Notes: a model not told the origin generated them from the letters alone. Counted from the stretch's first letter, positions 1-64,000 are shown. The stretch: 64,000 nt of DNA from Desulforudis sp. (GCA_003604975.1 QZIR01000074.1:124001-188000), one strand, 5' to 3'. A program made the numbers and translations.

Positions 1-1118
1 CCCTTTTCGCTATGGGTGCCAAGTTCGAACATACTGCCCAGCACCGCAATCCGTGGGTAGGAATCGGCCAGGTCGGACAGCACATTTAGGGCGGCCTTCA
101 CCGAAGCTGGACTGGCGTTGTATGTGTCGTTAATAATAGTCAGACCGCCAATTTCCATTATATGCAAGCGCAGCGGAGATAAGGCCGTCGATGTCATCCC
201 CTGCCGAATTTCTTCAAGTTCAAGTCCCAGTTCAAGGCCCACGGCAATCGCCGCGAGCGCGTTAACCGCAATATGCCTGCCCGGTACGGGAATGAAAAAA
301 TCCTGTTCAGCCCCGTGGATCAAGGTCTTGAACCGGGTGCCCTGCTGTCCGGTAACACAAGACAGCAGGTGGATATCGTTGTACTCACCAGCGCCAAACC
401 GTACTACGCGTCCCGAACACCTGGTCGCCAAACGGTCGGCAAAGGGGCTGTCCCCATGAATTACGGCCAGACCGTCCCCGGGTAGGTTTTGCACAAGTTC
501 ACCCTTGGCCTCCGCGATGTTGGACACCGAGCCCAACAGTTCCAGGTGGGTCTCGCTGATGTTGGTGATCACACCGATGGTGGGAAGGGCGACCTTGCAG
601 AGGGCGTCAATCTGGCCCAGTCCCCTCATCCCCATTTCGACGACGGCTACCTCGTGCTCCTCCCCGATTTCCAGCAGAGTGAGAGGCAGTCCATACTCGT
701 TGTTCAGGTTACCCTTGGTGGCCAGTACACGGTACCGGCGCACCAACACACCCATCAGCAGGTCCTTGGTGGTGGTCTTACCGGTGCTGCCCGTGACCGC
801 CACTACCGGTATTCCGGCACGAAGACGGTTATGCCGGGCCAGAGCCTGCAGGGCCCGGGTGGTATCGTCCACCCGGACTACGGGAACGGCAACACCCCGG
901 ACGTCGCGGTCAACGATCAGGGCGGCGGCGCCTTTGGTCACGGCCTGTCCCAAGTAATCGTGACCGTCAAACTGGGTTCCCTTTAACGCAAAAAACAGTG
1001 CCCCACCCTCAAGGGTCCGTGTGTCCGTGCCGACACGGTCCACGACCTGCTCAGGTGTGCCCTGCAAAAGCCGGCCCCCGGTGGCCTTACAGACTTCCCC
1101 AAGTGTGTGTTTCATCAT
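1..1118 (-). CDS. murF: MurF, UDP-MurNAc-tripeptide:D-Ala-D-Ala ligase (partial, C-terminus outside window)
   Basis: Adds D-Ala-D-Ala to UDP-MurNAc-tripeptide in the cytoplasm, the last soluble step of peptidoglycan precursor synthesis. The 372 visible codons include the ATP loop GSTGKTTT after about residue 110 and the Mur-ligase motif DxYNASPASVKAAL with a following AVLGSMFELG. The ATG ATG start at 1118 or 1115 lies inside the last codons of murE, a 32-base overlap that suggests translational coupling. The reading frame runs through base 1 without a stop, so the gene is cut by the window edge rather than broken. Confidence 0.95.
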   Translation of the reverse strand, partial: MMKHTLGEVCKATGGRLLQGTPEQVVDRVGTDTRTLEGGALFFALKGTQFDGHDYLGQAVTKGAAALIVDRDVRGVAVPVVRVDDTTRALQALARHNRLRAGIPVVAVTGSTGKTTTKDLLMGVLVRRYRVLATKGNLNNEYGLPLTLLEIGEEHEVAVVEMGMRGLGQIDALCKVALPTIGVITNISETHLELLGSVSNIAEAKGELVQNLPGDGLAVIHGDSPFADRLATRCSGRVVRFGAGEYNDIHLLSCVTGQQGTRFKTLIHGAEQDFFIPVPGRHIAVNALAAIAVGLELGLELEEIRQGMTSTALSPLRLHIMEIGGLTIINDTYNASPASVKAALNVLSDLADSYPRIAVLGSMFELGTHSEK

Positions 1119-2586
1119 CTAAAGTATACCCCATGTCCGCAAGTTTCTCGGCCGCGACCAGGCGGTCGTCAAACGGGAATTTGGTTTTGCCGATGATCTG
1201 GTAGTCCTCATGTCCCTTGCCGGCGATGACCACGATGTCCCCTGCACGGGCCTCGGCGATGGCCCGCCCGATCGCCTCCCGCCGGTCAGGGACGACCAGG
1301 TAACCGGAGGGTTTCACTTCACGGACCCCAACCTCTACCTGTTCGATGATGGAAAGCGGATCTTCAGTGCGCGGGTTGTCAGAGGTCACAATCGCCAGGT
1401 CGGAACATCCGACCGCGATCCTACCCATGATTGGCCGCTTGGTCCGGTCGCGATCACCCCCACAGCCAAAGACGGTGATGACACGGCCCATGGTGATTTT
1501 CCGGGCCGCCCGAAGCACGTTTTCCAATCCATCGGGGGTATGGGCGTAGTCCACAATAACGCCGAAGTCCTGTCCCAGATAAACCGGTTCAAACCGCCCG
1601 GGGATCCCTCTGACGCCGGACAGGGCCAGCCGGATCTCACTTGGGGTGAAGCCTTCCGCCAGCCCCAGCGCCACAGCGGCCAAGGCGTTATAAACGTTAA
1701 ACTGGCCGACAAGTCTGGTATCTACCTGGAATCGGCCCCATTCGCTCTCAACCTTAAACTCCGTTCCCCGGGGGCCGATGCCGGGTTCGGTGGCCCGAAC
1801 CGCAGCCCGGGCGTCCAGGCCGTATGTTAGGGCGCGGTCGCCCAGCATTTGCACCAACCGAACACCGTAAGGATCATCAACGTTGACTACGGACGGCGCC
1901 CCTGCGCCCAGACGCAAAAAGAGCGAGGCCTTCGCCTGAAAATAGTCGTTCATGTCGCGGTGAAAGTCCAGGTGATCCTGGGTCAGGTTCGTAAAAACCG
2001 CCGATCTAAAATCACACCCTGCGACCCGGTTCAGCGTGAGGGCGTGAGAGGAGACCTCCATCGCTACCCGCTGGACACCCTCGTCCACCATCTGGCGCAG
2101 CAGCAGCTGCAGGTCAAGGGACTCCGGTGTGGTCCGCTCAACCGGCAGTGTCCGTTCGCCAATCAGGTTGTGAATGGTGCCGATCAGGCCTACGGGAGCA
2201 CGCAAGCGATACAGAGCGGCAACGAGATGGGTCGTGGTGGTCTTGCCGTTGGTCCCGGTCACACCGGCGATATGCAGTTGCTTGGCCGGGAATCCGTAAA
2301 ACCGGGCTGAGACATGGCCCAGGGCTCGTCTGGTGTCGGCCACCACCGTCCAGCCGATTCCATTATCCGGTAAGCCCTCCGCCTGCTCCACCAACAGGCC
2401 CGATGCCCCGCGTTTCAGGGCATCGTCAATGAAATGGTGACCGTCGGTAACCAGGCCCCTAATCGCTACAAACAGAAAGCCGGGCCGGACTTGCCTCGAA
2501 TCATAGGCAATCCCCGCCACCGGCTGCTGCAAGTCTCCACCTGTAGCCAAGAGCGTAAGCTCCTTAACCAGTTCCTTGAAAAGCAA
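1087..2586 (-). CDS. murE: MurE, UDP-MurNAc-tripeptide synthetase (meso-diaminopimelate type)
   Basis: Adds the third amino acid to UDP-MurNAc-L-Ala-D-Glu. At 499 aa it has the usual family length. It carries the ATP loop GTNGKTTTTHL near residue 110 and, in the C-terminal domain, the motif SDNPRTEDP. The DNPR signature is the known determinant of meso-diaminopimelate specificity, so the wall is predicted to be mDAP type. The start is TTG with GGAGGAAGAGGG just upstream. No ATG is available in frame before a stop. It sits between spoVD and murF in the dcw cluster. Confidence 0.96.
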   Translation of the reverse strand: MLFKELVKELTLLATGGDLQQPVAGIAYDSRQVRPGFLFVAIRGLVTDGHHFIDDALKRGASGLLVEQAEGLPDNGIGWTVVADTRRALGHVSARFYGFPAKQLHIAGVTGTNGKTTTTHLVAALYRLRAPVGLIGTIHNLIGERTLPVERTTPESLDLQLLLRQMVDEGVQRVAMEVSSHALTLNRVAGCDFRSAVFTNLTQDHLDFHRDMNDYFQAKASLFLRLGAGAPSVVNVDDPYGVRLVQMLGDRALTYGLDARAAVRATEPGIGPRGTEFKVESEWGRFQVDTRLVGQFNVYNALAAVALGLAEGFTPSEIRLALSGVRGIPGRFEPVYLGQDFGVIVDYAHTPDGLENVLRAARKITMGRVITVFGCGGDRDRTKRPIMGRIAVGCSDLAIVTSDNPRTEDPLSIIEQVEVGVREVKPSGYLVVPDRREAIGRAIAEARAGDIVVIAGKGHEDYQIIGKTKFPFDDRLVAAEKLADMGYTLDDETHTWGSL

Positions 2587-2651
2587 GGCCCTCTTCCTCC
2601 GCTTTCTCCTTCACGTAGCTGTGCCAGCTTACCGTCCACCGGTACCCGTTT

Positions 2652-4799
2652 TCAGTCCGTTATACCGGGGCGTTCGGCTGCCGGTTCAAAATCCACCCGT
2701 ACCAACGCTCCGCGGTCCACCTTCTCACCCGGCGACGGTTTCTGCTGACTGGCGACACCAGTGCCCACCGGTTCAAGACGCAGTCCCATGTTCTCCAAGA
2801 GACCACCAACCTGTTTGATGGTCAGGCCGGTCAGGTCGGGTATCGTCACCTGACCCCCGCTGTCAGCTTCTGGTCCGGTCTTGAGCTCAATAATCACGGT
2901 GGTCCCCTCCAGTACCGAGGCCCCCGCCTCCGGCACCTGTCCATACACCACGGGGCCCTGGCCCCGGATCATGAAGTTCAATCCCGACCCACGTAATTCC
3001 TGTACGGCCTCATTAAGGGGTAAATTTACCACCTGGGGTACCCGGACCTCCTCAGGCTCCCTGGTGTTCTCCCAGAAGTTTAGGCTTTTAGGCTTGGGCA
3101 GGTCCTTCTGCTCAGGTACACCCAGATAGCGCAGGGTATCCTGCATCACCGCCCGGAAGGCCGGAGCCGCCACCTGGCTGCCGTAGTAGACACCACCCTG
3201 AGGTTCGATCAGCATTACCAGAATGGCCACCTGGGGATCCTCAACGGGTGCGAATCCAACAAAGGAGGACACATAGCGTCCGGACACATAGCCCCCCGAG
3301 GAACCAACCACCTGGGCGGTACCGGTCTTGCCGCCGACCCGGTAGCCGTCCGCGTAGGCGTTACGGCCTGAACCCTTAAGCACTACACCCTCCAGCAAAA
3401 CACCCACTTCCCGACTGGTCTCCTCGGAGATCACCCGTCGGACGGACTTGGGTGCGTACTCACGTACCACGGTTCCCTCGTGGTCGGTAACCGCCTTGAC
3501 CAGCATCGGCTCCATCAGGAGACCTCCGTTCACTGAGGCGGAGACAGCCGTCAACAACTGCAACGGGGTCACGGCAATCGACTGCCCGATGGACATGGTG
3601 GCCAGGTTAAGCGTGGTGGCCTTCTTCTCCGGGATCATGATCCCCTGCGCCTCACCGGGCAGGATGACCCCGGTCTGTGTCCCGAACCCGAATCCGCGCA
3701 CGTACTTGTAGAAATCCGAGATCCCGATATCAAGTCCGATCTTGATAAACCCGGGGTTACAGGAGTTCTGGATGACTTCCTCAAAGCTCTGGCTGCCGTG
3801 TCCCCCGGCTTTCCAACACCTGATGTTTCGGTCAGCTACCTTAACGTAGCCCGGATCGTAGAATCGGTCGTTCTTGTTAACCGTCTTTTCTTCCAGGGCC
3901 GCCGACAGGGTAATGATTTTAAAGGTGGACCCGGGCTCGTAGTTGTACCAGATCGCCGGGTTCCGGTCCCACGTCGACTGTGGTGCAACCGACCAGCGGT
4001 TCGGGTCGAAGGTCGGCCGGTTACCCATGGCCAGGATCTCACCCGTCCGGGGATCCATCACCGTGATGACCGCACCCTTAGGTTGGTATTTATCAATAAG
4101 TTTATCCAGTTCCCGCTCCACGAAGTATTGAACGGTTTCGTCGATGGTCAGCACCATGTTGTGCCCCTGCACCGGGGGGAAATAGTTGTGGACGGCGTTC
4201 GAGATTTCCCGCCCTGCCGCATCGCGTTCCACCACAATGCGGCCCGGAATGCCACGCAGATCGGTTTCAAAGGTGTTCTCGATGCCTGTCAATCCCTGGT
4301 TGTCGACGCCAACAAACCCCAGGACGTGGGCGGCCAGACCGTCCTTCAGGTAGTAGCGCTTACTCTCTTCCACAAACCCGATCCCGTCCAGCTTCAGAGA
4401 CTTCAACTCCTGGGCCTGCTTGTAGTCGACCTTGCGCTTGATCCAGACAAAGGACTGTTTCTGGGTAATCTGCTTATGAACCTTGTCGACGTCCATATCC
4501 AGCACTACCGCTACCTTCGCGGCCACTTCATCGGGCTTGGTCACCTGTGAGGGAATAGCAAAGACCGAATCGACGCTGACGCTGGTAACCAGTTCGTTGC
4601 CTTTTCGGTCAAATATACTGCCCCGCTTGGCCTCTACCGGGATGTCCCTTGTTCTGTTATCCAGAGCGTCTTGGCGTAGTTGGTCACCCAAGAAGAACTG
4701 GATGTAGGCAAGTCGACAGACAAGGAATAAGAGCGCGAGTGCGGCCAGGAAGAAGAGGATGCTGATTCTCTTGCGCATAACGATACTGGTTGACTGCAT
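2652..4799 (-). CDS. spoVD: SpoVD-like class B penicillin-binding protein with two PASTA domains
   Basis: A peptidoglycan transpeptidase of 715 aa with an N-terminal membrane anchor (about residues 10-30), a dimerisation domain and a transpeptidase domain. The catalytic motifs STFK, SCN and KTGTAQ are all visible. Two PASTA repeats follow, beginning VRVPQVVNLPL and VTIPDLTGLT. The place after ftsL in the dcw cluster fits either PBP2B (FtsI, vegetative septum) or SpoVD (spore cortex). As no second FtsI-like gene is seen here, it may do both jobs. The start ATG has GGAGG six bases upstream. Confidence 0.9.
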   Translation of the reverse strand: MQSTSIVMRKRISILFFLAALALLFLVCRLAYIQFFLGDQLRQDALDNRTRDIPVEAKRGSIFDRKGNELVTSVSVDSVFAIPSQVTKPDEVAAKVAVVLDMDVDKVHKQITQKQSFVWIKRKVDYKQAQELKSLKLDGIGFVEESKRYYLKDGLAAHVLGFVGVDNQGLTGIENTFETDLRGIPGRIVVERDAAGREISNAVHNYFPPVQGHNMVLTIDETVQYFVERELDKLIDKYQPKGAVITVMDPRTGEILAMGNRPTFDPNRWSVAPQSTWDRNPAIWYNYEPGSTFKIITLSAALEEKTVNKNDRFYDPGYVKVADRNIRCWKAGGHGSQSFEEVIQNSCNPGFIKIGLDIGISDFYKYVRGFGFGTQTGVILPGEAQGIMIPEKKATTLNLATMSIGQSIAVTPLQLLTAVSASVNGGLLMEPMLVKAVTDHEGTVVREYAPKSVRRVISEETSREVGVLLEGVVLKGSGRNAYADGYRVGGKTGTAQVVGSSGGYVSGRYVSSFVGFAPVEDPQVAILVMLIEPQGGVYYGSQVAAPAFRAVMQDTLRYLGVPEQKDLPKPKSLNFWENTREPEEVRVPQVVNLPLNEAVQELRGSGLNFMIRGQGPVVYGQVPEAGASVLEGTTVIIELKTGPEADSGGQVTIPDLTGLTIKQVGGLLENMGLRLEPVGTGVASQQKPSPGEKVDRGALVRVDFEPAAERPGITD

Positions 4800-4844
4800 A
4801 CCACCCCTCCTGGAGGTAAGAGTAGACCGTGTTTAGTGATCGAA

Positions 4845-5387
4845 TCACGCCGTTCGCACCTTCTGTTCCCAACCGCTGATCAGGCTGAGGAACGCTTCTA
4901 ACAGGCTAGGCTCGGACGCCACTTCGGCGACCTCTTCGGGGACTCCACCGCTCTCAGCCACCTGGACCGATGCCATCTCGGCGGTACCGGCCCCGACTTC
5001 CTTTTGCGCTTCCGGGAAACCGGTGTCGGCCAGAGCAATCGTCAGGACGTTTTCCTTCTTCGGCAGGACCATGCCCAGCTTCGTGGTAGCCAGCGTCTCC
5101 ACCCGGGCTAGGGAGTCCTGCTTACCGATCACCATCTCAAGACTCTGATTCTCCATCTCAATGGCCGCCACCTGCCGCTTCAGGTTTTCCAGGCGGTAGC
5201 CGACAGTGGTAACCTGGGCGTTAAAGTAGATGTACATTGCCCCCAACACGAATGCGAACAGGATCATCGCCATCATCAGAACACGGGCCCGGCGTTCGCT
5301 CTGGGGTTTGACCTCCGGTTTAGGCCGGAGTTCCGTAACCGGGCACTCGGAGTAGGCATAATTTGGCTTTTCCTGCGCTATTATCAA
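4845..5387 (-). CDS. ftsL: FtsL-like septum protein
   Basis: A 180-aa bitopic protein: a charged N-terminus rich in K, R and E, one membrane helix at about residues 37-57 (MMAMILFAFVLGAMYIYF), then a leucine-zipper-like coiled coil (YRLENLKRQVAAIEMENQSL). This is the architecture of FtsL, which with DivIC/FtsB links early and late divisome parts. Position between rsmH and the PBP gene supports it. The C-terminal 70 residues after the coiled coil are acidic and low in complexity, longer than usual for FtsL. TTG start behind GGAGG. Primary sequence of FtsL is poorly conserved, so the name rests on topology and position. Confidence 0.75.
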   Translation of the reverse strand: MIIAQEKPNYAYSECPVTELRPKPEVKPQSERRARVLMMAMILFAFVLGAMYIYFNAQVTTVGYRLENLKRQVAAIEMENQSLEMVIGKQDSLARVETLATTKLGMVLPKKENVLTIALADTGFPEAQKEVGAGTAEMASVQVAESGGVPEEVAEVASEPSLLEAFLSLISGWEQKVRTA

Positions 5388-5409
5388 GCCTATTCAACCT
5401 CCCTGTCCT

Positions 5410-6366
5410 TTAGAACGAGTCCAATTTCTCGGCCGCCCGCAGCTTAGCGCTTCGGGAGCGGGGGTTTTCGGCGACCTCTGCCTCCGTTGCCGTAACCGGG
5501 CGACGGGTCACCACTTCCAGTTGGGGAACCACGCCGCAGCGGCAAATGGGCAGGCCCGGCGGGCATTTGCAGTGTAGGGCATAGTTCCGGAACAAGTCCT
5601 TAACGATACGGTCTTCCAACGAATGATAACTAATCACACAGATCCGGCCATGAGCAGCGGCAACCTTTACCGCCTGGTGGAGTGAATCCTCCAGGACACC
5701 CAACTCGTTGTTGACCGCAATCCGCAAGGCCTGAAAAGTTCGCCTTGCCGGGTGCGGACCGGTACGCCTGGCGGCCGCCGGAATGGCGTTCTTCACGATC
5801 TCGGCCAAATGGCCGGTGGTGGTCACGGGAACGCGTTTGCGGGCCTCGCCGATGAAAGCGGCGATCCGCCCGGCCCACCGTTCCTCTCCGTATGCCTTAA
5901 TGATGTGCGCCAGCTCAGGTACCGGAAGGTCACTGACCAGATCCGCGGCCGTCACCGGAGAACCGGGGTCCATCCGCATGTCCAGCGGGGCATCCGCATG
6001 AAAGGAAAAGCCCCTTTCCGCCGTATCCAACTGAGGTGACGACACACCCAGGTCGTAAAGGATCCCGTTCACTTTTTGGATTCCGATTCTTTCCAGGGTA
6101 ACCGCCAGCTGATCGAAGTTGGCGTGAACCAACTTCACCCGTTCCCCATAAGGCGCCAGACGCTCCTCGGCCGCTGGCAGGGCTACGGGATCCTGGTCCA
6201 GACCGATCAATACCCCGTCCGGACCCAACCGTTCCAGGATGGCGCAGCTATGGCCTGCGCCGCCGAGGGTACAGTCCACGTACTTCCCGTCCGGGATGAT
6301 CTTCAAGTATTCCAGCACTTCCCGGAGCATTACCGGCCGGTGCTGAAATTCGACTGGCTTCTCCAG
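5410..6366 (-). CDS. rsmH: RsmH, 16S rRNA (cytosine1402-N4)-methyltransferase
   Basis: Methylates N4 of C1402 in 16S rRNA using SAM. The SAM site [10 protein letters not shown], the motif [14 protein letters not shown] and a late [13 protein letters not shown] are clear. The first ATG in frame (6330) begins inside the conserved region: family members start with a segment like FxHxPVML, and here [10 protein letters not shown] is encoded upstream of that ATG. A CTG at 6366 with AGGGAAGGA six bases before it would include the segment, so I place the start there. This is inference, and the conservative start is 6330. It lies between mraZ and ftsL as in most dcw clusters. Confidence 0.9.
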
Positions 6367-6458
6367 GAAGCATCCTTCCCTTGTATGACAAGTTAAAAAG
6401 GAAATGTGGGCAAATGCCGGTCAACCTGGGGAGTCTCTTGGCAGATGCCCACCGGAGG

Positions 6459-6896
6459 TCACAGATCCAGGTCAAAGTCCACGATCTTCTCGGCAATCTC
6501 CTCGTAATTGCCACCGGCCTGGAGGCTGTAGCGTTCCCATTCATCCTTCGCCCAAATCTCCACTCGAGAGGAAACGCCGAGCACCACGACGTCCTTGTCT
6601 AACCCGGCATACTGCCGCAAGTTCGACGGGACCACGATGCGGCCCTGTTTGTCGGATTCCAGTTCAGCGGCGCCGGAAAAAAAGAGCCGTACAAATGCCC
6701 GGGCGTCTGCCTTGGCAAACGGCAGTTTCTTGAGTTTGGTTTCCAGTTGCGCCCACTCTTCAACGGAGTAGGCAAATAAGCAGCGGTCCAACCCCTTGGT
6801 GACCACAAAGTGGTCCCCCAACCCTTCCCTAAAACGGGCCGGAATAAAAAGGCGCCCTTTGTTGTCCATTGTATGTTGGTACTCACCGATAAACAT
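6459..6896 (-). CDS. mraZ: MraZ, transcriptional regulator of the dcw cluster
   Basis: A 145-aa protein made of two MraZ (SpoVT-AbrB-like swapped-hairpin) repeats. The first begins [23 protein letters not shown] and the second carries [18 protein letters not shown]. MraZ forms a ring-shaped multimer that binds direct repeats in its own promoter and represses dcw genes. Such repeats are visible just upstream (6925-6953). It is the first gene of the cluster. Start ATG behind an AGGTGG-type site. Confidence 0.95.
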
Positions 6897-6924
6897 CCAC
6901 CGGCACCACCTGTAGGGGTTTATC

Positions 6925-6953
6925 CACCACTTTAAACCACTTTACACCACTTA
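6925..6953 (-). promoter_or_regulatory. MraZ box: three AAGTGG direct repeats, 10-bp period
   Basis: Read on the minus strand, AAGTGGTGT, AAAGTGGTTT and AAAGTGGTGG follow one another with exact 10-bp spacing, 30-55 bases before the mraZ start. Arrays of AAAGTGG-type repeats with one helical turn spacing are the known MraZ operator in Mollicutes, and related GTGG repeats occur in other bacteria. A weak promoter (TTGCAG, GAATAA) lies just upstream. Autoregulation is inferred. Confidence 0.8.
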
Positions 6954-7017
6954 TTCTTCCCCGGGCAATACTTCTCCTGCAAGATCCTCCCCCCAAAAGT
7001 AATTTTTTCTAAGAAAT

Positions 7018-7046
7018 AAGAAAAAGGTCCCATCGTTTGGGACCTT
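7018..7046 (-). terminator. Rho-independent terminator upstream of mraZ
   Basis: Positions 7024-7032 pair perfectly with 7038-7046 (9 bp, loop of 5). On the minus strand the stem is followed by TTTTTCTTATTTC. The upstream half (7042-7046) is also part of a competing 9-bp hairpin, 7042-7050 with 7057-7065, so only one of the two can form. Confidence 0.75.
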
Positions 7047-7312
7047 CAAAGGTCGGTTTGAAGGTGAGTCTAATAAGGGTCCGGGTTTACTATCCGGCGA
7101 CATTGCGGAGATTCGGGAAACCGTTCTTAGCGACGGTGAGGGCTGCGTGTCCGCCGACGAGGACGTTCGCGGGCGCTTCCCTTTTCAAATCCCACCCAGA
7201 CCGCGTAAGCGGCCGCGAACAATCCACAGGAGGCGTAAGACACGCACCGAACCTAGCTTAGAACGGTCGAATCGGAGCACCGGAGTCCGGGGAGTAAAGC
7301 CCGAACCCTAGA
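7018..7312 (-). ncRNA. Putative rod-shaped structured RNA (family not recognised)
   Basis: No convincing ORF lies here, but the DNA can fold into one long imperfect hairpin. Nested arms, outside to inside: 7293-7308 with 7077-7091 (15 bp, one G-U, one bulge); 7268-7273 with 7110-7115; 7256-7267 with 7120-7131 (11 of 12); 7239-7246 plus 7232-7235 with 7144-7155 (12 bp, 3-base bulge); 7213-7220 with 7165-7172 (8 bp). The T-run of the terminator puts the RNA on the minus strand. The shape recalls 6S RNA, but about 230 nt is long for that family. No RNase P, tmRNA or SRP signature was seen. No clear promoter was found, so it could instead be a 3' UTR or leader. Confidence 0.55.
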
Positions 7313-7342
7313 AAAAATGTTCTTAGTCACGACCTTACAACC

Positions 7343-8404
7343 CTACTCCGCCCTTACGAGTCGAGACACCTCGGTGGTCAGGCGGTAAATATGTTCGGCC
7401 AAATCCTCGGGGAGGGTGCCGGTACCGCAGGCCGGGGTGATCAGGGCCTGGTTGCGCAGGGTCTCCCGGTCAATGCCGCGTTCGGCCAACTGTACCCAGG
7501 CCGCATCCAGGCGGGCCGCCAGTTTCTCCGGGGTTTCATCCCGGGCTGCCTCGGATGTCGGCACGATCCCCCAGGCCACAACCCCGCCCCGTTCCAAAAA
7601 CCGCTTCAATTCAGCGCGGTAAGGCAGCATCGAGTCGAAGTAGTCATAGGCATCAAAGCTGACCACGCCGGTGTGGGAATCAAACAGAATGCTCCCGTCC
7701 ACGGCTGCGCATGTATGGATGCCGCCATCGGCCCCGCCCGCGCGGATGCCCTCCAGGACCGTGTTCATGTCCTCAATGATCATCTCGCGGGTTACGGTGA
7801 TATAGGTGGACTGTCCGAAAATGCTGATCCCCGGTTCATCCACAAAGACCAGGGTCTTTAGTCCAAATGCGGTCAGGGCCCGCGCCTGCCAGCGGGCGGT
7901 CATCGCCAGGTTCTTGACGATCACGTCCCGGATCTGCTCATCATAGTAGGCCGGTCGGCCGGTCCGGTCGGTAAGCTGAAAACCGGCGGTCAACGGACCG
8001 ACCACCTGTCCCTTAAGGCAAACGGCATCCCCGGTTCCAGCGGCCATCGCATCGAGAAAGGCATAGAACCCGGTTGCCGCTTCCTTTGGCATCGCGAACT
8101 GGCTGAGCGCATCCTCGTCTCCTTCTTCCACCGCCAGGTAGACCATGTAGAAGGCCGCCAGCCGGTCGGGCCAGTCAGGAGCATCGGTAGCGAAGACGAT
8201 CTTCTCCCCGTCACGCTCCAGGATCCCGACTTCCATCAGAAGGTTTAGATTCTGTAGCACAAAGCCCTCCTGGGCTCCTCGCAGCGGGAGCTGGGGCCAG
8301 TGCGGGATTAGGGGCATCTCCCGGCCGATCAGGGCCAGGGCCGGTTCCGCCGTCCGGTACGGCAGACTGCCGATCGCCATCGGCAGGCTTGTGGTTTGCC
8401 ACAT
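7343..8404 (-). CDS. MetE-like protein (UROD/MetE superfamily, C-terminal catalytic domain only)
   Basis: About 353 aa, matching the C-terminal zinc barrel of cobalamin-independent methionine synthase without the duplicated N-terminal half. Putative zinc ligands: GIHTC (His-x-Cys) in the middle and TPACGTG near the end. Related stand-alone proteins use methylated corrinoid or other methyl donors for methionine synthesis or act as methyltransferases; the substrate cannot be told here. Start: ATG at 8404 with GAGGTG seven bases upstream. The GTG nine bases earlier overlaps that site. It stands alone, with the structured RNA downstream. Confidence 0.75.
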   Translation of the reverse strand: MWQTTSLPMAIGSLPYRTAEPALALIGREMPLIPHWPQLPLRGAQEGFVLQNLNLLMEVGILERDGEKIVFATDAPDWPDRLAAFYMVYLAVEEGDEDALSQFAMPKEAATGFYAFLDAMAAGTGDAVCLKGQVVGPLTAGFQLTDRTGRPAYYDEQIRDVIVKNLAMTARWQARALTAFGLKTLVFVDEPGISIFGQSTYITVTREMIIEDMNTVLEGIRAGGADGGIHTCAAVDGSILFDSHTGVVSFDAYDYFDSMLPYRAELKRFLERGGVVAWGIVPTSEAARDETPEKLAARLDAAWVQLAERGIDRETLRNQALITPACGTGTLPEDLAEHIYRLTTEVSRLVRAE

Positions 8405-8431
8405 TAGAAACACCTCATCTCTTCAGGGATA

Positions 8432-8466
8432 ACAAAAGGCCAGCCCTCAAAAACAAAGGCTGGCCA
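8432..8466 (-). terminator. Terminator after rpmA
   Basis: 8438-8445 and 8458-8465 form a perfect 8-bp GC-rich stem (GGCCAGCC / GGCTGGCC) with a 12-base loop. On the minus strand it is followed by TTTTGTTA. It ends the rplU-rpmA transcript. Confidence 0.8.
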
Positions 8467-8483
8467 AAACTCCAAAACAAATC

Positions 8484-8747
8484 TTACAGGACGGCCCCGG
8501 GCAGGACACTTACCTGCTTCTTGTCCTTACCCTTCCTCTGGAAGCTGACGATACCGTCAATCTTGGCAAACAGAGTGTCGTCGCCGCCGATACCAACGTT
8601 ACGACCGGGGTGTACCTTGGTTCCACGCTGGCGCATAATGATGCTCCCGGCGGTGACAAACTGTCCGTCGGAGCTCTTGACGCCAAGGCGCTTGGCTTCG
8701 GAATCGCGACCGTTACGTGAGCTACCTACTCCCTTTTTGTGTGCCAT
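8484..8747 (-). CDS. rpmA: 50S ribosomal protein L27
   Basis: The 87-aa product starts [16 protein letters not shown], the conserved N-terminus that reaches toward the peptidyl-transferase centre. ATG at 8747 has AGGAGGTG seven bases upstream; an ATG six bases earlier is less well placed. Many Firmicutes make L27 with a short extra N-terminal segment cut off by the protease Prp (YsxB). Neither the segment nor a prp gene between rplU and rpmA is present here. Confidence 0.97.
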
Positions 8748-8765
8748 TATCATTCACCTCCTGAA

Positions 8766-9080
8766 CTACGCTTCAATCTTTTCAACCAGAACCGCCGTAA
8801 AGGCCTGTCTGTGGCCCTTCTTACGCCGGTAGTTTTTCTTCGCCTTGTACTTAAAGACGATGATCTTCTTACCCCGTCCATGTCTGACGACTTTCAGCTG
8901 AACCTTGGCCCCGGGTACCACCGGCTGACCCACGGTCAGTTCCCCGTTGTCCCGGCCCACGGCCAGAACCCGGTCGATCGTGACCATCTCGTCCGGTTCC
9001 GCCAGCAGCTTCTCGACGTACAGGGTTTCACCTTCCTGTACCCGGTACTGTTTACCGCCTGTTTCGATAATCGCGTACAT
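8766..9080 (-). CDS. rplU: 50S ribosomal protein L21
   Basis: A 104-aa protein beginning [17 protein letters not shown], the L21 signature, and ending with the basic [14 protein letters not shown] segment. Its stop is 12 bases from the ribosome-binding site of rpmA, so the two genes form a short operon. A promoter is visible at 9186-9215. Confidence 0.97.
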
Positions 9081-9185
9081 TGTCTTGTCTTACCCCTTTC
9101 CAAATATCGGGACACGCCGGAAAAGGTGGGCTTACCCGACAAGCCTCTTAACTAAACCATTATCCGTGCGGTTCACGCACCGCTT

Positions 9186-9215
9186 ATTGTACCACAACCC
9201 AACGGCCTGGTTCAA
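9186..9215 (-). promoter_or_regulatory. rplU-rpmA promoter and possible L21 leader
   Basis: On the minus strand TTGAAC (9210-9215), an 18-bp spacer and TACAAT (9186-9191) match a sigma-A promoter. The -35 box overlaps the stop of the RNase G gene. The roughly 100-base leader can form GCTT/AAGC and TCGGG/CCCGA stems between 9081 and 9150. Firmicutes often carry an L21 autoregulatory leader in this place, but I cannot confirm the family. Confidence 0.7.
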
Positions 9216-10483
9216 GTATTTTCGACTGTTTTTGGCCGCTGACCTAGGCCGACCTGCGGTTCGTCCACCGGCACCTTCCCGGTCCCAAAACAGCAAGCGC
9301 AGTTTGTGAGCAGAAGTTCACCCAGGCTGGGGTGCACCTTCTTGCGAGTCAATTCCACTAGGCCCAACCGGGTGAGCCCCATGATGTGGGTGCGGCGGCG
9401 ATCTTTGCGGATCTCCTCGGTCAGCACATCCAGGATCTTTAGCTGGTGCTCCTCACTGGCCATGTCGATGAAGTCGACAATTATGATACCGCCCAGATTG
9501 CGTAACCGGAGTTGACGCGCGATCTCCACTGCCGCGTCCAGGTTGGTCTTGAAAACAGTGTCTTCCAGGTCGATCCGGCCTGTATACTTCCCGGTGTTGA
9601 CGTCAATCACGGTCAGGGCCTCGGCCTGGTCAAAGATCAGGTATCCGCCGCAGCGTAGCCAGACACGGCGCTGTAAGGCCTTGTGGATCTCCTGGGTTAC
9701 GTTGTAATGGTCAAAAATATCGGGGCGGTCCTCTATGAAGACCTTATCCCGCAAGGTGGGGTTAATGATATCAAGCATCGTCAGTACCCGCTTGTAAGCG
9801 GTAGAGGAATCCAGGACCATCCGGTCGATTTCCTCAGTAAACAGGTCGCGGATGATCCGTGGCAAAAGACCACACTCCCGGTAAAGAAGCGCCGGAGCCG
9901 AAGAAATCGCTGCCCGCTTCTGGATATCCAGCCAGAGGTCGTGCAAGAGCCGCAGATCCTCGCCCAGGGCAGCCTCGGGGATGGTCCTGGCGGCGGTGCG
10001 GACGATGACGCCCATTCCCTCAGGGCGCGCACTCATTACGGCGTTCTTAAGCCGCTCCCGCTCCTCCTCCTGTTCAATGCGACGGGAGATCCCCACGTGG
10101 TTAACGGTAGGCATCAGTACAGAAAAACGGCCCGGGAGATTGACCCGCATGGTCACCCGCGGACCCTTATTTCCCAACGGGTCCTTGGCCACCTGCACGA
10201 TAATTTCCTCGCCGGGTCGGAGCATCTCGCGGATACTCCGGGCCCGCCCCGAGCGTTCGGACAGAACGTCGTTCACATACAGGAAAGCGTTCCTGCCAAT
10301 CCCCACATCCACAAAAGCCGCTTCGATCCCGGGCAACACGTTTTCCACCCGGCCCTTAAAAATGCTTCCGACCAAGCACAGTTCACGGTCGGTTTCAAAA
10401 TGTACCTCCATCGGTACCCGGTTTTCCAACAAGGCAACCCGCGTCATCTCATTACGGGCACTTACGATTATCTCTCTTTTCAT
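9212..10483 (-). CDS. rng: Ribonuclease G/E family endoribonuclease
   Basis: A 424-aa RNase E/G catalytic protein. An S1-like RNA-binding segment (GSIFKGRVENVLPGIEAAFVD) is at the N-terminus, and the catalytic region has VIDVNTGKYTG and IIIVDFIDM with the two magnesium-binding aspartates. The CACCFGTG segment near the end resembles the zinc link that joins dimers. It acts in rRNA 5' maturation and mRNA decay. ATG at 10483 has an AAGGGG-type site upstream. A 22-residue extension to 10549 would run back over the upstream gene and is unlikely. Confidence 0.93.
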   Translation of the reverse strand: MKREIIVSARNEMTRVALLENRVPMEVHFETDRELCLVGSIFKGRVENVLPGIEAAFVDVGIGRNAFLYVNDVLSERSGRARSIREMLRPGEEIIVQVAKDPLGNKGPRVTMRVNLPGRFSVLMPTVNHVGISRRIEQEEERERLKNAVMSARPEGMGVIVRTAARTIPEAALGEDLRLLHDLWLDIQKRAAISSAPALLYRECGLLPRIIRDLFTEEIDRMVLDSSTAYKRVLTMLDIINPTLRDKVFIEDRPDIFDHYNVTQEIHKALQRRVWLRCGGYLIFDQAEALTVIDVNTGKYTGRIDLEDTVFKTNLDAAVEIARQLRLRNLGGIIIVDFIDMASEEHQLKILDVLTEEIRKDRRRTHIMGLTRLGLVELTRKKVHPSLGELLLTNCACCFGTGKVPVDEPQVGLGQRPKTVENT

Positions 10484-10497
10484 CCTGCAGGCCCCTT

Positions 10498-11178
10498 TCA
10501 ACAATCCCAAAGCAACCGTCCGTCCCGTGCCAACATAGCCGTCCGGCAAACCATAAACCGGTGCGGCTGAAGCGGTAGTACTTCAGCCAGGGCGATAAAT
10601 ACCTCATCCGGACGGACGTTTCCACGAGAACCCGATTGCAGTTCCATCAAAAATTCAATTTCACCGGCGATGCTTTTCCACACAAGCCGGCGAATACCCG
10701 GACGGATGTCTTTGCGCTTAAACCCCTTACCGGTCCTACGTTCCACAAAGACCTCGCCGCAATTAAGCAAACTTTCAATTCTCTTGTCCAGTTCGTTGGC
10801 AGGAGTGTTCTCGTTCAACCCGCCCCGGGCCGTATACACGGCACGGTCTAAAAGGCTCATCAGCGCGCCGCCGCCGGCCGGCACCTTGCGCCCCTTCAGG
10901 ACCACCAGACCACCGGGCATCTGGTTGGCGAGACTGGCCACCAGATCCTCCGGCAACATGTCCCGGGTCAAATCAATATCTACTAATTCCTGCGCACCGG
11001 TCATGCCAACAGGCAATGGCGCGGCAAAGGTCAGCCTGGGCCGTGGATTGAACCCCTCAGTGTAGGCCAGGGGTAACTCCGCCCGGCGGGCTGCCCGCTC
11101 AAAAGCCCTCAGGATATCCAGGTGCGATACAAATCTCGCCGGTCCATCCTGCCTGTAAGCCACCCTAATACGGTTCAT
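10498..11178 (-). CDS. TIGR03936 family radical-SAM-linked protein (DUF2344)
   Basis: A 226-aa protein with the family hallmarks RFVSHLDILRAFERAARRAELPLAYTEGFNPRPRL and a later PVGMTGAQELVDI. Members are nearly always next to, or fused with, a TIGR03960 radical-SAM protein, as here, where the genes overlap by 14 bases. The function is not established; a role in RNA or cofactor modification has been suggested. RNase G follows directly, a common arrangement in Clostridia. Confidence 0.88.
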   Translation of the reverse strand: MNRIRVAYRQDGPARFVSHLDILRAFERAARRAELPLAYTEGFNPRPRLTFAAPLPVGMTGAQELVDIDLTRDMLPEDLVASLANQMPGGLVVLKGRKVPAGGGALMSLLDRAVYTARGGLNENTPANELDKRIESLLNCGEVFVERRTGKGFKRKDIRPGIRRLVWKSIAGEIEFLMELQSGSRGNVRPDEVFIALAEVLPLQPHRFMVCRTAMLARDGRLLWDC

Positions 11179-13045
11179 CTGGTTCCCTCGCGGTGTAAGG
11201 CTCTACTTCAAAGGCGGGACACAGTCCACATCCGGTACAAACGCCGCGTCGGCAATCATGCGTGGTTTCACCAGCCATCGCCCTTCGGTGCTCCAGGATC
11301 AGGAACTGTTTCCCGATACCCGGATCAAGGTGGTCCCACGGCAGCGTATCTGTATAGGCATACCGTCGGTAGGCATAGTCCCCGGGATTAATTCCGGTGT
11401 CTTCGAAAGCCTGACGCCAGAGGTCGTACCGGAAGCACTCCCGCCACCCGTCGAGCCGACAGCCTAGCGCGTGGGCCCGTACCAGCACGTCAGCCAGCCT
11501 GCGGTCTCCCCGCGCAAACACAGCCTCCAGGAAGCTGGTCTCAGCCTCGTGCCAATTGAAATTTGATCCCCGGACCCCCTTCAACCGTCGCTGGAGGTAG
11601 GACTGTCTCTCCCTGAGTTCAGCCATTGGAGCCTGTGGTTCCCACTGGAACGACGTGTGGGGCTTGGGCACAAAAGAAGAAGCGCTCACCGCTACCTTTA
11701 GTCTTCCCCTAGGTATACGGGCTTCCCGTCCCTTGGCGAATACCCCTTCTGTCAGCCGGGCGATTTCCTCAACGTCATCCAGGGTTTCCGTAGGCAACCC
11801 CAGCATGAAGTAAAGCTTAAGCCTTTGCCAGCCGGCGGTGAAAGCCGCACCGACTGCAGCCAGCAGATCCTCTTCGGTGACACCCTTGTTTATAACGTCC
11901 CGCAGACGCTGCGATCCAGCCTCAGGGGCAAAGGTCAGGCTTGAACGCCGTACCTTCTGTACCGTACCGGCGAGTTCGACCGAGAAGGCGTCTACACGAA
12001 GTGACGGCAAGGCCACGTTGATCTTTTGCTCCGCATAGCGGTTAACCAGTCCCTCGACGAGGGGCCCGATGCGCGAATAGTCACTGGTGCTGAGCGAGGT
12101 CAGCGAGATCTCGTCGTATCCGGTGTTGCGCAGGAGTTCACGGGCCTGTTCCATCAGCGTGGGCAGATTCCGTTCCCGCACAGGCCGGTACACGGCGCCC
12201 GCCTGGCAAAACCGGCACCCCCGTGTACAGCCCCGAAAAACCTCCAGCATCGCGCGGTCATGGACTACCCCTAGGTACGGAACAATCGGTCTCGTTGGAA
12301 ACGGCGCCTCGTCCAGGTTGCCAATAATCTGCTTTACCACCCGGTTGGGTACCCCCGGCCGGTTTGGAACAACCTGGGATACCACCCCGTTGGACAGGTA
12401 CTGTACATCGTAAAAGTACGGTACATAGACCCCCGGGATGGCCGCCAGGGCGACCAGGGTCTCTTCCCTGCTCCGGCCCCGATTCTGAATGATCGCGTCC
12501 AGGATATGGTTGAAACCTTCCTCTCCCTCACCGAGAAACACGGCGTCCAGGAAAGGAGCCAGCGGCTCGGGATTGTAAGCGCAGGGGCCTCCGGCAATCA
12601 CGATGGGCCCGTCTCCGGTACGGTCTCTGGTCCAAAGCGGTATCCCGGCCAGATCCAGCATGTTCACAACCGTGCTGAAGCTTAGTTCATACTGTAACGT
12701 AAAAGCGAGAACGTCAAAATCTCGGACCGGTCGGCGTGATTCCAAGGCGAAGAGCGGGAGGTTGCGCGCGCGCATCTCCCCCTCCATATCCGTCCAGGGC
12801 GCAAAAACGCGTTCAAGCAGAGCATCAGAACGCCGGTTAACCACATGATACAATATCTGCAGTCCCAGATGGGACATTCCAACCTCGTAGATATCAGGAA
12901 AGGCAAAGGCGACCCTCACCTCTGCCTCTTTCCATCCTTTTTCAACGGAGTTGTATTCACCACCAATATAGCGTCCCGGCTTTTCAACCAGGGGCAGGAC
13001 GTGTGCAAGCCCATTCAATTTAAGGTAACCTCCGGTAGTAGTCAT
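11165..13045 (-). CDS. TIGR03960 family B12-binding/radical SAM protein
   Basis: About 626 aa. The N-terminal part (VRVAFAFPDIYEVGMSHLGL and IAGGPCAYNPEPL) looks like a cobalamin-binding fold. The radical-SAM site CTRGCRFCQAG supplies the three cysteines for a [4Fe-4S] cluster. The C-terminus is cysteine-rich (CRRGVCTGCGLC) and may hold a further cluster. The reaction is unknown. It overlaps the TIGR03936 partner. ATG at 13045 is chosen over a TTG five codons earlier; neither has a strong ribosome site. Confidence 0.87.
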   Translation of the reverse strand: MTTTGGYLKLNGLAHVLPLVEKPGRYIGGEYNSVEKGWKEAEVRVAFAFPDIYEVGMSHLGLQILYHVVNRRSDALLERVFAPWTDMEGEMRARNLPLFALESRRPVRDFDVLAFTLQYELSFSTVVNMLDLAGIPLWTRDRTGDGPIVIAGGPCAYNPEPLAPFLDAVFLGEGEEGFNHILDAIIQNRGRSREETLVALAAIPGVYVPYFYDVQYLSNGVVSQVVPNRPGVPNRVVKQIIGNLDEAPFPTRPIVPYLGVVHDRAMLEVFRGCTRGCRFCQAGAVYRPVRERNLPTLMEQARELLRNTGYDEISLTSLSTSDYSRIGPLVEGLVNRYAEQKINVALPSLRVDAFSVELAGTVQKVRRSSLTFAPEAGSQRLRDVINKGVTEEDLLAAVGAAFTAGWQRLKLYFMLGLPTETLDDVEEIARLTEGVFAKGREARIPRGRLKVAVSASSFVPKPHTSFQWEPQAPMAELRERQSYLQRRLKGVRGSNFNWHEAETSFLEAVFARGDRRLADVLVRAHALGCRLDGWRECFRYDLWRQAFEDTGINPGDYAYRRYAYTDTLPWDHLDPGIGKQFLILEHRRAMAGETTHDCRRGVCTGCGLCPAFEVEPYTAREPDEPY

Positions 13046-13096
13046 CCCTAGTATTTCCAAACAGCATTACAATCTATCTATATCATTATTCTCCGC

Positions 13097-13987
13097 TCAT
13101 CCTGATAAATCCTTTTTTACCTGTCCCAAGGACACATCGGTTCCACATCTTAGAACGGCTTGTACAACCTCCCTCTCGTCCAGGGTTCCGACGTAAGACC
13201 CCTCCCGGTTAACCAGATAAATAAAGTGGTAGCGCTGCGGCGCAAACATCCGCGTGACCTTCCAGGCCGCTACAGTATCGAGAACAACGAGTATTTCGCC
13301 AGGCAGACATTCCCGGCGGATCAGTTCGTTCTGCTTGGCCATCAGGTATTGGGCATAGAGGTACGGGGCTTCGAGCTTTTCACTCCGTGCCGCGTAGAAG
13401 ACAAAAAACCCTGTGGCCACCAGATCAAGCCCGTTTACATGGTAGAGAACACCGACCGTGCCTAAGGCGATAATCAAGATTCCCCAAAGCTGACCGAGCA
13501 TGGCCATCCGGCAGGTGGCGACCGGCAGACTCATTCGCCGCGCCAAATAGGCCCGCAGTACACGACCGCCGTCCAGCGGCAGACCAGGAAGCAGGTTGAA
13601 CAGGAAGAGGATGATATTGCACTGAATGAAGAAGGCGCCCAGCACATCGTGCCAAAGCCCGTAGTGCCCAAACCCGATAGCCACGAAGACGAGGGCCAGG
13701 TTGGTCAACGGCCCTGCCGCCGCCACCTTGATTTCCTTCTGGGGTTCCAGGGGGAGCTTATTGCTCATCCGGGCCACCCCCCCAAAGGGGAGCAGTTCTA
13801 CGGAGGACACTTCAAAATTCAGGCGACGGGCGACCAGGGCGTGGGACAGCTCGTGCATCAGGACCACCACAAAGGCGACAAGCCCCTTGTCCAGTACGCC
13901 CGCCACAAAATAGACGCCGATTAAGGCGATGAACCAGTTGTTAATGGAGAAGTCAACGCCTTTGATTCGGCATATCTTCAAAACCAT
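13097..13987 (-). CDS. spoIVFB: SpoIVFB-like site-2 protease (M50 family)
   Basis: A membrane metalloprotease with the zinc motif HELSHA in the second membrane helix and NLLPGLPLDGGR in a later one, as in SpoIVFB, which cleaves pro-sigma-K during sporulation. Several hydrophobic segments are followed by a soluble C-terminal region that resembles a CBS domain, which in SpoIVFB senses ATP. The adjacent SpoIVFA-like gene strongly supports the assignment. Start is uncertain: ATG 13987 is only two bases from GGAGG, and a TTG at 13981 is better spaced. Confidence 0.88.
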   Translation of the reverse strand: MVLKICRIKGVDFSINNWFIALIGVYFVAGVLDKGLVAFVVVLMHELSHALVARRLNFEVSSVELLPFGGVARMSNKLPLEPQKEIKVAAAGPLTNLALVFVAIGFGHYGLWHDVLGAFFIQCNIILFLFNLLPGLPLDGGRVLRAYLARRMSLPVATCRMAMLGQLWGILIIALGTVGVLYHVNGLDLVATGFFVFYAARSEKLEAPYLYAQYLMAKQNELIRRECLPGEILVVLDTVAAWKVTRMFAPQRYHFIYLVNREGSYVGTLDEREVVQAVLRCGTDVSLGQVKKDLSG

Positions 13988-14047
13988 CGCCTCCAAGATG
14001 AGCTACGGAAAAATTAAGGGATGAGAAACGGAGATTATGCCGCAGCG

Positions 14048-14091
14048 GGTCTGGGTTTGCTCACCTTCGGCCAAGGGGGCAAACCCAGACC
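14048..14091. repeat. Large perfect inverted repeat between spoIVFA and spoIVFB
   Basis: 14048-14060 and 14079-14091 are perfect 13-bp complements (GGTCTGGGTTTGC / GCAAACCCAGACC). The 18-base loop can add a CCTT/AAGG stem. There is no T-run on either side, so it is not a typical terminator. It lies between two genes transcribed in the same direction. Confidence 0.85.
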
Positions 14092-14106
14092 GGAATAAAA
14101 TAGCTA

Positions 14107-14844
14107 CTATCGGTTTGGAGGCGCAAGCCTGGTCAAGGGGTCGATCAGCTGTCCCTTCTCACGCAGTTCGAAGTGCAGCCCGGATGCAGCAAGGCAACCT
14201 TCCGTCCCAACGGCGCCGAGCACCTGACCCACGCTGACCCGGTCTCCCTTTTCCACCAGCAATCCGCCGAGGTTGGCGTAAAGGGTATAGACCTCGCCTC
14301 CGTGATCGATCAGCACGTATTTTCCGTAAGTCCGATCCGTTCCAACCATCTTTACCGTCCCCGGCATCACCGCCCGGACCGGGCTGCCCTCAGCGGCCTC
14401 AATGCCGATCCCGGGGTGAAACCGCTCCAGATTGTCCAACGGATCCACGACCCACCCGAACTCTTTCACCACCCGGCCGGAAACGGGCAGCGGGAGGTCT
14501 TCATCTTCTGAGACATTCTGGTCCTGGTTTACCGGACCGAGGACTTCGGTCGCATCCCGGTGGGGCGGTCCCGTCAGAAACGGCAGGTCCACGGCCACCG
14601 TCTGCAGACCCAGGTGTACCACCCGGTCCACCGCCGCCTGATAGTTCCACTCGGTGGTAAGCACGTAGGCCAGGGTCTCGCGTACCTGGGTACTGAACGG
14701 TCCCCTACTGTCCTTAACCGCCAGTAGAACCAGGAATACGGCCAGAACCAGCAGGCATTGGCCGATCAACCGGCGACTTGGACCGCGACGTTGGGGTTGA
14801 GCATTTGAGGGCCAGTCCCATTTACTCCGGCTAAACCGCTTCAT
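14107..14844 (-). CDS. spoIVFA: SpoIVFA-like M23/LytM protein, probably non-catalytic
   Basis: A 245-aa protein with one membrane helix (about residues 26-43) and a C-terminal LytM fold. LytM zinc motifs are HxxxD and HxH. Here they read HPGIG and GLH, so two of four ligands are lost, as is typical of SpoIVFA, which binds and inhibits SpoIVFB rather than cutting wall. It is encoded just before spoIVFB, separated by the large hairpin. Role as sporulation checkpoint partner is inferred from family and position. Confidence 0.82.
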   Translation of the reverse strand: MKRFSRSKWDWPSNAQPQRRGPSRRLIGQCLLVLAVFLVLLAVKDSRGPFSTQVRETLAYVLTTEWNYQAAVDRVVHLGLQTVAVDLPFLTGPPHRDATEVLGPVNQDQNVSEDEDLPLPVSGRVVKEFGWVVDPLDNLERFHPGIGIEAAEGSPVRAVMPGTVKMVGTDRTYGKYVLIDHGGEVYTLYANLGGLLVEKGDRVSVGQVLGAVGTEGCLAASGLHFELREKGQLIDPLTRLAPPNR

Positions 14845-14914
14845 CCCAAATCCCTCCAGTAGACAAGACTACTGAACTATATGCCGCGGGATGGACAATG
14901 ATGACAAGCCCCAT

Positions 14915-14942
14915 GAAAAAAACGAAAGCCCCAAGAGGGGTT
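14915..14942 (-). terminator. Terminator after the frameshifted methyltransferase gene
   Basis: A CCCC/GGGG stem with a four-base loop (14929-14940) is followed on the minus strand by CTTTCGTTTTTTTC. It separates the methyltransferase gene from spoIVFA. Confidence 0.6.
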
Positions 14943-14969
14943 AAGGGGGATCACTCGGAGAATGTTTGG

Positions 14970-15733
14970 CTACTGGGCCTCGGGACAGAGGTGTGGCAGA
15001 TACTGCTCGGCACGCACGGCCTGACGGGGCCTGATTTTGTCGGCCCGCATTACGACGAGCGCCCCGAAGGGCTTCAGCACAACCCGCCCCACGGAGTCAA
15101 TCGGGCGGGCCAGACTTATGGAGAGGGGGTCACCGGTAGGCGGAATAAAGACCGTGGAACCCCAGGCAATCCGTTCCTCACCGGTTGCACGGCACAACAG
15201 GGACTTCAGTTCCCAGGGATGATAGAACCGTGCGTGCGCAAACACACTTTCGTTCCCGGCGGCGCGTCGGCGGCGATGCCAGGCCCAGGGACTGTAAGCG
15301 TTTAAACCGCTATCACCAGGCGCCCTTTGGGGCGTACCAGGCGCCACAGCTCACGGAGGACGGCTTCAGGGTGGAGGCTGAATTCCAGCGAAGTAAAGGC
15401 AACCACCAGGTCGAAGGTCCGGCTGGGAAACGGGATGCGGTTGATGTCAGCCAGGACCAGGTCGACTCTGGAGTGTCCCGCCGTCTTGCGACGGGCCTCA
15501 TCAAGCATCTTCTCGGAGATATCAACGCCCAGCACGGTCAGACCACGCTCGGCCAATTCCTGGCACAGCCGACCCGTACCGCACCCGGCGTCCAGCACCC
15601 TTTCCCCGGGTTTAGGTTCGGCGATGCGTGTAAAGAGATCCTTTTCCAGCCGGTCCACAGCACGACCGAGCGGTGTTTCATACCAGAGGTCGTAGTCGGT
15701 GGCTAGGTGATCAAACAAGGCCATTCCTTCCAC
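14970..15733 (-). pseudogene. Class I SAM-dependent methyltransferase, interrupted by a -1 frameshift
   Basis: The first frame (15733-15302, 143 aa) has the SAM site VLDAGCGTGRLCQEL, GVDISEKML and ADINRIPFPSRTFD and ends GRLVIAV-stop. Continuation of the same family, LNAYSPWAW...HARFYHPWELKSLL, is found in the overlapping frame down to 14970. Joining them needs one extra T in the GTTTAAAC run at about 15298-15305. With it, the product would be about 254 aa, a normal size. It may be a real mutation or a read error in a short homopolymer. Substrate unknown. Confidence 0.7.
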
Positions 15734-15778
15734 TTCCCCCCTTAACGACTTAGAAACCCTACGGGTGGGAAAACCGGA

Positions 15779-16921
15779 TCAGAAGATGATCTTCTGGCGC
15801 TGTAGCCAGATATTCAGCAGAATCCCGACAGCCGCAAGCGTAGTGAGCATCGAAGTACCACCATAGCTGAAGAGAGGCAGCGGAATGCCCGTAACCGGCA
15901 TTATCCCCGCCGTCATCCCGATGTTGGTCAGGATATGGAAGAACAGCATTGAAACAATCCCAGTGGCCATGAGGGTCCCGAAAAGGTCACGGGCCTGACT
16001 CGCGATCCGTAGGCCGCGGTAAAGCAGGATGAAGTATAGAGTCAATAGAATGAGCACACCCACGAAACCCAGTTCCTCAGCCAGGACCGAAAAAATAAAG
16101 TCGGTATGCTGCTCCGGCAGGAAGTTGAGCTGGTTCTGACTGCCGCTGTAAAGCCCGCGTCCCCACAGACCGCCGGCACCGATCGCAATCTGGGACTGGA
16201 TCATGTGGTAGCCCGCCCCGGCCCAGTCCGCCCAGGGGTTTAAAAAGATGGTTAGCCGGGAAATCTGGTAGTCCTTGAGCGGTATCCAGATCCCATGCTG
16301 CAGGTGTCCCCAGATCCACAGGAGTACGCCACCGAGTCCCCCACTGGCCAAACCGCCCAAGAGTAGGGGCCTCGCTCCCGCCACATAAAGCATGCCGAAG
16401 GTGATCGCAAAAAAGACCAGGGTGGTCCCCAGGTCGGGTTGAACCAGGATTAACAGCATGGGAACGGACACATAGGCAAATACGGGAAGCAGATCGCGAA
16501 GGCGCGCGAGGTTGCCTTCCCGGCGGGCCAAAAAATCGGCTAGGGTGATGATCATGATCAGCTTGGCAGGTTCAGAGGGCTGAAACTGAAACCCGCCGAT
16601 CTGAATCCATCTCTGGGCGCCAAGCGCCTCATGACCAGACACCAGAACCGCCAGCAATAAAAAGATATTCAGACCGTACAGGATCCGCCGGTACCTGGAC
16701 AGATCCTCGTAACGCAAAAACATGATAATAATCAAGACGACTGTACCGAGGGCTACTGATATAAGCTGCTTACCCACGATACGGGTGAGGAAGACACCTT
16801 GCCCCGTCCCAGTCGACGTTGAAGCCGAAGATATGGTTACCAAACCCAGCGCGATGATCATCATCGCGACCAGGATCAGTGAATAATCAAGATTACGCAG
16901 GAGCCTGCGACCCGATATCAA
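15779..16921 (-). CDS. rodA: RodA, SEDS-family peptidoglycan glycosyltransferase
   Basis: A 380-aa polytopic membrane protein of the SEDS family, with about ten hydrophobic segments. Characteristic stretches are QPDLGTTLVFF, the long periplasmic loop with QLNFLPEQHTDFIFSVLAEELG and the end motif PVTGIPLPLFSYGGTSM. It polymerises glycan strands with a class B PBP. Position at the end of the mre-mrdA-min cluster points to RodA (elongation) rather than FtsW or SpoVE; PBP2 at 18637 is its likely partner. Confidence 0.92.
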   Translation of the reverse strand: MISGRRLLRNLDYSLILVAMMIIALGLVTISSASTSTGTGQGVFLTRIVGKQLISVALGTVVLIIIMFLRYEDLSRYRRILYGLNIFLLLAVLVSGHEALGAQRWIQIGGFQFQPSEPAKLIMIITLADFLARREGNLARLRDLLPVFAYVSVPMLLILVQPDLGTTLVFFAITFGMLYVAGARPLLLGGLASGGLGGVLLWIWGHLQHGIWIPLKDYQISRLTIFLNPWADWAGAGYHMIQSQIAIGAGGLWGRGLYSGSQNQLNFLPEQHTDFIFSVLAEELGFVGVLILLTLYFILLYRGLRIASQARDLFGTLMATGIVSMLFFHILTNIGMTAGIMPVTGIPLPLFSYGGTSMLTTLAAVGILLNIWLQRQKIIF

Positions 16922-17037
16922 CGTTCACCATCACCCGTCGCCCGTAGGTATTGTACCAGTCTTAACATTGATTATACCGGACTGCGGCTGAAAAATAAAC
17001 GAAGACCCCCAGACCAAAACCGGCCCCTGACCCAACT

Positions 17038-17313
17038 TTAGCTGCTGGCTACCCTCTTCATCCGTTTCACCGGAATATTGGCCACCAGAGCCACCTGATC
17101 TTCATACTTTTCGAGTGAAACGTCCAGATTCTCCTCATCGATTTCCATGTAATTCGATATCACCTGAATCAGGTCTGCCCTTAGAAGCTGTAAGAGTTGG
17201 GGGGAGACGTTGGCCCGGTCATGCACAAGCACCAGCCGCAACCGTTCCTTGGCTATACTTTTGCTTCCAGGACTCTCCCTGCTGAACAGGCGGGTGATAA
17301 AATCCAGCAACAC
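17038..17313 (-). CDS. minE: MinE, cell division topological specificity factor
   Basis: A 91-aa protein with the N-terminal membrane-binding and MinD-stimulating part (ITRLFSR...AKERLRLVLVHDRANVSP) and the C-terminal dimerisation domain. It drives MinCD off the membrane and restricts it to the poles. It follows minD by 18 bases. Presence of MinE rather than DivIVA-only control is usual in Clostridia. Confidence 0.95.
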   Translation of the reverse strand: MLLDFITRLFSRESPGSKSIAKERLRLVLVHDRANVSPQLLQLLRADLIQVISNYMEIDEENLDVSLEKYEDQVALVANIPVKRMKRVASS

Positions 17314-17331
17314 CGTTCCTCCTCTCTCACT

Positions 17332-18126
17332 CTACTTAAAGCCGATTATCTTCTTCAACTTGAGGAAGAATCCCTGGTTCGGCTCGAGATTCAAGAGCGG
17401 AACCGGTTCGCCCAGAATGCGCATGACGATGTTTCTAAAGGCCTTGCCGCTCAGAGATTCATCATTGCCAACGATCGGTTCTCCACGGTTGGTCCCAACG
17501 ATAATCTGTTCGTCGTCAGGAATCACGCCCAGCAACTCAATACCAAGGATATCCAGAATATCCTCAATACTCATCATATCACCGCGATCAACCATCTTGG
17601 TCCGCATTCGGTTGATGATAACCTTCGGATCATTGAGACCACTGGATTCGAGAAGGCCAATCACCCGGTCGGCGTCACGGATGGCCGCGACCTCCGGGGT
17701 GGTAACCACAATCGCTTTCTCCGCAGCCGCGATAGCACTCTTGAAACCCTGCTCGATCCCCGCCGGACAGTCTAGGATAACATAGTCGAAGAGATCTCTC
17801 AGTTCCTCGCTCAAACTGATCATGTGTTCGGGCTGGACAGCCGATTTATCCTTGGTCTGGGCCGTGGGTAAAAGATGAAGACCCTCATAACGCTTATCTT
17901 TGATTAAGGCCTGACGGAGTCGGCAATTGCCAGCAATAACATCGGTCAAGTCATAAACGATGCGGTTCTCCAGGCCCAGCACAACGTCCAGGTTACGCAA
18001 CCCGGTGTCGGCGTCGATCAGGGCCACCTTGTGCCCCATCATCGCCAACCCACAACCAATGTTGGCTGTTACAGTGGTCTTACCCACCCCTCCCTTACCC
18101 GAAGTCACAACGATAACTTCGCTCAT
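17332..18126 (-). CDS. minD: MinD, septum-site-determining ATPase
   Basis: A 264-aa deviant Walker ATPase: MSEVIVVTSGKGGVGKTT at the N-terminus, LIDADTGLRNLD and YVILDCPAGIEQGF further in. The C-terminus ends FFLKLKKIIGFK, the amphipathic membrane-targeting helix. It recruits MinC to the membrane when ATP-bound and is released by MinE. Confidence 0.97.
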   Translation of the reverse strand: MSEVIVVTSGKGGVGKTTVTANIGCGLAMMGHKVALIDADTGLRNLDVVLGLENRIVYDLTDVIAGNCRLRQALIKDKRYEGLHLLPTAQTKDKSAVQPEHMISLSEELRDLFDYVILDCPAGIEQGFKSAIAAAEKAIVVTTPEVAAIRDADRVIGLLESSGLNDPKVIINRMRTKMVDRGDMMSIEDILDILGIELLGVIPDDEQIIVGTNRGEPIVGNDESLSGKAFRNIVMRILGEPVPLLNLEPNQGFFLKLKKIIGFK

Positions 18127-18149
18127 TCTTTCTGCTCCTTCCTTGGCCT

Positions 18150-18536
18150 CTAGTTTTTGCCTGCTCGCTCCCCGCCAATCGGGAAGTCTTCGATGGTTAC
18201 AATTCCGTCCTTTACCCTGGCAATCTCCGGCTGGTTTGGGTTGATTGTCTCTCCGTCCGGTGAACGGGCAATATACCCGGCGATGCGTAATTGCGTAGGC
18301 TGGAGCCGGAAAGCAATTACCGTTGCCGATTGATCCCCGGAGGCGCCGGCATGCACCGTGCCCCGGAGCACCCCCATCACAACCACATCTCCCGTAGCCG
18401 TGACCTCTGCACCGGGGTTGACATCACCCAGGATCACCAGGTTGCCCTCGTAGTGGACAATCTGTCCCGAACGGAGCGTGCGCTCAATGATTACGGCAGG
18501 TAAGTCTCTTGCAGTCTCCAACAAATGCTGCGTCAT
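18150..18536 (-). CDS. minC: Short MinC: C-terminal MinD-binding domain only
   Basis: Only 128 aa, where MinC is usually about 210-230 aa. The sequence RTLRSGQIVHYEGNLVILGDVNPGAEVTATGDVVVMG is the start of the MinC C-terminal beta-helix, which binds MinD and dimerises. The N-terminal domain that breaks FtsZ filaments is absent, and the 100 bases between this start and the mrdA stop cannot encode it. Start ATG at 18536 is the first in frame. Transcribed with minD and minE. Confidence 0.88.
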   Translation of the reverse strand: MTQHLLETARDLPAVIIERTLRSGQIVHYEGNLVILGDVNPGAEVTATGDVVVMGVLRGTVHAGASGDQSATVIAFRLQPTQLRIAGYIARSPDGETINPNQPEIARVKDGIVTIEDFPIGGERAGKN

Positions 18537-18636
18537 AACTCTCGTCCACCTCGGGTTATGTATTTCTACAAGGGTTAACCAAATCCTGCTAACTTAAGTG
18601 GAATATTTTTCCTCTACATTTGACGATTCCACTCAG

Positions 18637-20664
18637 TTATTGGTTGACTCTACCAGCTCGGGGATCATTCTCCTGAACATCAAGATCAAAGTACGCCTTC
18701 AGCATTTCCTTGGCCACCGGGGCCCCGGTGGCACTCCCCTGTCCCGCGTTCTCCACAATCACGGCAATGGCAATCTCGGGGTTTTCCACGGGAGCGAAGG
18801 CCACGTAAATGCCGTTGTTATCCTTACCGACCACCTCGGCGGTGCCGGTCTTGCCGGCCGTGGGCACCGGGAAATCCCAGAAAACCCCGAAACCCGTGCC
18901 TCCGTGCTGGGTCACCAGGCTCATACCCTTACGGACAATGGCCAGGTTCTCATCCGACACCGACACGCGACGCAGCACTTCAGGCTGGTATTCGTACACC
19001 ATCTCGCCGCTCGGTGAGGTAATCTGGCGGACCAGGTGGGGGCGGTAAAGGGTGCCCCCGTTGGCAATCGTGGCTACGTAGTTGGCGAGTTGCAGGGGAG
19101 TGTAGGCGTTGTAGCCCTGACCGATCGACATGTTCAGGGTATCGTAGTCCCGCCAGGTAAGCTCCCAGGCATACCGGTCATACTGCGCCTGGATGCGTGC
19201 CCGTTCTTTCTGCATTTCCCGTGTTAAACGACCCTTTTCCTCATCCGTAATCGCCGATTCAATCAGCGGCCCGTATTCCTTTTCGAGAGCCTCAAACTGG
19301 GGGTTATAGCGCCGGTCCAGTTCAGCTTGAACCACATTTCGCTTGTATTCGGCCGTGGGCACCACACCGCTGGCCTCCCAGTTGAGCTCGATACCGGTCT
19401 TGCTGCCCAGTCCGAAGTCCGTAGCATACTTGGCTATCAATTCGGGTCCAATCATCTTCCCGACCGTCCAGAAGAAGGTGTTACAGGAGACCTGGATCCC
19501 CTTTTCCACGTTGACGTTCCCGTGACCGCGGGGATAGGTCCAACAGGTATACATCCGCTCAAGCCAGTAGTACCCCGGGTCGTGCACGGTAAATTCGGGG
19601 GTAATCTTACCAGATTCCAGGGCCGCGATCGCGGTAATCATCTTGAAACTGGACCCGGGCGGGTAACTGGACTGCACCGCACGGTTGATAAAAGGCCGGT
19701 CAGGAGAGGTTAGTACCTCTTCCGCCTCCGCGGCTCTGACATCCCCGGCAAACATCCCCGGGTTATAGGCCGGATAGCTGGCTAGGGCCAGTACCTCACC
19801 GTTGCGCACATCAATGGCGACCGCCGACGCCGCCCGGCTTTCCTTCCCGGTCTTCTGGGCCGCCTGCACAGCCGCGGCCAGGGCCCGTTCTGCGGCCGCC
19901 TGGACCCTGTAGTCGATGGTCAGGTGCAGGTCGTTCCCGGGAATCGGTTCCCGCACCCCGAGGCTTCGAATCGGCCGATCATAGGCATCTACCTCAAACT
20001 GTACGGCGCCCTTTTCACCACGCAGATATTGTTCAAAGGTGTTTTCCAACCCGTCCTGCCCGAACTGGTCACCCATCCGGTAGCCCTGGTCGTTGTACTG
20101 TTCGAGTTGCTTCGGCTGGATTTCTCGGATGTAGCCAAGTACGTGGGCCAGCGTGGAATCGTAGGGATACTCGCGCATTGGCTCGAGTTCAATGGAGACC
20201 CCGGGTAGGTTAACGGCGTTCTCTTCAATCTGGGATACAATCTCCAGGGGCACATCCTTGGCAATCCTGATGCGTTCATACCGGCGCAGCGAAGGATCGT
20301 CAATCCGCGCCCAGATTGCTTCCGGATCGCGGTTGAGAATCTGCGACAACCGCTGGACCAAGGGCTCCAGGTCTTCCTTACTCTGGCCCAGCTTAACCAG
20401 AGAAACGTTGTACAGCGGCCGGTTGCCCACCAGCTTGACCCCGTTACGGTCGTAAACCTCACCGCGGGGCGCGGCGATGGAGATCAGACGCAAGCTGTTT
20501 TCCCGGGCCAGCGTCCGGTAACGCTCCGACTCAAAAATCTGAAGGTAAGCTACACGCGTACCGAGGATTAGGAAGATGAGCAACATCACAGCGACAAAGG
20601 CATTCAGCTTTTTGTTGATGACCTTGCGGTCGGTAGCATTTCGATCCGCCGTCTTCCTATCCAC
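18637..20664 (-). CDS. mrdA: Penicillin-binding protein 2 (elongation transpeptidase)
   Basis: A 675-aa class B PBP with one N-terminal membrane anchor and a transpeptidase domain. Catalytic motifs: GSSFKM (Ser-x-x-Lys), SCN and AGKTGTAEV. A roughly 60-residue charged insertion (ELDRRYNPQFEALEKEYGPL and onward) lies between the SCN and KTG motifs, as in several clostridial PBP2s. It cross-links lateral wall with RodA. Gene follows mreD by ten bases. GTG start. Confidence 0.94.
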   Translation of the reverse strand: MDRKTADRNATDRKVINKKLNAFVAVMLLIFLILGTRVAYLQIFESERYRTLARENSLRLISIAAPRGEVYDRNGVKLVGNRPLYNVSLVKLGQSKEDLEPLVQRLSQILNRDPEAIWARIDDPSLRRYERIRIAKDVPLEIVSQIEENAVNLPGVSIELEPMREYPYDSTLAHVLGYIREIQPKQLEQYNDQGYRMGDQFGQDGLENTFEQYLRGEKGAVQFEVDAYDRPIRSLGVREPIPGNDLHLTIDYRVQAAAERALAAAVQAAQKTGKESRAASAVAIDVRNGEVLALASYPAYNPGMFAGDVRAAEAEEVLTSPDRPFINRAVQSSYPPGSSFKMITAIAALESGKITPEFTVHDPGYYWLERMYTCWTYPRGHGNVNVEKGIQVSCNTFFWTVGKMIGPELIAKYATDFGLGSKTGIELNWEASGVVPTAEYKRNVVQAELDRRYNPQFEALEKEYGPLIESAITDEEKGRLTREMQKERARIQAQYDRYAWELTWRDYDTLNMSIGQGYNAYTPLQLANYVATIANGGTLYRPHLVRQITSPSGEMVYEYQPEVLRRVSVSDENLAIVRKGMSLVTQHGGTGFGVFWDFPVPTAGKTGTAEVVGKDNNGIYVAFAPVENPEIAIAVIVENAGQGSATGAPVAKEMLKAYFDLDVQENDPRAGRVNQ

Positions 20665-20674
20665 TTAGACACCC

Positions 20675-21250
20675 CTAGTTCGTAAAGTTGCGGAGGAGCC
20701 CCTTGGTACTGGATGAATAGTAACGCCGATAAGCCAGAACCGCCACCGCCGAATTATACACGGCCACTGGGATAATTACCCCAAAGAAAGCGTTACCGGG
20801 TAATATGGTCACACCAAGACTCAAGAGCAACAAGTAGTTCACAGTTTCGGCGCCAAGTGAGGCCACGAAGGTAATGACAGCCATGATCCACGGGCTCTCC
20901 CGGAAAAGGGTATGGTGTCCCAGCCCCACGATGTAACCGGTAAGCGCCATGCTCAGGGCGTTCATTCCAAGGTAAAAGCCCGAGAGCAGGTCCTGCACCA
21001 ACCCACCTACAAAACCGAGAACGGCCCCGTGCCGGGGACCGTTGGAAATGGCAAAAAAGACCACAAGGACAAGGATCAGGTTGGGGCTGACTCCGGCCAC
21101 GCGGAGAGACTGAAACACCGTCGTCTGCAACAGTACGGCGGCGACAACCAAAAGGGCCAGAACAAAGACGTGCAATAACCAAGCCTCCACGTGAGACCGC
21201 ATACCCTCCGCAGAGTACCCCGGGGGCTTCGGTCTCCGGTTATTCGGCAA
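20675..21250 (-). CDS. mreD: MreD, rod shape-determining membrane protein
   Basis: A 191-aa protein with five to six membrane helices. The stretch SPNLILVLVVFFAISNGPRHGAVLGF and GLVQDLLSG are typical of MreD. It links MreC to the wall synthesis complex. TTG at 21250 is tentative; an ATG at residue 17 (MRSHVEAWLL) would still keep all helices. Confidence 0.92.
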   Translation of the reverse strand: MPNNRRPKPPGYSAEGMRSHVEAWLLHVFVLALLVVAAVLLQTTVFQSLRVAGVSPNLILVLVVFFAISNGPRHGAVLGFVGGLVQDLLSGFYLGMNALSMALTGYIVGLGHHTLFRESPWIMAVITFVASLGAETVNYLLLLSLGVTILPGNAFFGVIIPVAVYNSAVAVLAYRRYYSSSTKGLLRNFTN

Positions 21251-21277
21251 ATCCCCGCCCTTGGAGAGGGGATAACC

Positions 21278-22093
21278 TTAGTGACTAAGGATAATGAAGA
21301 CCTCTTCCAGATGGTCAAAATCCACCATGGGGATCACCTCTGCGGACCTAGTCAAACCGGACGGGTCGTTACTAACACTCACGACACGACCCACCGGAAT
21401 GCCCTTTGGGAACACCCCGCCCAGCCCCGAGGTTACCACGGCCTGGTTGGGCTCTACATCCTCTTCCCTAGTTAGATATGACATGCGCAATCGACCGGAA
21501 CGATCCAGGCTGCCCTTGACCACCCCTGGCAACCGGGTATCCTGAACCAGAGTACCGACCCCGCTCCGGGCATCGGTAATCAGCAGGACATCGCTGGTCT
21601 GCTCAGCTACAGCCAATACCCGACCGACCAGGCCTGAAGGGAGCACCACCACCATATCCTGGCGGACACCGTCTTCTGAGCCGCAGTTCACGCGAATCGT
21701 GCTGAACCAGTTTCCGGGATCCCGGCCGACGACCCGGGCCAGTAGCAGCCGGGACTGGTCCTGACCGTCCCGGTAAACCAGTAATGCCCGGAGACGTTCA
21801 TTCTCTAGCCGGAACTCTTCAAGCGAGACCAGTTCACCTTCCAGGTTACGGATCCGCTGGCGGAGCTCGTCCGTTTCGGCAGAACGCCCCAGGGTAAAAA
21901 CAGAACGGATCCTGGAAAACGCTTCCTCACTGACAAAGGTAAGTCCGGTCTGCACCGGCGCAACCACGTCACGCAAGGCCGATTCGAGGACGGTCAGTTC
22001 CTTGCGTTCCGGAACGGTAATAAACATTGCGGCAATCAACACTCCGACCAGAGTGACGGCCGCCAGTATCCGCTTCCACCACGTCCGGCGCAA
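21278..22093 (-). CDS. mreC: MreC, rod shape-determining protein
   Basis: A 271-aa bitopic protein: membrane helix at about 8-26, a coiled coil (ELRQRIRNLEGELVSLEEFRLENERLRALL), then the extracytoplasmic beta-domain with RVVGRDPGNWFSTI and DARSGVGTLVQD. It scaffolds PBP2/RodA. TTG start with AAGGTGG eight bases upstream, three bases after the mreB stop. Confidence 0.94.
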   Translation of the reverse strand: MRRTWWKRILAAVTLVGVLIAAMFITVPERKELTVLESALRDVVAPVQTGLTFVSEEAFSRIRSVFTLGRSAETDELRQRIRNLEGELVSLEEFRLENERLRALLVYRDGQDQSRLLLARVVGRDPGNWFSTIRVNCGSEDGVRQDMVVVLPSGLVGRVLAVAEQTSDVLLITDARSGVGTLVQDTRLPGVVKGSLDRSGRLRMSYLTREEDVEPNQAVVTSGLGGVFPKGIPVGRVVSVSNDPSGLTRSAEVIPMVDFDHLEEVFIILSH

Positions 22094-22096
22094 AAG

Positions 22097-23128
22097 CTAA
22101 ACCACCTTCTTCGGCTGAATCAGTACCTTCTTCAAAATGTCAATGTTCTCAAGCACTCTCCCGGATCCATAGGCCACAGCCAGTAACGGTTCCTCGGCCA
22201 GGTGTACCGGCATGTGGGTCTCCTCGCTAACCAGACGGTCAAGACCCCGCAGCATTCCGCCGCCGCCGGCCATCATGATCCCGCGGTCCATAATGTCGCT
22301 GGAAAGCTCGGGAGGGGTCTTTTCAAGCGTGTTCCGGATAGCCTCCATTATGGAGGAGATCGGTTCGGACAGGGCCCGGTAGATTTCGTCCGAAGTGACC
22401 AGCACGGTCTTGGGGAGACCAGTGACCAGGTCGCGGCCCCGGACCTCCTCCGTTTCACTCGTATTGAGTGGATAGGCGGTGCCGATCTTAATCTTGATTT
22501 CCTCGGCGGTACGCTCTCCAATCATCAGGTTATAATTGCGTTTCACGTGCTGGATGATCGCCTCGTCCATCTCGTCGCCCGCAACGCGGATCGAACGGCT
22601 GGTCACGATGCCGCCCAGGGAGATTACAGCTACCTCCGTGGTTCCACCACCGATGTCCACGATCATGTTTCCGGTAGGTTCGTGCACGGGTAGTCCCGCC
22701 CCAATGGCGGCTGCCATCGGTTCCTCAATCAGGTAGGCCTCGCGGGCTCCGGCCTGCAAGGCGGCTTCGCGTACCGCCCGCTCTTCTACGGCGGTAACCC
22801 CGGAAGGAACCCCGATCACCACCCGCGGGCGTACCAAGAAGGTCCGGCTGCGCAGGGCCTTGTTAATGAAATACTTGATCATGCTCTGGGTGGTGTCGAA
22901 GTCGGCGATAACCCCGTCCTTCATCGGCCGGATGGCCACGATGTTGCCCGGCGTACGACCGATCATCTGCTTGGCTTCCTCACCCACCGCGAGAATCTGA
23001 CCGGAGTCCCTCTGAATCGCCACGACCGAAGGTTCCCGCAGGACGATTCCCCTGCCCTTAACATACACCAGGGTGTTCGCCGTACCCAGGTCGATACCCA
23101 TGTCCCTGGAGAAAAAGCCGATACGCAT
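22097..23128 (-). CDS. mreB: MreB, actin-like shape-determining protein
   Basis: A 343-aa actin-fold ATPase. Phosphate-binding segments [36 protein letters not shown] and the adenosine motif [16 protein letters not shown] are all present. It forms membrane-bound filaments that orient lateral wall synthesis. First gene of the mreBCD-mrdA-minCDE-rodA series. Confidence 0.97.
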
Positions 23129-23154
23129 CTTGCTGCTCCTTTCGAACTCAGAGG

Positions 23155-23847
23155 CTATATAAACCCTTCAGCCCGCAGGCTGGTGTATTTCTTATCGCCG
23201 ACGATGATATGGTCGAGGATTTCAATCCCCATGATCTTACCGGCCTCGACCAGCCTTCCGGTCAACTCAATGTCCTGACGGCTGGGCGTCGGGTCACCCG
23301 AAGGGTGGTTGTGCACCAGCACCAGCGCCGCCGCACTCCGCCGGACCGCACTCTTGAAAACCTCGCGGGGGTGCACGCTTGAAGAATTGAGCGTGCCCAC
23401 CGAGACCCGCTCCGTGGCCAACACCTGGTGTTTCGTGTTCAATACCAGTACGCTGAAATGCTCCCGGTCGAGGTGGCGAAAATCCTCCATTACCACGGCC
23501 GCCGCATCCTCAGGGGTCCGGATTACAGGCCTCTCCGCGGGTGGCGCAGCCGCGACCCGCCGGCCCAACTCCAGGGCGGCCCTGATCTCGGTGGCCTTGG
23601 CCGGACCGACACCCTTGACCCCCTGTAGTTCTTCGACTCCGGCCGCCATCAAGCCCCTGATCCCCTCAAAGCAGGCCAACAGCTGGGAAGCCAGTTCCAG
23701 GGACGTGGTGGTTGGCGTCCCGCTGCGAAGCAGGATCGCGATTAGCTCCACCTCGGTAAGCGCCTCCGGCCCGTACCTCAACATGCGCTCACGCGGACGC
23801 ATTTCCTCCGGCATCTGCTTGATAGTAAGTCGGTACTCCACTCCCAA
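23155..23847 (-). CDS. radC: RadC/YicR-like JAMM-domain protein
   Basis: A 230-aa protein with an N-terminal helix-hairpin-helix segment ([22 protein letters not shown]) and a C-terminal JAMM metal site [14 protein letters not shown]. Despite the name, a direct role in DNA repair is not proven. It commonly lies between maf and mreB, as here. The start (TTG 23847) overlaps the end of maf closely; a GTG two codons on is possible. Confidence 0.92.
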
Positions 23848-23853
23848 TAGTTA

Positions 23854-24459
23854 TCATCTCCCGTGAGCAGCCGACCTATCGAAAAAAGGATCAATGCCGA
23901 ACTCCTTTAACATCAAGGCCACCCGTCTCAGCGGGAGTCCCACCACGTTGAAGTAGCAGCCGTTAATCCCCTCGATGAACATACTACCCAGTCCCTGGAC
24001 ACCGTAAGCTCCGGCCTTGTCCATGGGTTCACCGGTGGACACATACCAGTCGATATCTAGCCTGTCTAACCGGCCGAAGCGTACACGCGTACTCTCGCTG
24101 GCCGTTAACTCCCGTCCCTTGGTCGCGTCCACGAGCGCCACCCCGGTATGAACCACGTGCTCCCGCCCCTGCAGGAATTGGAGCATCGCCCTCGCCCCGG
24201 ACTCATCCGCCGGTTTTCCGAGAATCTGGCCGTCTAAAACGACAATGGTATCGGCCCCCAGCACCACGCTATCGGAAAGCTGACGGGCCACAAACCGGGC
24301 CTTGGCCAGGGCCAGCGCCTCAGCCTGAACCCACGGAGCCAGCCCGTCCAGCAGTGGTTCATCAATGTTTCCGGGAACTACGGTGAAGTCTAAACCAATA
24401 TTGCTAAGGAGTTCTCGCCTCCGTGGCGAGGCAGAGGCTAGAACCAGGTTCTTGCGCAT
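23854..24459 (-). CDS. maf: Maf family nucleotide pyrophosphatase
   Basis: A 201-aa protein with LASASPRRRELL at the N-terminus, ADTIVVLDGQILGKP in the middle and DKAGAYGVQGLGSMFIEGINGCYFNVVGLPL near the end. Maf proteins hydrolyse dTTP, UTP or modified nucleotides to monophosphates, and overexpression blocks septation in Bacillus. Neighbour of mre genes as in many Firmicutes. Confidence 0.94.
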   Translation of the reverse strand: MRKNLVLASASPRRRELLSNIGLDFTVVPGNIDEPLLDGLAPWVQAEALALAKARFVARQLSDSVVLGADTIVVLDGQILGKPADESGARAMLQFLQGREHVVHTGVALVDATKGRELTASESTRVRFGRLDRLDIDWYVSTGEPMDKAGAYGVQGLGSMFIEGINGCYFNVVGLPLRRVALMLKEFGIDPFFDRSAAHGR

Positions 24460-24464
24460 ACACT

Positions 24465-24710
24465 CTATAACCTTCTGTAGACGAGATACCCCAGCAAAAA
24501 CCCAAGCAGGGTGAGCGGGCCGATGGCCAGGGTAAAACCGAAGGTGACGGTCAGGAACAGGAGGTTCAAGACTCCGGGCTGCAATCCCACGTCGACGAAG
24601 TTAGCCAGAAATGGAAAAGCGGGACTCAAAATCTGTCCCAGGGCGCTCCCGGCCAGACCACCAATCGTCATGAGTATAATCAGAATCCACAGATTCCTTG
24701 ATTTCGCCAT
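24465..24710 (-). CDS. DUF4321 small membrane protein
   Basis: An 81-aa protein with two hydrophobic segments (LWILIILMTIGGLAGSALGQIL and LLFLTVTFGFTLAIGPLTLLGFLLGYLVY). It is recognisable as the DUF4321 type found upstream of maf in Peptococcaceae. Function unknown. It lies five bases before maf and is probably co-transcribed, so a link to envelope or division is possible. Confidence 0.8.
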   Translation of the reverse strand: MAKSRNLWILIILMTIGGLAGSALGQILSPAFPFLANFVDVGLQPGVLNLLFLTVTFGFTLAIGPLTLLGFLLGYLVYRRL

Positions 24711-24787
24711 ATTTTGAGCCCCCGCCCCCTTAATCTACTCCAGTTTAGCATCTAGGGAAAGTAATTGACAAGCTATCGCACCCGAAA

Positions 24788-25246
24788 CTATTTTACCATT
24801 ACTACCATTTCCAATTCTACGGCCGCCCCGAGCGGCAAAGCGTTCACGCCGACTGCGGATCGGGCGTGCCGGCCGGCCTCGCCAAAGATCTCCTGGAGCA
24901 GTTCAGAGGCGCCGTTAGCCACCTGTGGCTGCTCCGTGAAGCCAGCCAGGCTATTCACAAATACGGTGATCTTCACAACCTGTTTCACTCGGTCCAGGCT
25001 CCCGGCCAGACTCCGCACAACGCCCAGGGCGTTTAAGGCACAGAGGCGGGCCGCCTCGGATCCCTCCTGCGTGGTGTAGTCACCGCCGAGTCTGCCGACA
25101 AAGGCCAGCCTGCCGTTTGCGAACGGAAGCTGGCCCGAAGTGAAGATAAACTGGCCGGCCTGCAGTCCCGGCAGGTAGGAAGCCACCGGAGCGGGGGGGT
25201 CGGGGATCGTGAGGCCCAGCTCCTTGATACGCGTTTCATAATTCAT
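24788..25246 (-). CDS. RidA/YjgF family protein
   Basis: A 152-aa RidA-fold protein with GQFIFTSGQLPF, LCALNALGVVRSLAGSLDRVKQVVKITVFV and SAVGVNALPLGAAVELEMV. Members deaminate reactive enamine/imine intermediates or have other roles. The arginine that usually binds the carboxylate in canonical RidA (RxxxxxxLP) is not obvious, so the activity is uncertain. ATG at 25246 has GGAGG eight bases upstream, preferred over an ATG at 25261. Confidence 0.85.
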   Translation of the reverse strand: MNYETRIKELGLTIPDPPAPVASYLPGLQAGQFIFTSGQLPFANGRLAFVGRLGGDYTTQEGSEAARLCALNALGVVRSLAGSLDRVKQVVKITVFVNSLAGFTEQPQVANGASELLQEIFGEAGRHARSAVGVNALPLGAAVELEMVVMVK

Positions 25247-25329
25247 ATGCTTGTCCTCCATTGCAGCAAGATTATTTAATTACTTTCTATAAAAGCAGTA
25301 TCTCACGAAACCCAGATTTGAACAAACAT

Positions 25330-25383
25330 GCCTGGCCTTACTCCCCCGAAGCTCCGCAAGTCGCCGGGGTAGTAAAGCCAGGC
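25330..25383 (-). terminator. Long hairpin after the cation exchanger gene
   Basis: 25330-25348 and 25365-25383 are near-perfect complements (about 17 of 19 pairs). It lies eleven bases after the stop of the exchanger gene on the minus strand. The T-run is weak (GTTTGTT), so termination may be partial. Confidence 0.6.
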
Positions 25384-25393
25384 CCGATAGTGC

Positions 25394-26389
25394 TCAGAGG
25401 GCGCCACTGATCACCATTGTGACGAAGAAGGCGTAAAACCCCGCGCCCATCAGGAACAGCAGGGGTCCGTACAGGTATCCCCGGCGCCGAACGGTTAGAA
25501 ACACGATCCAGGCTGAGGTGAGAGCCAGGGCGGCACTGACGAAAGCGGCGGGCGTCAGTTGCCAGGCCGTAAAGCTGATCCCGATGGCCGGCACGATTGA
25601 GCTCTGGAAAACCATCGCCCCTGTGATGTTCCCCAACGCCAGCGTATCCTTACCCTCCCTGATCCAGATCAGGCTGTTGAACAGTTCGGGCATCTCGGTC
25701 GCGATTGGGGCGATCAGCAGTGCAAAGATAAACGGGGCGACCCCGAAGGTGTGCGCCAGGATACCGATACCGTGGACAAAGACCTTGGCCCCGCCGAGGA
25801 TGACCATAAACGAGAAGACCACCTGCAGCAGGATTAACACGAGGGGCGGGTTCGCCATCTGCGGTACCGCTAGCAGCGGGCCGACGTCGTCTCCTTCCCC
25901 GCATTTCTCGCCCTGGCTTAGGGCCCGCGCCACAAAGGCGATGTACGCGGCGAGGAGCAGGACCACCACTACCGGACGCAGAGCCTGCGGTAGAAATGCG
26001 GCGCCGATGGCCAGGCTGTAGGCCATCAGGAAGAAACCCAGGTCACGCCGAACCAGAGCCGGGTGCGGTAGCAGCACCGCCCGGCGCCGGCGGCGGATCA
26101 ACAGAATGGTCATCATCCCGGCGAGCATAAAGCCGACGGTACCGAGCATAAAGGGGGCGCCCAGGATTGCCCCCACCCCGATGTCTTGGGACGCCTGACC
26201 GTGCCCCATCAGGATGGCGACCAGCGGGATCATCGTTTCCGGCAGGGCCGTCCCGATGGCCGCGAGCACACTCCCGACCGCCCCGCGGGCGAGACCCAGC
26301 CTTACCCCCAACCATTCCACGCCGTTGGTAAAAAACTTGGCCCCGATCAGGATCACAACGAGACTGGCACCCAAGAAAAGATAGACCAA
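25394..26389 (-). CDS. Na+/Ca2+ exchanger-type (CaCA superfamily) membrane protein, copy A
   Basis: About 331 aa with roughly ten membrane helices arranged as two inverted halves. Each half holds the ion-binding alpha repeat: GTALPETMIPLVAILMG with GAILGAPFML, and IAPIATEMPELFNSLIWI with GNITGAMVFQSS. These match the P-E motif of YrbG/NCX-like antiporters. The ion is not predictable. A closely similar gene lies just upstream. TTG 26389 has GGGAGGGG five bases before it and gives the same N-terminus as the paralog. Confidence 0.85.
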   Translation of the reverse strand: MVYLFLGASLVVILIGAKFFTNGVEWLGVRLGLARGAVGSVLAAIGTALPETMIPLVAILMGHGQASQDIGVGAILGAPFMLGTVGFMLAGMMTILLIRRRRRAVLLPHPALVRRDLGFFLMAYSLAIGAAFLPQALRPVVVVLLLAAYIAFVARALSQGEKCGEGDDVGPLLAVPQMANPPLVLILLQVVFSFMVILGGAKVFVHGIGILAHTFGVAPFIFALLIAPIATEMPELFNSLIWIREGKDTLALGNITGAMVFQSSIVPAIGISFTAWQLTPAAFVSAALALTSAWIVFLTVRRRGYLYGPLLFLMGAGFYAFFVTMVISGAL

Positions 26390-26498
26390 GCCGACCCCTC
26401 CCGCAGGCAACTCTGCTCGCCTAAATGTGTATGAGCAAGCCTACGAGAGTATTACAACGAGGGGGCGTACGCTTGGTGTTATGCAATCCTGGGAAACT

Positions 26499-27494
26499 CT
26501 AGCGGAGGCCACCGAAGATTACTGCCATGATAAATACCATATAGAACGTACCCCCCGTCGCAATCATCACCTTCAGGGACAGGTGCCCGAAACGACAATA
26601 GTAGATCAGGGCGCCGGCGGCTGACAACAGGGCCAGGGCAACGCTCAGGAAGGCCGCCCCGCTCAACTCCCAGGGGGTCAGGGCAATGCCCAGGGCCGGG
26701 ATCATGGAGCTTTGAAAGACCATAGCCCCGGTGATGTTCCCCATCGCCAGGGTATCCTTCTCCTCGTTGATCCAGATTACGCTGTTGAACTTCTCCGGCA
26801 TCTCCGTGGCCACCGGGGCGATCAGCAGGGCAAAGATAAAAGCGGGCACACCCAATCCGACGGCCAGGGCGGTCACCCCGTCCACAAACAGTTTCGCGCC
26901 AACGATGATCGCCCCTAGAGCCAGAACGACCTGTAGGATGATCCGCCATTGGTCCGGGTCTTCCTGCTTGCGCGCAAAATAGAGAGGCTCTACGACGTCG
27001 TCCTCCCCGAAGCACTCCTCGTCCCGGAGGGTCTGGTAGACAAAGGTGATATAGGCCATTATCAGCACTACCACAACCAGATTCTTTCCGAGGGGCGACA
27101 TGAACGTGGCGCCCACCGCCAGGGTGTACACGATCAGGAAAAAGGTAAGGTCGCGGCGGATACACCGGTTCGGCATTATGTTCCGACTCTCCCGGTTCCG
27201 GGCGGTTAGGGTGGCGACACCCACGACAACAAAGGCCACCGTGCTGAGCATAAAGGGCGCCCCCAGGATCGCTCCCACACCTACCTCGTGTCCGATGGCG
27301 CCAGTACCAAAGAGGATGGCCACCACCGGGACGATCGTCTCGGGCAGGGCCGTGCCCACGGCGGCGAAGACGCTCCCCACCGCTCCCTTCGAGAGCTGGA
27401 GTTTCTTGCCCAGCCACTCCATCCCGTTGGTGAAGTACTTTGCGCCGAGCAGGATGATCACCAGGCTGGCCAGTATTTCGAGCACGTATCCCAA
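26499..27494 (-). CDS. Na+/Ca2+ exchanger-type (CaCA superfamily) membrane protein, copy B
   Basis: A 331-aa paralog of the next gene downstream, with the same two alpha repeats (GTALPETIVPVVAILFG; IAPVATEMPEKFNSVIWI; GNITGAMVFQSS). It differs mainly in the central charged loop between halves (RDEECFGEDDVVEPLYF). Tandem pairs may act as separate transporters or as a heterodimer. Start MGYVLEILASLVIILLGAKYF places the first helix directly at the N-terminus. Confidence 0.85.
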   Translation of the reverse strand: MGYVLEILASLVIILLGAKYFTNGMEWLGKKLQLSKGAVGSVFAAVGTALPETIVPVVAILFGTGAIGHEVGVGAILGAPFMLSTVAFVVVGVATLTARNRESRNIMPNRCIRRDLTFFLIVYTLAVGATFMSPLGKNLVVVVLIMAYITFVYQTLRDEECFGEDDVVEPLYFARKQEDPDQWRIILQVVLALGAIIVGAKLFVDGVTALAVGLGVPAFIFALLIAPVATEMPEKFNSVIWINEEKDTLAMGNITGAMVFQSSMIPALGIALTPWELSGAAFLSVALALLSAAGALIYYCRFGHLSLKVMIATGGTFYMVFIMAVIFGGLR

Positions 27495-27573
27495 CGTCTA
27501 CCGTCTCCCATCCCCAAATACAATTCTAATACTATACGTTCCCATTCGGAAAAATCCTCTTCCGCCAAAAAAG

Positions 27574-27654
27574 GGGTCAGGCTTAAATAATTAAAAACTT
27601 GGCAAGTAGGGCATTAACTGAAAAATCAATTTTTTAAGTTTTTAAGTTTGACCC
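27574..27654. repeat. Imperfect inverted repeat overlapping the 3' end of folC (REP/MITE-like)
   Basis: GGGTCA (27574) and TGACCC (to 27654) are the outer ends. Next to them lie CTTAAA...AAAAACTT on one side and AAGTTTTTAAG on the other, all much more AT-rich than the surroundings. One arm encodes the last codons of folC. GGGGTCAGGCTTAA-like motifs are known from dispersed REP-type elements, but only one copy is seen here. Confidence 0.5.
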
Positions 27655-28942
27655 TGAGGGCACCGAGCAGGTATATCGAACCGGTAATTAGCAGCACCCC
27701 GGGTACCCGTTCGGAGTGATGCCCGATCTCCAGGGCCAGGGACAGGCCCTTCGCCAGGGCCTCCCGGTAGTCCTCGATCTCATAAACCGCCGGGCCGTAT
27801 TCCCGGGCAAAAACAGCTACATCCCGCCATTCCCCGGCCCGGGCGGTCGGCGGCCTGGTTACCACAACGTGGGCGGCCAGTGGCACTAGTTCAGCAACCA
27901 CCCGTTCCCGGTCCTTGTCGGCCAGGACCCCAAGGACCATGGTAACGGGGTTTTGCGGGAAGACTTGCCGCAGCGTACCGCCGAGAGCAGCGGCGGCGGC
28001 GGCGTTGTGGGCGGCATCCAGCACCACCGTCACCCCGTCCCGCTCCAGGATTTCGAACCGGCCGGGCCAGCGTACCTCGGCCAGCCCCTCGCGGATTGCG
28101 CTTTCCACCAAAGGGAATCCCCGGTCGTTCAGTAGATTAACTGTCGTCACGGCACAGGCGGTGTTCACCGCCTGGTGGACACCGAGCATCGGAATCCGCA
28201 GGTTTCGGTAAGCCGGACCGATTCCGTATACACTCACCGCCTGCCCTTCGATTCCTGCCGGGAAGGCCTCCCACCGCACGTCCCGCCCGACCCAAATCAA
28301 CCGGCTCCCCCCTACCTGGCAAACTTCCTCGATGACCCCGAGCGCCGGACCCTCTGCGGCGGTCACCACCGGCACACCGGGCTTGATGATCCCGGCCTTT
28401 TCCGCAGCAATCGCCTCCAGGGTTTCACCGAGATAGTCCATGTGGTCGTAGGTTACATTAGTGATCACCGAGACCAGGGGAGTGACGACGTTGGTGGCAT
28501 CCAGCCGGCCGCCGAGACCGACTTCGAGGATGGCGATATCGACCTGCTCCTCCCGGAAGAGGCGTAGCGCGAGTACCGTATGAATCTCGAATTCCGTGAG
28601 ACGTTCGTCTTCCGCTGCGTCGTCCAGCACAGGCTGCAAAGCCGTGATCAGACCAGCCAGACGTTCGGGTTCCACCGGCTTACCGTCGAGGCAAAAGCGT
28701 TCGATGTAGTCAACGAGGTGGGGTGAAGTAAAAGTGCCCACGCGGTAACCGGCGGCCACCAGGATGGCGGTCAGCATGGCTGTTACCGAACCCTTGCCGT
28801 TGGTACCACCGACGTGGACACAGGGCAGTCCGTGATGAGGGTTGTCCAACCGCCCAAGGAGCCGGAGCACCCGGTTCAGTCCCAGGCGCGAACCCGCGGC
28901 GGCAATGGAGCGTAAGTATTCTAAGGCTGCATCATAATACAT
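27626..28942 (-). CDS. folC: FolC, dihydrofolate/folylpolyglutamate synthase
   Basis: A 438-aa Mur-ligase-fold enzyme that adds glutamates to folates. The ATP loop GTNGKGSVTAML lies near residue 50, followed by TSPHL, EVGLGGRLDATN and VLDAAHNAAAAAAL. It starts three bases after valS ends and is co-transcribed with it, a very common pair. The last ten residues (VKLKNLKN) are encoded by the inverted repeat, so the natural C-terminus may have been altered by insertion. Confidence 0.94.
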   Translation of the reverse strand: MYYDAALEYLRSIAAAGSRLGLNRVLRLLGRLDNPHHGLPCVHVGGTNGKGSVTAMLTAILVAAGYRVGTFTSPHLVDYIERFCLDGKPVEPERLAGLITALQPVLDDAAEDERLTEFEIHTVLALRLFREEQVDIAILEVGLGGRLDATNVVTPLVSVITNVTYDHMDYLGETLEAIAAEKAGIIKPGVPVVTAAEGPALGVIEEVCQVGGSRLIWVGRDVRWEAFPAGIEGQAVSVYGIGPAYRNLRIPMLGVHQAVNTACAVTTVNLLNDRGFPLVESAIREGLAEVRWPGRFEILERDGVTVVLDAAHNAAAAAALGGTLRQVFPQNPVTMVLGVLADKDRERVVAELVPLAAHVVVTRPPTARAGEWRDVAVFAREYGPAVYEIEDYREALAKGLSLALEIGHHSERVPGVLLITGSIYLLGALRVKLKNLKN

Positions 28943-28945
28943 GGT

Positions 28946-31585
28946 TCACTTCCGGAGCAGAGCCAGGCGGTTTTGCAGGGCCTCCTGTTTGAGTGTGAAC
29001 TCGGCTTCCTTTTCCCGCTCCTTGGCCACTACGGCGCCCGGCGCCTTCCCCATAAACCCGGGGTTAGAGAGTTTACCCTGTACCCGGGACAGTTCCTTAT
29101 TCACGGTCTCCAGTTCCTTTTCCAGGCGCGCCGTTTCCTTGACCACGTCGATCAATCCCGCCAGCGGAATAAAGATTTCCATCCCACGCACCACAGCGTG
29201 AGCGGCCACTTCCGGGTTGACGTCGAGCCCTTCCACAACCTGGGTCTGGGCAGTGGCCAAATTGTCCACGTATTCCTTCCACATGGTGAGGTAGGTACGT
29301 TCATTAATATCCGGGGCCACGATGATGACATCGGCCTTCTTGCCCGGGGGCACGTTCATCTCGCTCCGCAGGTGCCGGATGGCCCGTACGGTCTGGATGA
29401 CGATGCTCATCTGTTCCTCGGAGACCGGGTGGCGCCACGCCGCCTCCGGTTCCGGCCAGGTAGCCAGCATAATGCTTTCCGTCCGCTGCGGCAGGTGCAG
29501 CCAGATCGCTTCGGTAATGAACGGCATGAAGGGATGTAGGTACCGCAGGATGTGGTTTAGGACGGTAAGCAGCACCTTCTGGGCCTGGGCCCGCTCCTCA
29601 GGCGTACCCCGGAACAGGACCGGCTTGGCCAGTTCGATATACCAGTCGCAGAATTCGTCCCAGATAAACTCGTACAGCGCCCGGGCCGCTTCCCCTAGTT
29701 CGTAGGCCTCAAGGTAGCTGTCCACCTGCTCCGCCGTGGCCACGAGGCGGCTCAAAATCCATTCATCAGCCAGAGTCGTGGGATGCAGGTTCACGCCCTC
29801 GTTACGGTATCCGTCGAGGTTCATCAGCACGAAGCGGGAGGCGTTCCACAGCTTGTTCGCGAAGTTCCGGGCGCCCTCCAGCTTCTCAAAGTGGAAGCGG
29901 ATATCGTTGCCGGGTGTATTGCCGGTGACCAACATAAACCGCAGGCTGTCCGCCCCGTATTTTTCGATTACTTCGATGGGATCGACCCCGTTACCCAGGG
30001 ACTTCGACATCTTGCGGCCAAGAGCGTCCAGCACCAGCCCGTGGATGAAGACTTCCTTAAACGGCTCCTGCTTCATAAACTTCAAACCGGTGAAAATCAT
30101 CCGGGCCACCCAGAAGAAGATGATGTCCCGCCCCGTAACCAAAACACTAGTCGGGTAAAAGTGCCTCAGGTCCGGCGTCTTCTGGGGCCAGCCCAGGGTT
30201 GAGAACGGCCAGAGGGCCGAGGAGAACCAGGTGTCCAGGACGTCAGGATCCTGTTCCAGTTCACCGCCACATTCGGAACAGGCGGCGGGGGGTTCCTTGG
30301 AAGCAATTACGGCCTCACACTCCGTACAGTACCAAACCGGGATCCGGTGCCCCCACCAGAGCTGCCGGGAGATGCACCAGTCCCGGATATTCTCAAGCCA
30401 GTTCAGATAGATCTTCGTAAAGCGCTCCGGCACAAAGCGGATCGTGCCATCCTTGACCGCGGCGATAGCCGGTTCGGCCAGGGGTTTCATCCGCACGAAC
30501 CACTGCTTGGACAGCATCGGCTCGACCACCGTCTGACATCGGTAGCAGTGACCCACCGCGTGCTCCAGGTCCTCGACCTTAACCAGCAGTCCCTGATCAG
30601 TCAGGTCACGAAGTACCTGCTTACGGCATTCCATCCGGTCGAGGCCCTGGTATTTGCCAGCCTCGGCTTTCATCCGACCCTTGTCGTCGATGGCCTGAAC
30701 CTGGGGCAGACCATGGCGACGACCGATTTCAAAGTCGTTCGGATCATGGGCCGGCGTAATCTTCAGGGCGCCGGTGCCGAATTCCCTTTCTACGTAGCTG
30801 TCTGCTATGACCGGAATCTCCCTACCGGCCAGCGGCAGGAGCACCGTCCGGCCGATCAGGTGTTGGTAGCGCTCGTCTTCGGGATGCACCGCCACCGCGG
30901 TGTCGCCGAACATTGTCTCCGGCCTTGTGGTCGCAATGACCAGGAATTCCGCACTGTCCCTCACCGGATACTTGATGTGGTACAGGTGGGCCGGCACGTT
31001 CACGTGTTCCACTTCAATGTCGGAGATGGTCGTACCGCAACGGGGACACCAGTTGACGATGTAGTTATCACGGTAGATCAGGCCTTCCTCGTAGAGGCAG
31101 ATGAAGACTTCACGCACCGCCGCCGAGCAACCCTCGTCCATCGTGAAGCGTTCACGGTCCCAGTCGCAGGAAGCACCGATCCGTCTCAGCTGGGTGGTGA
31201 TCCGGTTGCCGTACTGGTGTTTCCAGGCCCAGACCCGCTCCAGGAATTTTTCCCGGCCCAGGTCATATTTGGACAGACCCTCCTGAGCCAGATGGCCCTC
31301 CACCTTGGCCTGGGTAGCAATACCGGCGTGGTCCGTTCCCGGCAGCCACAATGCGTTGTAACCCTTCAAACGGCGCCAGCGTGTCAACACATCCTGCAGG
31401 GCATTGTCCAGGGCATGTCCCATATGGAGTTCACCGGTTACGTTAGGGGGCGGCATCACGATGCAAAACGGCTCCCGGCTGGTATCCACCGGGGCCGCAA
31501 AGTACTTCTTATCCTCCCAGGTACGGTACAGTTCCTGTTCGACAGCGTGCGGATCGTAGGTAGACGGAATGGTTGACTTAGACAA
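28946..31585 (-). CDS. valS: Valyl-tRNA synthetase
   Basis: About 879 aa. Class I signatures PPPNVTGELHMGHAL (HIGH) and KMSKSLGNGVDP (KMSKS) are present. The editing domain (TTRPETMFGDTAVAVHP), two C4-type zinc segments (CPRCG; CSECGG) and a C-terminal coiled coil (VVKETARLEKELETVNKELSRVQGKL) complete the protein. The TTG at 31585 has GGGGG nine bases upstream. A 13-residue extension to 31624 lacks support. A promoter lies 50-80 bases upstream and leaves no room for a T-box. Confidence 0.96.
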   Translation of the reverse strand: MSKSTIPSTYDPHAVEQELYRTWEDKKYFAAPVDTSREPFCIVMPPPNVTGELHMGHALDNALQDVLTRWRRLKGYNALWLPGTDHAGIATQAKVEGHLAQEGLSKYDLGREKFLERVWAWKHQYGNRITTQLRRIGASCDWDRERFTMDEGCSAAVREVFICLYEEGLIYRDNYIVNWCPRCGTTISDIEVEHVNVPAHLYHIKYPVRDSAEFLVIATTRPETMFGDTAVAVHPEDERYQHLIGRTVLLPLAGREIPVIADSYVEREFGTGALKITPAHDPNDFEIGRRHGLPQVQAIDDKGRMKAEAGKYQGLDRMECRKQVLRDLTDQGLLVKVEDLEHAVGHCYRCQTVVEPMLSKQWFVRMKPLAEPAIAAVKDGTIRFVPERFTKIYLNWLENIRDWCISRQLWWGHRIPVWYCTECEAVIASKEPPAACSECGGELEQDPDVLDTWFSSALWPFSTLGWPQKTPDLRHFYPTSVLVTGRDIIFFWVARMIFTGLKFMKQEPFKEVFIHGLVLDALGRKMSKSLGNGVDPIEVIEKYGADSLRFMLVTGNTPGNDIRFHFEKLEGARNFANKLWNASRFVLMNLDGYRNEGVNLHPTTLADEWILSRLVATAEQVDSYLEAYELGEAARALYEFIWDEFCDWYIELAKPVLFRGTPEERAQAQKVLLTVLNHILRYLHPFMPFITEAIWLHLPQRTESIMLATWPEPEAAWRHPVSEEQMSIVIQTVRAIRHLRSEMNVPPGKKADVIIVAPDINERTYLTMWKEYVDNLATAQTQVVEGLDVNPEVAAHAVVRGMEIFIPLAGLIDVVKETARLEKELETVNKELSRVQGKLSNPGFMGKAPGAVVAKEREKEAEFTLKQEALQNRLALLRK

Positions 31586-31635
31586 GAAACGCTTCCCCCA
31601 AAGATAGATTCGGACGAAAAACAAGAGCCCTCTAA

Positions 31636-31665
31636 ATCTTAATCAGTAGCGCTTGAGATTGTCAA
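31636..31665 (-). promoter_or_regulatory. valS-folC promoter
   Basis: On the minus strand TTGACA (31660-31665) and TAAGAT (31636-31641) are separated by 18 bp. The leader to the TTG start would be about 45 nt. A perfect TATAAT on the plus strand (31687-31692) may serve the divergent gene at 31767, so the two promoters lie back to back. Confidence 0.7.
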
Positions 31666-31766
31666 TAAAACCCGGAATGTATTGCCTATAATGTTACCCT
31701 TTAAGCATAATTTTCCTCCTTCACCCGTATTTATCTCTACAGAATAGACAAACGGGGGCACAACAG

Positions 31767-32768
31767 ATGAAGAGAATAATCGTTTGGCTCGGGATCATCT
31801 GTGTCATCGCGGCGGTTGGTGCCGGGCTGTGGTACGTCACTCACCCAAAGCCCGAGGTGAAAGAACACCGCCTGGTCGTGCGTGAGACGGCACGCGAAAT
31901 CGCTTATCTGCCGCACTACATCGCCGCCGCCAGGGGTTACTTCCGGGACGCCCACTTGGATGTCACCCTGGGAACGGCCACCAAAGGGATCTTGACGGCG
32001 GAGGAAGTGGCACAGGCAGACATCATCCTTACTCCTTTTGACCGGGTCCTGGGCAGCAACTGGCTGGCCATCGCCGGTTTAACCGCCACCGAGCCGGGGT
32101 TACTGCTGGCCCGGGAAAAGAAGACGCCCTTCGCCTGGACTGACCTGTCCGGGAAGACGGTCGTCGGTGAGCATCCGGAGGGCACCGGAGAAGTGGCTAT
32201 GGAACAGATCCTGCAATCCTACGAACTAATCCCGCAGTGGCAGTACGTCTCCATCCAGCACCTGCCGACCCATCTCCGCCTGGGCACCTACCTGTCCGGA
32301 ACCGGGGAATATATCATTCTCACCGATCCCGAGGCCAGCCGCATGGAGAAAACGGGCAAGGGGTACATTGCCGCAGACCTGACCGCAGCCGGGCCGATGC
32401 CCGCACGGGTGGCGGCCGTGCCTTCGGCCAAAGCCACACGGAACCGCGAAGCGCTGATCCGTTACACTGCAGCGGTAGCCCAGGCTCAGGCATGGATCGC
32501 GGAGCACAGCGAAGAGGAAGTGGCTGTGGTGGCATCCGGATCCTTCCCCTGGGTAGACTATCACACGATGGTGGAGATGGTCAGCCGGGCCAAGGAGACC
32601 AAACTCTGGGCCGCCAACCCCGTGATCGAACCGGTGTCCTTTGATCACTTCCAGGAGTTGATGATCCGGGCTGGCGAATTACCCCAAAAGATTCTCTACA
32701 CGAAGGCGGTGGCTTCTGATCCGGCAGAGCGGGCCCTTAAGGAACTGGCTGACCAGAAGAAGAAGTGA
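31767..32768 (+). CDS. Orphan ABC-type substrate-binding-like protein (NMT1/SsuA-like), membrane anchored
   Basis: A 333-aa protein with an uncleaved-looking N-terminal membrane segment (IIVWLGIICVIAAVGAGLWYV) and a periplasmic-binding fold of the NMT1/THI5 or SsuA type: YLPHYIAAARGYFRDAHLDVTL is the standard first motif. There is no lipobox Cys, so it is anchored by the helix. No permease or ATPase gene is near, and its ligand is unknown. GGGGGC ahead of ATG gives a fair ribosome site. A hairpin terminator follows. Confidence 0.75.
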   Translation: MKRIIVWLGIICVIAAVGAGLWYVTHPKPEVKEHRLVVRETAREIAYLPHYIAAARGYFRDAHLDVTLGTATKGILTAEEVAQADIILTPFDRVLGSNWLAIAGLTATEPGLLLAREKKTPFAWTDLSGKTVVGEHPEGTGEVAMEQILQSYELIPQWQYVSIQHLPTHLRLGTYLSGTGEYIILTDPEASRMEKTGKGYIAADLTAAGPMPARVAAVPSAKATRNREALIRYTAAVAQAQAWIAEHSEEEVAVVASGSFPWVDYHTMVEMVSRAKETKLWAANPVIEPVSFDHFQELMIRAGELPQKILYTKAVASDPAERALKELADQKKK

Positions 32769-32787
32769 ACGGTTAAAGCCAACCACA

Positions 32788-32813
32788 AAGCCCCCTCTTC
32801 CCGACGGGGGCTT
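32788..32813 (+). terminator. Hairpin between convergent genes
   Basis: AAGCCCCC and GGGGGCTT form an 8-bp GC-rich stem with a loop of about nine bases, twenty bases after the stop of the binding-protein gene. The T-tract (ACTCTTCTC) is weak. It lies between two convergent genes and may serve both. Confidence 0.65.
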
Positions 32814-32848
32814 ACTCTTCTCGGGAGGACATCAGTCTGTGGGACTGG

Positions 32849-33187
32849 CTAGCGGGCGTTAACGATGAGTGCTTTGGGCGCCGACGTAACGTCAGAGACC
32901 TTCATCACGGTCTCGTCAGGGGACCAGCCCAGGACAATCCGGATGCCGTCGTGGTGATCGATCTTGTGCAGATCGACTTTAAGACAACGTTCCCCACCGG
33001 GTCCGTTGTGGACAAACACGATTTGAAAGTCGGAATCACGATAAACCTTAAAGTAAGACTTATTCAAGTGCTTTTCCAGTAAGACAACTTCCGGTATTTC
33101 AATGTCAAAGAGAGATTTCTTTCTTGTTTCCCAGACCGCACCACCTTTAATCTCGTTGAACTCATCGATGAGGTCGCTAAGTGGCAT
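32849..33187 (-). CDS. Hypothetical protein, 112 aa
   Basis: I do not recognise this protein. It is soluble, mixed alpha/beta, with no cysteines, signal or membrane segment. It contains EIPEVVLLEKHLNKSYFKVYRDSDF and a stretch rich in charged residues around a DLHKIDHHDG segment. Start: ATG 33187 with GGAG eight bases upstream, preferred to the GTG at 33196. It sits alone between the orphan binding protein and the lon terminator. Codon use looks like its neighbours, and the clean ribosome site argues that it is real. Confidence 0.65.
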   Translation of the reverse strand: MPLSDLIDEFNEIKGGAVWETRKKSLFDIEIPEVVLLEKHLNKSYFKVYRDSDFQIVFVHNGPGGERCLKVDLHKIDHHDGIRIVLGWSPDETVMKVSDVTSAPKALIVNAR

Positions 33188-33235
33188 TACGGTCACTCCT
33201 TCCGGTACGTCTACAGTTCATATGCTTTAATCAAA

Positions 33236-33272
33236 AGAAAAAAAAGAGGACGATTGTGAAAATTCGCCCTCT
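33236..33272 (-). terminator. Terminator after lon
   Basis: 33245-33253 pairs with 33264-33272 (9 bp with one G-U) and is followed on the minus strand by TTTTTTTTC. A second small hairpin (TTCCTG / CAGGAA) precedes it at about 33280-33300. Confidence 0.85.
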
Positions 33273-33324
33273 ACCCTTGTCATTCCTGCAGACAGGAACG
33301 ATTCTGAACAAATTGTTTATTATC

Positions 33325-35727
33325 TTACTGACTAGGGATCGTTGTCACCAAATCCTGGTAATTTGGTTCTGACTGCATGATCAATGGATCATCGGTGATT
33401 ATATCGTTTGACTCTTCCTTAACCAGCGCCGCCTCAAGTACCTGGTCCATATGCTCAACCAGGACGAATTCCAGCTGGCTCTTGACGTTGGCCGGGATCT
33501 CCTCGAGATCCTTGCGGTTGGCGTCCGGCACAATGATGGTCTTGATCCCGCCGCGGTGGGCGGCCAGGACCTTCTCCTTCAAACCGCCGATCGGCAGCAC
33601 CCGCCCGCGCAAGGTGATCTCACCGGTCATCGCCACATCGTGACGCACCATCCGCCCGCTCAAGGCCGAAGCCAGCGCCGTGGCGATGGTAATGCCGGCT
33701 GAGGGGCCGTCCTTCGGGGTCGCCCCTTCCGGAACGTGCACGTGGATGTCTACCTTTTCATTGAAGGAAACATCGATCTCCAGTTTCGCCGCCCGGGAAC
33801 GGACGTAGCTGTAACCGGCCTGCGCCGACTCACGCATCACTTCACCCAGTTTACCGGTAAGCACCAGACCGCCCTTACCGTTACACACGGTGACCTCAAT
33901 GGCCAGCGTATCGCCGCCCACCTCGGTCCAGGCCAGACCGGTGGCTACCCCAACCTGGTCCACCAGTTCCGCGACACCGTAGCGGTAGCGCGGAATGCCT
34001 AGGTACTGTTCAATGTTGCGCATTGTTACCCGTACGCGCTTGGCCTTCTTGGCCACGATTTCCTTGGCCGTTTTCCGGCACAAGGCCGCAATCTGGCGCT
34101 CCATGTTACGGACCCCTGACTCACGGGTGTACTCCCGGATGATGCGCCGCACGGCGTTCTCCGAGATCGACAGGGTCTTATCGGTCAATCCGTGTTCCTT
34201 AAGCTGCTTGGGGATCAGGTGGCGAACGGTGATCTCCACCTTCTCCTCCTCGGTGTAACCCGAGATGTAGATGACCTCCATCCGGTCGAGGAGCGGCCGG
34301 GGAATACTGTAATTGACGTTGGCCGTCGTGATGAACATCACGTTGGACAGGTCAAACGGCATTTCAATGTAGTGGTCGCTGAACGCATTATTCTGCTCGG
34401 GATCGAGCACCTCCAGCAGTGCCGCCGAAGGATCGCCCCGAAAGTCCATGCTCATCTTGTCGATTTCGTCCAGCAGAAACACCGGGTTCTTCGAACCGGC
34501 AGTGCGCATCCCCTGAATCACGCGGCCCGGCAGCGCGCCGACATAGGTCCGGCGGTGACCGCGGATCTCAGCCTCATCACGTACGCCGCCGAGGGAAATC
34601 CGGACAAACTTGCGCTCGAGAGCCCGGGCAATCGACTTGCCCAGCGAGGTCTTACCCACGCCCGGGGGGCCAACAAAGCAAAGAATAGGGCCCTTCATTT
34701 TCTTCGACAGTTTGCGGATCGCCAGGTACTCCAAGATCCGCTCCTTCACCTTTTCGAGACCATAGTGGTCTTCATCCAGAATGATCTGGGCGGCATTGAT
34801 GTCCAGGCGGTCACGGGTGCCCTTGGTCCAGGGCAGAGCGACCAGCCAGTCCAGGTAGTTCCGAACCACCGTAGCCTCGGCGGCCATTGGAGGCATCTTC
34901 TCCAAGCGCTCTACCTCTTTTATGGCCTTCTCTTCGACTTCCTTGGGAAGCTTCAGGGCAGCAATCTTCTCGCGGTATTCTTCGCCCTCGGCCACTCGTT
35001 CGTCCTTTTCGCCCAGTTCACGCTGGATGGCCTTGATCTGCTCGCGCAGGTAGTACTCTTTTTGGGTCTTCTCCATCTGCTTACGTACGCGGACGTTGAT
35101 CCGGCGCTCAAGCTCCACGATCTCCAGCTCACGAGCCAGAACCCCGCAGAGGTGCTCCAGACGTTCGTCTATTTCGATCGCTTCCATGACACTCTGCTTA
35201 TCTTCAATGCGGAGCGGCAGATGCGAGGCGACGATGTCCGCCAGGCGGCCGGGCTCATCGATGTTGACGACCGAAACCACCGTCTCCGGCGGAATCCGCT
35301 TGGAAAGCTTGACATACTGCTCAAACTGCTGGACCAAGGTGCGCATGAGCGCTTCCAGCTCGGTGGTCTTGGCGAAGACCTCCGCGTACTGTTCAATCTC
35401 AACATTAAAATACGGGTCTTCCTGGAGATAACTGATGATTCTGGCCCGGGCAATGCCCTCCACCAACACGCGGATCGTACCACCGGGAAGCTTCAGCAGC
35501 TGCTTGACCTCGGCAACCGTTCCGACTTCGTAGATGTCCTCGATTTCGGGACTGTCAGTCTGTGCCTCTTTCTGAGTGGCCAGGAAAATGTAACGGTCCT
35601 GGCTCATTGCTTGTTCTATCGCTTTAACCGACTTCTCGCGGCCCACATCGAGATGGATGACCATATACGGAAAAACTAGGATCCCCCGCAGGGGCAACAA
35701 GGGTAACACTTTTTCAGTGGTATCCAT
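33325..35727 (-). CDS. lon: Lon (LonA) ATP-dependent protease
   Basis: An 800-aa soluble AAA+ protease. It has the N-terminal Lon substrate domain, a coiled coil (RRINVRVRKQMEKTQKEYYL), the ATP site FVGPPGVGKTSLGKS and FLLDEIDKM, and the Ser-Lys protease domain with PKDGPSAGITIATAL and a following catalytic lysine region (GGLKEKVLAAHRGGIKTI). It degrades misfolded and regulatory proteins. ATG 35727 has GGAGG eight bases before it; the GTG nine bases earlier is inside that site. Confidence 0.97.
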   Translation of the reverse strand: MDTTEKVLPLLPLRGILVFPYMVIHLDVGREKSVKAIEQAMSQDRYIFLATQKEAQTDSPEIEDIYEVGTVAEVKQLLKLPGGTIRVLVEGIARARIISYLQEDPYFNVEIEQYAEVFAKTTELEALMRTLVQQFEQYVKLSKRIPPETVVSVVNIDEPGRLADIVASHLPLRIEDKQSVMEAIEIDERLEHLCGVLARELEIVELERRINVRVRKQMEKTQKEYYLREQIKAIQRELGEKDERVAEGEEYREKIAALKLPKEVEEKAIKEVERLEKMPPMAAEATVVRNYLDWLVALPWTKGTRDRLDINAAQIILDEDHYGLEKVKERILEYLAIRKLSKKMKGPILCFVGPPGVGKTSLGKSIARALERKFVRISLGGVRDEAEIRGHRRTYVGALPGRVIQGMRTAGSKNPVFLLDEIDKMSMDFRGDPSAALLEVLDPEQNNAFSDHYIEMPFDLSNVMFITTANVNYSIPRPLLDRMEVIYISGYTEEEKVEITVRHLIPKQLKEHGLTDKTLSISENAVRRIIREYTRESGVRNMERQIAALCRKTAKEIVAKKAKRVRVTMRNIEQYLGIPRYRYGVAELVDQVGVATGLAWTEVGGDTLAIEVTVCNGKGGLVLTGKLGEVMRESAQAGYSYVRSRAAKLEIDVSFNEKVDIHVHVPEGATPKDGPSAGITIATALASALSGRMVRHDVAMTGEITLRGRVLPIGGLKEKVLAAHRGGIKTIIVPDANRKDLEEIPANVKSQLEFVLVEHMDQVLEAALVKEESNDIITDDPLIMQSEPNYQDLVTTIPSQ

Positions 35728-35747
35728 TTGCCGCACCTCCTTAACTA

Positions 35748-35776
35748 ACTATACTCTAAAACGCCAACAATGTTAA
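35748..35776 (-). promoter_or_regulatory. lon promoter (sigma-A type)
   Basis: Minus strand: TTAACA (35771-35776), 17-bp spacer, TATAGT (35748-35753). This places the start of transcription close to the AAGGAGG of lon, so the leader is very short. I see neither a CIRCE nor a CtsR operator around it. Confidence 0.75.
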
Positions 35777-35962
35777 AAAGCATTATCACTCCTCATTCTA
35801 GCACAGTGCCAGGAAGCGCTGCCACCGCCAATACATGTCACGGTACGTCTAAAACCCCTGGAAATACTGGATTTGGGGGAAGACCAAGCAAAACCCTCAG
35901 AACAGTATAGCAGACCCCCTAACCCGGAGTCCAATTAACTCGGAATTCTACGGCACGGCATA

Positions 35963-35998
35963 GTAAAAGGGTTTCCCTTCCTTTCCTGGGAAACCCTT
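35963..35998 (-). terminator. Terminator after lonB
   Basis: Perfect 11-bp stem AAGGGTTTCCC / GGGAAACCCTT (35967-35977 with 35988-35998), then TTTTACTA on the minus strand. It insulates lon from lonB. Confidence 0.85.
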
Positions 35999-36038
35999 CG
36001 GTGTCGTGCGCGTGGTATTGTCCGGATAGGAGCCGGTT

Positions 36039-37730
36039 CTAAACAACGGAGACCGTGGTTGGATTGGGGCTCGCCACGTACTGTTTCCTTACCGGCACGG
36101 CCTGGAGCAGGGCCCCGGCCAGGACCTCGTTCAGGCTCTTGACCGGTACAATTTCGATACCGTCTACGTCCTTGAACATTTCCTGGAAATTCTCATGCGG
36201 GATAAACACCTTTTTTACGCCGGCCTTGCACGCGGCGTGCACCTTGGCCACCACGCCCCCGACCGGTTTCACGCCTCCCCTGATGGCTACCTCACCGGTC
36301 ATTGCAACTTCGTTCGATATCGGAATGTTGTTCGCCGCCGAATACACGGCGGTGGCGATAGCGACACCGGCCGACGGGCCGTCAACAGGAGCACCCCCGG
36401 GGAAGTTGATATGAATGTCGTAGTGCTCGGCATCGAACCCGACCACGTGATTGAGCGCGGTGAGCACGTTCTCCACCGAACAGCGGGCCAGGCTCTTGCG
36501 TCGGACCACCCGTGCTCCCCCACCGAGCTGTTCCTCGTCCACCACACCGGTTACCCGCAACATCCCGCGCCGTTTCGTGACCGGAACCGCGGTCGCTTCG
36601 ACCTCGCTGAGGATGCCGGCATTCGGGCCGTAAACAGCCAGGCCGTTGACCCGGCCCACCATCGGGCTCTCCGGAATTCTCTTCTCCTGACGTGGGTTAT
36701 ACTGGCCGCTCTGAACCACCCACTCGACATCAGCAACCCGGATCTCGCTTCGTCCTTCCGTCAGGGCAAGGCCGGCCGCAAGCTGGATGATGTTTACCGC
36801 TTCACGGCCGTTTGTGGCGTATTTCTTGATTACCCCCAGCACACCGTCCAGCAGCTTGGTCCTGATCTTGGACGCGGCGTTGGCCGCGATTTGCTCCACC
36901 TCGTCGGGCTCAAGCGGGCGAAAGAAAATCTCCATGCACCGCGAGCGAATGGCCGGGGGAATCTCCTCGGACAGACGCGTGGTCGCGCCAACCATGCGGA
37001 AATCTGCGGGCAGGCCGTTTTGAAAGATGTCGTGGATGTGGCCGGGTACATTGGAATCATCCGGATTGTAATAGGCACTTTCCAAAAAGACCTTCCGGTC
37101 TTCCAGGACCTTGAGTAGCTTATTCATTTGTACTGGGTGCAACTCACCAATCTCATCAATAAAGAGCATCCCGCCGTGCGCCTTGGTAACGGCGCCCGGT
37201 TTGGGCTGGGGCACCCCGGCCATACCCATCGGACCGGCGCCTTGGTAGATTGGGTCATGCACCGAGCCGATCAGGGGATCGGCAATACCCCGTTCATCAA
37301 AGCGGGCCGTACAGGCGTCGATCTCGATAAACTTGGCCTCCGACTTGAACGGCGAAAAGCTGTTCTTCTTAGCTTCCTCCAGCACGAGGCGCGCTGCGGC
37401 GGTCTTGCCCACGCCCGGAGGGCCGTAAATGATGACATGCTGCGGATTAGGGCCGCACAGGGCCGCACTCAATGATTTGAGCCCCTCGGACTGGCCGATG
37501 ATTTCCGAAAAGTGGGTCGGCCTGGTTTTTTCAGATAGGGGCTCAGACAGCGAAATCGATCGCATTTGCCGCAACTTGTCTATTTCACGCCGGGACTCAC
37601 GGTCCACGGCCACTTTACTGCCTTTCTGCTGCTTAAGAAGGTTCCAAAAGTAAAGCCCGATGATGACGCCAAAAAATACCTGGACAAAAATGATGATGCC
37701 CGACATCCCGGGACCAAATTCACCCAACAC
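36039..37730 (-). CDS. lonB: LonB, membrane-anchored Lon-like protease
   Basis: A 563-aa protease of the LonB type: one N-terminal membrane helix (IIIFVQVFFGVIIGLYFWNLL) replaces the long LonA N-domain. The AAA+ site is YGPPGVGKTAAAR with MLFIDEIGEL; the protease domain has PVDGPSAGVAIATAVY. In Bacillus the homolog is made in the forespore under sigma-F. Located between lon and clpX as in many Clostridia. TTG start with GGGAGG nine bases upstream. Confidence 0.94.
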   Translation of the reverse strand: MLGEFGPGMSGIIIFVQVFFGVIIGLYFWNLLKQQKGSKVAVDRESRREIDKLRQMRSISLSEPLSEKTRPTHFSEIIGQSEGLKSLSAALCGPNPQHVIIYGPPGVGKTAAARLVLEEAKKNSFSPFKSEAKFIEIDACTARFDERGIADPLIGSVHDPIYQGAGPMGMAGVPQPKPGAVTKAHGGMLFIDEIGELHPVQMNKLLKVLEDRKVFLESAYYNPDDSNVPGHIHDIFQNGLPADFRMVGATTRLSEEIPPAIRSRCMEIFFRPLEPDEVEQIAANAASKIRTKLLDGVLGVIKKYATNGREAVNIIQLAAGLALTEGRSEIRVADVEWVVQSGQYNPRQEKRIPESPMVGRVNGLAVYGPNAGILSEVEATAVPVTKRRGMLRVTGVVDEEQLGGGARVVRRKSLARCSVENVLTALNHVVGFDAEHYDIHINFPGGAPVDGPSAGVAIATAVYSAANNIPISNEVAMTGEVAIRGGVKPVGGVVAKVHAACKAGVKKVFIPHENFQEMFKDVDGIEIVPVKSLNEVLAGALLQAVPVRKQYVASPNPTTVSVV

Positions 37731-37822
37731 GTTATACCTCCCAAAAGTCAGGTTTTACCTCTAGTATTGCAACTTTCGGTCGATTTAAACGCGGGACGAC
37801 AATCACCGCCGGACAATTGGAA

Positions 37823-37845
37823 AGCCGCCGTATGAAACGGCGGCT
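37823..37845 (-). terminator. Hairpin after clpX
   Basis: AGCCGCCG / CGGCGGCT, 8-bp perfect stem with a seven-base loop, about 35 bases after the clpX stop. The downstream T-tract is short (TTTCC), so it may slow decay rather than fully terminate. Confidence 0.6.
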
Positions 37846-37879
37846 GTAATCGGAACCCGAGTCCTTATATTTCCGGCCT

Positions 37880-39130
37880 TTAGATCAGGCCTTCCTTCTT
37901 TTTCTTCCGCTCCACCGTGATAATCATCGGCATTTCCCGCTTGACCACGGTCTCCTCGGAAATCGTACACTTGGCCACGTCACCCCGTGACGGGATGTCG
38001 TACATCACGTTGAGCATGATTTCCTCCAGGATCGCCCGAAGACCCCTGGCGCCCGTGTTACGCCGGATCGCCTCGGTAGCGATTGACTTGAGCGCTCCTT
38101 CCTGGAACTCCAAGGCCACTCCGTCCAGTTCAAACAGCTTCTCGTACTGTTTAACCAGAGCGTTGCGCGGTTCGGTCAGGATCCGGACGAGGTCATCCTC
38201 GCTCAACGGTTCCAGGGTCACAATTACCGGCAGACGTCCAACGAACTCGGGGATCAGGCCAAACTTCAGGAGATCCTGCGGCAGGATGTTGCGCAAAATC
38301 TCTCCCAGCTTACGTTCACGTTTCGTCATCAGTTCCGCGCCAAAACCCATCGTCTTCTGGGCTACACGGCTCTGGATAATCTTGTCGATACCCTCGAAAG
38401 CGCCACCGACGATAAACAGGATGTTCGTGGTATCCAACTGGATGAACTCCTGGTGGGGATGCTTACGCCCGCCCTGAGGCGGTACGCTGGCCACCGTACC
38501 CTCCAGAATTTTTAAGAGCGCCTGCTGTACACCTTCGCCCGATACGTCACGGGTGATGGACGGATTTTCGGACTTGCGGGCGATCTTATCAACCTCGTCG
38601 ATGTAGACGATGCCCTTCTCGGCCTTCTCCACGTCATAGTCGGCCGCCTGGATTAGCTTCAGCAGGATGTTCTCCACGTCTTCACCGACATACCCAGCTT
38701 CGGTCAGCGAGGTGGCATCGGCAATCGCAAAAGGCACGTTCAGGAACCGACTCAATGTCTGAGCCAAGAGGGTTTTACCCGAACCGGTGGGTCCGAGCAT
38801 CACGATGTTGCTCTTCTGGAGTTCCACGTCCTCGATCTTGCCACCCAGATTGATGCGCTTGTAGTGGTTGTAGACCGCTACGGACAGGATTTTCTTGGCG
38901 TACTGCTGACCGATGATGTACTGATCCAGATACTCCTTGATCTCAATCGGCTTGGGGATATCACGCAGTTCAAGACCAAGATCCTCGGTAAGTTCTTCTT
39001 CGATTATCTCGTTGCAGAGTTCAATGCACTCGTCACAAATGTAGACACCCGGACCGGCCACCAGTTTCTTCACCTGATCCTGCAGCTTACCGCAGAAGGA
39101 GCACTTCAACTGGCCTTTTTCGTTAAACAC
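37880..39130 (-). CDS. clpX: ClpX, ATPase subunit of ClpXP
   Basis: About 416 aa. The N-terminal C4 zinc domain (CSFCGK...CDECIELC), the ATP site [25 protein letters not shown] and the ClpP-binding loop region are all present. It unfolds tagged proteins and feeds them to ClpP. GTG 39130 has GAGGTGG five bases upstream; the earlier GTG at 39139 overlaps that site. It starts 14 bases after clpP ends. Confidence 0.97.
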
Positions 39131-39144
39131 TTTAACCACCTCTT

Positions 39145-39741
39145 TTACTTGGCCTTCTTCCTGACGGTGATCACCTCATCGATAATACCATATTCCTTTG
39201 CCTGTTGCGCAGACATAAAGAAATCACGCTCGGTGTCTTGTTCCACCCTTTCCAGGGGCTGGCCGGTGTGCTTCGCCAGTAGTTCATTCAAGATGCCCCT
39301 AGTACGCAAAATTTCCCGGGCGTGGATGTCAATGTCCGTCGCCTGCCCCTGAACACCACCCAGCGGCTGGTGAATCAGGATGCGGGTGTAAGGCAGTGCA
39401 AAGCGTTTACCCTTGGCCCCGGCCGTGAGCAAAAAGGCGCCCATGCTGGCCGCCTGCCCCAGGCAAATGGTCGAGACATCGGGACGGATGTACTGCATGG
39501 TGTCGTAAATCGCCATCCCCGCCGTGACCACTCCCCCGGGAGAGTTGATGTAAAAGTGGATGTCTTTCTCGGGGTCCTCGGCTTCCAGAAATAGCAGCTG
39601 GGCAATCACGAGGTTGGCGATGTGGTCATCGATCCCGCCCCCGATAAACACGATACGGTCTTTCAGTAACCGGGAATATATGTCGTAGGCCCTCTCACCG
39701 CGCGCAGTTTGCTCAACGACTATGGGTACTAAAACACTCAT
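39145..39741 (-). CDS. clpP: ClpP, ATP-dependent Clp protease proteolytic subunit
   Basis: A 198-aa serine protease with the catalytic serine in [11 protein letters not shown] and the histidine in [10 protein letters not shown]. The N-terminus [26 protein letters not shown] is typical, including the short propeptide. It forms the tetradecameric chamber used by ClpX. Order tig-clpP-clpX is a classic operon. Confidence 0.97.
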
Positions 39742-39812
39742 CCGGGCGAACCCTCCTTCATGTGTATGTTAAACGATCCGGGATTGATTTAAAAGAGCCC
39801 CTACCCACTAAT

Positions 39813-41126
39813 TTATTCCTGGGGACTGGATTCTCCTTCCACCATCTCGGCTTTTTCAAGAAGAAAATCAATTACCTTGTTTCGGACGATGCCGGCCTTG
39901 ATGGAGTTGAGTTCACCGCTCTTCTCAATCATCTCACGCAGCTTGCCGGAGTCTTCCCGATAGAACTTGGAGAGCCGGTCAAGCTCCGCGTTGAGCTCAT
40001 CCTCGGAGACCTCAAAGCCCTCGGCCTTCGCGATGCTCTCCAGCACGATATCCCGCTTGATCGCTTTAACAGCCTCGGGACGCAGTTCCTCACGGACGGA
40101 ATCTTCACTGCTGTTAGTGAGCTTGAAGTAGTGCTCAGGCTGCATCCCCTGTTCCGCAACCGAACGCATGAAGGTATTATACATCTGCTCCACCTGGTTG
40201 TTGACCATCGAATCAGGCACTTCCACCTCGGCGTTTTCCACCGCTTGGTCCACGGCCGCGTTGCGCAGATCGGCTTCGGCCTTCTTATTAGCCGCGGTCT
40301 GGAGCTTCACCCGGAGATCGGCCTTCAGTTCATCTAGGGTGTCAAACTCACTGACGTCTTTCGCGAACTCGTCGTCCAGCGGGGCCAGTTCCTTGCGTTT
40401 GACGCCCTTAACCGTGACCTTGATGATTCCTTCCTTACCAGCCACCCGCTGGTCGGCGTACTCCTCTGGGAGCGGCATCGGGAACTCCTTGCTTTCGCCA
40501 ATGGCCACCCCGACCAGTCCCTTATCCATTTCCTCAGCCAGGAAGCCCCGTCCAACCTCAACCTGGCGGTCGGTGGCGGTACCGCCCTCGAAAGGTTCAC
40601 CATCAACTGTACCCTCATAGTCGATGGTGACCAGGTCACCTTCTTCCACTGTACCCTCTTCCAGGGTCACCAGCTTCGCGTACCGGGTTTGCAGCTTTTT
40701 GATCTCCTCGTCAAGTTCCGCATCGGAAACCTCGGGCACTGCCTTCTCGAGCTTTAAGCCCTTGTACTCACCCAACTCCGCTTCCGGCTTCACATCCACC
40801 TGGACTTTCAGGATGAGCGGCTGCCCTTCCTCAAGCTGGACTACCTCCACGTTGGGCTGGGCGACCGGTTCGATACCAGTCTCCTTGATGGCCTCCAGGT
40901 AGACCTCCGTACCCAGTGACTCCATCGCCTCTTCGTAAAGCGGCGCTTTGCTGTAGTATCTTTCAAAAATCACCCGCGGTACTTTGCCCTTACGAAAGCC
41001 AGGGACGCTCGCATTCTTGGAAAGCTTCCGGAAGGCCCTGTCGAGGGCCTTGCCTAAACGTTCGGCGTCCACCTCAATGTTCATTTCCACGGTGTTTTTC
41101 TCCACTCTTTCGGCAGTGGCCTTCAT
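39813..41126 (-). CDS. tig: Trigger factor
   Basis: A 437-aa ribosome-bound chaperone and prolyl isomerase. The ribosome-binding signature PGFRKGKVPR is near residue 45, the FKBP domain (GDLVTIDYEGTVDGEPFEGG) follows, and the C-terminal helical chaperone arms end in an acidic tail. It heads the tig-clpP-clpX transcript. ATG has GGAGG upstream. Confidence 0.97.
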   Translation of the reverse strand: MKATAERVEKNTVEMNIEVDAERLGKALDRAFRKLSKNASVPGFRKGKVPRVIFERYYSKAPLYEEAMESLGTEVYLEAIKETGIEPVAQPNVEVVQLEEGQPLILKVQVDVKPEAELGEYKGLKLEKAVPEVSDAELDEEIKKLQTRYAKLVTLEEGTVEEGDLVTIDYEGTVDGEPFEGGTATDRQVEVGRGFLAEEMDKGLVGVAIGESKEFPMPLPEEYADQRVAGKEGIIKVTVKGVKRKELAPLDDEFAKDVSEFDTLDELKADLRVKLQTAANKKAEADLRNAAVDQAVENAEVEVPDSMVNNQVEQMYNTFMRSVAEQGMQPEHYFKLTNSSEDSVREELRPEAVKAIKRDIVLESIAKAEGFEVSEDELNAELDRLSKFYREDSGKLREMIEKSGELNSIKAGIVRNKVIDFLLEKAEMVEGESSPQE

Positions 41127-41265
41127 CTGATAGTCCTCCTCTGTAACTTTAACAATATGTTTGATCCCAGAATACCTTTCCTTAAAGTATATATAACCAA
41201 TCTATGCAGGGAAAATCTGCAAATAGAAAACAATACACCAGGGACGCCCCTGGTCACCAGACCAT

Positions 41266-41295
41266 ATTATAGCATGCGCCGGAATCGCCCGGCAA
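41266..41295 (-). promoter_or_regulatory. tig promoter with hairpin-rich leader
   Basis: Minus strand: TTGCCG (41290-41295), 18-bp spacer, TATAAT (41266-41271). The roughly 130-base leader begins with a hairpin ACCAGGG/CCCTGGT (around 41236-41254) followed by TATTGTTTTC, which could act as an early attenuator. No CtsR box was found. Confidence 0.65.
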
Positions 41296-41384
41296 GCAAC
41301 AGACGGCAATATTTCCTTTTCCCACGAAATCGTGGTAGGATCAAGAGATATAGATGAATTTAGAGATTTGAGACGGGTGATAGA

Positions 41385-42233
41385 GTGTCGTTTAAGGAAG
41401 GGGACCTCGTAGTTTTCCAGGACCACCGAGAACGGAGTTACCGTAAAGTGCTGAAGGAGAACGGGCGCCTGCAGACCCACATGGGGTTTATTGACCACCG
41501 TGAACTGCTTGGGAAAGAAAGCGGTTCAGCCGTACTCACCTCCAAGGGGAAGGAATTCTATGTTTTCTACCCCACCCTGGTCGATTATACAATGAATATG
41601 CCGCGCATGAGCGGCATCATCTACCCGAAGGACGCCGCCTACATGATGATGTGGGGAGACGTTTACCCCGGGGCGACCGTGGTCACCGGCGGTGTAGGCA
41701 GCGGCGCCCTAATCCTGGCTTTGACCAGACAGGTGGGGCCGACAGGCCGCGTTGTCGGATATGATGTACGACAGGATATGCTGGACCACGCGGTGCAGAA
41801 CGTGTCGGAGCTATTCGGCGAGGTCCCGCCCCAGCTGACCCTGAAGATCGGCGACTTGTACCGGGAAATCGAAGAGCACGGCTTAGACACGATCATGCTC
41901 GATGTTCCCGAGCCATGGAAGGTAGTCAGACCGGCCGCCGAGGCGATCAAACCCGGAGGAGTGTTCGTGGCCTATAATCCAACCATCCGGCAGGTCGAGA
42001 TACTGACCCAGGAACTCCGTTCCAGCACCGCCTACGGCCTGGTGGAAACGGTCGAAATCCTCGTTCGGAGCTGGCACGTACGGGACCGCAGCGTACGCCC
42101 GAACCACCGCATGATCGGACACACCGGCTTTGTCACCGTGGCCCGGCGAATCAGCCGCACCAGGCCGACTCCGCAAGACCAGGAAACAGAAAGACTGACG
42201 CCGGAGGACATCGTTACAGCCGATATTGAGTAA
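41385..42233 (+). CDS. trmI: TrmI-like tRNA (adenine-N1)-methyltransferase
   Basis: A 282-aa protein with a small N-terminal beta domain and a class I methyltransferase domain. Segments typical of TrmI are RMSGIIYPKDAAYMMMWGDVYPGATVVTGGVGSGAL, YDVRQDMLDHAVQNV and LDVPEPW. The enzyme makes m1A58 in tRNA. It is divergent from tig. GTG start after GGGTGAT. The C-terminal 25 residues are a charged tail. Confidence 0.88.
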   Translation: MSFKEGDLVVFQDHRERSYRKVLKENGRLQTHMGFIDHRELLGKESGSAVLTSKGKEFYVFYPTLVDYTMNMPRMSGIIYPKDAAYMMMWGDVYPGATVVTGGVGSGALILALTRQVGPTGRVVGYDVRQDMLDHAVQNVSELFGEVPPQLTLKIGDLYREIEEHGLDTIMLDVPEPWKVVRPAAEAIKPGGVFVAYNPTIRQVEILTQELRSSTAYGLVETVEILVRSWHVRDRSVRPNHRMIGHTGFVTVARRISRTRPTPQDQETERLTPEDIVTADIE

Positions 42234-42265
42234 GGATTGTTCACTCGAAGGAGGAAGCGGTATTC

Positions 42266-42958
42266 GTGTACAGGGTTAAAAGCATCACCCCGACTGCAGA
42301 CCGTGACAGTCTCGTCCTTGACGAAAAGCAGCTGGACTTGATACGGACATTCGGTCGTAGGATCCCCTACCCGAAAGGCCAGATTATCTTCGCGGCCGGC
42401 GATATCGCCGACCGGGCCTACTTTATTGAAGAAGGCTTGGTAAAGATCTACCGCCTTGATCATGAGGGCCGTAAGATCACCGTGGGCACAATCCGGAATC
42501 AGGGCGAACTGATGGGTCTGGCTGAAACCCTCTGCAGCGGTGAACGGACCTGCTTCGCTGAAGCCATCAGCGACGTTGTGATCGTGAAACTGACCAAGGA
42601 TGATTTCAGGCAGATTCTGGCCAAGGATAACGAGCTGGCCATCAAAGTAGCGAGTCTGCTCGGGGTTCGGATGCGCGAGGCTGAGGCCATGGTACATGAA
42701 CTCGTGTGCCGGCAGGTTCCCGGGCGATTGGCGCTCCTGCTCCTGAAGATCGGTGAACGCTACGGTGTCCAGGCTAAGGACGGTACCCTGATCAACCTTC
42801 GGCTGACCCACGAGGAGATCGCCTCGATGATCGGCGCCACCCGCCAGACCGTTACCCAGACCCTGAACCTGTTTAAAAAGGAAAAGAGCATCGACCTTAA
42901 AGGCAGAATGATAGAAATCCTTGACCCCGAAAAACTCAAGCAATGGACTACTTCCTGA
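42266..42958 (+). CDS. Crp/Fnr-family transcriptional regulator
   Basis: A 230-aa regulator with an N-terminal cyclic-nucleotide-binding-like domain (GQIIFAAGDIADRAYFIEEGLVKIYRL) and a C-terminal winged helix with LTHEEIASMIGATRQTVTQTLNLFKKE. The Fnr-type N-terminal cysteine cluster is absent, so it does not sense oxygen by Fe-S. The ligand is unknown. The operon at 43204, just downstream and behind a terminator and an inverted repeat, is a plausible target. Confidence 0.88.
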   Translation: MYRVKSITPTADRDSLVLDEKQLDLIRTFGRRIPYPKGQIIFAAGDIADRAYFIEEGLVKIYRLDHEGRKITVGTIRNQGELMGLAETLCSGERTCFAEAISDVVIVKLTKDDFRQILAKDNELAIKVASLLGVRMREAEAMVHELVCRQVPGRLALLLLKIGERYGVQAKDGTLINLRLTHEEIASMIGATRQTVTQTLNLFKKEKSIDLKGRMIEILDPEKLKQWTTS

Positions 42959-42994
42959 ATATCGCCTGACACCAACCCCTAAACCGAAAACCAG

Positions 42995-43020
42995 GCCGGC
43001 CGCTGAGGCCGGCTTTCGTA
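42995..43020 (+). terminator. Terminator after the Crp/Fnr regulator
   Basis: GCCGGCC / GGCCGGC (42995-43001 with 43007-43013), perfect 7-bp stem with a five-base loop, then TTTCGTATTG on the plus strand. Confidence 0.75.
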
Positions 43021-43044
43021 TTGTCCGGAAGCACACTTTGTCGT

Positions 43045-43113
43045 CTGGCCGACAAACCTTGATATGTCCGGCTTACCCCATGTATGGAAGTAAGCGAGGG
43101 TAAGGTCGGCCAG
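43045..43113 (+). promoter_or_regulatory. Inverted repeat in the control region of the UPF0324 operon
   Basis: CTGGCCGAC (43045-43053) and GTCGGCCAG (43105-43113) are perfect 9-bp complements about 50 bases apart, some 90 bases before the first gene. They could be a hairpin or a pair of operator half-sites. No clear sigma-A promoter was identified between 43114 and 43190. Confidence 0.45.
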
Positions 43114-43203
43114 CCGACGTCTGAAATATCGGCAGTCTAGTACCATGTTATCAAACCGTTAAATCCGACTCGTTTTAGTTGGGATACGAAAGGGGGGTGT
43201 ATA

Positions 43204-43419
43204 ATGGCCGTCAGTGAACAATGTGTCAAGCAGTTAAAGGAACGGAAAAGCCAGGTCGAATCGGAAGTTTGCAAAACACCGGATGCTGATGAAGTCTTCG
43301 CCGCAGAACGTAAGGAAGATCTCAACGTACTAATTATTGTTTTACTGGTTTTCCTGCTGTGTCTGCTGTTTCCGAACCAGGTAGTCTACTTCTTTAAAGA
43401 AGTGTTGTACTTCGTCTAG
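43204..43419 (+). CDS. Small single-helix membrane protein
   Basis: A 71-aa protein of unknown function. The first 40 residues are hydrophilic and charged with two Cys (EQCVKQLKERK; EVCKTPDADEV), followed by one membrane helix (LNVLIIVLLVFLLCLLF) and a short aromatic tail (VVYFFKEVLYFV). AAAGGGGGG ahead of ATG is a strong ribosome site. It directly precedes a UPF0324 transporter gene by 27 bases and may be its small accessory subunit. Confidence 0.7.
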   Translation: MAVSEQCVKQLKERKSQVESEVCKTPDADEVFAAERKEDLNVLIIVLLVFLLCLLFPNQVVYFFKEVLYFV

Positions 43420-43446
43420 AAAAGAAGTGTAAAGGAGGTAAGCAAG

Positions 43447-44610
43447 TTGGACAAAGTGAGAGGTCTGATTTCTCATGACTGGAAGGATGCCGTCCCGGGA
43501 CTGCTCCTCTGTATCGTTTTCGCGATCCTGGTTATGAACGTAGACACCCTGTTGAAGTCGCTGGATAAAGCCGGCGTGGCTTGGGCGAACCTGGTCTACA
43601 CCCAGATGCAAATCACGTACGTGGCCATGCTCCTCCTGGGTGGCCTGATCATCCGGAACGTCTTCGGCCTGCCCAAGGTATTCCTGCGTGGTGTCGCCGC
43701 CGCCAGGCCGGTGGTAAAACCGGGCATTGTCATCCTTGGTGTACACTACGTGTGGTTTGATGTGGTCAAGGTCGGCGGTGTCGGTCTCGCTCTTACCACC
43801 CTCTTCATTTTCGGTACCGCCCTGGCCGTGATGTTTATCGCCAAGCGGATGGGTGCCAGTGACGGTCTGAGCGGAATTATGGCTGCCGGCACCGGTATCT
43901 GCGGTGTTTCCGCAATCATCGCCACCGCCCCCGTCGTCCGGGCTAAACCTCGCGATATGTGTTACGCGATCGGTACAATCCTCCTTTTTGGTACGCTGAT
44001 GCTGTTCATCTTCCCCTACATCGGTCGCGCCCTCAATCTTACCGAACCACAGTTCGGGGCCTGGTCCGCGATCGCCATTCTAAATACCGCCCAGCTCATC
44101 GCCGCTTCCGAATGGTACGGTGTAGCGGCCCGCGACACGGCGGTACTGATCAACGCCGCTCGGATTATGTTCATCCCCTTGATCGTACTGTTAGCCCTGT
44201 GGTTCTATGTCATCCGTGACAGCGACTCCAAGGTTGATGAAAACGGCCAGCCTGAAGCCGCAATATCTAACCAGATGGCTAGCGTGGACAAATGGCAGCT
44301 GATCAAGGAGAAGTTTCCGGTCTTCATCCTGGGGTTCTTCGCCCTGGTCATCCTGAACAGCTTGAACATCAGCTTCCTGGGCGGGGCCAAAGTAGAGGGC
44401 TCCGTTTTCTGGGCTATGGACCACGCCTATAAGTGGTTCTTTGCGGTTGGTTTTGCCGGTATCGGCATGATGATTTCGATCGATGATATGAGGAAAGCCG
44501 GCGGAAAAGCCTTCATGATCGGGTTCAGCGCGGCAGTAGCCAAGATGGTCATCGGTCTCCTCGCTGTATACCTGATCGGCGCGGAATTGCTCACGGTCGG
44601 CGGCGGCTAG
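43447..44610 (+). CDS. UPF0324 (YeiH/YadS-type) membrane protein, putative sulfur-compound exporter
   Basis: A 387-aa protein with about ten membrane helices. The family motif GTGICGVSAIIATAPVV and the later FFAVGFAGIGMMISIDDMRKAGGKAFMIGF are clear. The family is annotated as putative sulfate exporter, but direct proof is limited. A hydrophilic loop at about residues 257-285 differs from short members. TTG start with AAAGGAGG upstream. Co-transcribed with the small membrane protein, UspA and SRPBCC genes. Confidence 0.85.
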   Translation: MDKVRGLISHDWKDAVPGLLLCIVFAILVMNVDTLLKSLDKAGVAWANLVYTQMQITYVAMLLLGGLIIRNVFGLPKVFLRGVAAARPVVKPGIVILGVHYVWFDVVKVGGVGLALTTLFIFGTALAVMFIAKRMGASDGLSGIMAAGTGICGVSAIIATAPVVRAKPRDMCYAIGTILLFGTLMLFIFPYIGRALNLTEPQFGAWSAIAILNTAQLIAASEWYGVAARDTAVLINAARIMFIPLIVLLALWFYVIRDSDSKVDENGQPEAAISNQMASVDKWQLIKEKFPVFILGFFALVILNSLNISFLGGAKVEGSVFWAMDHAYKWFFAVGFAGIGMMISIDDMRKAGGKAFMIGFSAAVAKMVIGLLAVYLIGAELLTVGGG

Positions 44611-44641
44611 AATACAAACCCCGACGGAAGGAGAGGGCAAA

Positions 44642-45085
44642 GTGATCAAGAACATCCTCGTGGTCCTGGACGGTGAAGAGCATACCGGGAAGGCCCTGGA
44701 TCATGCCCTCTACCTCGGGCATACTACGGGCGCCACCCTTACCGGGATGCACGTTGTCAACCCGTACCTGAAACAGTTTCATAATGAAATCTATGCCCAG
44801 GGACGCCGGGAATACCTGCAGCACGTAGAAATCCTATTGCAGGACCAGGCCAACCGGGTAATGGAGCGTTTTAAGGAAGAAGCCTCAGCCCGGGGAATTT
44901 CCTTTGAAGTCAAGACACGGCGGGGTGAACCCCTGGAGGAGATCCTACGAGAATGTAAGGACAACCGCTACGAATTGGTCGTAGTCGGAGGCAAGCCGCT
45001 GCGCGGTCTGGATCGGCTTAAATCCGGCAACCTGCCTCACAAGCTGGAGCAGAGGCTGTTAACGCCCCTGCTTATCGTGAAGTAA
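44642..45085 (+). CDS. Universal stress protein (UspA family)
   Basis: A 147-aa Usp-fold protein: IKNILVVLDGEEHTGKALDHAL at the N-terminus and ELVVVGGKPLRGLDRLKSGNLPHKL near the end. The usual ATP-binding G-2x-G-9x-G(S/T) motif is only partly kept, so nucleotide binding is doubtful. Usp genes next to transporters often encode their cytosolic regulators. GTG start with GGAAGGAGAGGG upstream. Confidence 0.88.
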   Translation: MIKNILVVLDGEEHTGKALDHALYLGHTTGATLTGMHVVNPYLKQFHNEIYAQGRREYLQHVEILLQDQANRVMERFKEEASARGISFEVKTRRGEPLEEILRECKDNRYELVVVGGKPLRGLDRLKSGNLPHKLEQRLLTPLLIVK

Positions 45086-45108
45086 ACTGGATCTTCAGAG
45101 GTACTGGT

Positions 45109-45726
45109 ATGATCCACAAGACCCTAACCAAAACTATTGAGCTGGGCATCCGACCGGAACGGGCTTTTGCCCTGCTGCGGGACATGGAAAGGCTGTTTCG
45201 CCTCGATCCCAAATGGGAGGTCCGCGAGGTCTCTCCTGTTAACGACCCAATCACCAACGGTGGTTCCGTAAATGTTGAACTGGTAGACGACCTGACCGAA
45301 AAGGAATACAAGGATCAACTCGAGGTCACGCCATCTGGAGACCATGAAAGGCTTGAAATCAGGTATAACCAGGGTTGGAAGAAGATAACCGTAATTGAGA
45401 TCCGGCCTTCGGGTTCCGGCTCCTGTATCAACCTTTCCGAGGCTTACGCCCTCCCGGAAGACGTGAAGCCAGGCCATATCGAACATCTGAGCCGGGAACA
45501 GACCCAGTGGCTAAAGAGTATCGGTCAGTACCTGCGGTTGTATGAAAAGTCAACTCTCTACCGCTTGCTAATGCGCCGGCTCATGAACGGGATATGGTTG
45601 ACGATGACTCCGTCCCAGCGTCGCATCGCCTTGATCATCATCATCATCCAGGCTGGGACACTGCTCGCTTTCGGATTGGGAGCCCTACTGATCTGGCTCA
45701 AGTTGCTGATCGAATCAGTGCTCTAA
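45109..45726 (+). CDS. SRPBCC (START-like) domain protein with C-terminal membrane anchor
   Basis: A 205-aa protein. Residues 1-140 look like an SRPBCC/polyketide-cyclase-like ligand pocket (IELGIRPERAFALLRDMERLFRLDPKWEVREV). A C-terminal membrane helix (IALIIIIIQAGTLLAFGLGALLIWLKLL) anchors it facing the cytoplasm. The ligand is unknown. Last gene of the four-gene unit, 23 bases after the Usp gene. Confidence 0.75.
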   Translation: MIHKTLTKTIELGIRPERAFALLRDMERLFRLDPKWEVREVSPVNDPITNGGSVNVELVDDLTEKEYKDQLEVTPSGDHERLEIRYNQGWKKITVIEIRPSGSGSCINLSEAYALPEDVKPGHIEHLSREQTQWLKSIGQYLRLYEKSTLYRLLMRRLMNGIWLTMTPSQRRIALIIIIIQAGTLLAFGLGALLIWLKLLIESVL

Positions 45727-45801
45727 TATGTACTCCGCGTTCTCAGGCTTAACCGGCACCAAACACCGAGTGTACAAACCAGGTTTGGTGCTGGTGCCTC
45801 T

Positions 45802-45870
45802 GCCGGCCGACGTTCGGTGAGTGCTGGATGCACACCTCCATCCGGCAGCTTCCGCCGCCGGCCGGCTTTT
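45802..45870 (+). terminator. Terminator of the UPF0324 operon
   Basis: GCCGGCC (45802-45808) pairs with GGCCGGC (45860-45866), followed by TTTTGTAG. Inside, GCTGGATG and CATCCGGC make a second stem. A further hairpin (GGCACC...GGTGCC) lies just upstream at about 45752-45798. Confidence 0.65.
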
Positions 45871-45970
45871 GTAGTGCTCGTTACCGTCCACAAAATGTGG
45901 TCAGGCCTGCATTGACGAACATCCAGGGATTTGCTATACTAGGGCTTGCGGACAATTTAGCCCGCGCCAT

Positions 45971-46048
45971 GGTGGGCATAGCTCAGTCGGTTAGAGCGCC
46001 AGACTGTGGATCTGGAGGCCGTGGGTTCGAACCCCATTGCCCACCCCA
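45971..46048 (+). tRNA. tRNA-His (GTG)
   Basis: Cloverleaf with anticodon GTG in the loop of CCAGACTGTGGATCTGG, acceptor GTGGGCA/TGCCCAC, T-arm GGGTTCGAACCCC and encoded CCA. The extra 5' G at 45971 opposite C73, typical of His tRNA, is included. Confidence 0.97.
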
Positions 46049-46061
46049 TTACCAAAGCTAT

Positions 46062-46138
46062 TGGGGCGTAGCCAAGCTGGTAAGGCAGCGGACTTTGGAT
46101 CCGCCATTTCGTTGGTTCGAATCCAGCCGCCCCAGCCA
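46062..46138 (+). tRNA. tRNA-Gln (TTG)
   Basis: Acceptor TGGGGCG/CGCCCCA, anticodon TTG (GGACTTTGGATCC), T-arm with GGTTCGAATCC, discriminator G and encoded CCA. Thirteen bases after tRNA-His, probably one transcript. Confidence 0.97.
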
Positions 46139-46193
46139 GTTAAAAAGTCCGAGGCGAGGTCAGAAGAAGACTTCGACCGACGGTCCTGTATGT

Positions 46194-46269
46194 GAGCCAT
46201 TAGCTCAGTTGGTAGAGCACCTGACTTTTAATCAGGGTGTCCGGCGTTCGAGTCGCCGATGGCTCACCA
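46194..46269 (+). tRNA. tRNA-Lys (TTT)
   Basis: Acceptor GAGCCAT/ATGGCTC, anticodon TTT (CTGACTTTTAATCAG), T-arm GGCGTTCGAGTCGCC, discriminator A and encoded CCA. Third gene of the His-Gln-Lys cluster. Confidence 0.97.
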
Positions 46270-46279
46270 AATAAACATC

Positions 46280-46315
46280 AACAGCCCCAAGGGATTGCGG
46301 GCTGTTAATATTTTT
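46280..46315 (+). terminator. Terminator after the tRNA cluster
   Basis: AACAGCCC / GGGCTGTT (46280-46287 with 46299-46306), then AATATTTTT on the plus strand. It lies between the tRNAs and the convergent GGDEF gene. Confidence 0.8.
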
Positions 46316-47366
46316 ACCCCAAGCAATTATCCTTTGTGTTTCCATCGGAATTTACTAACATCCTTTTCCGGCTTGCCTTCTCCTTGTACATATTACCGTC
46401 TGCCTCCCTAAAGAGTTCCCTCATGGTTGTCTGAGTACTGGTACGAATGGCAAATCCGAGGGAGAGACCTAAGGATCGTTGTGGTTTTGTTTTGTTGTAT
46501 TTCTCCACCGACGAGCGGATTCGCTGGGCAGCTTTTTCTACGGAAACACCGTCACTGTTTGGAAGCAAAATGGCGAATTCATCTCCCCCAATACGAGCCA
46601 CAACATCGCCCCCCCGGAACGACATCTCTATGGCGGTAGCTGCTGCTACAATTAGCATATCACCTGCGTTATGCCCAAAGGTGTCGTTAACGTGCTTAAG
46701 TCCGTCAATATCTACGATAATTAGCCCTACCGGACAACTACGGCAGTCTTCCAAACGGTGCATTTCCTGCTCAAAGTAGGCTCGGTTAAACAGCCCGGTG
46801 AGGGCATCATGCATACTATGATAGCGCATCTCTGCTTCTCTTAGCTTACGTTCAGTGATATCCCGAATGGATTCAATGGCACCCACTACCCGGCCTTTGT
46901 TATCGAGAAGTGGTGAAGCCTTGGCCCATAGAAAGGCTCCCTTCCCTTTGTATGCAGAGGGTACATACACTTCCGAATAGAGAGTATTACCCTGCCGTTC
47001 GACAAAGTCGTATTTTCGCTCTGTTGCCGGGTCTTCTGCCTGGATCACGTCAACCAGCATTGGTCTAGTTGTCCCGTATAGGGCAGTAGCATACGCATAA
47101 TCACCCTTGCCGATAATGTCTTCCTTCCGCACACCGGTCAGCTCTTCCAACGCCCGGTTCCAGGCAATAACCCTTTTATCCCGGTCAATGGCAAACGTGG
47201 CATCAGGAAGAGAATCGATGATAGCCTTGAGCTGCTCGTGGGACGACCCCGAAGCATTCCTACTTCCGCTCAACCCGTCAAACTGGTCTCCTTTCTCTTC
47301 TTTGGTCAGCGGTTCTTCCCTGGAACCGAAACCCGAATGGTCTTCCATGAACAATTGAAATCCCAA
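46314..47366 (-). CDS. PAS-GGDEF diguanylate cyclase
   Basis: A 350-aa soluble signalling protein. A PAS domain (DSLPDATFAIDRDKRVIAWNRALEELTG) with a PAC-like end (IRDITERKLREAEMRYHSMHD) precedes a GGDEF domain (DALTGLFNRAYFEQEM ... IGGDEFAILLPN). The intact GGDEF predicts cyclic-di-GMP synthesis. An RGGD five residues before GGDEF fits the inhibitory I-site (RxxD), so product feedback is likely. TTG start with GGGAG nine bases upstream. A 40-aa membrane ORF lies just upstream. Confidence 0.9.
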   Translation of the reverse strand: MGFQLFMEDHSGFGSREEPLTKEEKGDQFDGLSGSRNASGSSHEQLKAIIDSLPDATFAIDRDKRVIAWNRALEELTGVRKEDIIGKGDYAYATALYGTTRPMLVDVIQAEDPATERKYDFVERQGNTLYSEVYVPSAYKGKGAFLWAKASPLLDNKGRVVGAIESIRDITERKLREAEMRYHSMHDALTGLFNRAYFEQEMHRLEDCRSCPVGLIIVDIDGLKHVNDTFGHNAGDMLIVAAATAIEMSFRGGDVVARIGGDEFAILLPNSDGVSVEKAAQRIRSSVEKYNKTKPQRSLGLSLGFAIRTSTQTTMRELFREADGNMYKEKASRKRMLVNSDGNTKDNCLG

Positions 47367-47460
47367 GCTACAAAACTCCCTTCACCTGGGTGTTATCAGA
47401 CCCAGCTGAACCACCCAACTGGCTCAACCCAGGATATGGCTAGCACTTCCACAATATCAA

Positions 47461-47583
47461 CTAATCGCCTATTACTACATGCACCTGCTCTTTAACCTGG
47501 ATCGTAGCGGCAAATGAATGCCACGATAAGTCGAGGAAAAACACGACCAAGACGGCCACTATACCGATCACGAACATCTCCAT
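47461..47583 (-). CDS. Possible 40-aa membrane protein upstream of the GGDEF gene
   Basis: ATG at 47583 has AGGA seven bases upstream (with a further GAGGAG) and the ORF ends with TAG at 47461. The product begins MEMFVIGIVAVLVVFFLDLS, one membrane helix, then a short tail (QVKEQVHVVIGD). It is 95 bases before the cyclase gene on the same strand. Function unknown. Reality rests on the ribosome site and the helix. Confidence 0.5.
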   Translation of the reverse strand: MEMFVIGIVAVLVVFFLDLSWHSFAATIQVKEQVHVVIGD

Positions 47584-47939
47584 TCCCGCTTCCTGATTCT
47601 CCTCTATTTAGTTACTTTTCCTGGAAACCGTTTTTCCTTATATTTATTAGCTCAGCATCAATTATAGCAGTCTTGGTATAAATTCCAAGAACTATATTCC
47701 GTTGATAATCGACATGCCACTCTGTAAAACGTATTATTTTCACATAATTAATTTTGCTCCGACAGTCAGGCAATAGAAATCGTCAGATTTCTTATAGTCG
47801 TAGGAAAAAGAGCACTACCGACGGTATTATGAGAGAATGTAGAGATGTTTTTGTCGGTGTTTGCAAAACAGACATAAACTGAGCAGCTGCACCTTGGCGA
47901 CGCTCATTTCGACGCGGTCCTCGGTCTTGATGATGTTAA

Positions 47940-47975
47940 TAAAAATGAGTGCAGGCTCTAATAGGTCCTGCACTC
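47940..47975 (-). terminator. Terminator after the 29-aa ORF
   Basis: GAGTGCAGG / CCTGCACTC, a perfect 9-bp stem with an 11-base loop, followed on the minus strand by ATTTTTATT. It implies a short minus-strand transcript coming from about 48100. Confidence 0.8.
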
Positions 47976-47990
47976 TCCACTCAGCAACAA

Positions 47991-48080
47991 CTATTGTTTA
48001 TCCTGACTCTGGGCTTCTTTTATCTCTTCCCTTTTTCTAAAGGGCCACAGCCTTCTCAGGAAGCCGCGAATTCTGCTCAT
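47991..48080 (-). CDS. Possible 29-aa cationic small protein
   Basis: ATG at 48080 with GGGGGGAG five bases upstream and TAG at 47991. The product begins MSRIRGFLRRLWPFRKREE and ends KEAQSQDKQ: a strongly basic, amphipathic first half with Trp and Phe, and a polar tail. A perfect terminator follows 15 bases later, so this is a one-gene transcript. Function unknown; a membrane-binding peptide or small regulator would fit. Confidence 0.55.
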   Translation of the reverse strand: MSRIRGFLRRLWPFRKREEIKEAQSQDKQ

Positions 48081-48506
48081 CTTATCTCCCCCCTTTATTG
48101 CTATTACTCCCCAATAGTCCCTTATCTTAGTCATCGAATGAATAAGTCCTTAAGCAAACATCCCCCGTGTACGCTTGAACTCCGGAACCCCGGGATTTAA
48201 AATGGTCGATGAGGGTGATGGGACAGTCTTCTTTTTTGAGCGGGATATGGATATGGATATGGACAGAGAGGATGCTTGTGGATGATCCGTTATTCAGCGT
48301 TACTCCAGGAATCCCGTTTTGCGGGCGAAAAATCGGTGGACGCCAGTCAACCGGTGACCATGGTTCTGTTCCTCGAAAATCCCCACCTCCCTACGGACAG
48401 AACGATGAACACGATCTAGTATAAAATAACCTCCACCGAACCCGATTCTTTGCCGGACGTCGTGCGAAAACCACTGCGCCAATAAGGAGCCCCAGAGGAC
48501 GTCTTT
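48081..48506. other. Gene-poor stretch
   Basis: No ORF with coding character or good ribosome site was found. It contains a short (GGATAT)3 repeat at about 48242-48259. Together with 47584-47940, which is clearly AT-rich, it looks like accumulated non-coding DNA or decayed genes. Confidence 0.5.
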
Positions 48507-49361
48507 CTAATCACTACCCGCTCGTTTTTGAAAGATGAGGACAAACTCGTGCACCTTGTTTACCCGGAAAACATGCGGGTATCCCAGCGGGCGCAAATTG
48601 TTGTATTCCTGGCGCCGGTCCCAGATGATGATGTCGTCCAGAACGAAACCGATCTTCTGCATCAGGTGGGAAACGTCCATATGGTACGGATAAAAGGTGG
48701 ATCCCTTGCGAATATCCATTACCACGACCACACAGTACGATCCGGTTGCGAGCACATCGAAGACCTGCTTGAAGACCACACCTAGTTCACCAAGAAACGA
48801 CTCATAGCCTGAGATCGTACCGAGGTCCCCCTGATTGTCCCCATAGTTCCGGATTCCCTTGCCGTCCGCGGAACGGCGCTGGTTCAGGATGTCCCAGTAA
48901 GGCGGTGAAGTAATGCACAGGTGCACCTGACCTGGATCAACATACCTGGCCAGGTTCCGGCTGTCGTCCCGAATGATCCGCGGATAGTCCTCCGGCCGGC
49001 CTTCGATCTCCCCCAGACGGCTGGTGGTCAGTTCCACGTATTCGGGGGAGAGCTCGAAGCCTATGGAGCGGATGCCAGAACGGTAGGCGCTCACCACGGA
49101 ACTGCCGCTGCCCATAAAAGGATCAAGCACAACCCCACCGGGGGGGCAGAAGATCTCCAGCAAGCGGTCGATCAATGCGGACGGGAACATCGCCGGATGC
49201 TTCAGTGCCCGTTCTTCCGCCGTTTTCACAAGATCATCCCATACACTAATCGAATAGCGCAGCCAAGTACGACCATCTAGTCGGTTGCCTCCGGATTCTT
49301 GCTCTCTCTTCTGTCCGGTATCATCGTCTTCGAGCCCCGGAGTGCCGTTATCACGAACCAT
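48507..49361 (-). CDS. Orphan DNA methyltransferase (N4-cytosine/N6-adenine type), permuted motif order
   Basis: A 284-aa methylase. The SAM-binding motif DPFMGSGSS, preceded by HPAMFPSALIDRLL, is N-terminal; the catalytic motif TSPPYWD comes after it, then YDIIIW-like and HEFVLIFQKR segments. In typical SPPY enzymes the order is the reverse, so the domain is circularly permuted. SPPY favours N4-methylcytosine but N6-adenine cannot be excluded. No restriction endonuclease gene is adjacent. It borders tRNA-Leu and the MoxR-VWA cassette. Confidence 0.85.
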   Translation of the reverse strand: MVRDNGTPGLEDDDTGQKREQESGGNRLDGRTWLRYSISVWDDLVKTAEERALKHPAMFPSALIDRLLEIFCPPGGVVLDPFMGSGSSVVSAYRSGIRSIGFELSPEYVELTTSRLGEIEGRPEDYPRIIRDDSRNLARYVDPGQVHLCITSPPYWDILNQRRSADGKGIRNYGDNQGDLGTISGYESFLGELGVVFKQVFDVLATGSYCVVVVMDIRKGSTFYPYHMDVSHLMQKIGFVLDDIIIWDRRQEYNNLRPLGYPHVFRVNKVHEFVLIFQKRAGSD

Positions 49362-49478
49362 TAAGCTCTATTCCCCCGCCTGTTGTGTTTAGGGCTTACT
49401 TCCACCACAGGGACCGGAATCCCTTCTGGATAAACGGTTTCCCCCCGCCCCTTCCAACAGTGTTGTCCCCTAGTATGG

Positions 49479-49507
49479 TTGATTTGGGCCACTGCATACT
49501 TTATAAT
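49479..49507 (+). promoter_or_regulatory. tRNA-Leu promoter
   Basis: TTGATT (49479-49484), 17-bp spacer, TATAAT (49502-49507), ten bases before the mature tRNA 5' end. Confidence 0.8.
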
Positions 49508-49517
49508 GATAAGGTAT

Positions 49518-49602
49518 GCGGGCGTGGCGGAATGGCAGACGCGCTAGACTTAGGATCTAGTGAGCTAAGCTCGTGGAGGTTCAAATCCTCTCGCCCGCAC
49601 CA
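49518..49602 (+). tRNA. tRNA-Leu (TAG)
   Basis: Class II tRNA with a long variable arm (TGAGCTAAGCTCG). Acceptor GCGGGCG/CGCCCGC, anticodon TAG (CTAGACTTAGGATCTAG), T-arm AGGTTCAAATCCT, encoded CCA. It stands alone between two minus-strand genes. Confidence 0.97.
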
Positions 49603-49703
49603 AATTAACCTGATCATCGGTGGCGCTATACGGCGCTACTTTCCTTTGCGGCGCGTTAAGTTAAAGGTCTTGCTGGCTGAAGTGCAATTAGGATACTTTG
49701 CAG

Positions 49704-50972
49704 TTACCCAGAACGACGCTGTGGCTCATGCTCCAGGTGAATAAACCGGGTCGTCGGCAGCGGCGGGGTCTTACCCGTCGTAACAAACACGACCCGGGCG
49801 GCACGTCTGGTGATACGCCGGTAAAGGTCAAGAGTCTGCTTTGCCTCGATGTCCGCGATGTAACCGTCCGACAGAATGATCACGATATCCTGCATCCGGA
49901 TCCGGCCTCCCAGTTCACGAAGCGCAGGACCCAGTACCGTCCCGCCGCCTCCCTTCAGGGCCGCCGGGATCTTGCGCCGTGCCTGAACGGCGGTCCGTGC
50001 CTGTACGACGGGATGAGCCTGGGCATCCCACGGAATCACTTTTAGATCGCAACTGTACACCCTGCTCACCGACCACACTTCCGTGACGAACTGGGCCAGC
50101 ACCTCGTCCGGAATAGATCCCGAGCAGTCAATCAGGGCCCATACTGTTTGGACCCCCAGCCGCTTTATGCCCGGAAATGAAGCGTATCGTCTGGAAGAGC
50201 GGTGCCAGGTGGAAACGACCATGCGTCCCGCCCCCTCTTGGACACTGCCCCTGATCTGGCGTCGCCAGCTGACCTGCGCCTTGAGTGACAGGTCTACCTG
50301 CCGTTTGATGTCTCCCGGCAGGACCCCGGCCTGGTGCACCGTTATGGCGGCCTCCGCTACCGTGGCACGCCAGAATTCTTCGGGGTCTTCACCCTCGCTC
50401 ATGGCACCTCCCTGGACCACTTCGCTGTCCTGGTGCTCAGACGGCGGTTCGGAAACGTCGTCGGGCTCATCCTGAATATTGCGTTCGAGATTGACCTCGA
50501 CCTTAGGGTTGTTGAGCAGACGATAGACCTCCTCACTGGATAACCGCCGTAGCTCGTCAAGACCCACTACCATTCCCGAGTCACGGACCAAGACTTGGAT
50601 CAAAACCGCCGTTACTGGGTTTCCCGGTGCATGGTTAAAACCGTGCCGAAACAGCATCTCGTTGATGACCATGTCGGTGGCCATGTTGTAGAGCTTGCGG
50701 TCACGGTCCTTGATTAGCCAAGGGTGTCGGAAAGCGAGGTGCAGGGCCTCGTGCAGCAGGATGAAGGCCTTTTTTTCGGGCCCATCCAGCTTACTCCAGA
50801 ATTCGGGATTAAAGATCGCCTCCCCATCGGGCGTGACCATCAGGGAGCGGACGTTCTTGTTAACCAGGATGCGCATTTTGCTCAGCAGGATCGCTAAAAA
50901 GGGCGCCTGCAGGAAGAGCAGCGCCTTGGTGTCTTCGATATCGCTTCGCATCTCCCGGATAAACTGATCCAT
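49704..50972 (-). CDS. Putative metallopeptidase plus VWA-like protein (DUF2201 type)
   Basis: A 422-aa protein. Residues 74-78 are HEALH (zinc-metallopeptidase-like HExxH), followed by an acidic linker (about 165-200). The C-terminal VWA-like domain starts VWALIDCSGSIPDEV, with the MIDAS DxSxS at 282-286, and ends with an ILSDGYIADIE segment. Proteins of this build are usually encoded beside a MoxR AAA+ ATPase, as here, where the ATPase lies ten bases upstream. The pair probably forms a chaperone or metal-insertion-like machine; the client is unknown. Confidence 0.85.
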   Translation of the reverse strand: MDQFIREMRSDIEDTKALLFLQAPFLAILLSKMRILVNKNVRSLMVTPDGEAIFNPEFWSKLDGPEKKAFILLHEALHLAFRHPWLIKDRDRKLYNMATDMVINEMLFRHGFNHAPGNPVTAVLIQVLVRDSGMVVGLDELRRLSSEEVYRLLNNPKVEVNLERNIQDEPDDVSEPPSEHQDSEVVQGGAMSEGEDPEEFWRATVAEAAITVHQAGVLPGDIKRQVDLSLKAQVSWRRQIRGSVQEGAGRMVVSTWHRSSRRYASFPGIKRLGVQTVWALIDCSGSIPDEVLAQFVTEVWSVSRVYSCDLKVIPWDAQAHPVVQARTAVQARRKIPAALKGGGGTVLGPALRELGGRIRMQDIVIILSDGYIADIEAKQTLDLYRRITRRAARVVFVTTGKTPPLPTTRFIHLEHEPQRRSG

Positions 50973-50982
50973 ATTATCGTAC

Positions 50983-52227
50983 CTACCTCAATAGGTTGCC
51001 CACCGAAGAATAGGAATCCATGATACTCTGTGACTGCGCGCACAGTTCCAGGTATAGGGCATCGTGCCACGGTGCATGCAGGCGGTTGGACAGGATAAAC
51101 CAGAGCAGGGCAAGGTACTCCTTGCTCTCCGCACCGATTACGTCCAGGAGCTTCACCGAAGCCCGCAGGTTAGGCTCAATGACCGCACGTGCGGCTGGGA
51201 TTTCCAGGTCTTCAGGGACCGAGGAAGCCAGTTTGAAGACGGACTCGGCCAGGCCCTGCCCGATTACCACCACCGCAATGTAGCGCTGGTCCAGGTTAAG
51301 GTCCCTGAAAAGGGACGGATTCTCCCGGAACTCCGTGAAACTGGGAACGGGGTTCTGCCAGAAGGCGTATAACCGCTCACCCACCTCGCTGCCCAGGGCG
51401 GCGATGCAGAGGGTGCGGATCGCCGAAGGTTTGAGACCCGTATCCACCGCGGCGACCAGGTCTTGGGCCAGGAACGTGTAGCTCCGCGGCGTGGGGTAAC
51501 CCTCCAGGGTCTCACCTTCCTCGGGAACCCTGCAGAAATCATCCGGGAACCGGTACAGATAAGCGAATACCTTCTCATCGCTGCGGTCGAAGTGGCTACT
51601 GACCCACCGCACCCATTGGGCCACGGTAGGTGGTTCGACCTCGATGCGGTACACACGGTTTAGCAGCGGGGCTGGCAGGAGGTTGGCGATGGAGCTGTCT
51701 TCGGGGCGGTTTCCAGCGCTGATCACCTGCACCCCGGGAGAAAAGCCGGTGAAGCCGGCGGCACGATCCTGAATCAACTTGTAGGCCGCGGCCAAGACGT
51801 CCGGTCGCTGGATGTTGGTCAGCTCATCGAGGAACAACATCCCCGGTAGTTCAGCAAGCAGAACCGCCCACTGAGGCGGATGATACACGATCTGTTTGCG
51901 TTCACGAATGGTTACCGTGACGGGACGTCCCATTAGGTCGACGGGCTCGGCCTCAGTCAGACGCAGGTCAACATAAACGAAATACCGGTCTGGATCAGCA
52001 AAGACTTTCTCCAGGTTGATGCCGACAAGGTGTTGTCGCTTGTATTCCAAGAAGATGCGGCCCTGGTCCCGGGCGATTTCACTCGCAATTTCCCGTACCA
52101 GTACACTCTTGCCGATTCCGGGCGGACCAAGCAGGAGAATGCTGCGCTTGGCGTCGGTACGGTGGATAAACGACGCCAGTTCCTTAACGGCATAAGGCGT
52201 CAGGGCGCCGTAAGCCTTGGTAGCCAA
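50983..52227 (-). CDS. MoxR-like AAA+ ATPase
   Basis: About 414 aa. Walker A is LLGPPGIGKSVLVRE, Walker B MLFLDELTN, and a sensor segment SAGNRPEDSS is followed by LLNRVYRIEVEPPT, matching the MoxR/RavA AAA+ class. The last 150 residues are a helical extension without recognised domain. TTG 52227 has AAGGAGG eight bases before it; the ORF extends to 52254 without support. Its start overlaps the end of the LRV gene by about 44 bases, so translation is likely coupled. Confidence 0.88.
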   Translation of the reverse strand: MATKAYGALTPYAVKELASFIHRTDAKRSILLLGPPGIGKSVLVREIASEIARDQGRIFLEYKRQHLVGINLEKVFADPDRYFVYVDLRLTEAEPVDLMGRPVTVTIRERKQIVYHPPQWAVLLAELPGMLFLDELTNIQRPDVLAAAYKLIQDRAAGFTGFSPGVQVISAGNRPEDSSIANLLPAPLLNRVYRIEVEPPTVAQWVRWVSSHFDRSDEKVFAYLYRFPDDFCRVPEEGETLEGYPTPRSYTFLAQDLVAAVDTGLKPSAIRTLCIAALGSEVGERLYAFWQNPVPSFTEFRENPSLFRDLNLDQRYIAVVVIGQGLAESVFKLASSVPEDLEIPAARAVIEPNLRASVKLLDVIGAESKEYLALLWFILSNRLHAPWHDALYLELCAQSQSIMDSYSSVGNLLR

Positions 52228-53476
52228 AACTGCTACCTCCTTTATTGTGTACAATCATCGTCCTCAAGAATGGCGGAAAATCGGGGTGATGTGCAAGATC
52301 ACCGAGGATCGGTGTGACTTCCCGGCCGTAGGCGGACGAGCACACCTGGGAAGCGGCTTCCAATACCATTCCGGCGAAACACGCCCGATGTACCAGTGCC
52401 TTGAGGCGTACAGTACGCCAGTTATCAGTCAGCAACAGGGCGATTGCCGCTGGCGGACACCCTTCATTCTCAACGGCCGCCAGTCTCACCGACCCCTCCC
52501 GGTCTCCAGCCAGGAGTTCGAGCACCGACGGCTCACACCGCTTATTCCGGGCCAGTTCCAGCCGGACACTGGGCTCCGGATCCACTGCCAGCAGGTGGCG
52601 TGTTTCATGCGGCGTAACGGGGTTACCGGCAACACCCCGCCTGATCCGGGGATCGGACTCCTCAGCCAGTTCAACCAGGATACTGACGGGGCAACCGGGG
52701 TTTAACGCCACCGACCCACGCACCCTGGAACTGGCCAGGGTAAGCAATTCGGTCAGTATTTCCGGCGGGCTCGCCGGGTTCGCCGCCAGCCGCTGCAAAA
52801 GAAAGACCACCGGCGGACTGAAATATAGAAGATAGGTGCGGCCAAATGCTTCCTCCATCTTATGAACAATGTCGTGCCCCCGTTCCAGGAGGTGGGACAG
52901 CACGGAAACCGGGGTGGAAGGATTCCCGCCGACGGCAATGCATACGCCCATCCGCGGGGAACCGGCCAGAGTCTCCAGCAGTCCTGGAGGACAGGCCTGG
53001 TTGGCGGACAAGGCTTCCAACACCGCTTCAGCTTCAGAATGGATAAACCCGTCCAGGGTTTCCTGCGGTGTACCCGGATTGCCGGCCACGGTCGAGACAA
53101 CGGCGGGAACCGTGTCCCCGGCCAGCCGCCTCAGGAGATCCGGCGCAGCGGAGGGGTTGGCGGCCACCGCGGCCCGGATCTCGGCAACAGGGTCTTCACC
53201 CAGCATGACAAGGAGATCGGCCGGGCACTGGGGGTTGGACGCAACAGCCAAACGCAGTGAATCATTACCCGTCCGGGCTTCTTCCTGGAGCACTTCGGGT
53301 GCACAGTTCCGGTGGCTCAGGGCCTTGTACCGCAGTTGAAAGTCTTTTACCACTGCCAGGCGGGATACGGCTTCGGTGGGGCACATGGGGTGCTCCAAGG
53401 CAAGGTGACGTAACCAGAGGTCGGGACTGGACACAAACGAACATAGTACCTGTAAAGGATGTGGATAATCCACCAT
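52184..53476 (-). CDS. LRV-type (leucine-rich repeat variant) solenoid protein
   Basis: A 430-aa protein built of about a dozen 22-26-residue repeats with the pattern VAxNPxCPxxLLxxLAxDxxxxVR, for example LRLAVASNPQCPADLLVMLG and RAAVAANPSAAPDLLRRLAG. This is the LRV repeat, which forms a right-handed superhelix used for protein contacts. The classical N-terminal four-Cys Fe-S module of LRV proteins is not evident, though many repeats keep one Cys. Encoded directly before the MoxR and VWA genes, it is likely the recognition or adaptor part. Confidence 0.82.
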   Translation of the reverse strand: MVDYPHPLQVLCSFVSSPDLWLRHLALEHPMCPTEAVSRLAVVKDFQLRYKALSHRNCAPEVLQEEARTGNDSLRLAVASNPQCPADLLVMLGEDPVAEIRAAVAANPSAAPDLLRRLAGDTVPAVVSTVAGNPGTPQETLDGFIHSEAEAVLEALSANQACPPGLLETLAGSPRMGVCIAVGGNPSTPVSVLSHLLERGHDIVHKMEEAFGRTYLLYFSPPVVFLLQRLAANPASPPEILTELLTLASSRVRGSVALNPGCPVSILVELAEESDPRIRRGVAGNPVTPHETRHLLAVDPEPSVRLELARNKRCEPSVLELLAGDREGSVRLAAVENEGCPPAAIALLLTDNWRTVRLKALVHRACFAGMVLEAASQVCSSAYGREVTPILGDLAHHPDFPPFLRTMIVHNKGGSSFGYQGLRRPDALCR

Positions 53477-53482
53477 ATGTAA

Positions 53483-53516
53483 ACACCCCGGTATTAATGT
53501 ATTAACACCGGGGTGT
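53483..53516 (-). promoter_or_regulatory. Intercistronic hairpin covering the LRV gene ribosome site
   Basis: ACACCCCGGT (53483-53492) and ACCGGGGTGT (53507-53516) are perfect 10-bp complements, extended by TTAAT/ATTAA in the loop. On the minus strand the 3' arm contains GGGGTG seven bases before the LRV ATG. No other ribosome site is visible, so folding should block translation. A weak terminator is the alternative. Confidence 0.7.
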
Positions 53517-53530
53517 AGAAATATACAGTT

Positions 53531-53815
53531 TCATGACGATCTTCGCAGTTTTTGTGTCTCCCATCTCCGGATCCCCTCGACCACCGGCGGGCTGGTCTCG
53601 ATCAACGAGCCGTAGGCTAACACCCAAAGCCGGGCCCGCATCCCGCGCAGTGTCTTCAAAATGCGGCGTTCGGCTCGGGATGTTAAGGCCACCAGCCTGA
53701 GCACCAGCAGCAGCCGGTACAGCTGAAAAGACGAAAGTTCCTCCAGAGATGCGGCCAGGTCCGCCCTGGAACCGGTACGGTAAGCAGTCCTGCAAAATGG
53801 TTTAACCTGAGCCAC
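53531..53815 (-). CDS. Hypothetical 94-aa basic protein of the WYL-LRV-MoxR cassette
   Basis: I do not recognise this protein. It is rich in Arg and Leu and mostly helical (LAASLEELSSFQLYRLLLVLRLVALTSRAERRILKTLRGMRARLWVLAYGSL). The hydrophobic middle could be a membrane-associated or helical-bundle segment. GTG start with AGGAGG eight bases upstream. Located between the WYL regulator and the LRV gene, all on the minus strand. Confidence 0.65.
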   Translation of the reverse strand: MAQVKPFCRTAYRTGSRADLAASLEELSSFQLYRLLLVLRLVALTSRAERRILKTLRGMRARLWVLAYGSLIETSPPVVEGIRRWETQKLRRSS

Positions 53816-53910
53816 GATTCATTCCTCCTCAAATTTGAATTCTAACCCTCAGGATAGAGGAGGCCCTTGTCCATAGCTGGTCACTGGTCAAAAAATATTT
53901 CTCGGACTTA

Positions 53911-55125
53911 CTATTCCCGGTACAAACCGGCAATGGCGGCGCCCATGTCCCGGACCTGGTGGCGCAGTGATTCCGGTTCCAAGACCTCTACCCGGTCCAG
54001 CCACTGCACAATCCAGGTCTGCAGTTCGGCAAGGCCGGAAACCCGGAAGGACACCACAACCGAACCGTCGGCGCTCTCCTCTTCGATACACTGTGAAGGA
54101 TGGTAGAGAATGCGGCGAAGTCGGTAAGCCACAGAGGGTGCAAAGCGCAGCACAACCCGTCGTGCCTCGCCGTCCTTCATCACACCCCAGGTATCAGCGA
54201 GGTAGTCCTGTACCAGAAAATCGGCCGGATACTCAAAATGCTCGTCGCTTCGTGTGACCGCATTCTCGATCTGGTCCACCCGGAAGGTGCGTACAGCCTG
54301 GCTATTGGTACAGTAGCCTACCAGAAACCAATGCTGTCGCTTACAAACCAGGGCGTACGGCTCGATGACCCGTTCGGACAGTACCCCCCTGTAGCCTACG
54401 AAGTACCAGATCTTAAGGCGTACCTGGTCCTGCAGGGCATCGGTAATCCGGGCAAAAACGCGCCCAACCTGTTCGGGATTGGCCAGAGTCTCCTCAACAA
54501 AGTACAGCCTCTGCTGGAGACGTTCTACAGGGAAGTCATCCGGTCGGTAGCGGTTTTTAAAGAGATGGGTGACCAGTACGTCCTTGATGGTATTGATGTG
54601 GCCCGACAGCGCCGAGCCCTTCTGCTGCAGAAGGCTCAGGAAAATGATCAGGGCCTGGTCCGGGCGCAACGGAGGTAGATACGAGGCTTTGAGGGAGTAC
54701 CGCGACGGTTGTCCGTTCTTGGCCAGGGGGGTGTCCATCTCGTGTTCGACGGTTTTCAGATCACGGTAGATCTGCCTTTCACCCACTCCGCACAGGGCCG
54801 ACAACTCACGAACCGTCACCCCTCCACGTGGTGTGTGGGCGTTTAAGATGTTCAGTATCTTTACCAATCTGGCGGCACGGCTGGTATCCCTGGCCTGACC
54901 ACTTTCAGCATCCTGTAGCAGCCTCTTCAGCTGTGCTGTGGTGAGCTGACCGTCGAAGGTCTGGATTCTGTATCGGCCTCGTTCACAAACGCGAGGGTTA
55001 TCCTGTAGGGATCGGAGTAACCGGTAAAGCTCGAAGGGCTCCACTTCAAGGTGGTCGCAGAGTACGTCCAACTCCGCGTCCGGGTGAGACTCCACAAATG
55101 CAATCAGGCGTTCCTCAATCAGCAA
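53911..55125 (-). CDS. WYL-domain transcriptional regulator
   Basis: About 404 aa. A winged-helix part (VTVRELSALCGVGERQIYRDLKTVEHEMDTPL) is followed by a WYL domain (VIEPYALVCKRQHWFLVGYC) and the WCX-like C-terminal extension. WYL proteins sense nucleotides or nucleic acids and often control phage-defence or DNA-repair loci. An extra helical segment precedes the HTH. The ORF could extend to 55335, but the added 70 residues look non-coding; TTG 55125 has GGGGG eight bases upstream. Confidence 0.85.
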   Translation of the reverse strand: MLIEERLIAFVESHPDAELDVLCDHLEVEPFELYRLLRSLQDNPRVCERGRYRIQTFDGQLTTAQLKRLLQDAESGQARDTSRAARLVKILNILNAHTPRGGVTVRELSALCGVGERQIYRDLKTVEHEMDTPLAKNGQPSRYSLKASYLPPLRPDQALIIFLSLLQQKGSALSGHINTIKDVLVTHLFKNRYRPDDFPVERLQQRLYFVEETLANPEQVGRVFARITDALQDQVRLKIWYFVGYRGVLSERVIEPYALVCKRQHWFLVGYCTNSQAVRTFRVDQIENAVTRSDEHFEYPADFLVQDYLADTWGVMKDGEARRVVLRFAPSVAYRLRRILYHPSQCIEEESADGSVVVSFRVSGLAELQTWIVQWLDRVEVLEPESLRHQVRDMGAAIAGLYRE

Positions 55126-55376
55126 ACCGGTTGCCCCCTTCCCCGATCCTCTTAATTGACTCAACCGACCCTCAGGCTGAATCTGGCCACCCGGGGAGCA
55201 TCGAGAAACTCCCACCGGCCTGAGACACCCGACCGCCGCGCGCCCAGTTCCAGATGCAGCATAATGAGGTTCTTCCTTCCGTGGTTCGACAGCCCCCCTG
55301 TTGGTTCCTGCCCGGCACAAAATCGGGTGTCCCACAGGAAAACTGGTTCTATGTGCGTTATACTAGTTGAGGGGGG

Positions 55377-56306
55377 ATGAGTCTGTTGGAGGTTATCACC
55401 GCCAGAAACCTGGTTAAGGATTACAACGGCTTCCGGGCCGTGAACGGCATCAGCTTCTCCGTCCACCGCCAGGAGTGTTTCGGTATCCTGGGCCCGAACG
55501 GGGCCGGCAAGACCTCGACCGTGCGCATGGTGTTCGGCTTCTCGCCCATCACCGCAGGTGAACTGAACGTCCTCGGTCGGGATGTAACCCGCCACGCCAG
55601 GGAAATCAAGGCCCGCCTGGGCATCGTGCCGCAGGAGAACAACCTGGATCCCGATCTCAAGGTGCTGCAGAATCTCCTGGTCTACGCCAGCTTTTTCAAC
55701 ATCCCCGAACGCGAAGCCCGGGAGAGGGCCCTGGAACAACTGGAGTTCTTCGGACTATCCGACAAGCGGGACGCCATGGTGGACCACCTTTCCGGCGGGA
55801 TGAAGCGCCGCCTGACGATCGCCAGGGCACTGATCAACGACCCGGAGATCATCATCCTGGACGAACCGACCACGGGGTTGGATCCCCAGGCCAGACACAC
55901 GGTCTGGCAGCGTCTCCGTCAGTTGCGCAACCGGGGCGTGACCCTGATTATGACCACCCACTACCTGGAGGAGGCTGCGCAGCTTTGTGACCGGCTAATC
56001 ATTATGGATCACGGGGACATTCTGGACGAGGGCGCTCCGGGTCCCCTCGTTGAAAGGCATGTCGGCGCCGAAGTGCTGGAGGTGGGCCAGGGAGCCGCTG
56101 CTGCGGACACCCTGCTCAAACAGTTCCACAAGCAGATCAGGGGCCACCTGGTGGTCGGAGACAACCTGACGCTTTACCCGCTCAACGGGAGGGAACTTCT
56201 GGCCCGGCTGCAGGACCTGCCGCACCAGTTCGACCACTACCTGCTCCGACCGGCAACACTCGAAGACGTCTTCCTGAAGCTTACCGGAAGGGGGCTTACG
56301 GAATGA
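55377..56306 (+). CDS. ABC-2 type transporter ATP-binding protein (NodI/DrrA-like)
   Basis: A 309-aa ATPase with Walker A GPNGAGKTST, Q-loop PQENNLD, signature LSGGMKRRL and Walker B IILDEPTTGLDPQ. The C-terminal 80 residues form the DrrA/NodI-type extension. With the permease overlapping by four bases it forms an exporter; the substrate (drug, lipid or polysaccharide) is unknown. ATG at 55377 abuts GGGGGG; a TTG at 55386 is better spaced. Confidence 0.92.
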   Translation: MSLLEVITARNLVKDYNGFRAVNGISFSVHRQECFGILGPNGAGKTSTVRMVFGFSPITAGELNVLGRDVTRHAREIKARLGIVPQENNLDPDLKVLQNLLVYASFFNIPEREARERALEQLEFFGLSDKRDAMVDHLSGGMKRRLTIARALINDPEIIILDEPTTGLDPQARHTVWQRLRQLRNRGVTLIMTTHYLEEAAQLCDRLIIMDHGDILDEGAPGPLVERHVGAEVLEVGQGAAAADTLLKQFHKQIRGHLVVGDNLTLYPLNGRELLARLQDLPHQFDHYLLRPATLEDVFLKLTGRGLTE

Positions 56307-57082
56307 TCCGCACCCTGCAAATGGATATCTCCCCCCGGGTCTTCAAGGTCTTCCGGCGCCACCTGACCGTGTACCGGCGCAACTGGAAGGTCAGCCTGTC
56401 GTTCAACTTCTTTGAACCCCTGCTCTACCTGGCCGCATTGGGCTATGGCCTGGGCGTGTACGTGCAGAGCATCGAGGGCCTTACCTACATCCAGTTCATC
56501 GCTCCCGCCCTGATCGCTTCCTCGGCCATGTTTTCCAGTGCCTACGAATGCACCTACGGCACCTTTATACGCATGGAATTCCAGAAGACCTTCCAGGCGA
56601 TGGTGGCTACCCCAGTCAGCATGGACGAGGTATCACTGGGCGAGATCCTGTGGGGGTCTTTCAAGAGCTTCCTGTACGGCTCCGTGATCCTGTTCGTTAT
56701 TTTTGTGCTGGGCTTGGTCGCTTCACCTTGGGCTCTGCTGGTGCCCGTGGTCCTGCTCATAAGCGGACTACTGTTCGCGGCACTGTCTATGATCTGGATT
56801 GGGCTGGTCCCGAACATCGATAGCTTTAACTACTACTTTTCCCTGGTCATCACACCGCTCTTCCTGTTCTCCGGTGTGTTTTTCCCCTTGAGCGGCCTGC
56901 CAGCGATCGTCCAGACACTGGCCTGGGCCAGTCCCCTCTTTCACGTGGTGAACCTGACCCGTGGTCTCGTGTTGGGCGATGTGGGAATGAACTTGGTCTG
57001 GGACTTCGTCTGGCTGGTGGTTGTCGCCGCCATTCTTATACCAATTGCCATTCACCTGATGCGGCGGCTAGTCATCAGATAG
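56303..57082 (+). CDS. ABC-2 type transporter permease (NodJ-like)
   Basis: A 259-aa protein with six membrane helices, typical of ABC-2 permeases. The amphipathic start, LIASSAMFSSAYECTYGTFIRMEFQKTFQAMVATPVS and the late PLFLFSGVFFPLSGLP match NodJ-type proteins. Its ATGA start/stop overlap with the ATPase gene shows coupled translation. Confidence 0.91.
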   Translation: MIRTLQMDISPRVFKVFRRHLTVYRRNWKVSLSFNFFEPLLYLAALGYGLGVYVQSIEGLTYIQFIAPALIASSAMFSSAYECTYGTFIRMEFQKTFQAMVATPVSMDEVSLGEILWGSFKSFLYGSVILFVIFVLGLVASPWALLVPVVLLISGLLFAALSMIWIGLVPNIDSFNYYFSLVITPLFLFSGVFFPLSGLPAIVQTLAWASPLFHVVNLTRGLVLGDVGMNLVWDFVWLVVVAAILIPIAIHLMRRLVIR

Positions 57083-57118
57083 CGCATAGCCGGACAGCCA
57101 TCTCCAAATAAATAAGGT

Positions 57119-58180
57119 ATGAAGACAAATGGTGTGGGAGCGTACCAGATTGCGGCCACATACATCGGCGTGATCATTGGAGCGGGTTTCGCTTCGGGGC
57201 AGGAAGTGCTGCAGTTTTTTGCCCTGTTCGGGCTGAACGGTTTGTACGCCGTCATTGCCGCCACCGTCCTGTTCATCTTTTTCGGGATCGTCATCCTGGA
57301 ACTGGGACATCAGTTGGGGGCGAAATCCCACCTGGAAATCATCCGGCACGCTGGCGGTCCGGTTCTGGGCGGTGTGGTGGACGCTATCATCACGTTTTTC
57401 CTCTTCGGCATCGTAACCGTAATGGCGGCAGGGGCCGGGGCTGTGTTTGCCCAGCAATTTGAACTGTCACCGCTGGTGGGCAGTGCCTTTATGATCCTGA
57501 TCACGTTTGCCACCGTCCTGCTCGGAATCCGCGGAATAGTAAGTGCCCTCAGCCTAGTCGTTCCGCTCCTAGTCGTCGCCGTCGTCGGTGTCTCCCTGGC
57601 CACCATTTTGACCCGCCCACCCAGCCTGGCCCTGATTGAACTCACCGCCGTCCAGGGTACGGCAGCCGTCCCCTTCTGGCCGCTCTCCGCACTCACCTAC
57701 GCCTCCTACAACCTGGTTGTCGCCGTCGCGATTATGGGACCGCTCGGCGCCCTCGCCAGAGACGAACGTGCAATCCGCAACGGGTCCATCCTGGGCAGTG
57801 TGGCCTTGGGCCTCGGAGCTTTGGCCATTACCCTCGCTATCTTAGCCAGCCCGGCCGCCGTCTTTGTAGATATCCCCATGGCCTTTATCGCCGGGCAGTT
57901 GGGACCGGTGGTCCAGTTTTCCTACGCGATCATTCTACTCATCGCCATCTACTCCACCGCCGTGGGTAACCTCTACGGTTTCTGCGCGCGGCTGACCAAC
58001 CCGGCCGGATCAGCATTTCGTGGAGCGGCGATCGGAACAAGCGTCATCGCCCTGATCGCCAGCCAGTTTGGCTTTACGACCCTGGTCGGCATCCTCTACC
58101 CCGGCGTAGGACTCGCCGGTTTTCTGCTTCTCGGCAGTCTAGTCTATGCGTACCTTCGCCCCCTGCTGCCAACTCGCTAG
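57119..58180 (+). CDS. YkvI-like membrane protein
   Basis: A 353-aa protein with about ten membrane helices. The start GAYQIAATYIGVIIGAGFASGQEVLQFF is the hallmark of the YkvI family, which resembles amino-acid transporters of the LeuT/APC fold. The substrate is unknown. It follows the ABC permease by 37 bases with only a weak ribosome site (AAGGT). Confidence 0.82.
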   Translation: MKTNGVGAYQIAATYIGVIIGAGFASGQEVLQFFALFGLNGLYAVIAATVLFIFFGIVILELGHQLGAKSHLEIIRHAGGPVLGGVVDAIITFFLFGIVTVMAAGAGAVFAQQFELSPLVGSAFMILITFATVLLGIRGIVSALSLVVPLLVVAVVGVSLATILTRPPSLALIELTAVQGTAAVPFWPLSALTYASYNLVVAVAIMGPLGALARDERAIRNGSILGSVALGLGALAITLAILASPAAVFVDIPMAFIAGQLGPVVQFSYAIILLIAIYSTAVGNLYGFCARLTNPAGSAFRGAAIGTSVIALIASQFGFTTLVGILYPGVGLAGFLLLGSLVYAYLRPLLPTR

Positions 58181-58238
58181 GAATGAGATGTGGGAAGTCG
58201 GAAGTGGGAACTGAATACTGAACAAGGAGGCGCAGTAC

Positions 58239-58391
58239 ATGGACATCGTCAACGCGCTGCTCGGGGCGCTGTTCGCCTTCCTCGGTCTAATCATCGTCTG
58301 GCGCTTGGCCGTGAAACCACTCATCAAGATCTTCTTCGGCATTCTCCTGATTGCCATCGGCCTGCGCTTCCTGAGCCCGGGCCCCTGGTAG
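58239..58391 (+). CDS. Small 50-aa membrane protein
   Basis: ATG at 58239 with AAGGAGG eight bases upstream, TAG at 58389. The product begins MDIVNALLGALFAFLGLIIV and ends LRFLSPGPW, with two hydrophobic segments joined by a short basic turn (WRLAVKPLIKI). The strong ribosome site and hydrophobic pattern make it likely real. Function unknown. Confidence 0.65.
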   Translation: MDIVNALLGALFAFLGLIIVWRLAVKPLIKIFFGILLIAIGLRFLSPGPW

Positions 58392-58468
58392 ATATCAAGA
58401 AGAACCGAGGGTGGAATGATGACAAAGCCCAAAGGCACTCACCAACCTCTGGCCGTTACAAATAGAAC

Positions 58469-58496
58469 AACCCCGCAAAACCTGCGGGGTTTGACT
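58469..58496. terminator. Hairpin between the small membrane protein and tRNA-Arg
   Basis: AACCCCGCA / TGCGGGGTT (58469-58477 with 58483-58491), perfect 9-bp stem with a five-base loop. It is flanked by short T-tracts on both strands and can serve both the plus-strand operon and the minus-strand tRNA genes. Confidence 0.8.
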
Positions 58497-58502
58497 ATCT
58501 TA

Positions 58503-58579
<77 letters not shown>

Positions 58580-58587
58580 AAAATGGA

Positions 58588-58616
58588 AGTCGGTCGTCAG
58601 ATGTCAGATGTGGGAA
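58588..58616. repeat. 29-bp direct repeat, copy 1
   Basis: Matches 58738-58766 at 26 of 29 positions (core GTCGGTCGTC, then AGATG). It begins nine bases beyond the 5' end of tRNA-Arg. A partial copy (GAGATGTGGGAAGTCGG) lies at about 58186-58202. Confidence 0.75.
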
Positions 58617-58657
58617 TAGACGAAGAAATTGGCCCAGCCAATTTCGGATTTACAGTA

Positions 58658-58731
58658 TGGAGCGGGTGGAGGGAATCGAACCCTCGTACCCGGCTTGGAA
58701 GGCCGGTGCTCTGCCATTGAGCTACACCCGC
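58658..58731 (-). tRNA. tRNA-Gly (TCC)
   Basis: Acceptor GCGGGTG/CACCCGC, anticodon TCC (CCGGCCTTCCAAGCCGG), T-arm GAGGGTTCGATTCCCTC, discriminator T as usual for Gly, encoded CCA. Confidence 0.97.
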
Positions 58732-58737
58732 ATATTG

Positions 58738-58766
58738 AGTCGGTCGTCGGATGCCAGATGTCGGAA
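58738..58766. repeat. 29-bp direct repeat, copy 2
   Basis: Second copy of the element at 58588-58616, seven bases beyond the 5' end of tRNA-Gly. Spacing relative to the tRNA is nearly the same as in copy 1. Confidence 0.75.
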
Positions 58767-58868
58767 AGCCAGGAAACGCATCCGAATTCCGCAGTCACCA
58801 CCAGTAGATTATACTACGCGGCCACTGCTTACGCAAGGTCAAGATCGATGGAAACTCTGTTCGAGCGG

Positions 58869-59465
58869 TTAGGTCAGAACCTGCCGTACCAGGTCTTTAA
58901 CCTTCGCTAAGGCCTGGCCGCGGTGGCTGATCCGGTTCTTGATGTCCATCGGTAGCTCGGCAAAGGTCTGGTCGTATTCCGGCACGTAAAACAGCGGGTC
59001 GTAGCCGAAACCGTTGTCGCCGCGGGGCTTGAGCATAATCACGCCCTCGCAGGCGCCTTCGGCGGTATGGACTTCCCGGTCGGGCGTCACCAACGCTATC
59101 ACGCAGCGGAAGCGAGCTGTCCGGTGGGCCGGGGGCACATCCTCCAGCAGGGCGATGAGCTTGGTGTTGTTGGCCTCGTCGTTCTTCGGTTCACCGGCAA
59201 AACGGGCCGAATGCACACCCGGTTCCCCGCCCAAGGCGTCCACATCCAGCCCGGAGTCATCAGCCAAGGTGATCTCACCGGTTAGGCGGGCCACCTCGCT
59301 CGCCTTAAAGATGGCATTCTCCGCAAAGGTTCGGCCCTCTTCGGGGATCTCAGGTATCGCGGGGTAGTCGTCCAACGAGACCACCTCTACTCCGATATCG
59401 GACAGCAGGGCCTGGATCTCGCGTAGCTTACCCTTGTTTCGCGTCGCCAGCAACAGCCTCTTCAT
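58869..59465 (-). CDS. rdgB: Xtp/RdgB, ITP/XTP pyrophosphatase (HAM1 family)
   Basis: A 198-aa house-cleaning enzyme that hydrolyses dITP/XTP. Key segments: [17 protein letters not shown] (substrate loop), [38 protein letters not shown] and [19 protein letters not shown] start overlaps the end of rph by 38 bases, showing co-transcription, a common pair. Confidence 0.96.
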
Positions 59466-60216
59466 CGTCTTTTCCTCCCGCTCCTACGGTCTGGGCAAGC
59501 TCTCCCAGCACCTCTTTCTGATAGTCCACAAGCCCTTGAATCCCGTCCGCGGCCAGGTCGAGCAAGGCATTGACCTCTTTCCGGCTGAAAGTGGACTCCT
59601 CGCCGGTGCCCTGGATTTCCACGAACTGTCCCCCGCCAGTCATCACGATATTCATATCAACATCCGCGGTACAATCCTCCGCATAGCAGAGATCCAGTAC
59701 CGGATGGCCGTCGATAATGCCAACACTTGTCGCGGCGAGATAATCCCGCACCGGCAGGCGTTCAAAGGCCCCCTGCTTGCTCAGCTTCTGCAGGGCGTCC
59801 ACCAGGGCGACGAAAGCGCCGGTGATGGATGCCGTTCGGGTACCGCCGTCGGCCTGGATGACATCGCAATCCAAGGTGACCGTGCGTTCACCCAAGGCCT
59901 TCAGATCGATGACCGCCCGCAAGGCACGGCCTATCAAACGCTGGATCTCGTAGGTGCGTCCGCCGGGTTTACCTCTGGCCGCCTCACGTTGGGTACGCGT
60001 CTCCGTGGAGCGGGGTAACATACCGTACTCTGCGGTAACCCAGCCTTTGCCGGCGCCCTTCAGCCACGGTGGTACCCTCTCGTCCACGGTAACCGTGCAG
60101 ATGACCCGGGTATCGCCTAGTTCCACCAGGACGGAACCCTCGGCGTACTTGTTGTAGTGGCGGGTAATACGTACGGGACGCATTTCAGCAGGGTTTCGTC
60201 CGTCAACTCTGATCAA
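59428..60216 (-). CDS. rph: RNase PH
   Basis: About 262 aa. Phosphorolytic tRNA 3' processing enzyme with [47 protein letters not shown] and a C-terminal tail. TTG 60216 has GGAGG eight bases upstream and gives the typical N-terminus ([14 protein letters not shown]). The extra eight residues to 60240 are less likely. Confidence 0.96.
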
Positions 60217-60236
60217 GAATAATGCCTCCTGTTTCT

Positions 60237-61004
60237 TCAAATCTGGTACGTTTTATGCTCCTCGGCGGCTTCCAGGCGGCCCCCGTAAAAGGCGGCTGCT
60301 TCGTCACTAATCCGCCCGACATCATACTCCGGCCAGAGGTGGGTCAACACCAACCGGCCCACATCGGCATCCCGGGCAAGCTCCCCGGCCAGGCGTCCGG
60401 TAAGGTGATTCCGGTGCAGGTATTCCCAATCGCTGTGATAGCCGCTGGCCTCCGCCACCAATAGGTCCGCCCCGCGACTGAAGTCGACCAGGTCCGGGAA
60501 GAGTGCCGAGTCGGCCGTGTAGACGATTCTCTTCCCTTCTGAGGCCAGAGACAGGGCGTAGCAGGGCAGGTTGTGACGGGTGGGCAGGAAACTCAGGTCA
60601 AGGCTACCGATGCGTACCCCACGGTGACCATCGATAAAGGGGAGCTGGTCGACCGGGTGCACGGTGAAAGCCTCACGGTAGGAGGCCAGGCGCCCATACT
60701 CATCGGACGGCTCGTCCGGAGCGTAAACCGGCAGTAGTTCTTTGCGAGAGCCGTCCCGGATAGCCCCGCCAATAGCGTGACGCACACAGCTAAGGTCGGC
60801 AGAGTGATCGGGATGGTAATGCGAGATGACCACCGCCGCCAGGTTCCTGAAATTCATTATTCCCGATAACCGGCCAAAGGTTCCGTGCCCCGCCTCGACC
60901 AGGACCGAAGTCTCGCCGGAACGGATTAGGTACCCGGAGCAGGCCCCGCCGGCTCTGGGATAGGGGGCCCAACAGCCCAAGACCGTTAAGTCTAATGTTT
61001 CCAA
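60237..61004 (-). CDS. Metallo-beta-lactamase-fold hydrolase
   Basis: A 255-aa protein with the metal motif [10 protein letters not shown] (HxHxDH), a middle [24 protein letters not shown] and a late [11 protein letters not shown]. It resembles the YhfI / RNase Z-like branch with conserved [18 protein letters not shown] start. The substrate is unknown. It ends 20 bases before rph and is likely co-transcribed. TTG start with GAGGAG nine bases upstream. Confidence 0.87.
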
Positions 61005-61024
61005 TTAGTTATTCTCCTCTTAAT

Positions 61025-62002
61025 TCAGCCCAGCATTTCGAGGAAGGCATCGATCCTGATCCTGGTGCGGGCATCCAGCTGGCCCGGGCGGTCGCCCTCG
61101 ACGGTTAGGATTGGTACCTTGAGCTTGCGGCGGATGATCAGGTCTTCAATCTGGCGAAAGCAGAAACTCTGGGCGTAGTGAATAATCCCCCGGATTTCCC
61201 GCCGCCGGACCTCCCGTTCGATGTCCTCCAGGCGGTAGAAGATGCCGTAGGGATAACTGTAAAGCCGGTACTGCTCAACAAGGTCATCGGTATCAAAGGG
61301 CATGCTGAACTGGCGCTGGGTCTCATTGAAGACCACGCGTGCCCCTCTCTCTTCGAGATAATCGTAGATGTCATCCATAATCGGGGGCACCCCAATGTAG
61401 CCGATCCGGATCGCTTCCGTACGCACCGGAGCGTGCCGGGCTTCCGCGGCAAAGGCCCGGACCCGCTCCCGATAACGCTTTGGATCACCCTCAAAATCAC
61501 TACAGGTTACCTGCCAAAGATGGTTGTGCCATCCCCGTACCCGGTTTTCCTGCCAGCTAAGCCGGTCTATTTCGTGAATCGTACGCCTGATTTCGTCCAG
61601 GTGGTTCTTGGCCGAATGTACCACAGGCCAGTCCACCCCGAAGGCGTCCATCAGTTTCTCGATTTGCAGCTTCAAGAGATCATAGTCACGGTCAAAAGGA
61701 AAGGCGAAGGGAATGACCCGGATTCCGGCCAGCTGAAGGGTCTCCATCAGGGCGTGGGTGTTGCTGCAGTCACCTTGGGTCACGGCGATCACCGTGCGTA
61801 GGTCGGGATCGCGCAGTACGGTACTGTAGATGCCCTTGATCCACGCGCAGATATTGCGAGGGTATCCGGCCATCTCGGCTTCTTCAATCAAGTGTCGCGG
61901 GTTTTCGCTGGCAATGAAGACGTTATTCAGGTCAATGGGTACGTAACCGGCCGCAAAGATTACCTCTGCGGGAACAGTTGTGGTGATACCAACTTTATCC
62001 AC
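61025..62002 (-). CDS. HgdB-like subunit of the 2-hydroxyacyl-CoA dehydratase family (orphan)
   Basis: A 325-aa member of the HgdB/FldB/BcrB family. PAEVIFAAGYVPIDLNNVF at the start and cysteines in NICAWIKG, TQGDCSN and QSFCFRQIED could bind a [4Fe-4S] cluster. Normal enzymes need a second subunit and an ATP-dependent activator, neither of which is encoded nearby, so this single-copy form may do something else. GTG start behind GGAGAG. Lies between murI and the MBL gene on the same strand. Confidence 0.82.
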   Translation of the reverse strand: MDKVGITTTVPAEVIFAAGYVPIDLNNVFIASENPRHLIEEAEMAGYPRNICAWIKGIYSTVLRDPDLRTVIAVTQGDCSNTHALMETLQLAGIRVIPFAFPFDRDYDLLKLQIEKLMDAFGVDWPVVHSAKNHLDEIRRTIHEIDRLSWQENRVRGWHNHLWQVTCSDFEGDPKRYRERVRAFAAEARHAPVRTEAIRIGYIGVPPIMDDIYDYLEERGARVVFNETQRQFSMPFDTDDLVEQYRLYSYPYGIFYRLEDIEREVRRREIRGIIHYAQSFCFRQIEDLIIRRKLKVPILTVEGDRPGQLDARTRIRIDAFLEMLG

Positions 62003-62088
62003 CGGGCTCTCCTAACCTGTCCGGAAAACACCGGACGCAATCTAAACAGAATAATATCACAATTATTCCATGCCCGGGGGTAAAACAT

Positions 62089-62901
62089 TCAGTCGGGAAG
62101 GCAGACTTCTCGGACGTCGATCTCGGCCTGGCGGCCCAGGAAGGAGCGGGCGGCGTGGAGGAACCCGGGGGCGTCGGCACTGACAAAGTAACGGTGGACA
62201 CAGGGTTGAACACCGTCCCCCGGTGGCAGGAGTCCACGGCCGAACATATCGGAGCGGGCCGCCTCGACGGTGGCCTCGGCCGGATCAATAAGCGTAACAT
62301 CCGGACCAAAAATCCGGGAAATCGCCGGTCTTAGAAAGGGATAATGGGTGCACCCAAGGATCAGAGTGTCGATCCCTTGCTCCCTGAGCGGCAGGAGATA
62401 CTCGTGAAGGGCCCGTTCGGTATCAGGTCCGTCCATCTGGCCGGCCTCAACGAGGGGCACCAGTCTCGGCGCTGGCACACTGTAGACCACTGTCCCAGGA
62501 CTAAGTGAGCGGATAGCCCGCTCATAAGCGCCACTCTTTACCGTGCCCTGTGTGGCGATGATCCCGACCCGCCCGCTGCGGGTGGCGTCAACGGCTGCCT
62601 TAGCACCCGGGACGATCAGGCCCATCATCGGCAGGGCGTGTCTCGTACGCATGATCTCCAGGGAGAGCGAGGAACTGGTGTTGCAGGCAAAGATAATGTA
62701 CCGGGCACCTTGGCCCGTAAGGAAACTGATGATGCCGTCCGCATAACGTACCAGCTCTTCAGGGGAGCGGTTTCCATAAGGAACGTGTGCCGTGTCCCCA
62801 AAGTACAGAATCGGGAGGCCGGGTAGCTTTTCAAATACCCGGCCCGCCACGGTGAGACCGCCTACCCCTGAATCAAAGAGACCGACGACGCAACGTGTCA
62901 A
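62089..62901 (-). CDS. murI: Glutamate racemase
   Basis: A 270-aa enzyme making D-glutamate for peptidoglycan. The motif GLFDSGVGGLTVA and the two catalytic cysteines in FACNTSSS and LGCTHYPFL are clear. TTG start with GGAGGGG eight bases upstream. Confidence 0.96.
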   Translation of the reverse strand: MTRCVVGLFDSGVGGLTVAGRVFEKLPGLPILYFGDTAHVPYGNRSPEELVRYADGIISFLTGQGARYIIFACNTSSSLSLEIMRTRHALPMMGLIVPGAKAAVDATRSGRVGIIATQGTVKSGAYERAIRSLSPGTVVYSVPAPRLVPLVEAGQMDGPDTERALHEYLLPLREQGIDTLILGCTHYPFLRPAISRIFGPDVTLIDPAEATVEAARSDMFGRGLLPPGDGVQPCVHRYFVSADAPGFLHAARSFLGRQAEIDVREVCLPD

Positions 62902-62923
62902 TCCCGTTTCCCCTCCTTGGCAT

Positions 62924-62998
62924 AAGAAAACCCCCTGAATTTCATCATATTAGTTGAAAGGCTTGAACAGAAATCCGTGCACTGAACTAATCCAGGGG
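62924..62998 (-). terminator. Terminator between the amidase gene and murI
   Basis: CCCCTG/CAGGGG (62932-62937 with 62993-62998) encloses ATTAGTT/AACTAAT (62949-62955 with 62985-62991); GTTTTCTT follows on the minus strand. It separates the amidase gene from murI. The 62999-63139 remainder shows nothing further. Confidence 0.55.
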
Positions 62999-63139
62999 AA
63001 AAGAACAAAACAATATTCAATTCTACCCAATAGAGCGTAATCCTCTGCGCGTCCTGCTGGCTATTCATGACAACAGGATATGCGTTCGGAGATAACCGTG
63101 CTCAAGAACCCTTCGAGGAATTAGGTGGTACTACTGGTA

Positions 63140-64000
63140 CTAATGTGCATAGTAGGCCTTGATGCCATCAACTATCGCGAGGGCCGTTCTGCTCCTGAAC
63201 CAGTCCTGGGCCAGGAGCCGCTCCTCTTCATAGTTGGAGACAAAGGCCGTTTCGACCAGAGCGCCAGGCATATCCAGGTTCTTTAACACCAGAAACTGAC
63301 GGTCAAATATCCCAAGGTCTTTGCGTCCTAGTTCGCGAACCAGGCTGCCCTGCAGAGCGCGGGCCAGCTTGGAACACTCGATGTGGTTGTCGGGGTGAGA
63401 GTGATAGTACACACTGGTCCCCTCTTTGGATCGGTTCGGATTGGCATTGGCGTGAATACTTACGAAAAGGTCGGCCTGATTCTGGTTAGCGATTCGACTG
63501 CGTCTCTCCAGGTCTTCGGCCACCGTCTGACCTAACCGTACGTCCGTGGTCCTGGTCAAAATGACCTCCACACCCTCTTCACGCAGCAAGCGGGCAGTCT
63601 CCATTGCGACAGGTAAGTTGAAGTCCTTTTCCCTGAGCCCGGTCGGACCGATCGCACCGGGGTCGGCCCCCCCGTGACCAGGATCAAGCACAATAACCCG
63701 ATCCTGGAGGATGTCCTTTACCGTCCACAACTCTACCTTCAGGGATCTCCGGTCCGGGGCCACTTCAACCCGGTGCCGGGTAAAGCCCAACCCCTGCACG
63801 AAATCACACACCACACGTCCGGCGGACGTATCGGACTGCCAGCCGGTCCGCACCTGACTGACCGTTTGAGAACGGACTGAGATACCCGAAGGCAAGTCTA
63901 CAGCGGCGACACCATACAGATCAATCACCAGGCGGTCAGGCTGCCTTAGGGTGAAGGTCTGGTATTCGAAAGCAACCGGTGATTTGATCAGGATCTGGGT
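63140..64000 (-). CDS. N-acetylmuramoyl-L-alanine amidase with AMIN domain (partial, 5' end outside window)
   Basis: The visible 286 residues comprise the end of an AMIN domain (QPDRLVIDLYGVAAVDLPSG) and a complete Amidase_3 catalytic domain. Zinc and catalytic residues are in VIVLDPGHGGADPGA, REKDFNL, FVSIHANANPN and GALVETAFVSN. It cleaves the amide between MurNAc and the stem peptide. The frame stays open to base 64000, and an internal GTG at 63928 is inside the AMIN domain, so the start is outside the window. Confidence 0.92.
   Translation of the reverse strand, partial: TQILIKSPVAFEYQTFTLRQPDRLVIDLYGVAAVDLPSGISVRSQTVSQVRTGWQSDTSAGRVVCDFVQGLGFTRHRVEVAPDRRSLKVELWTVKDILQDRVIVLDPGHGGADPGAIGPTGLREKDFNLPVAMETARLLREEGVEVILTRTTDVRLGQTVAEDLERRSRIANQNQADLFVSIHANANPNRSKEGTSVYYHSHPDNHIECSKLARALQGSLVRELGRKDLGIFDRQFLVLKNLDMPGALVETAFVSNYEEERLLAQDWFRSRTALAIVDGIKAYYAH

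Follow-up and report, generated by a model that had tools for sequence, protein, structure and literature searches.

The closest described systems to the locus examined here are the MoxR-VWA pairs NorQD, CbbQO and RavA-ViaA, in which a MoxR motor gene lies beside a gene for a VWA protein with a full MIDAS. In NorQD, the VWA protein inserts a finger into the AAA+ pore; as ATP is hydrolysed, the VWA domain rotates and a linker is remodelled (PMC13036017). The MoxR-vWA ternary conflict systems (Kaur et al. 2020, PMC7159879) share with our locus a MoxR-VWA couple joined to a third component and a patchy distribution. The MoxR and VWA genes studied here belong to a widespread, uncharacterised pair of DUF2201 (VWA-like) and MoxR, and no mention of DUF2201 turned up among the papers listed in a search of open-access literature. 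Unlike NorQD, CbbQO and RavA-ViaA, our locus adds a gene for an LRV solenoid protein to the pair and has no linked client enzyme.

The locus lies in a 64,000-nt stretch of Desulforudis sp. DNA (the window) from a genome of 3.1 Mb in 75 contigs. Open reading frames and Pfam matches define, in order of transcription on the minus strand, a WYL/WCX transcription regulator (53,911 to about 55,125; WYL 4e-19, WCX 3e-18), a basic 94-aa protein outside any known family (53,531-53,815), an LRV alpha-solenoid protein of 430 aa (52,184-53,476; LRV 1.3e-29), a MoxR-like AAA+ ATPase of 414 aa (50,983-52,227; AAA and AAA_5 above cut-off), a 422-aa protein with an HExxH and a VWA domain (49,704-50,972; DUF2201_N 5.8e-29, DUF2201 1.5e-7) and an N4/N6 DNA methylase that is a neighbour only (48,507-49,361; N6_N4_Mtase 4e-30). 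A plus-strand tRNA-Leu gene (TAG; 49,518-49,602), found by both ARAGORN and Rfam, separates the DUF2201 gene from the methylase. The LRV and MoxR genes overlap by 44 nt, the most likely MoxR start being the TTG at 52,227 with the ribosome site AAAGGAGG ahead of it, and 10 nt separate MoxR from the VWA gene. The five genes on one strand, the LRV/MoxR overlap and the bordering methyltransferase and tRNA genes are all as a preliminary description of this DNA had stated them. The 94-aa frame is a real gene, because its dN/dS against the sister species is about 0.21 (0.208, with pS 0.54). The core unit is nevertheless smaller than the five-gene cassette of that description and consists of LRV, MoxR and DUF2201 (49,704-53,476, minus strand).

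The WYL and 94-aa genes owe their exclusion to their distribution. Among 100 relatives the 94-aa gene was found only in the same-genus genome G001, and in the triad neighbourhoods examined the same holds for WYL and the methylase. Because this linkage is confined to the genus, we regard WYL and the 94-aa gene as local neighbours and dropped them as cassette members. That all five genes form one functional system is in our judgement very unlikely. The genes share a strand, are closely spaced and are conserved together in both members of the genus, but WYL and the 94-aa gene are not near the triad in other genomes, and the triad has a conserved promoter and palindrome of its own that also precede LRV in G012, which has no such adjacent WYL gene. 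The WYL protein is a possible regulator.

The palindrome, which is absent from the preliminary description, is a near-perfect 34-nt element on the minus strand (ACACCCCGGTGTTAAT-AC-ATTAATACCGGGGTGT; 53,483-53,516), 6 nt upstream of the LRV start. Its 30-nt core has zero expected occurrences in shuffled sequence, and G000, G001 and G012 each contain a single copy of the palindrome, in every case before LRV. The block that contains it is 97% identical, against 53-85% for most surrounding blocks. Related dyads, some of them less regular, precede LRV in G002, G004, G007, G008 and G042, and by eye in the alignment of leaders from eight genomes the changes in the dyad arms are partly compensatory (e.g. 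GG/CC to AA/TT in G008). Several leaders also contain TTGACA or TTTACA followed after 16-17 nt by TAATAC, TAATAA or TAATAG, so that the dyad probably overlaps a core promoter. The LRV promoter was missed by a scan for consensus promoters, and our assignment of it is based on cross-genome conservation. The element might alternatively act as an mRNA hairpin (predicted at -26 kcal/mol), but the embedded -35 and -10 boxes favour a DNA operator and make the hairpin the less likely reading. The palindrome is thus probably an operator lying over a promoter that belongs to the triad itself and sets it apart from WYL and the 94-aa gene. With its promoter overlapped in this way, the triad probably has a dedicated regulator that switches it.

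The MoxR protein is an AAA+ ATPase by its sequence motifs, with Walker A, Walker B, sensor 1 and sensor 2 intact; Walker A (GPPGIGKS), Walker B (LFLDE), sensor-1 N172 and the LLNR and TPRS motifs are kept in seven orthologues. Its matches to mad8, bpMoxR (Pfam score 19.6, cut-off 27) and many NCBIfam AAA models were set aside as generic P-loop matches.

The DUF2201 protein belongs to its family on both models (DUF2201_N 102 bits, cut-off 23.2; DUF2201 32 bits, cut-off 26.4) and consists of an HExxH metallopeptidase-like domain (HEALH), an acidic linker and a MIDAS VWA domain (DCSGS). Across 18 diverse DUF2201 homologues, H74, E75, H78, N96, D100, N104 and W236 are invariant, D100 being the candidate third metal ligand of the HExxH site, and so are D282, S284, S286, T345 and D369, which give the VWA protein beside MoxR a complete MIDAS. 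The pattern HExxH...NxAxD plus DxSxS recurs over about 60 homologues. Every LRV-linked DUF2201 protein examined retains the HExxH and the MIDAS, whereas the glutamate is lost from pentapeptide-linked members (HTxxH) and from at least one other Bacillota pair, L157 (HCxxH), which L156 and L158 resemble by inspection. Peptidase activity is therefore not a family-wide requirement, although the invariant glutamate of the LRV-linked subset leans towards catalysis there. No solved structure of a DUF2201 relative is detectable by sequence, but in an AF2 model (pLDDT 82.4, with a modest pTM of 0.56) the VWA fold matched CLCA1, the midasin MIDAS and NorD of the NorQD complex. The protein resembles NorD in this fold and in its arrangement of N-terminal domain, linker and VWA; it differs from NorD and ViaA in that an HExxH DUF2201_N domain replaces their N-terminal domains. 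By analogy with NorQD, the conserved hairpin at residues 253-270 (TWHRSSRRYASFPG), just before the VWA domain, is a candidate pore finger.

The LRV protein combines Pfam LRV repeats with an LRV-like solenoid. Its only PDB sequence match is the Azotobacter LRV protein (1LRV), its AF2 model is an all-helical solenoid (pLDDT 90.1, pTM 0.83), and Foldseek matched this model to HEAT/ARM solenoids and to 1LRV. It shares repeats and solenoid with the Azotobacter protein, but the Pfam scan matched no iron-sulfur LRV domain here and the genomic setting differs. The idea that LRV is a variable recognition arm was not supported. Within the order the protein is 396-436 aa long, colinear and constant in architecture, showing neither copy-number nor hypervariable change, and selection on it is on average purifying with no sign of positive selection; we therefore rejected a hypervariable LRV. 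Between the members of the genus, the central repeats have diverged most, with several 24-codon blocks at 54-62% identity, and the C-terminal cap least, at 96%.

We surveyed 100 genomes of the order for the three genes. Besides the window's own genome, eight gave strong MoxR matches (G001, G002, G004, G007, G012, G042, G074 and G081), and LRV was matched in the same eight as well as in a remnant in G008 and, weakly, in G027; the LRV gene of G002 is absent from the gene-picker calls and was placed through the LRV search. The order LRV-MoxR-VWA is kept at every intact locus, the one in G007 being split across two contigs. Two loci are deletion remnants still in place: G004 retains the first ~52 LRV residues, MoxR from about residue 110 and a VWA gene without its middle, whereas in G008 a short stretch of LRV and, after it, fragments of VWA remain. 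These remnants share neighbours with intact copies, a YdjC-family gene linking G002 with G004 and QueA linking G012 with G008. The triad is absent from G003, G005 and G006, the last of these only 73% complete.

The MoxR and VWA trees broadly match that of RpoB, with agreement at the main splits. The triad has therefore been inherited vertically and lost or has decayed several times, and we rejected the idea that individual genomes of the order acquired it recently by horizontal transfer. Its position varies between genera. A patchy distribution, which the preliminary description had proposed to check, was borne out, with the triad in eight relatives and a remnant among 100 genomes; the triad is not universally conserved. 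The triad is an accessory function that has been repeatedly lost, and on the evidence of the genomes compared its three genes are co-encoded, co-inherited and co-lost. Within the genus, identity is 75% for LRV, 90% for MoxR and 84% for VWA, and dN/dS is 0.175, 0.043 and 0.076, respectively, all values indicating purifying selection with synonymous sites near saturation. LRV is thus the fastest-evolving protein of the triad, and in the region compared no gene exceeds LRV and the 94-aa gene in dN/dS.

Beyond the order we scanned one genome per species. The closest MoxR relatives, at 34-42% identity, come from Thermoproteota and other archaea, some of them on contigs that look viral- or plasmid-like by gene content, and in these nearest archaeal relatives DUF2201 is present and LRV was not detected. 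LRV does recur with the pair elsewhere. In one Deltaproteobacteria MAG (L067) it adjoins MoxR-DUF2201, and in another (L068) the last of three LRV genes overlaps MoxR, after which the contig ends. The order LRV-MoxR-VWA, with a 14-bp LRV/MoxR overlap, is found on Thermus oshimai pTHEOS01, and the order LRV-VWA-MoxR on Allomeiothermus silvanus pMESIL01. On Synechocystis pSYSA, beside CRISPR I-D genes, 4 kb separate a MoxR-VWA pair from the gene of a 638-aa LRV protein whose repeats are near-identical; the homologues on this plasmid are SGL_RS00715, SGL_RS00745 and SGL_RS00750. A Zixibacteria MAG has upstream of the pair an LRV-like 177-aa gene that no Pfam model matches.

These MoxR proteins are not all close relatives of one another. 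In the MoxR tree, the clade of the Desulforudis order groups with archaeal pairs (100/99), the Deltaproteobacteria, Thermus, Zixibacteria and pSYSA sequences fall in another clade (100/100), and Allomeiothermus is placed elsewhere on a long branch. A single clade of the LRV-linked MoxRs from the order and from Deltaproteobacteria was rejected (AU p = 3.8e-8). LRV-linked MoxRs thus appear on at least two separate branches, probably three, and the pairing seems to have arisen repeatedly, LRV having apparently been either recruited more than once or exchanged between lineages. Both of these histories argue for functional coupling, and the recurrence of the trio in Deltaproteobacteria and the Thermus group on different motor lineages suggests that the partnership is probably functional. 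The linkage might instead reflect chance proximity of a common repeat family to a common ATPase, and some Deinococcus and Aeromonas plasmids do carry LRV proteins with no MoxR nearby. We consider this explanation highly improbable given that the same linkage appears on separate MoxR branches, that the two genes overlap in three lineages and that LRV and MoxR are present and lost jointly. The preliminary description was therefore right to see in LRV, MoxR and VWA a genuine recurrent unit, found in other phyla too, but not in extending it to a five-gene cassette: LRV is linked to MoxR-VWA elsewhere and WYL is not. The two refuting conditions set in that description thus gave mixed results.

LRV is not obligatory for the pair, however, since most of the Bacillota DUF2201-MoxR pairs examined lack it. 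DUF2201 was found in 14 of 299 Bacillota genomes sampled, and at the 12 other Bacillota loci retrieved LRV was not detected. Other partners occupy the upstream slot at some loci: pentapeptide-repeat proteins, recognised by Pfam in L080 and by homology in L053 and L054, or SWIM zinc fingers, in L092 and L093. Alongside MoxR-DUF2201 pairs on viral contigs the searches detected no LRV gene, and only one phage record gave a weak LRV match.

The triad might be an anti-phage or anti-plasmid conflict system in which LRV would detect an invader protein, MoxR-VWA would set the threshold and the HExxH domain would act as protease effector. Its patchy distribution and repeated loss and the high dN/dS of LRV and the 94-aa gene fit this idea, as do the analogous MoxR-vWA conflict systems already described (PMC7159879) and the plasmid location of distant relatives, with CRISPR I-D, DUF262 and ribonuclease/antidote-type genes on pSYSA and UvrD and RecQ helicases beside the triad on the Thermus plasmid. 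At the locus itself, however, the defence-gene neighbourhood that had been anticipated was not found: the flanks are housekeeping or transport genes with no credible PADLOC matches, and the match of a flanking ABC ATPase to mad3/AriA reflects a shared ATPase fold. LRV, the 94-aa protein and DUF2201 match no known anti-phage system in PADLOC, MADS included, and MoxR matches mad8 only at 8e-6 and over the P-loop region. In contrast to the VMAP, iSTAND, FtsH and beta-propeller systems, the third component here is LRV, and none of those domains appears in the Pfam scan; the term LRV is absent from the main text of the ternary-conflict-system paper (PMC7159879). Our MoxR also lacks the N-terminal WxhapG and PsWRxa motifs of the VMAP systems (alignment by inspection; PMC7159879). 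Vertical inheritance within the order, average purifying selection, a constant LRV architecture and the lack of any visible effector domain or diversity-generating element in the triad further weigh against a conflict system. We therefore regard this role as unlikely, although the idea stays viable because distant relatives are on plasmids, one of them near a CRISPR-Cas and ribonuclease/antidote-type cluster.

We think it reasonably probable that the three proteins make up an ATP-driven machine for protein remodelling, with LRV as client adaptor and MoxR as motor, possibly one that cuts its client. MoxR would form a hexameric motor on which the DUF2201 VWA protein would dock as NorD does on NorQ, and by analogy with NorQD the ATP-driven motor would act on the DUF2201 protein. 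The LRV solenoid would be an exchangeable adaptor whose variable middle repeats recruit a specific client, its slot being filled in related pairs by pentapeptide-repeat or SWIM-finger proteins. The HExxH domain is predicted to bind zinc, and once the client has been remodelled this domain may cleave or mature it. Alternatively, the triad might serve one specific enzyme as a chaperone for metal insertion or maturation, like NorQD and CbbQO, with the HExxH holding a metal rather than cutting protein; this is a sub-case of the remodelling machine in which the last step differs. Maturation or activation of an enzyme is what the best-studied MoxR-VWA pairs do (PMC9976466, PMC13036017, PMC4660213). 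The HxxxH-D ligands persist where the glutamate is lost, fumarase and CCG-protein genes lie nearby in G002 and G007, and a tungsten-type AOR is directly upstream in G042. However, metalloenzyme neighbours differ between genera and none tracks the triad in the data examined, nor is any other client gene consistently linked to it. The chaperone is thus a credible reading, but not one that we would expect to prove correct.

The triad adds an LRV-bearing variant to the MoxR-VWA systems, which are widespread and for which few clients are known, and the comparisons made here give good grounds for regarding it as a real functional unit. It is a tentative suggestion that LRV-MoxR-DUF2201 represents an AAA+ machine of an uncharacterised class, with members in Bacillota, Deltaproteobacteria and Deinococcota and an LRV gene near the pair in Cyanobacteria. 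Equally speculative is the view that a solenoid sensor catches foreign or damaged protein and the motor feeds it to a built-in metalloprotease, with adaptors recruited independently on separate MoxR branches; if true, the triad would be a modular immune or quality-control platform. Synechocystis PCC 6803 (pSYSA) and Thermus are tractable hosts of the triad, and an exchangeable repeat adaptor would offer a direct route to how these motors choose their clients and to the question of whether the HExxH domain is a protease.

The place upstream of the MoxR-DUF2201 pair, a widespread couple of a motor gene and a VWA gene that lacks an LRV gene in most of the Bacillota loci examined, was taken by other proteins in several of the fetched DNA stretches (L numbers, each with its own coordinates). 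A pentapeptide-repeat protein precedes the pair at L053:9202-12337 and L054:8038-11226 (both recognised by homology) and at L080:505-3591 (recognised by Pfam), and the metal motif of DUF2201 in these pairs is HTxxH, replacing HExxH. In Deltaproteobacteria-class genomes a small SWIM zinc-finger protein stands in front of the pair (L092:59-2663 and L093:2-2546). Defence-like neighbours were recognised by eye only: type I CRISPR-Cas-like genes adjoin the Jordarchaeia pair (L060:827-9774), and another pair lies close to a type I restriction-modification-like locus with hsd-like genes (L052:2-9461).

In G004 and G008, two genomes of the window's order, the triad of LRV, MoxR and DUF2201 genes has decayed in place through internal deletions (L041:9742-11722 and L048:4930-5491), which may be real or may be assembly artefacts of these MAGs.

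Outside the window, the same Desulforudis genome encodes, in addition to its normal rpoB, a protein of 1959 aa that resembles RNA polymerase beta and beta-prime in a single chain (L160:6320-12199, about 32319-38198 of contig C10, minus strand). Its N-terminus appears Nudix-like by eye and has no Pfam match; a gene for a sigma-54-activator-type AAA protein adjoins it.

LRV proteins also occur on plasmids. Those of Deinococcus and Aeromonas are very long or multiple (L165:5932-14649 and L166:8563-20000), with no MoxR-DUF2201 pair nearby within the stretches fetched. The 638-aa LRV protein of the Synechocystis defence plasmid pSYSA (L163:8267-10183) carries about a dozen 24-aa repeats, and because these are near-identical, its sequence suggests a recent repeat expansion.
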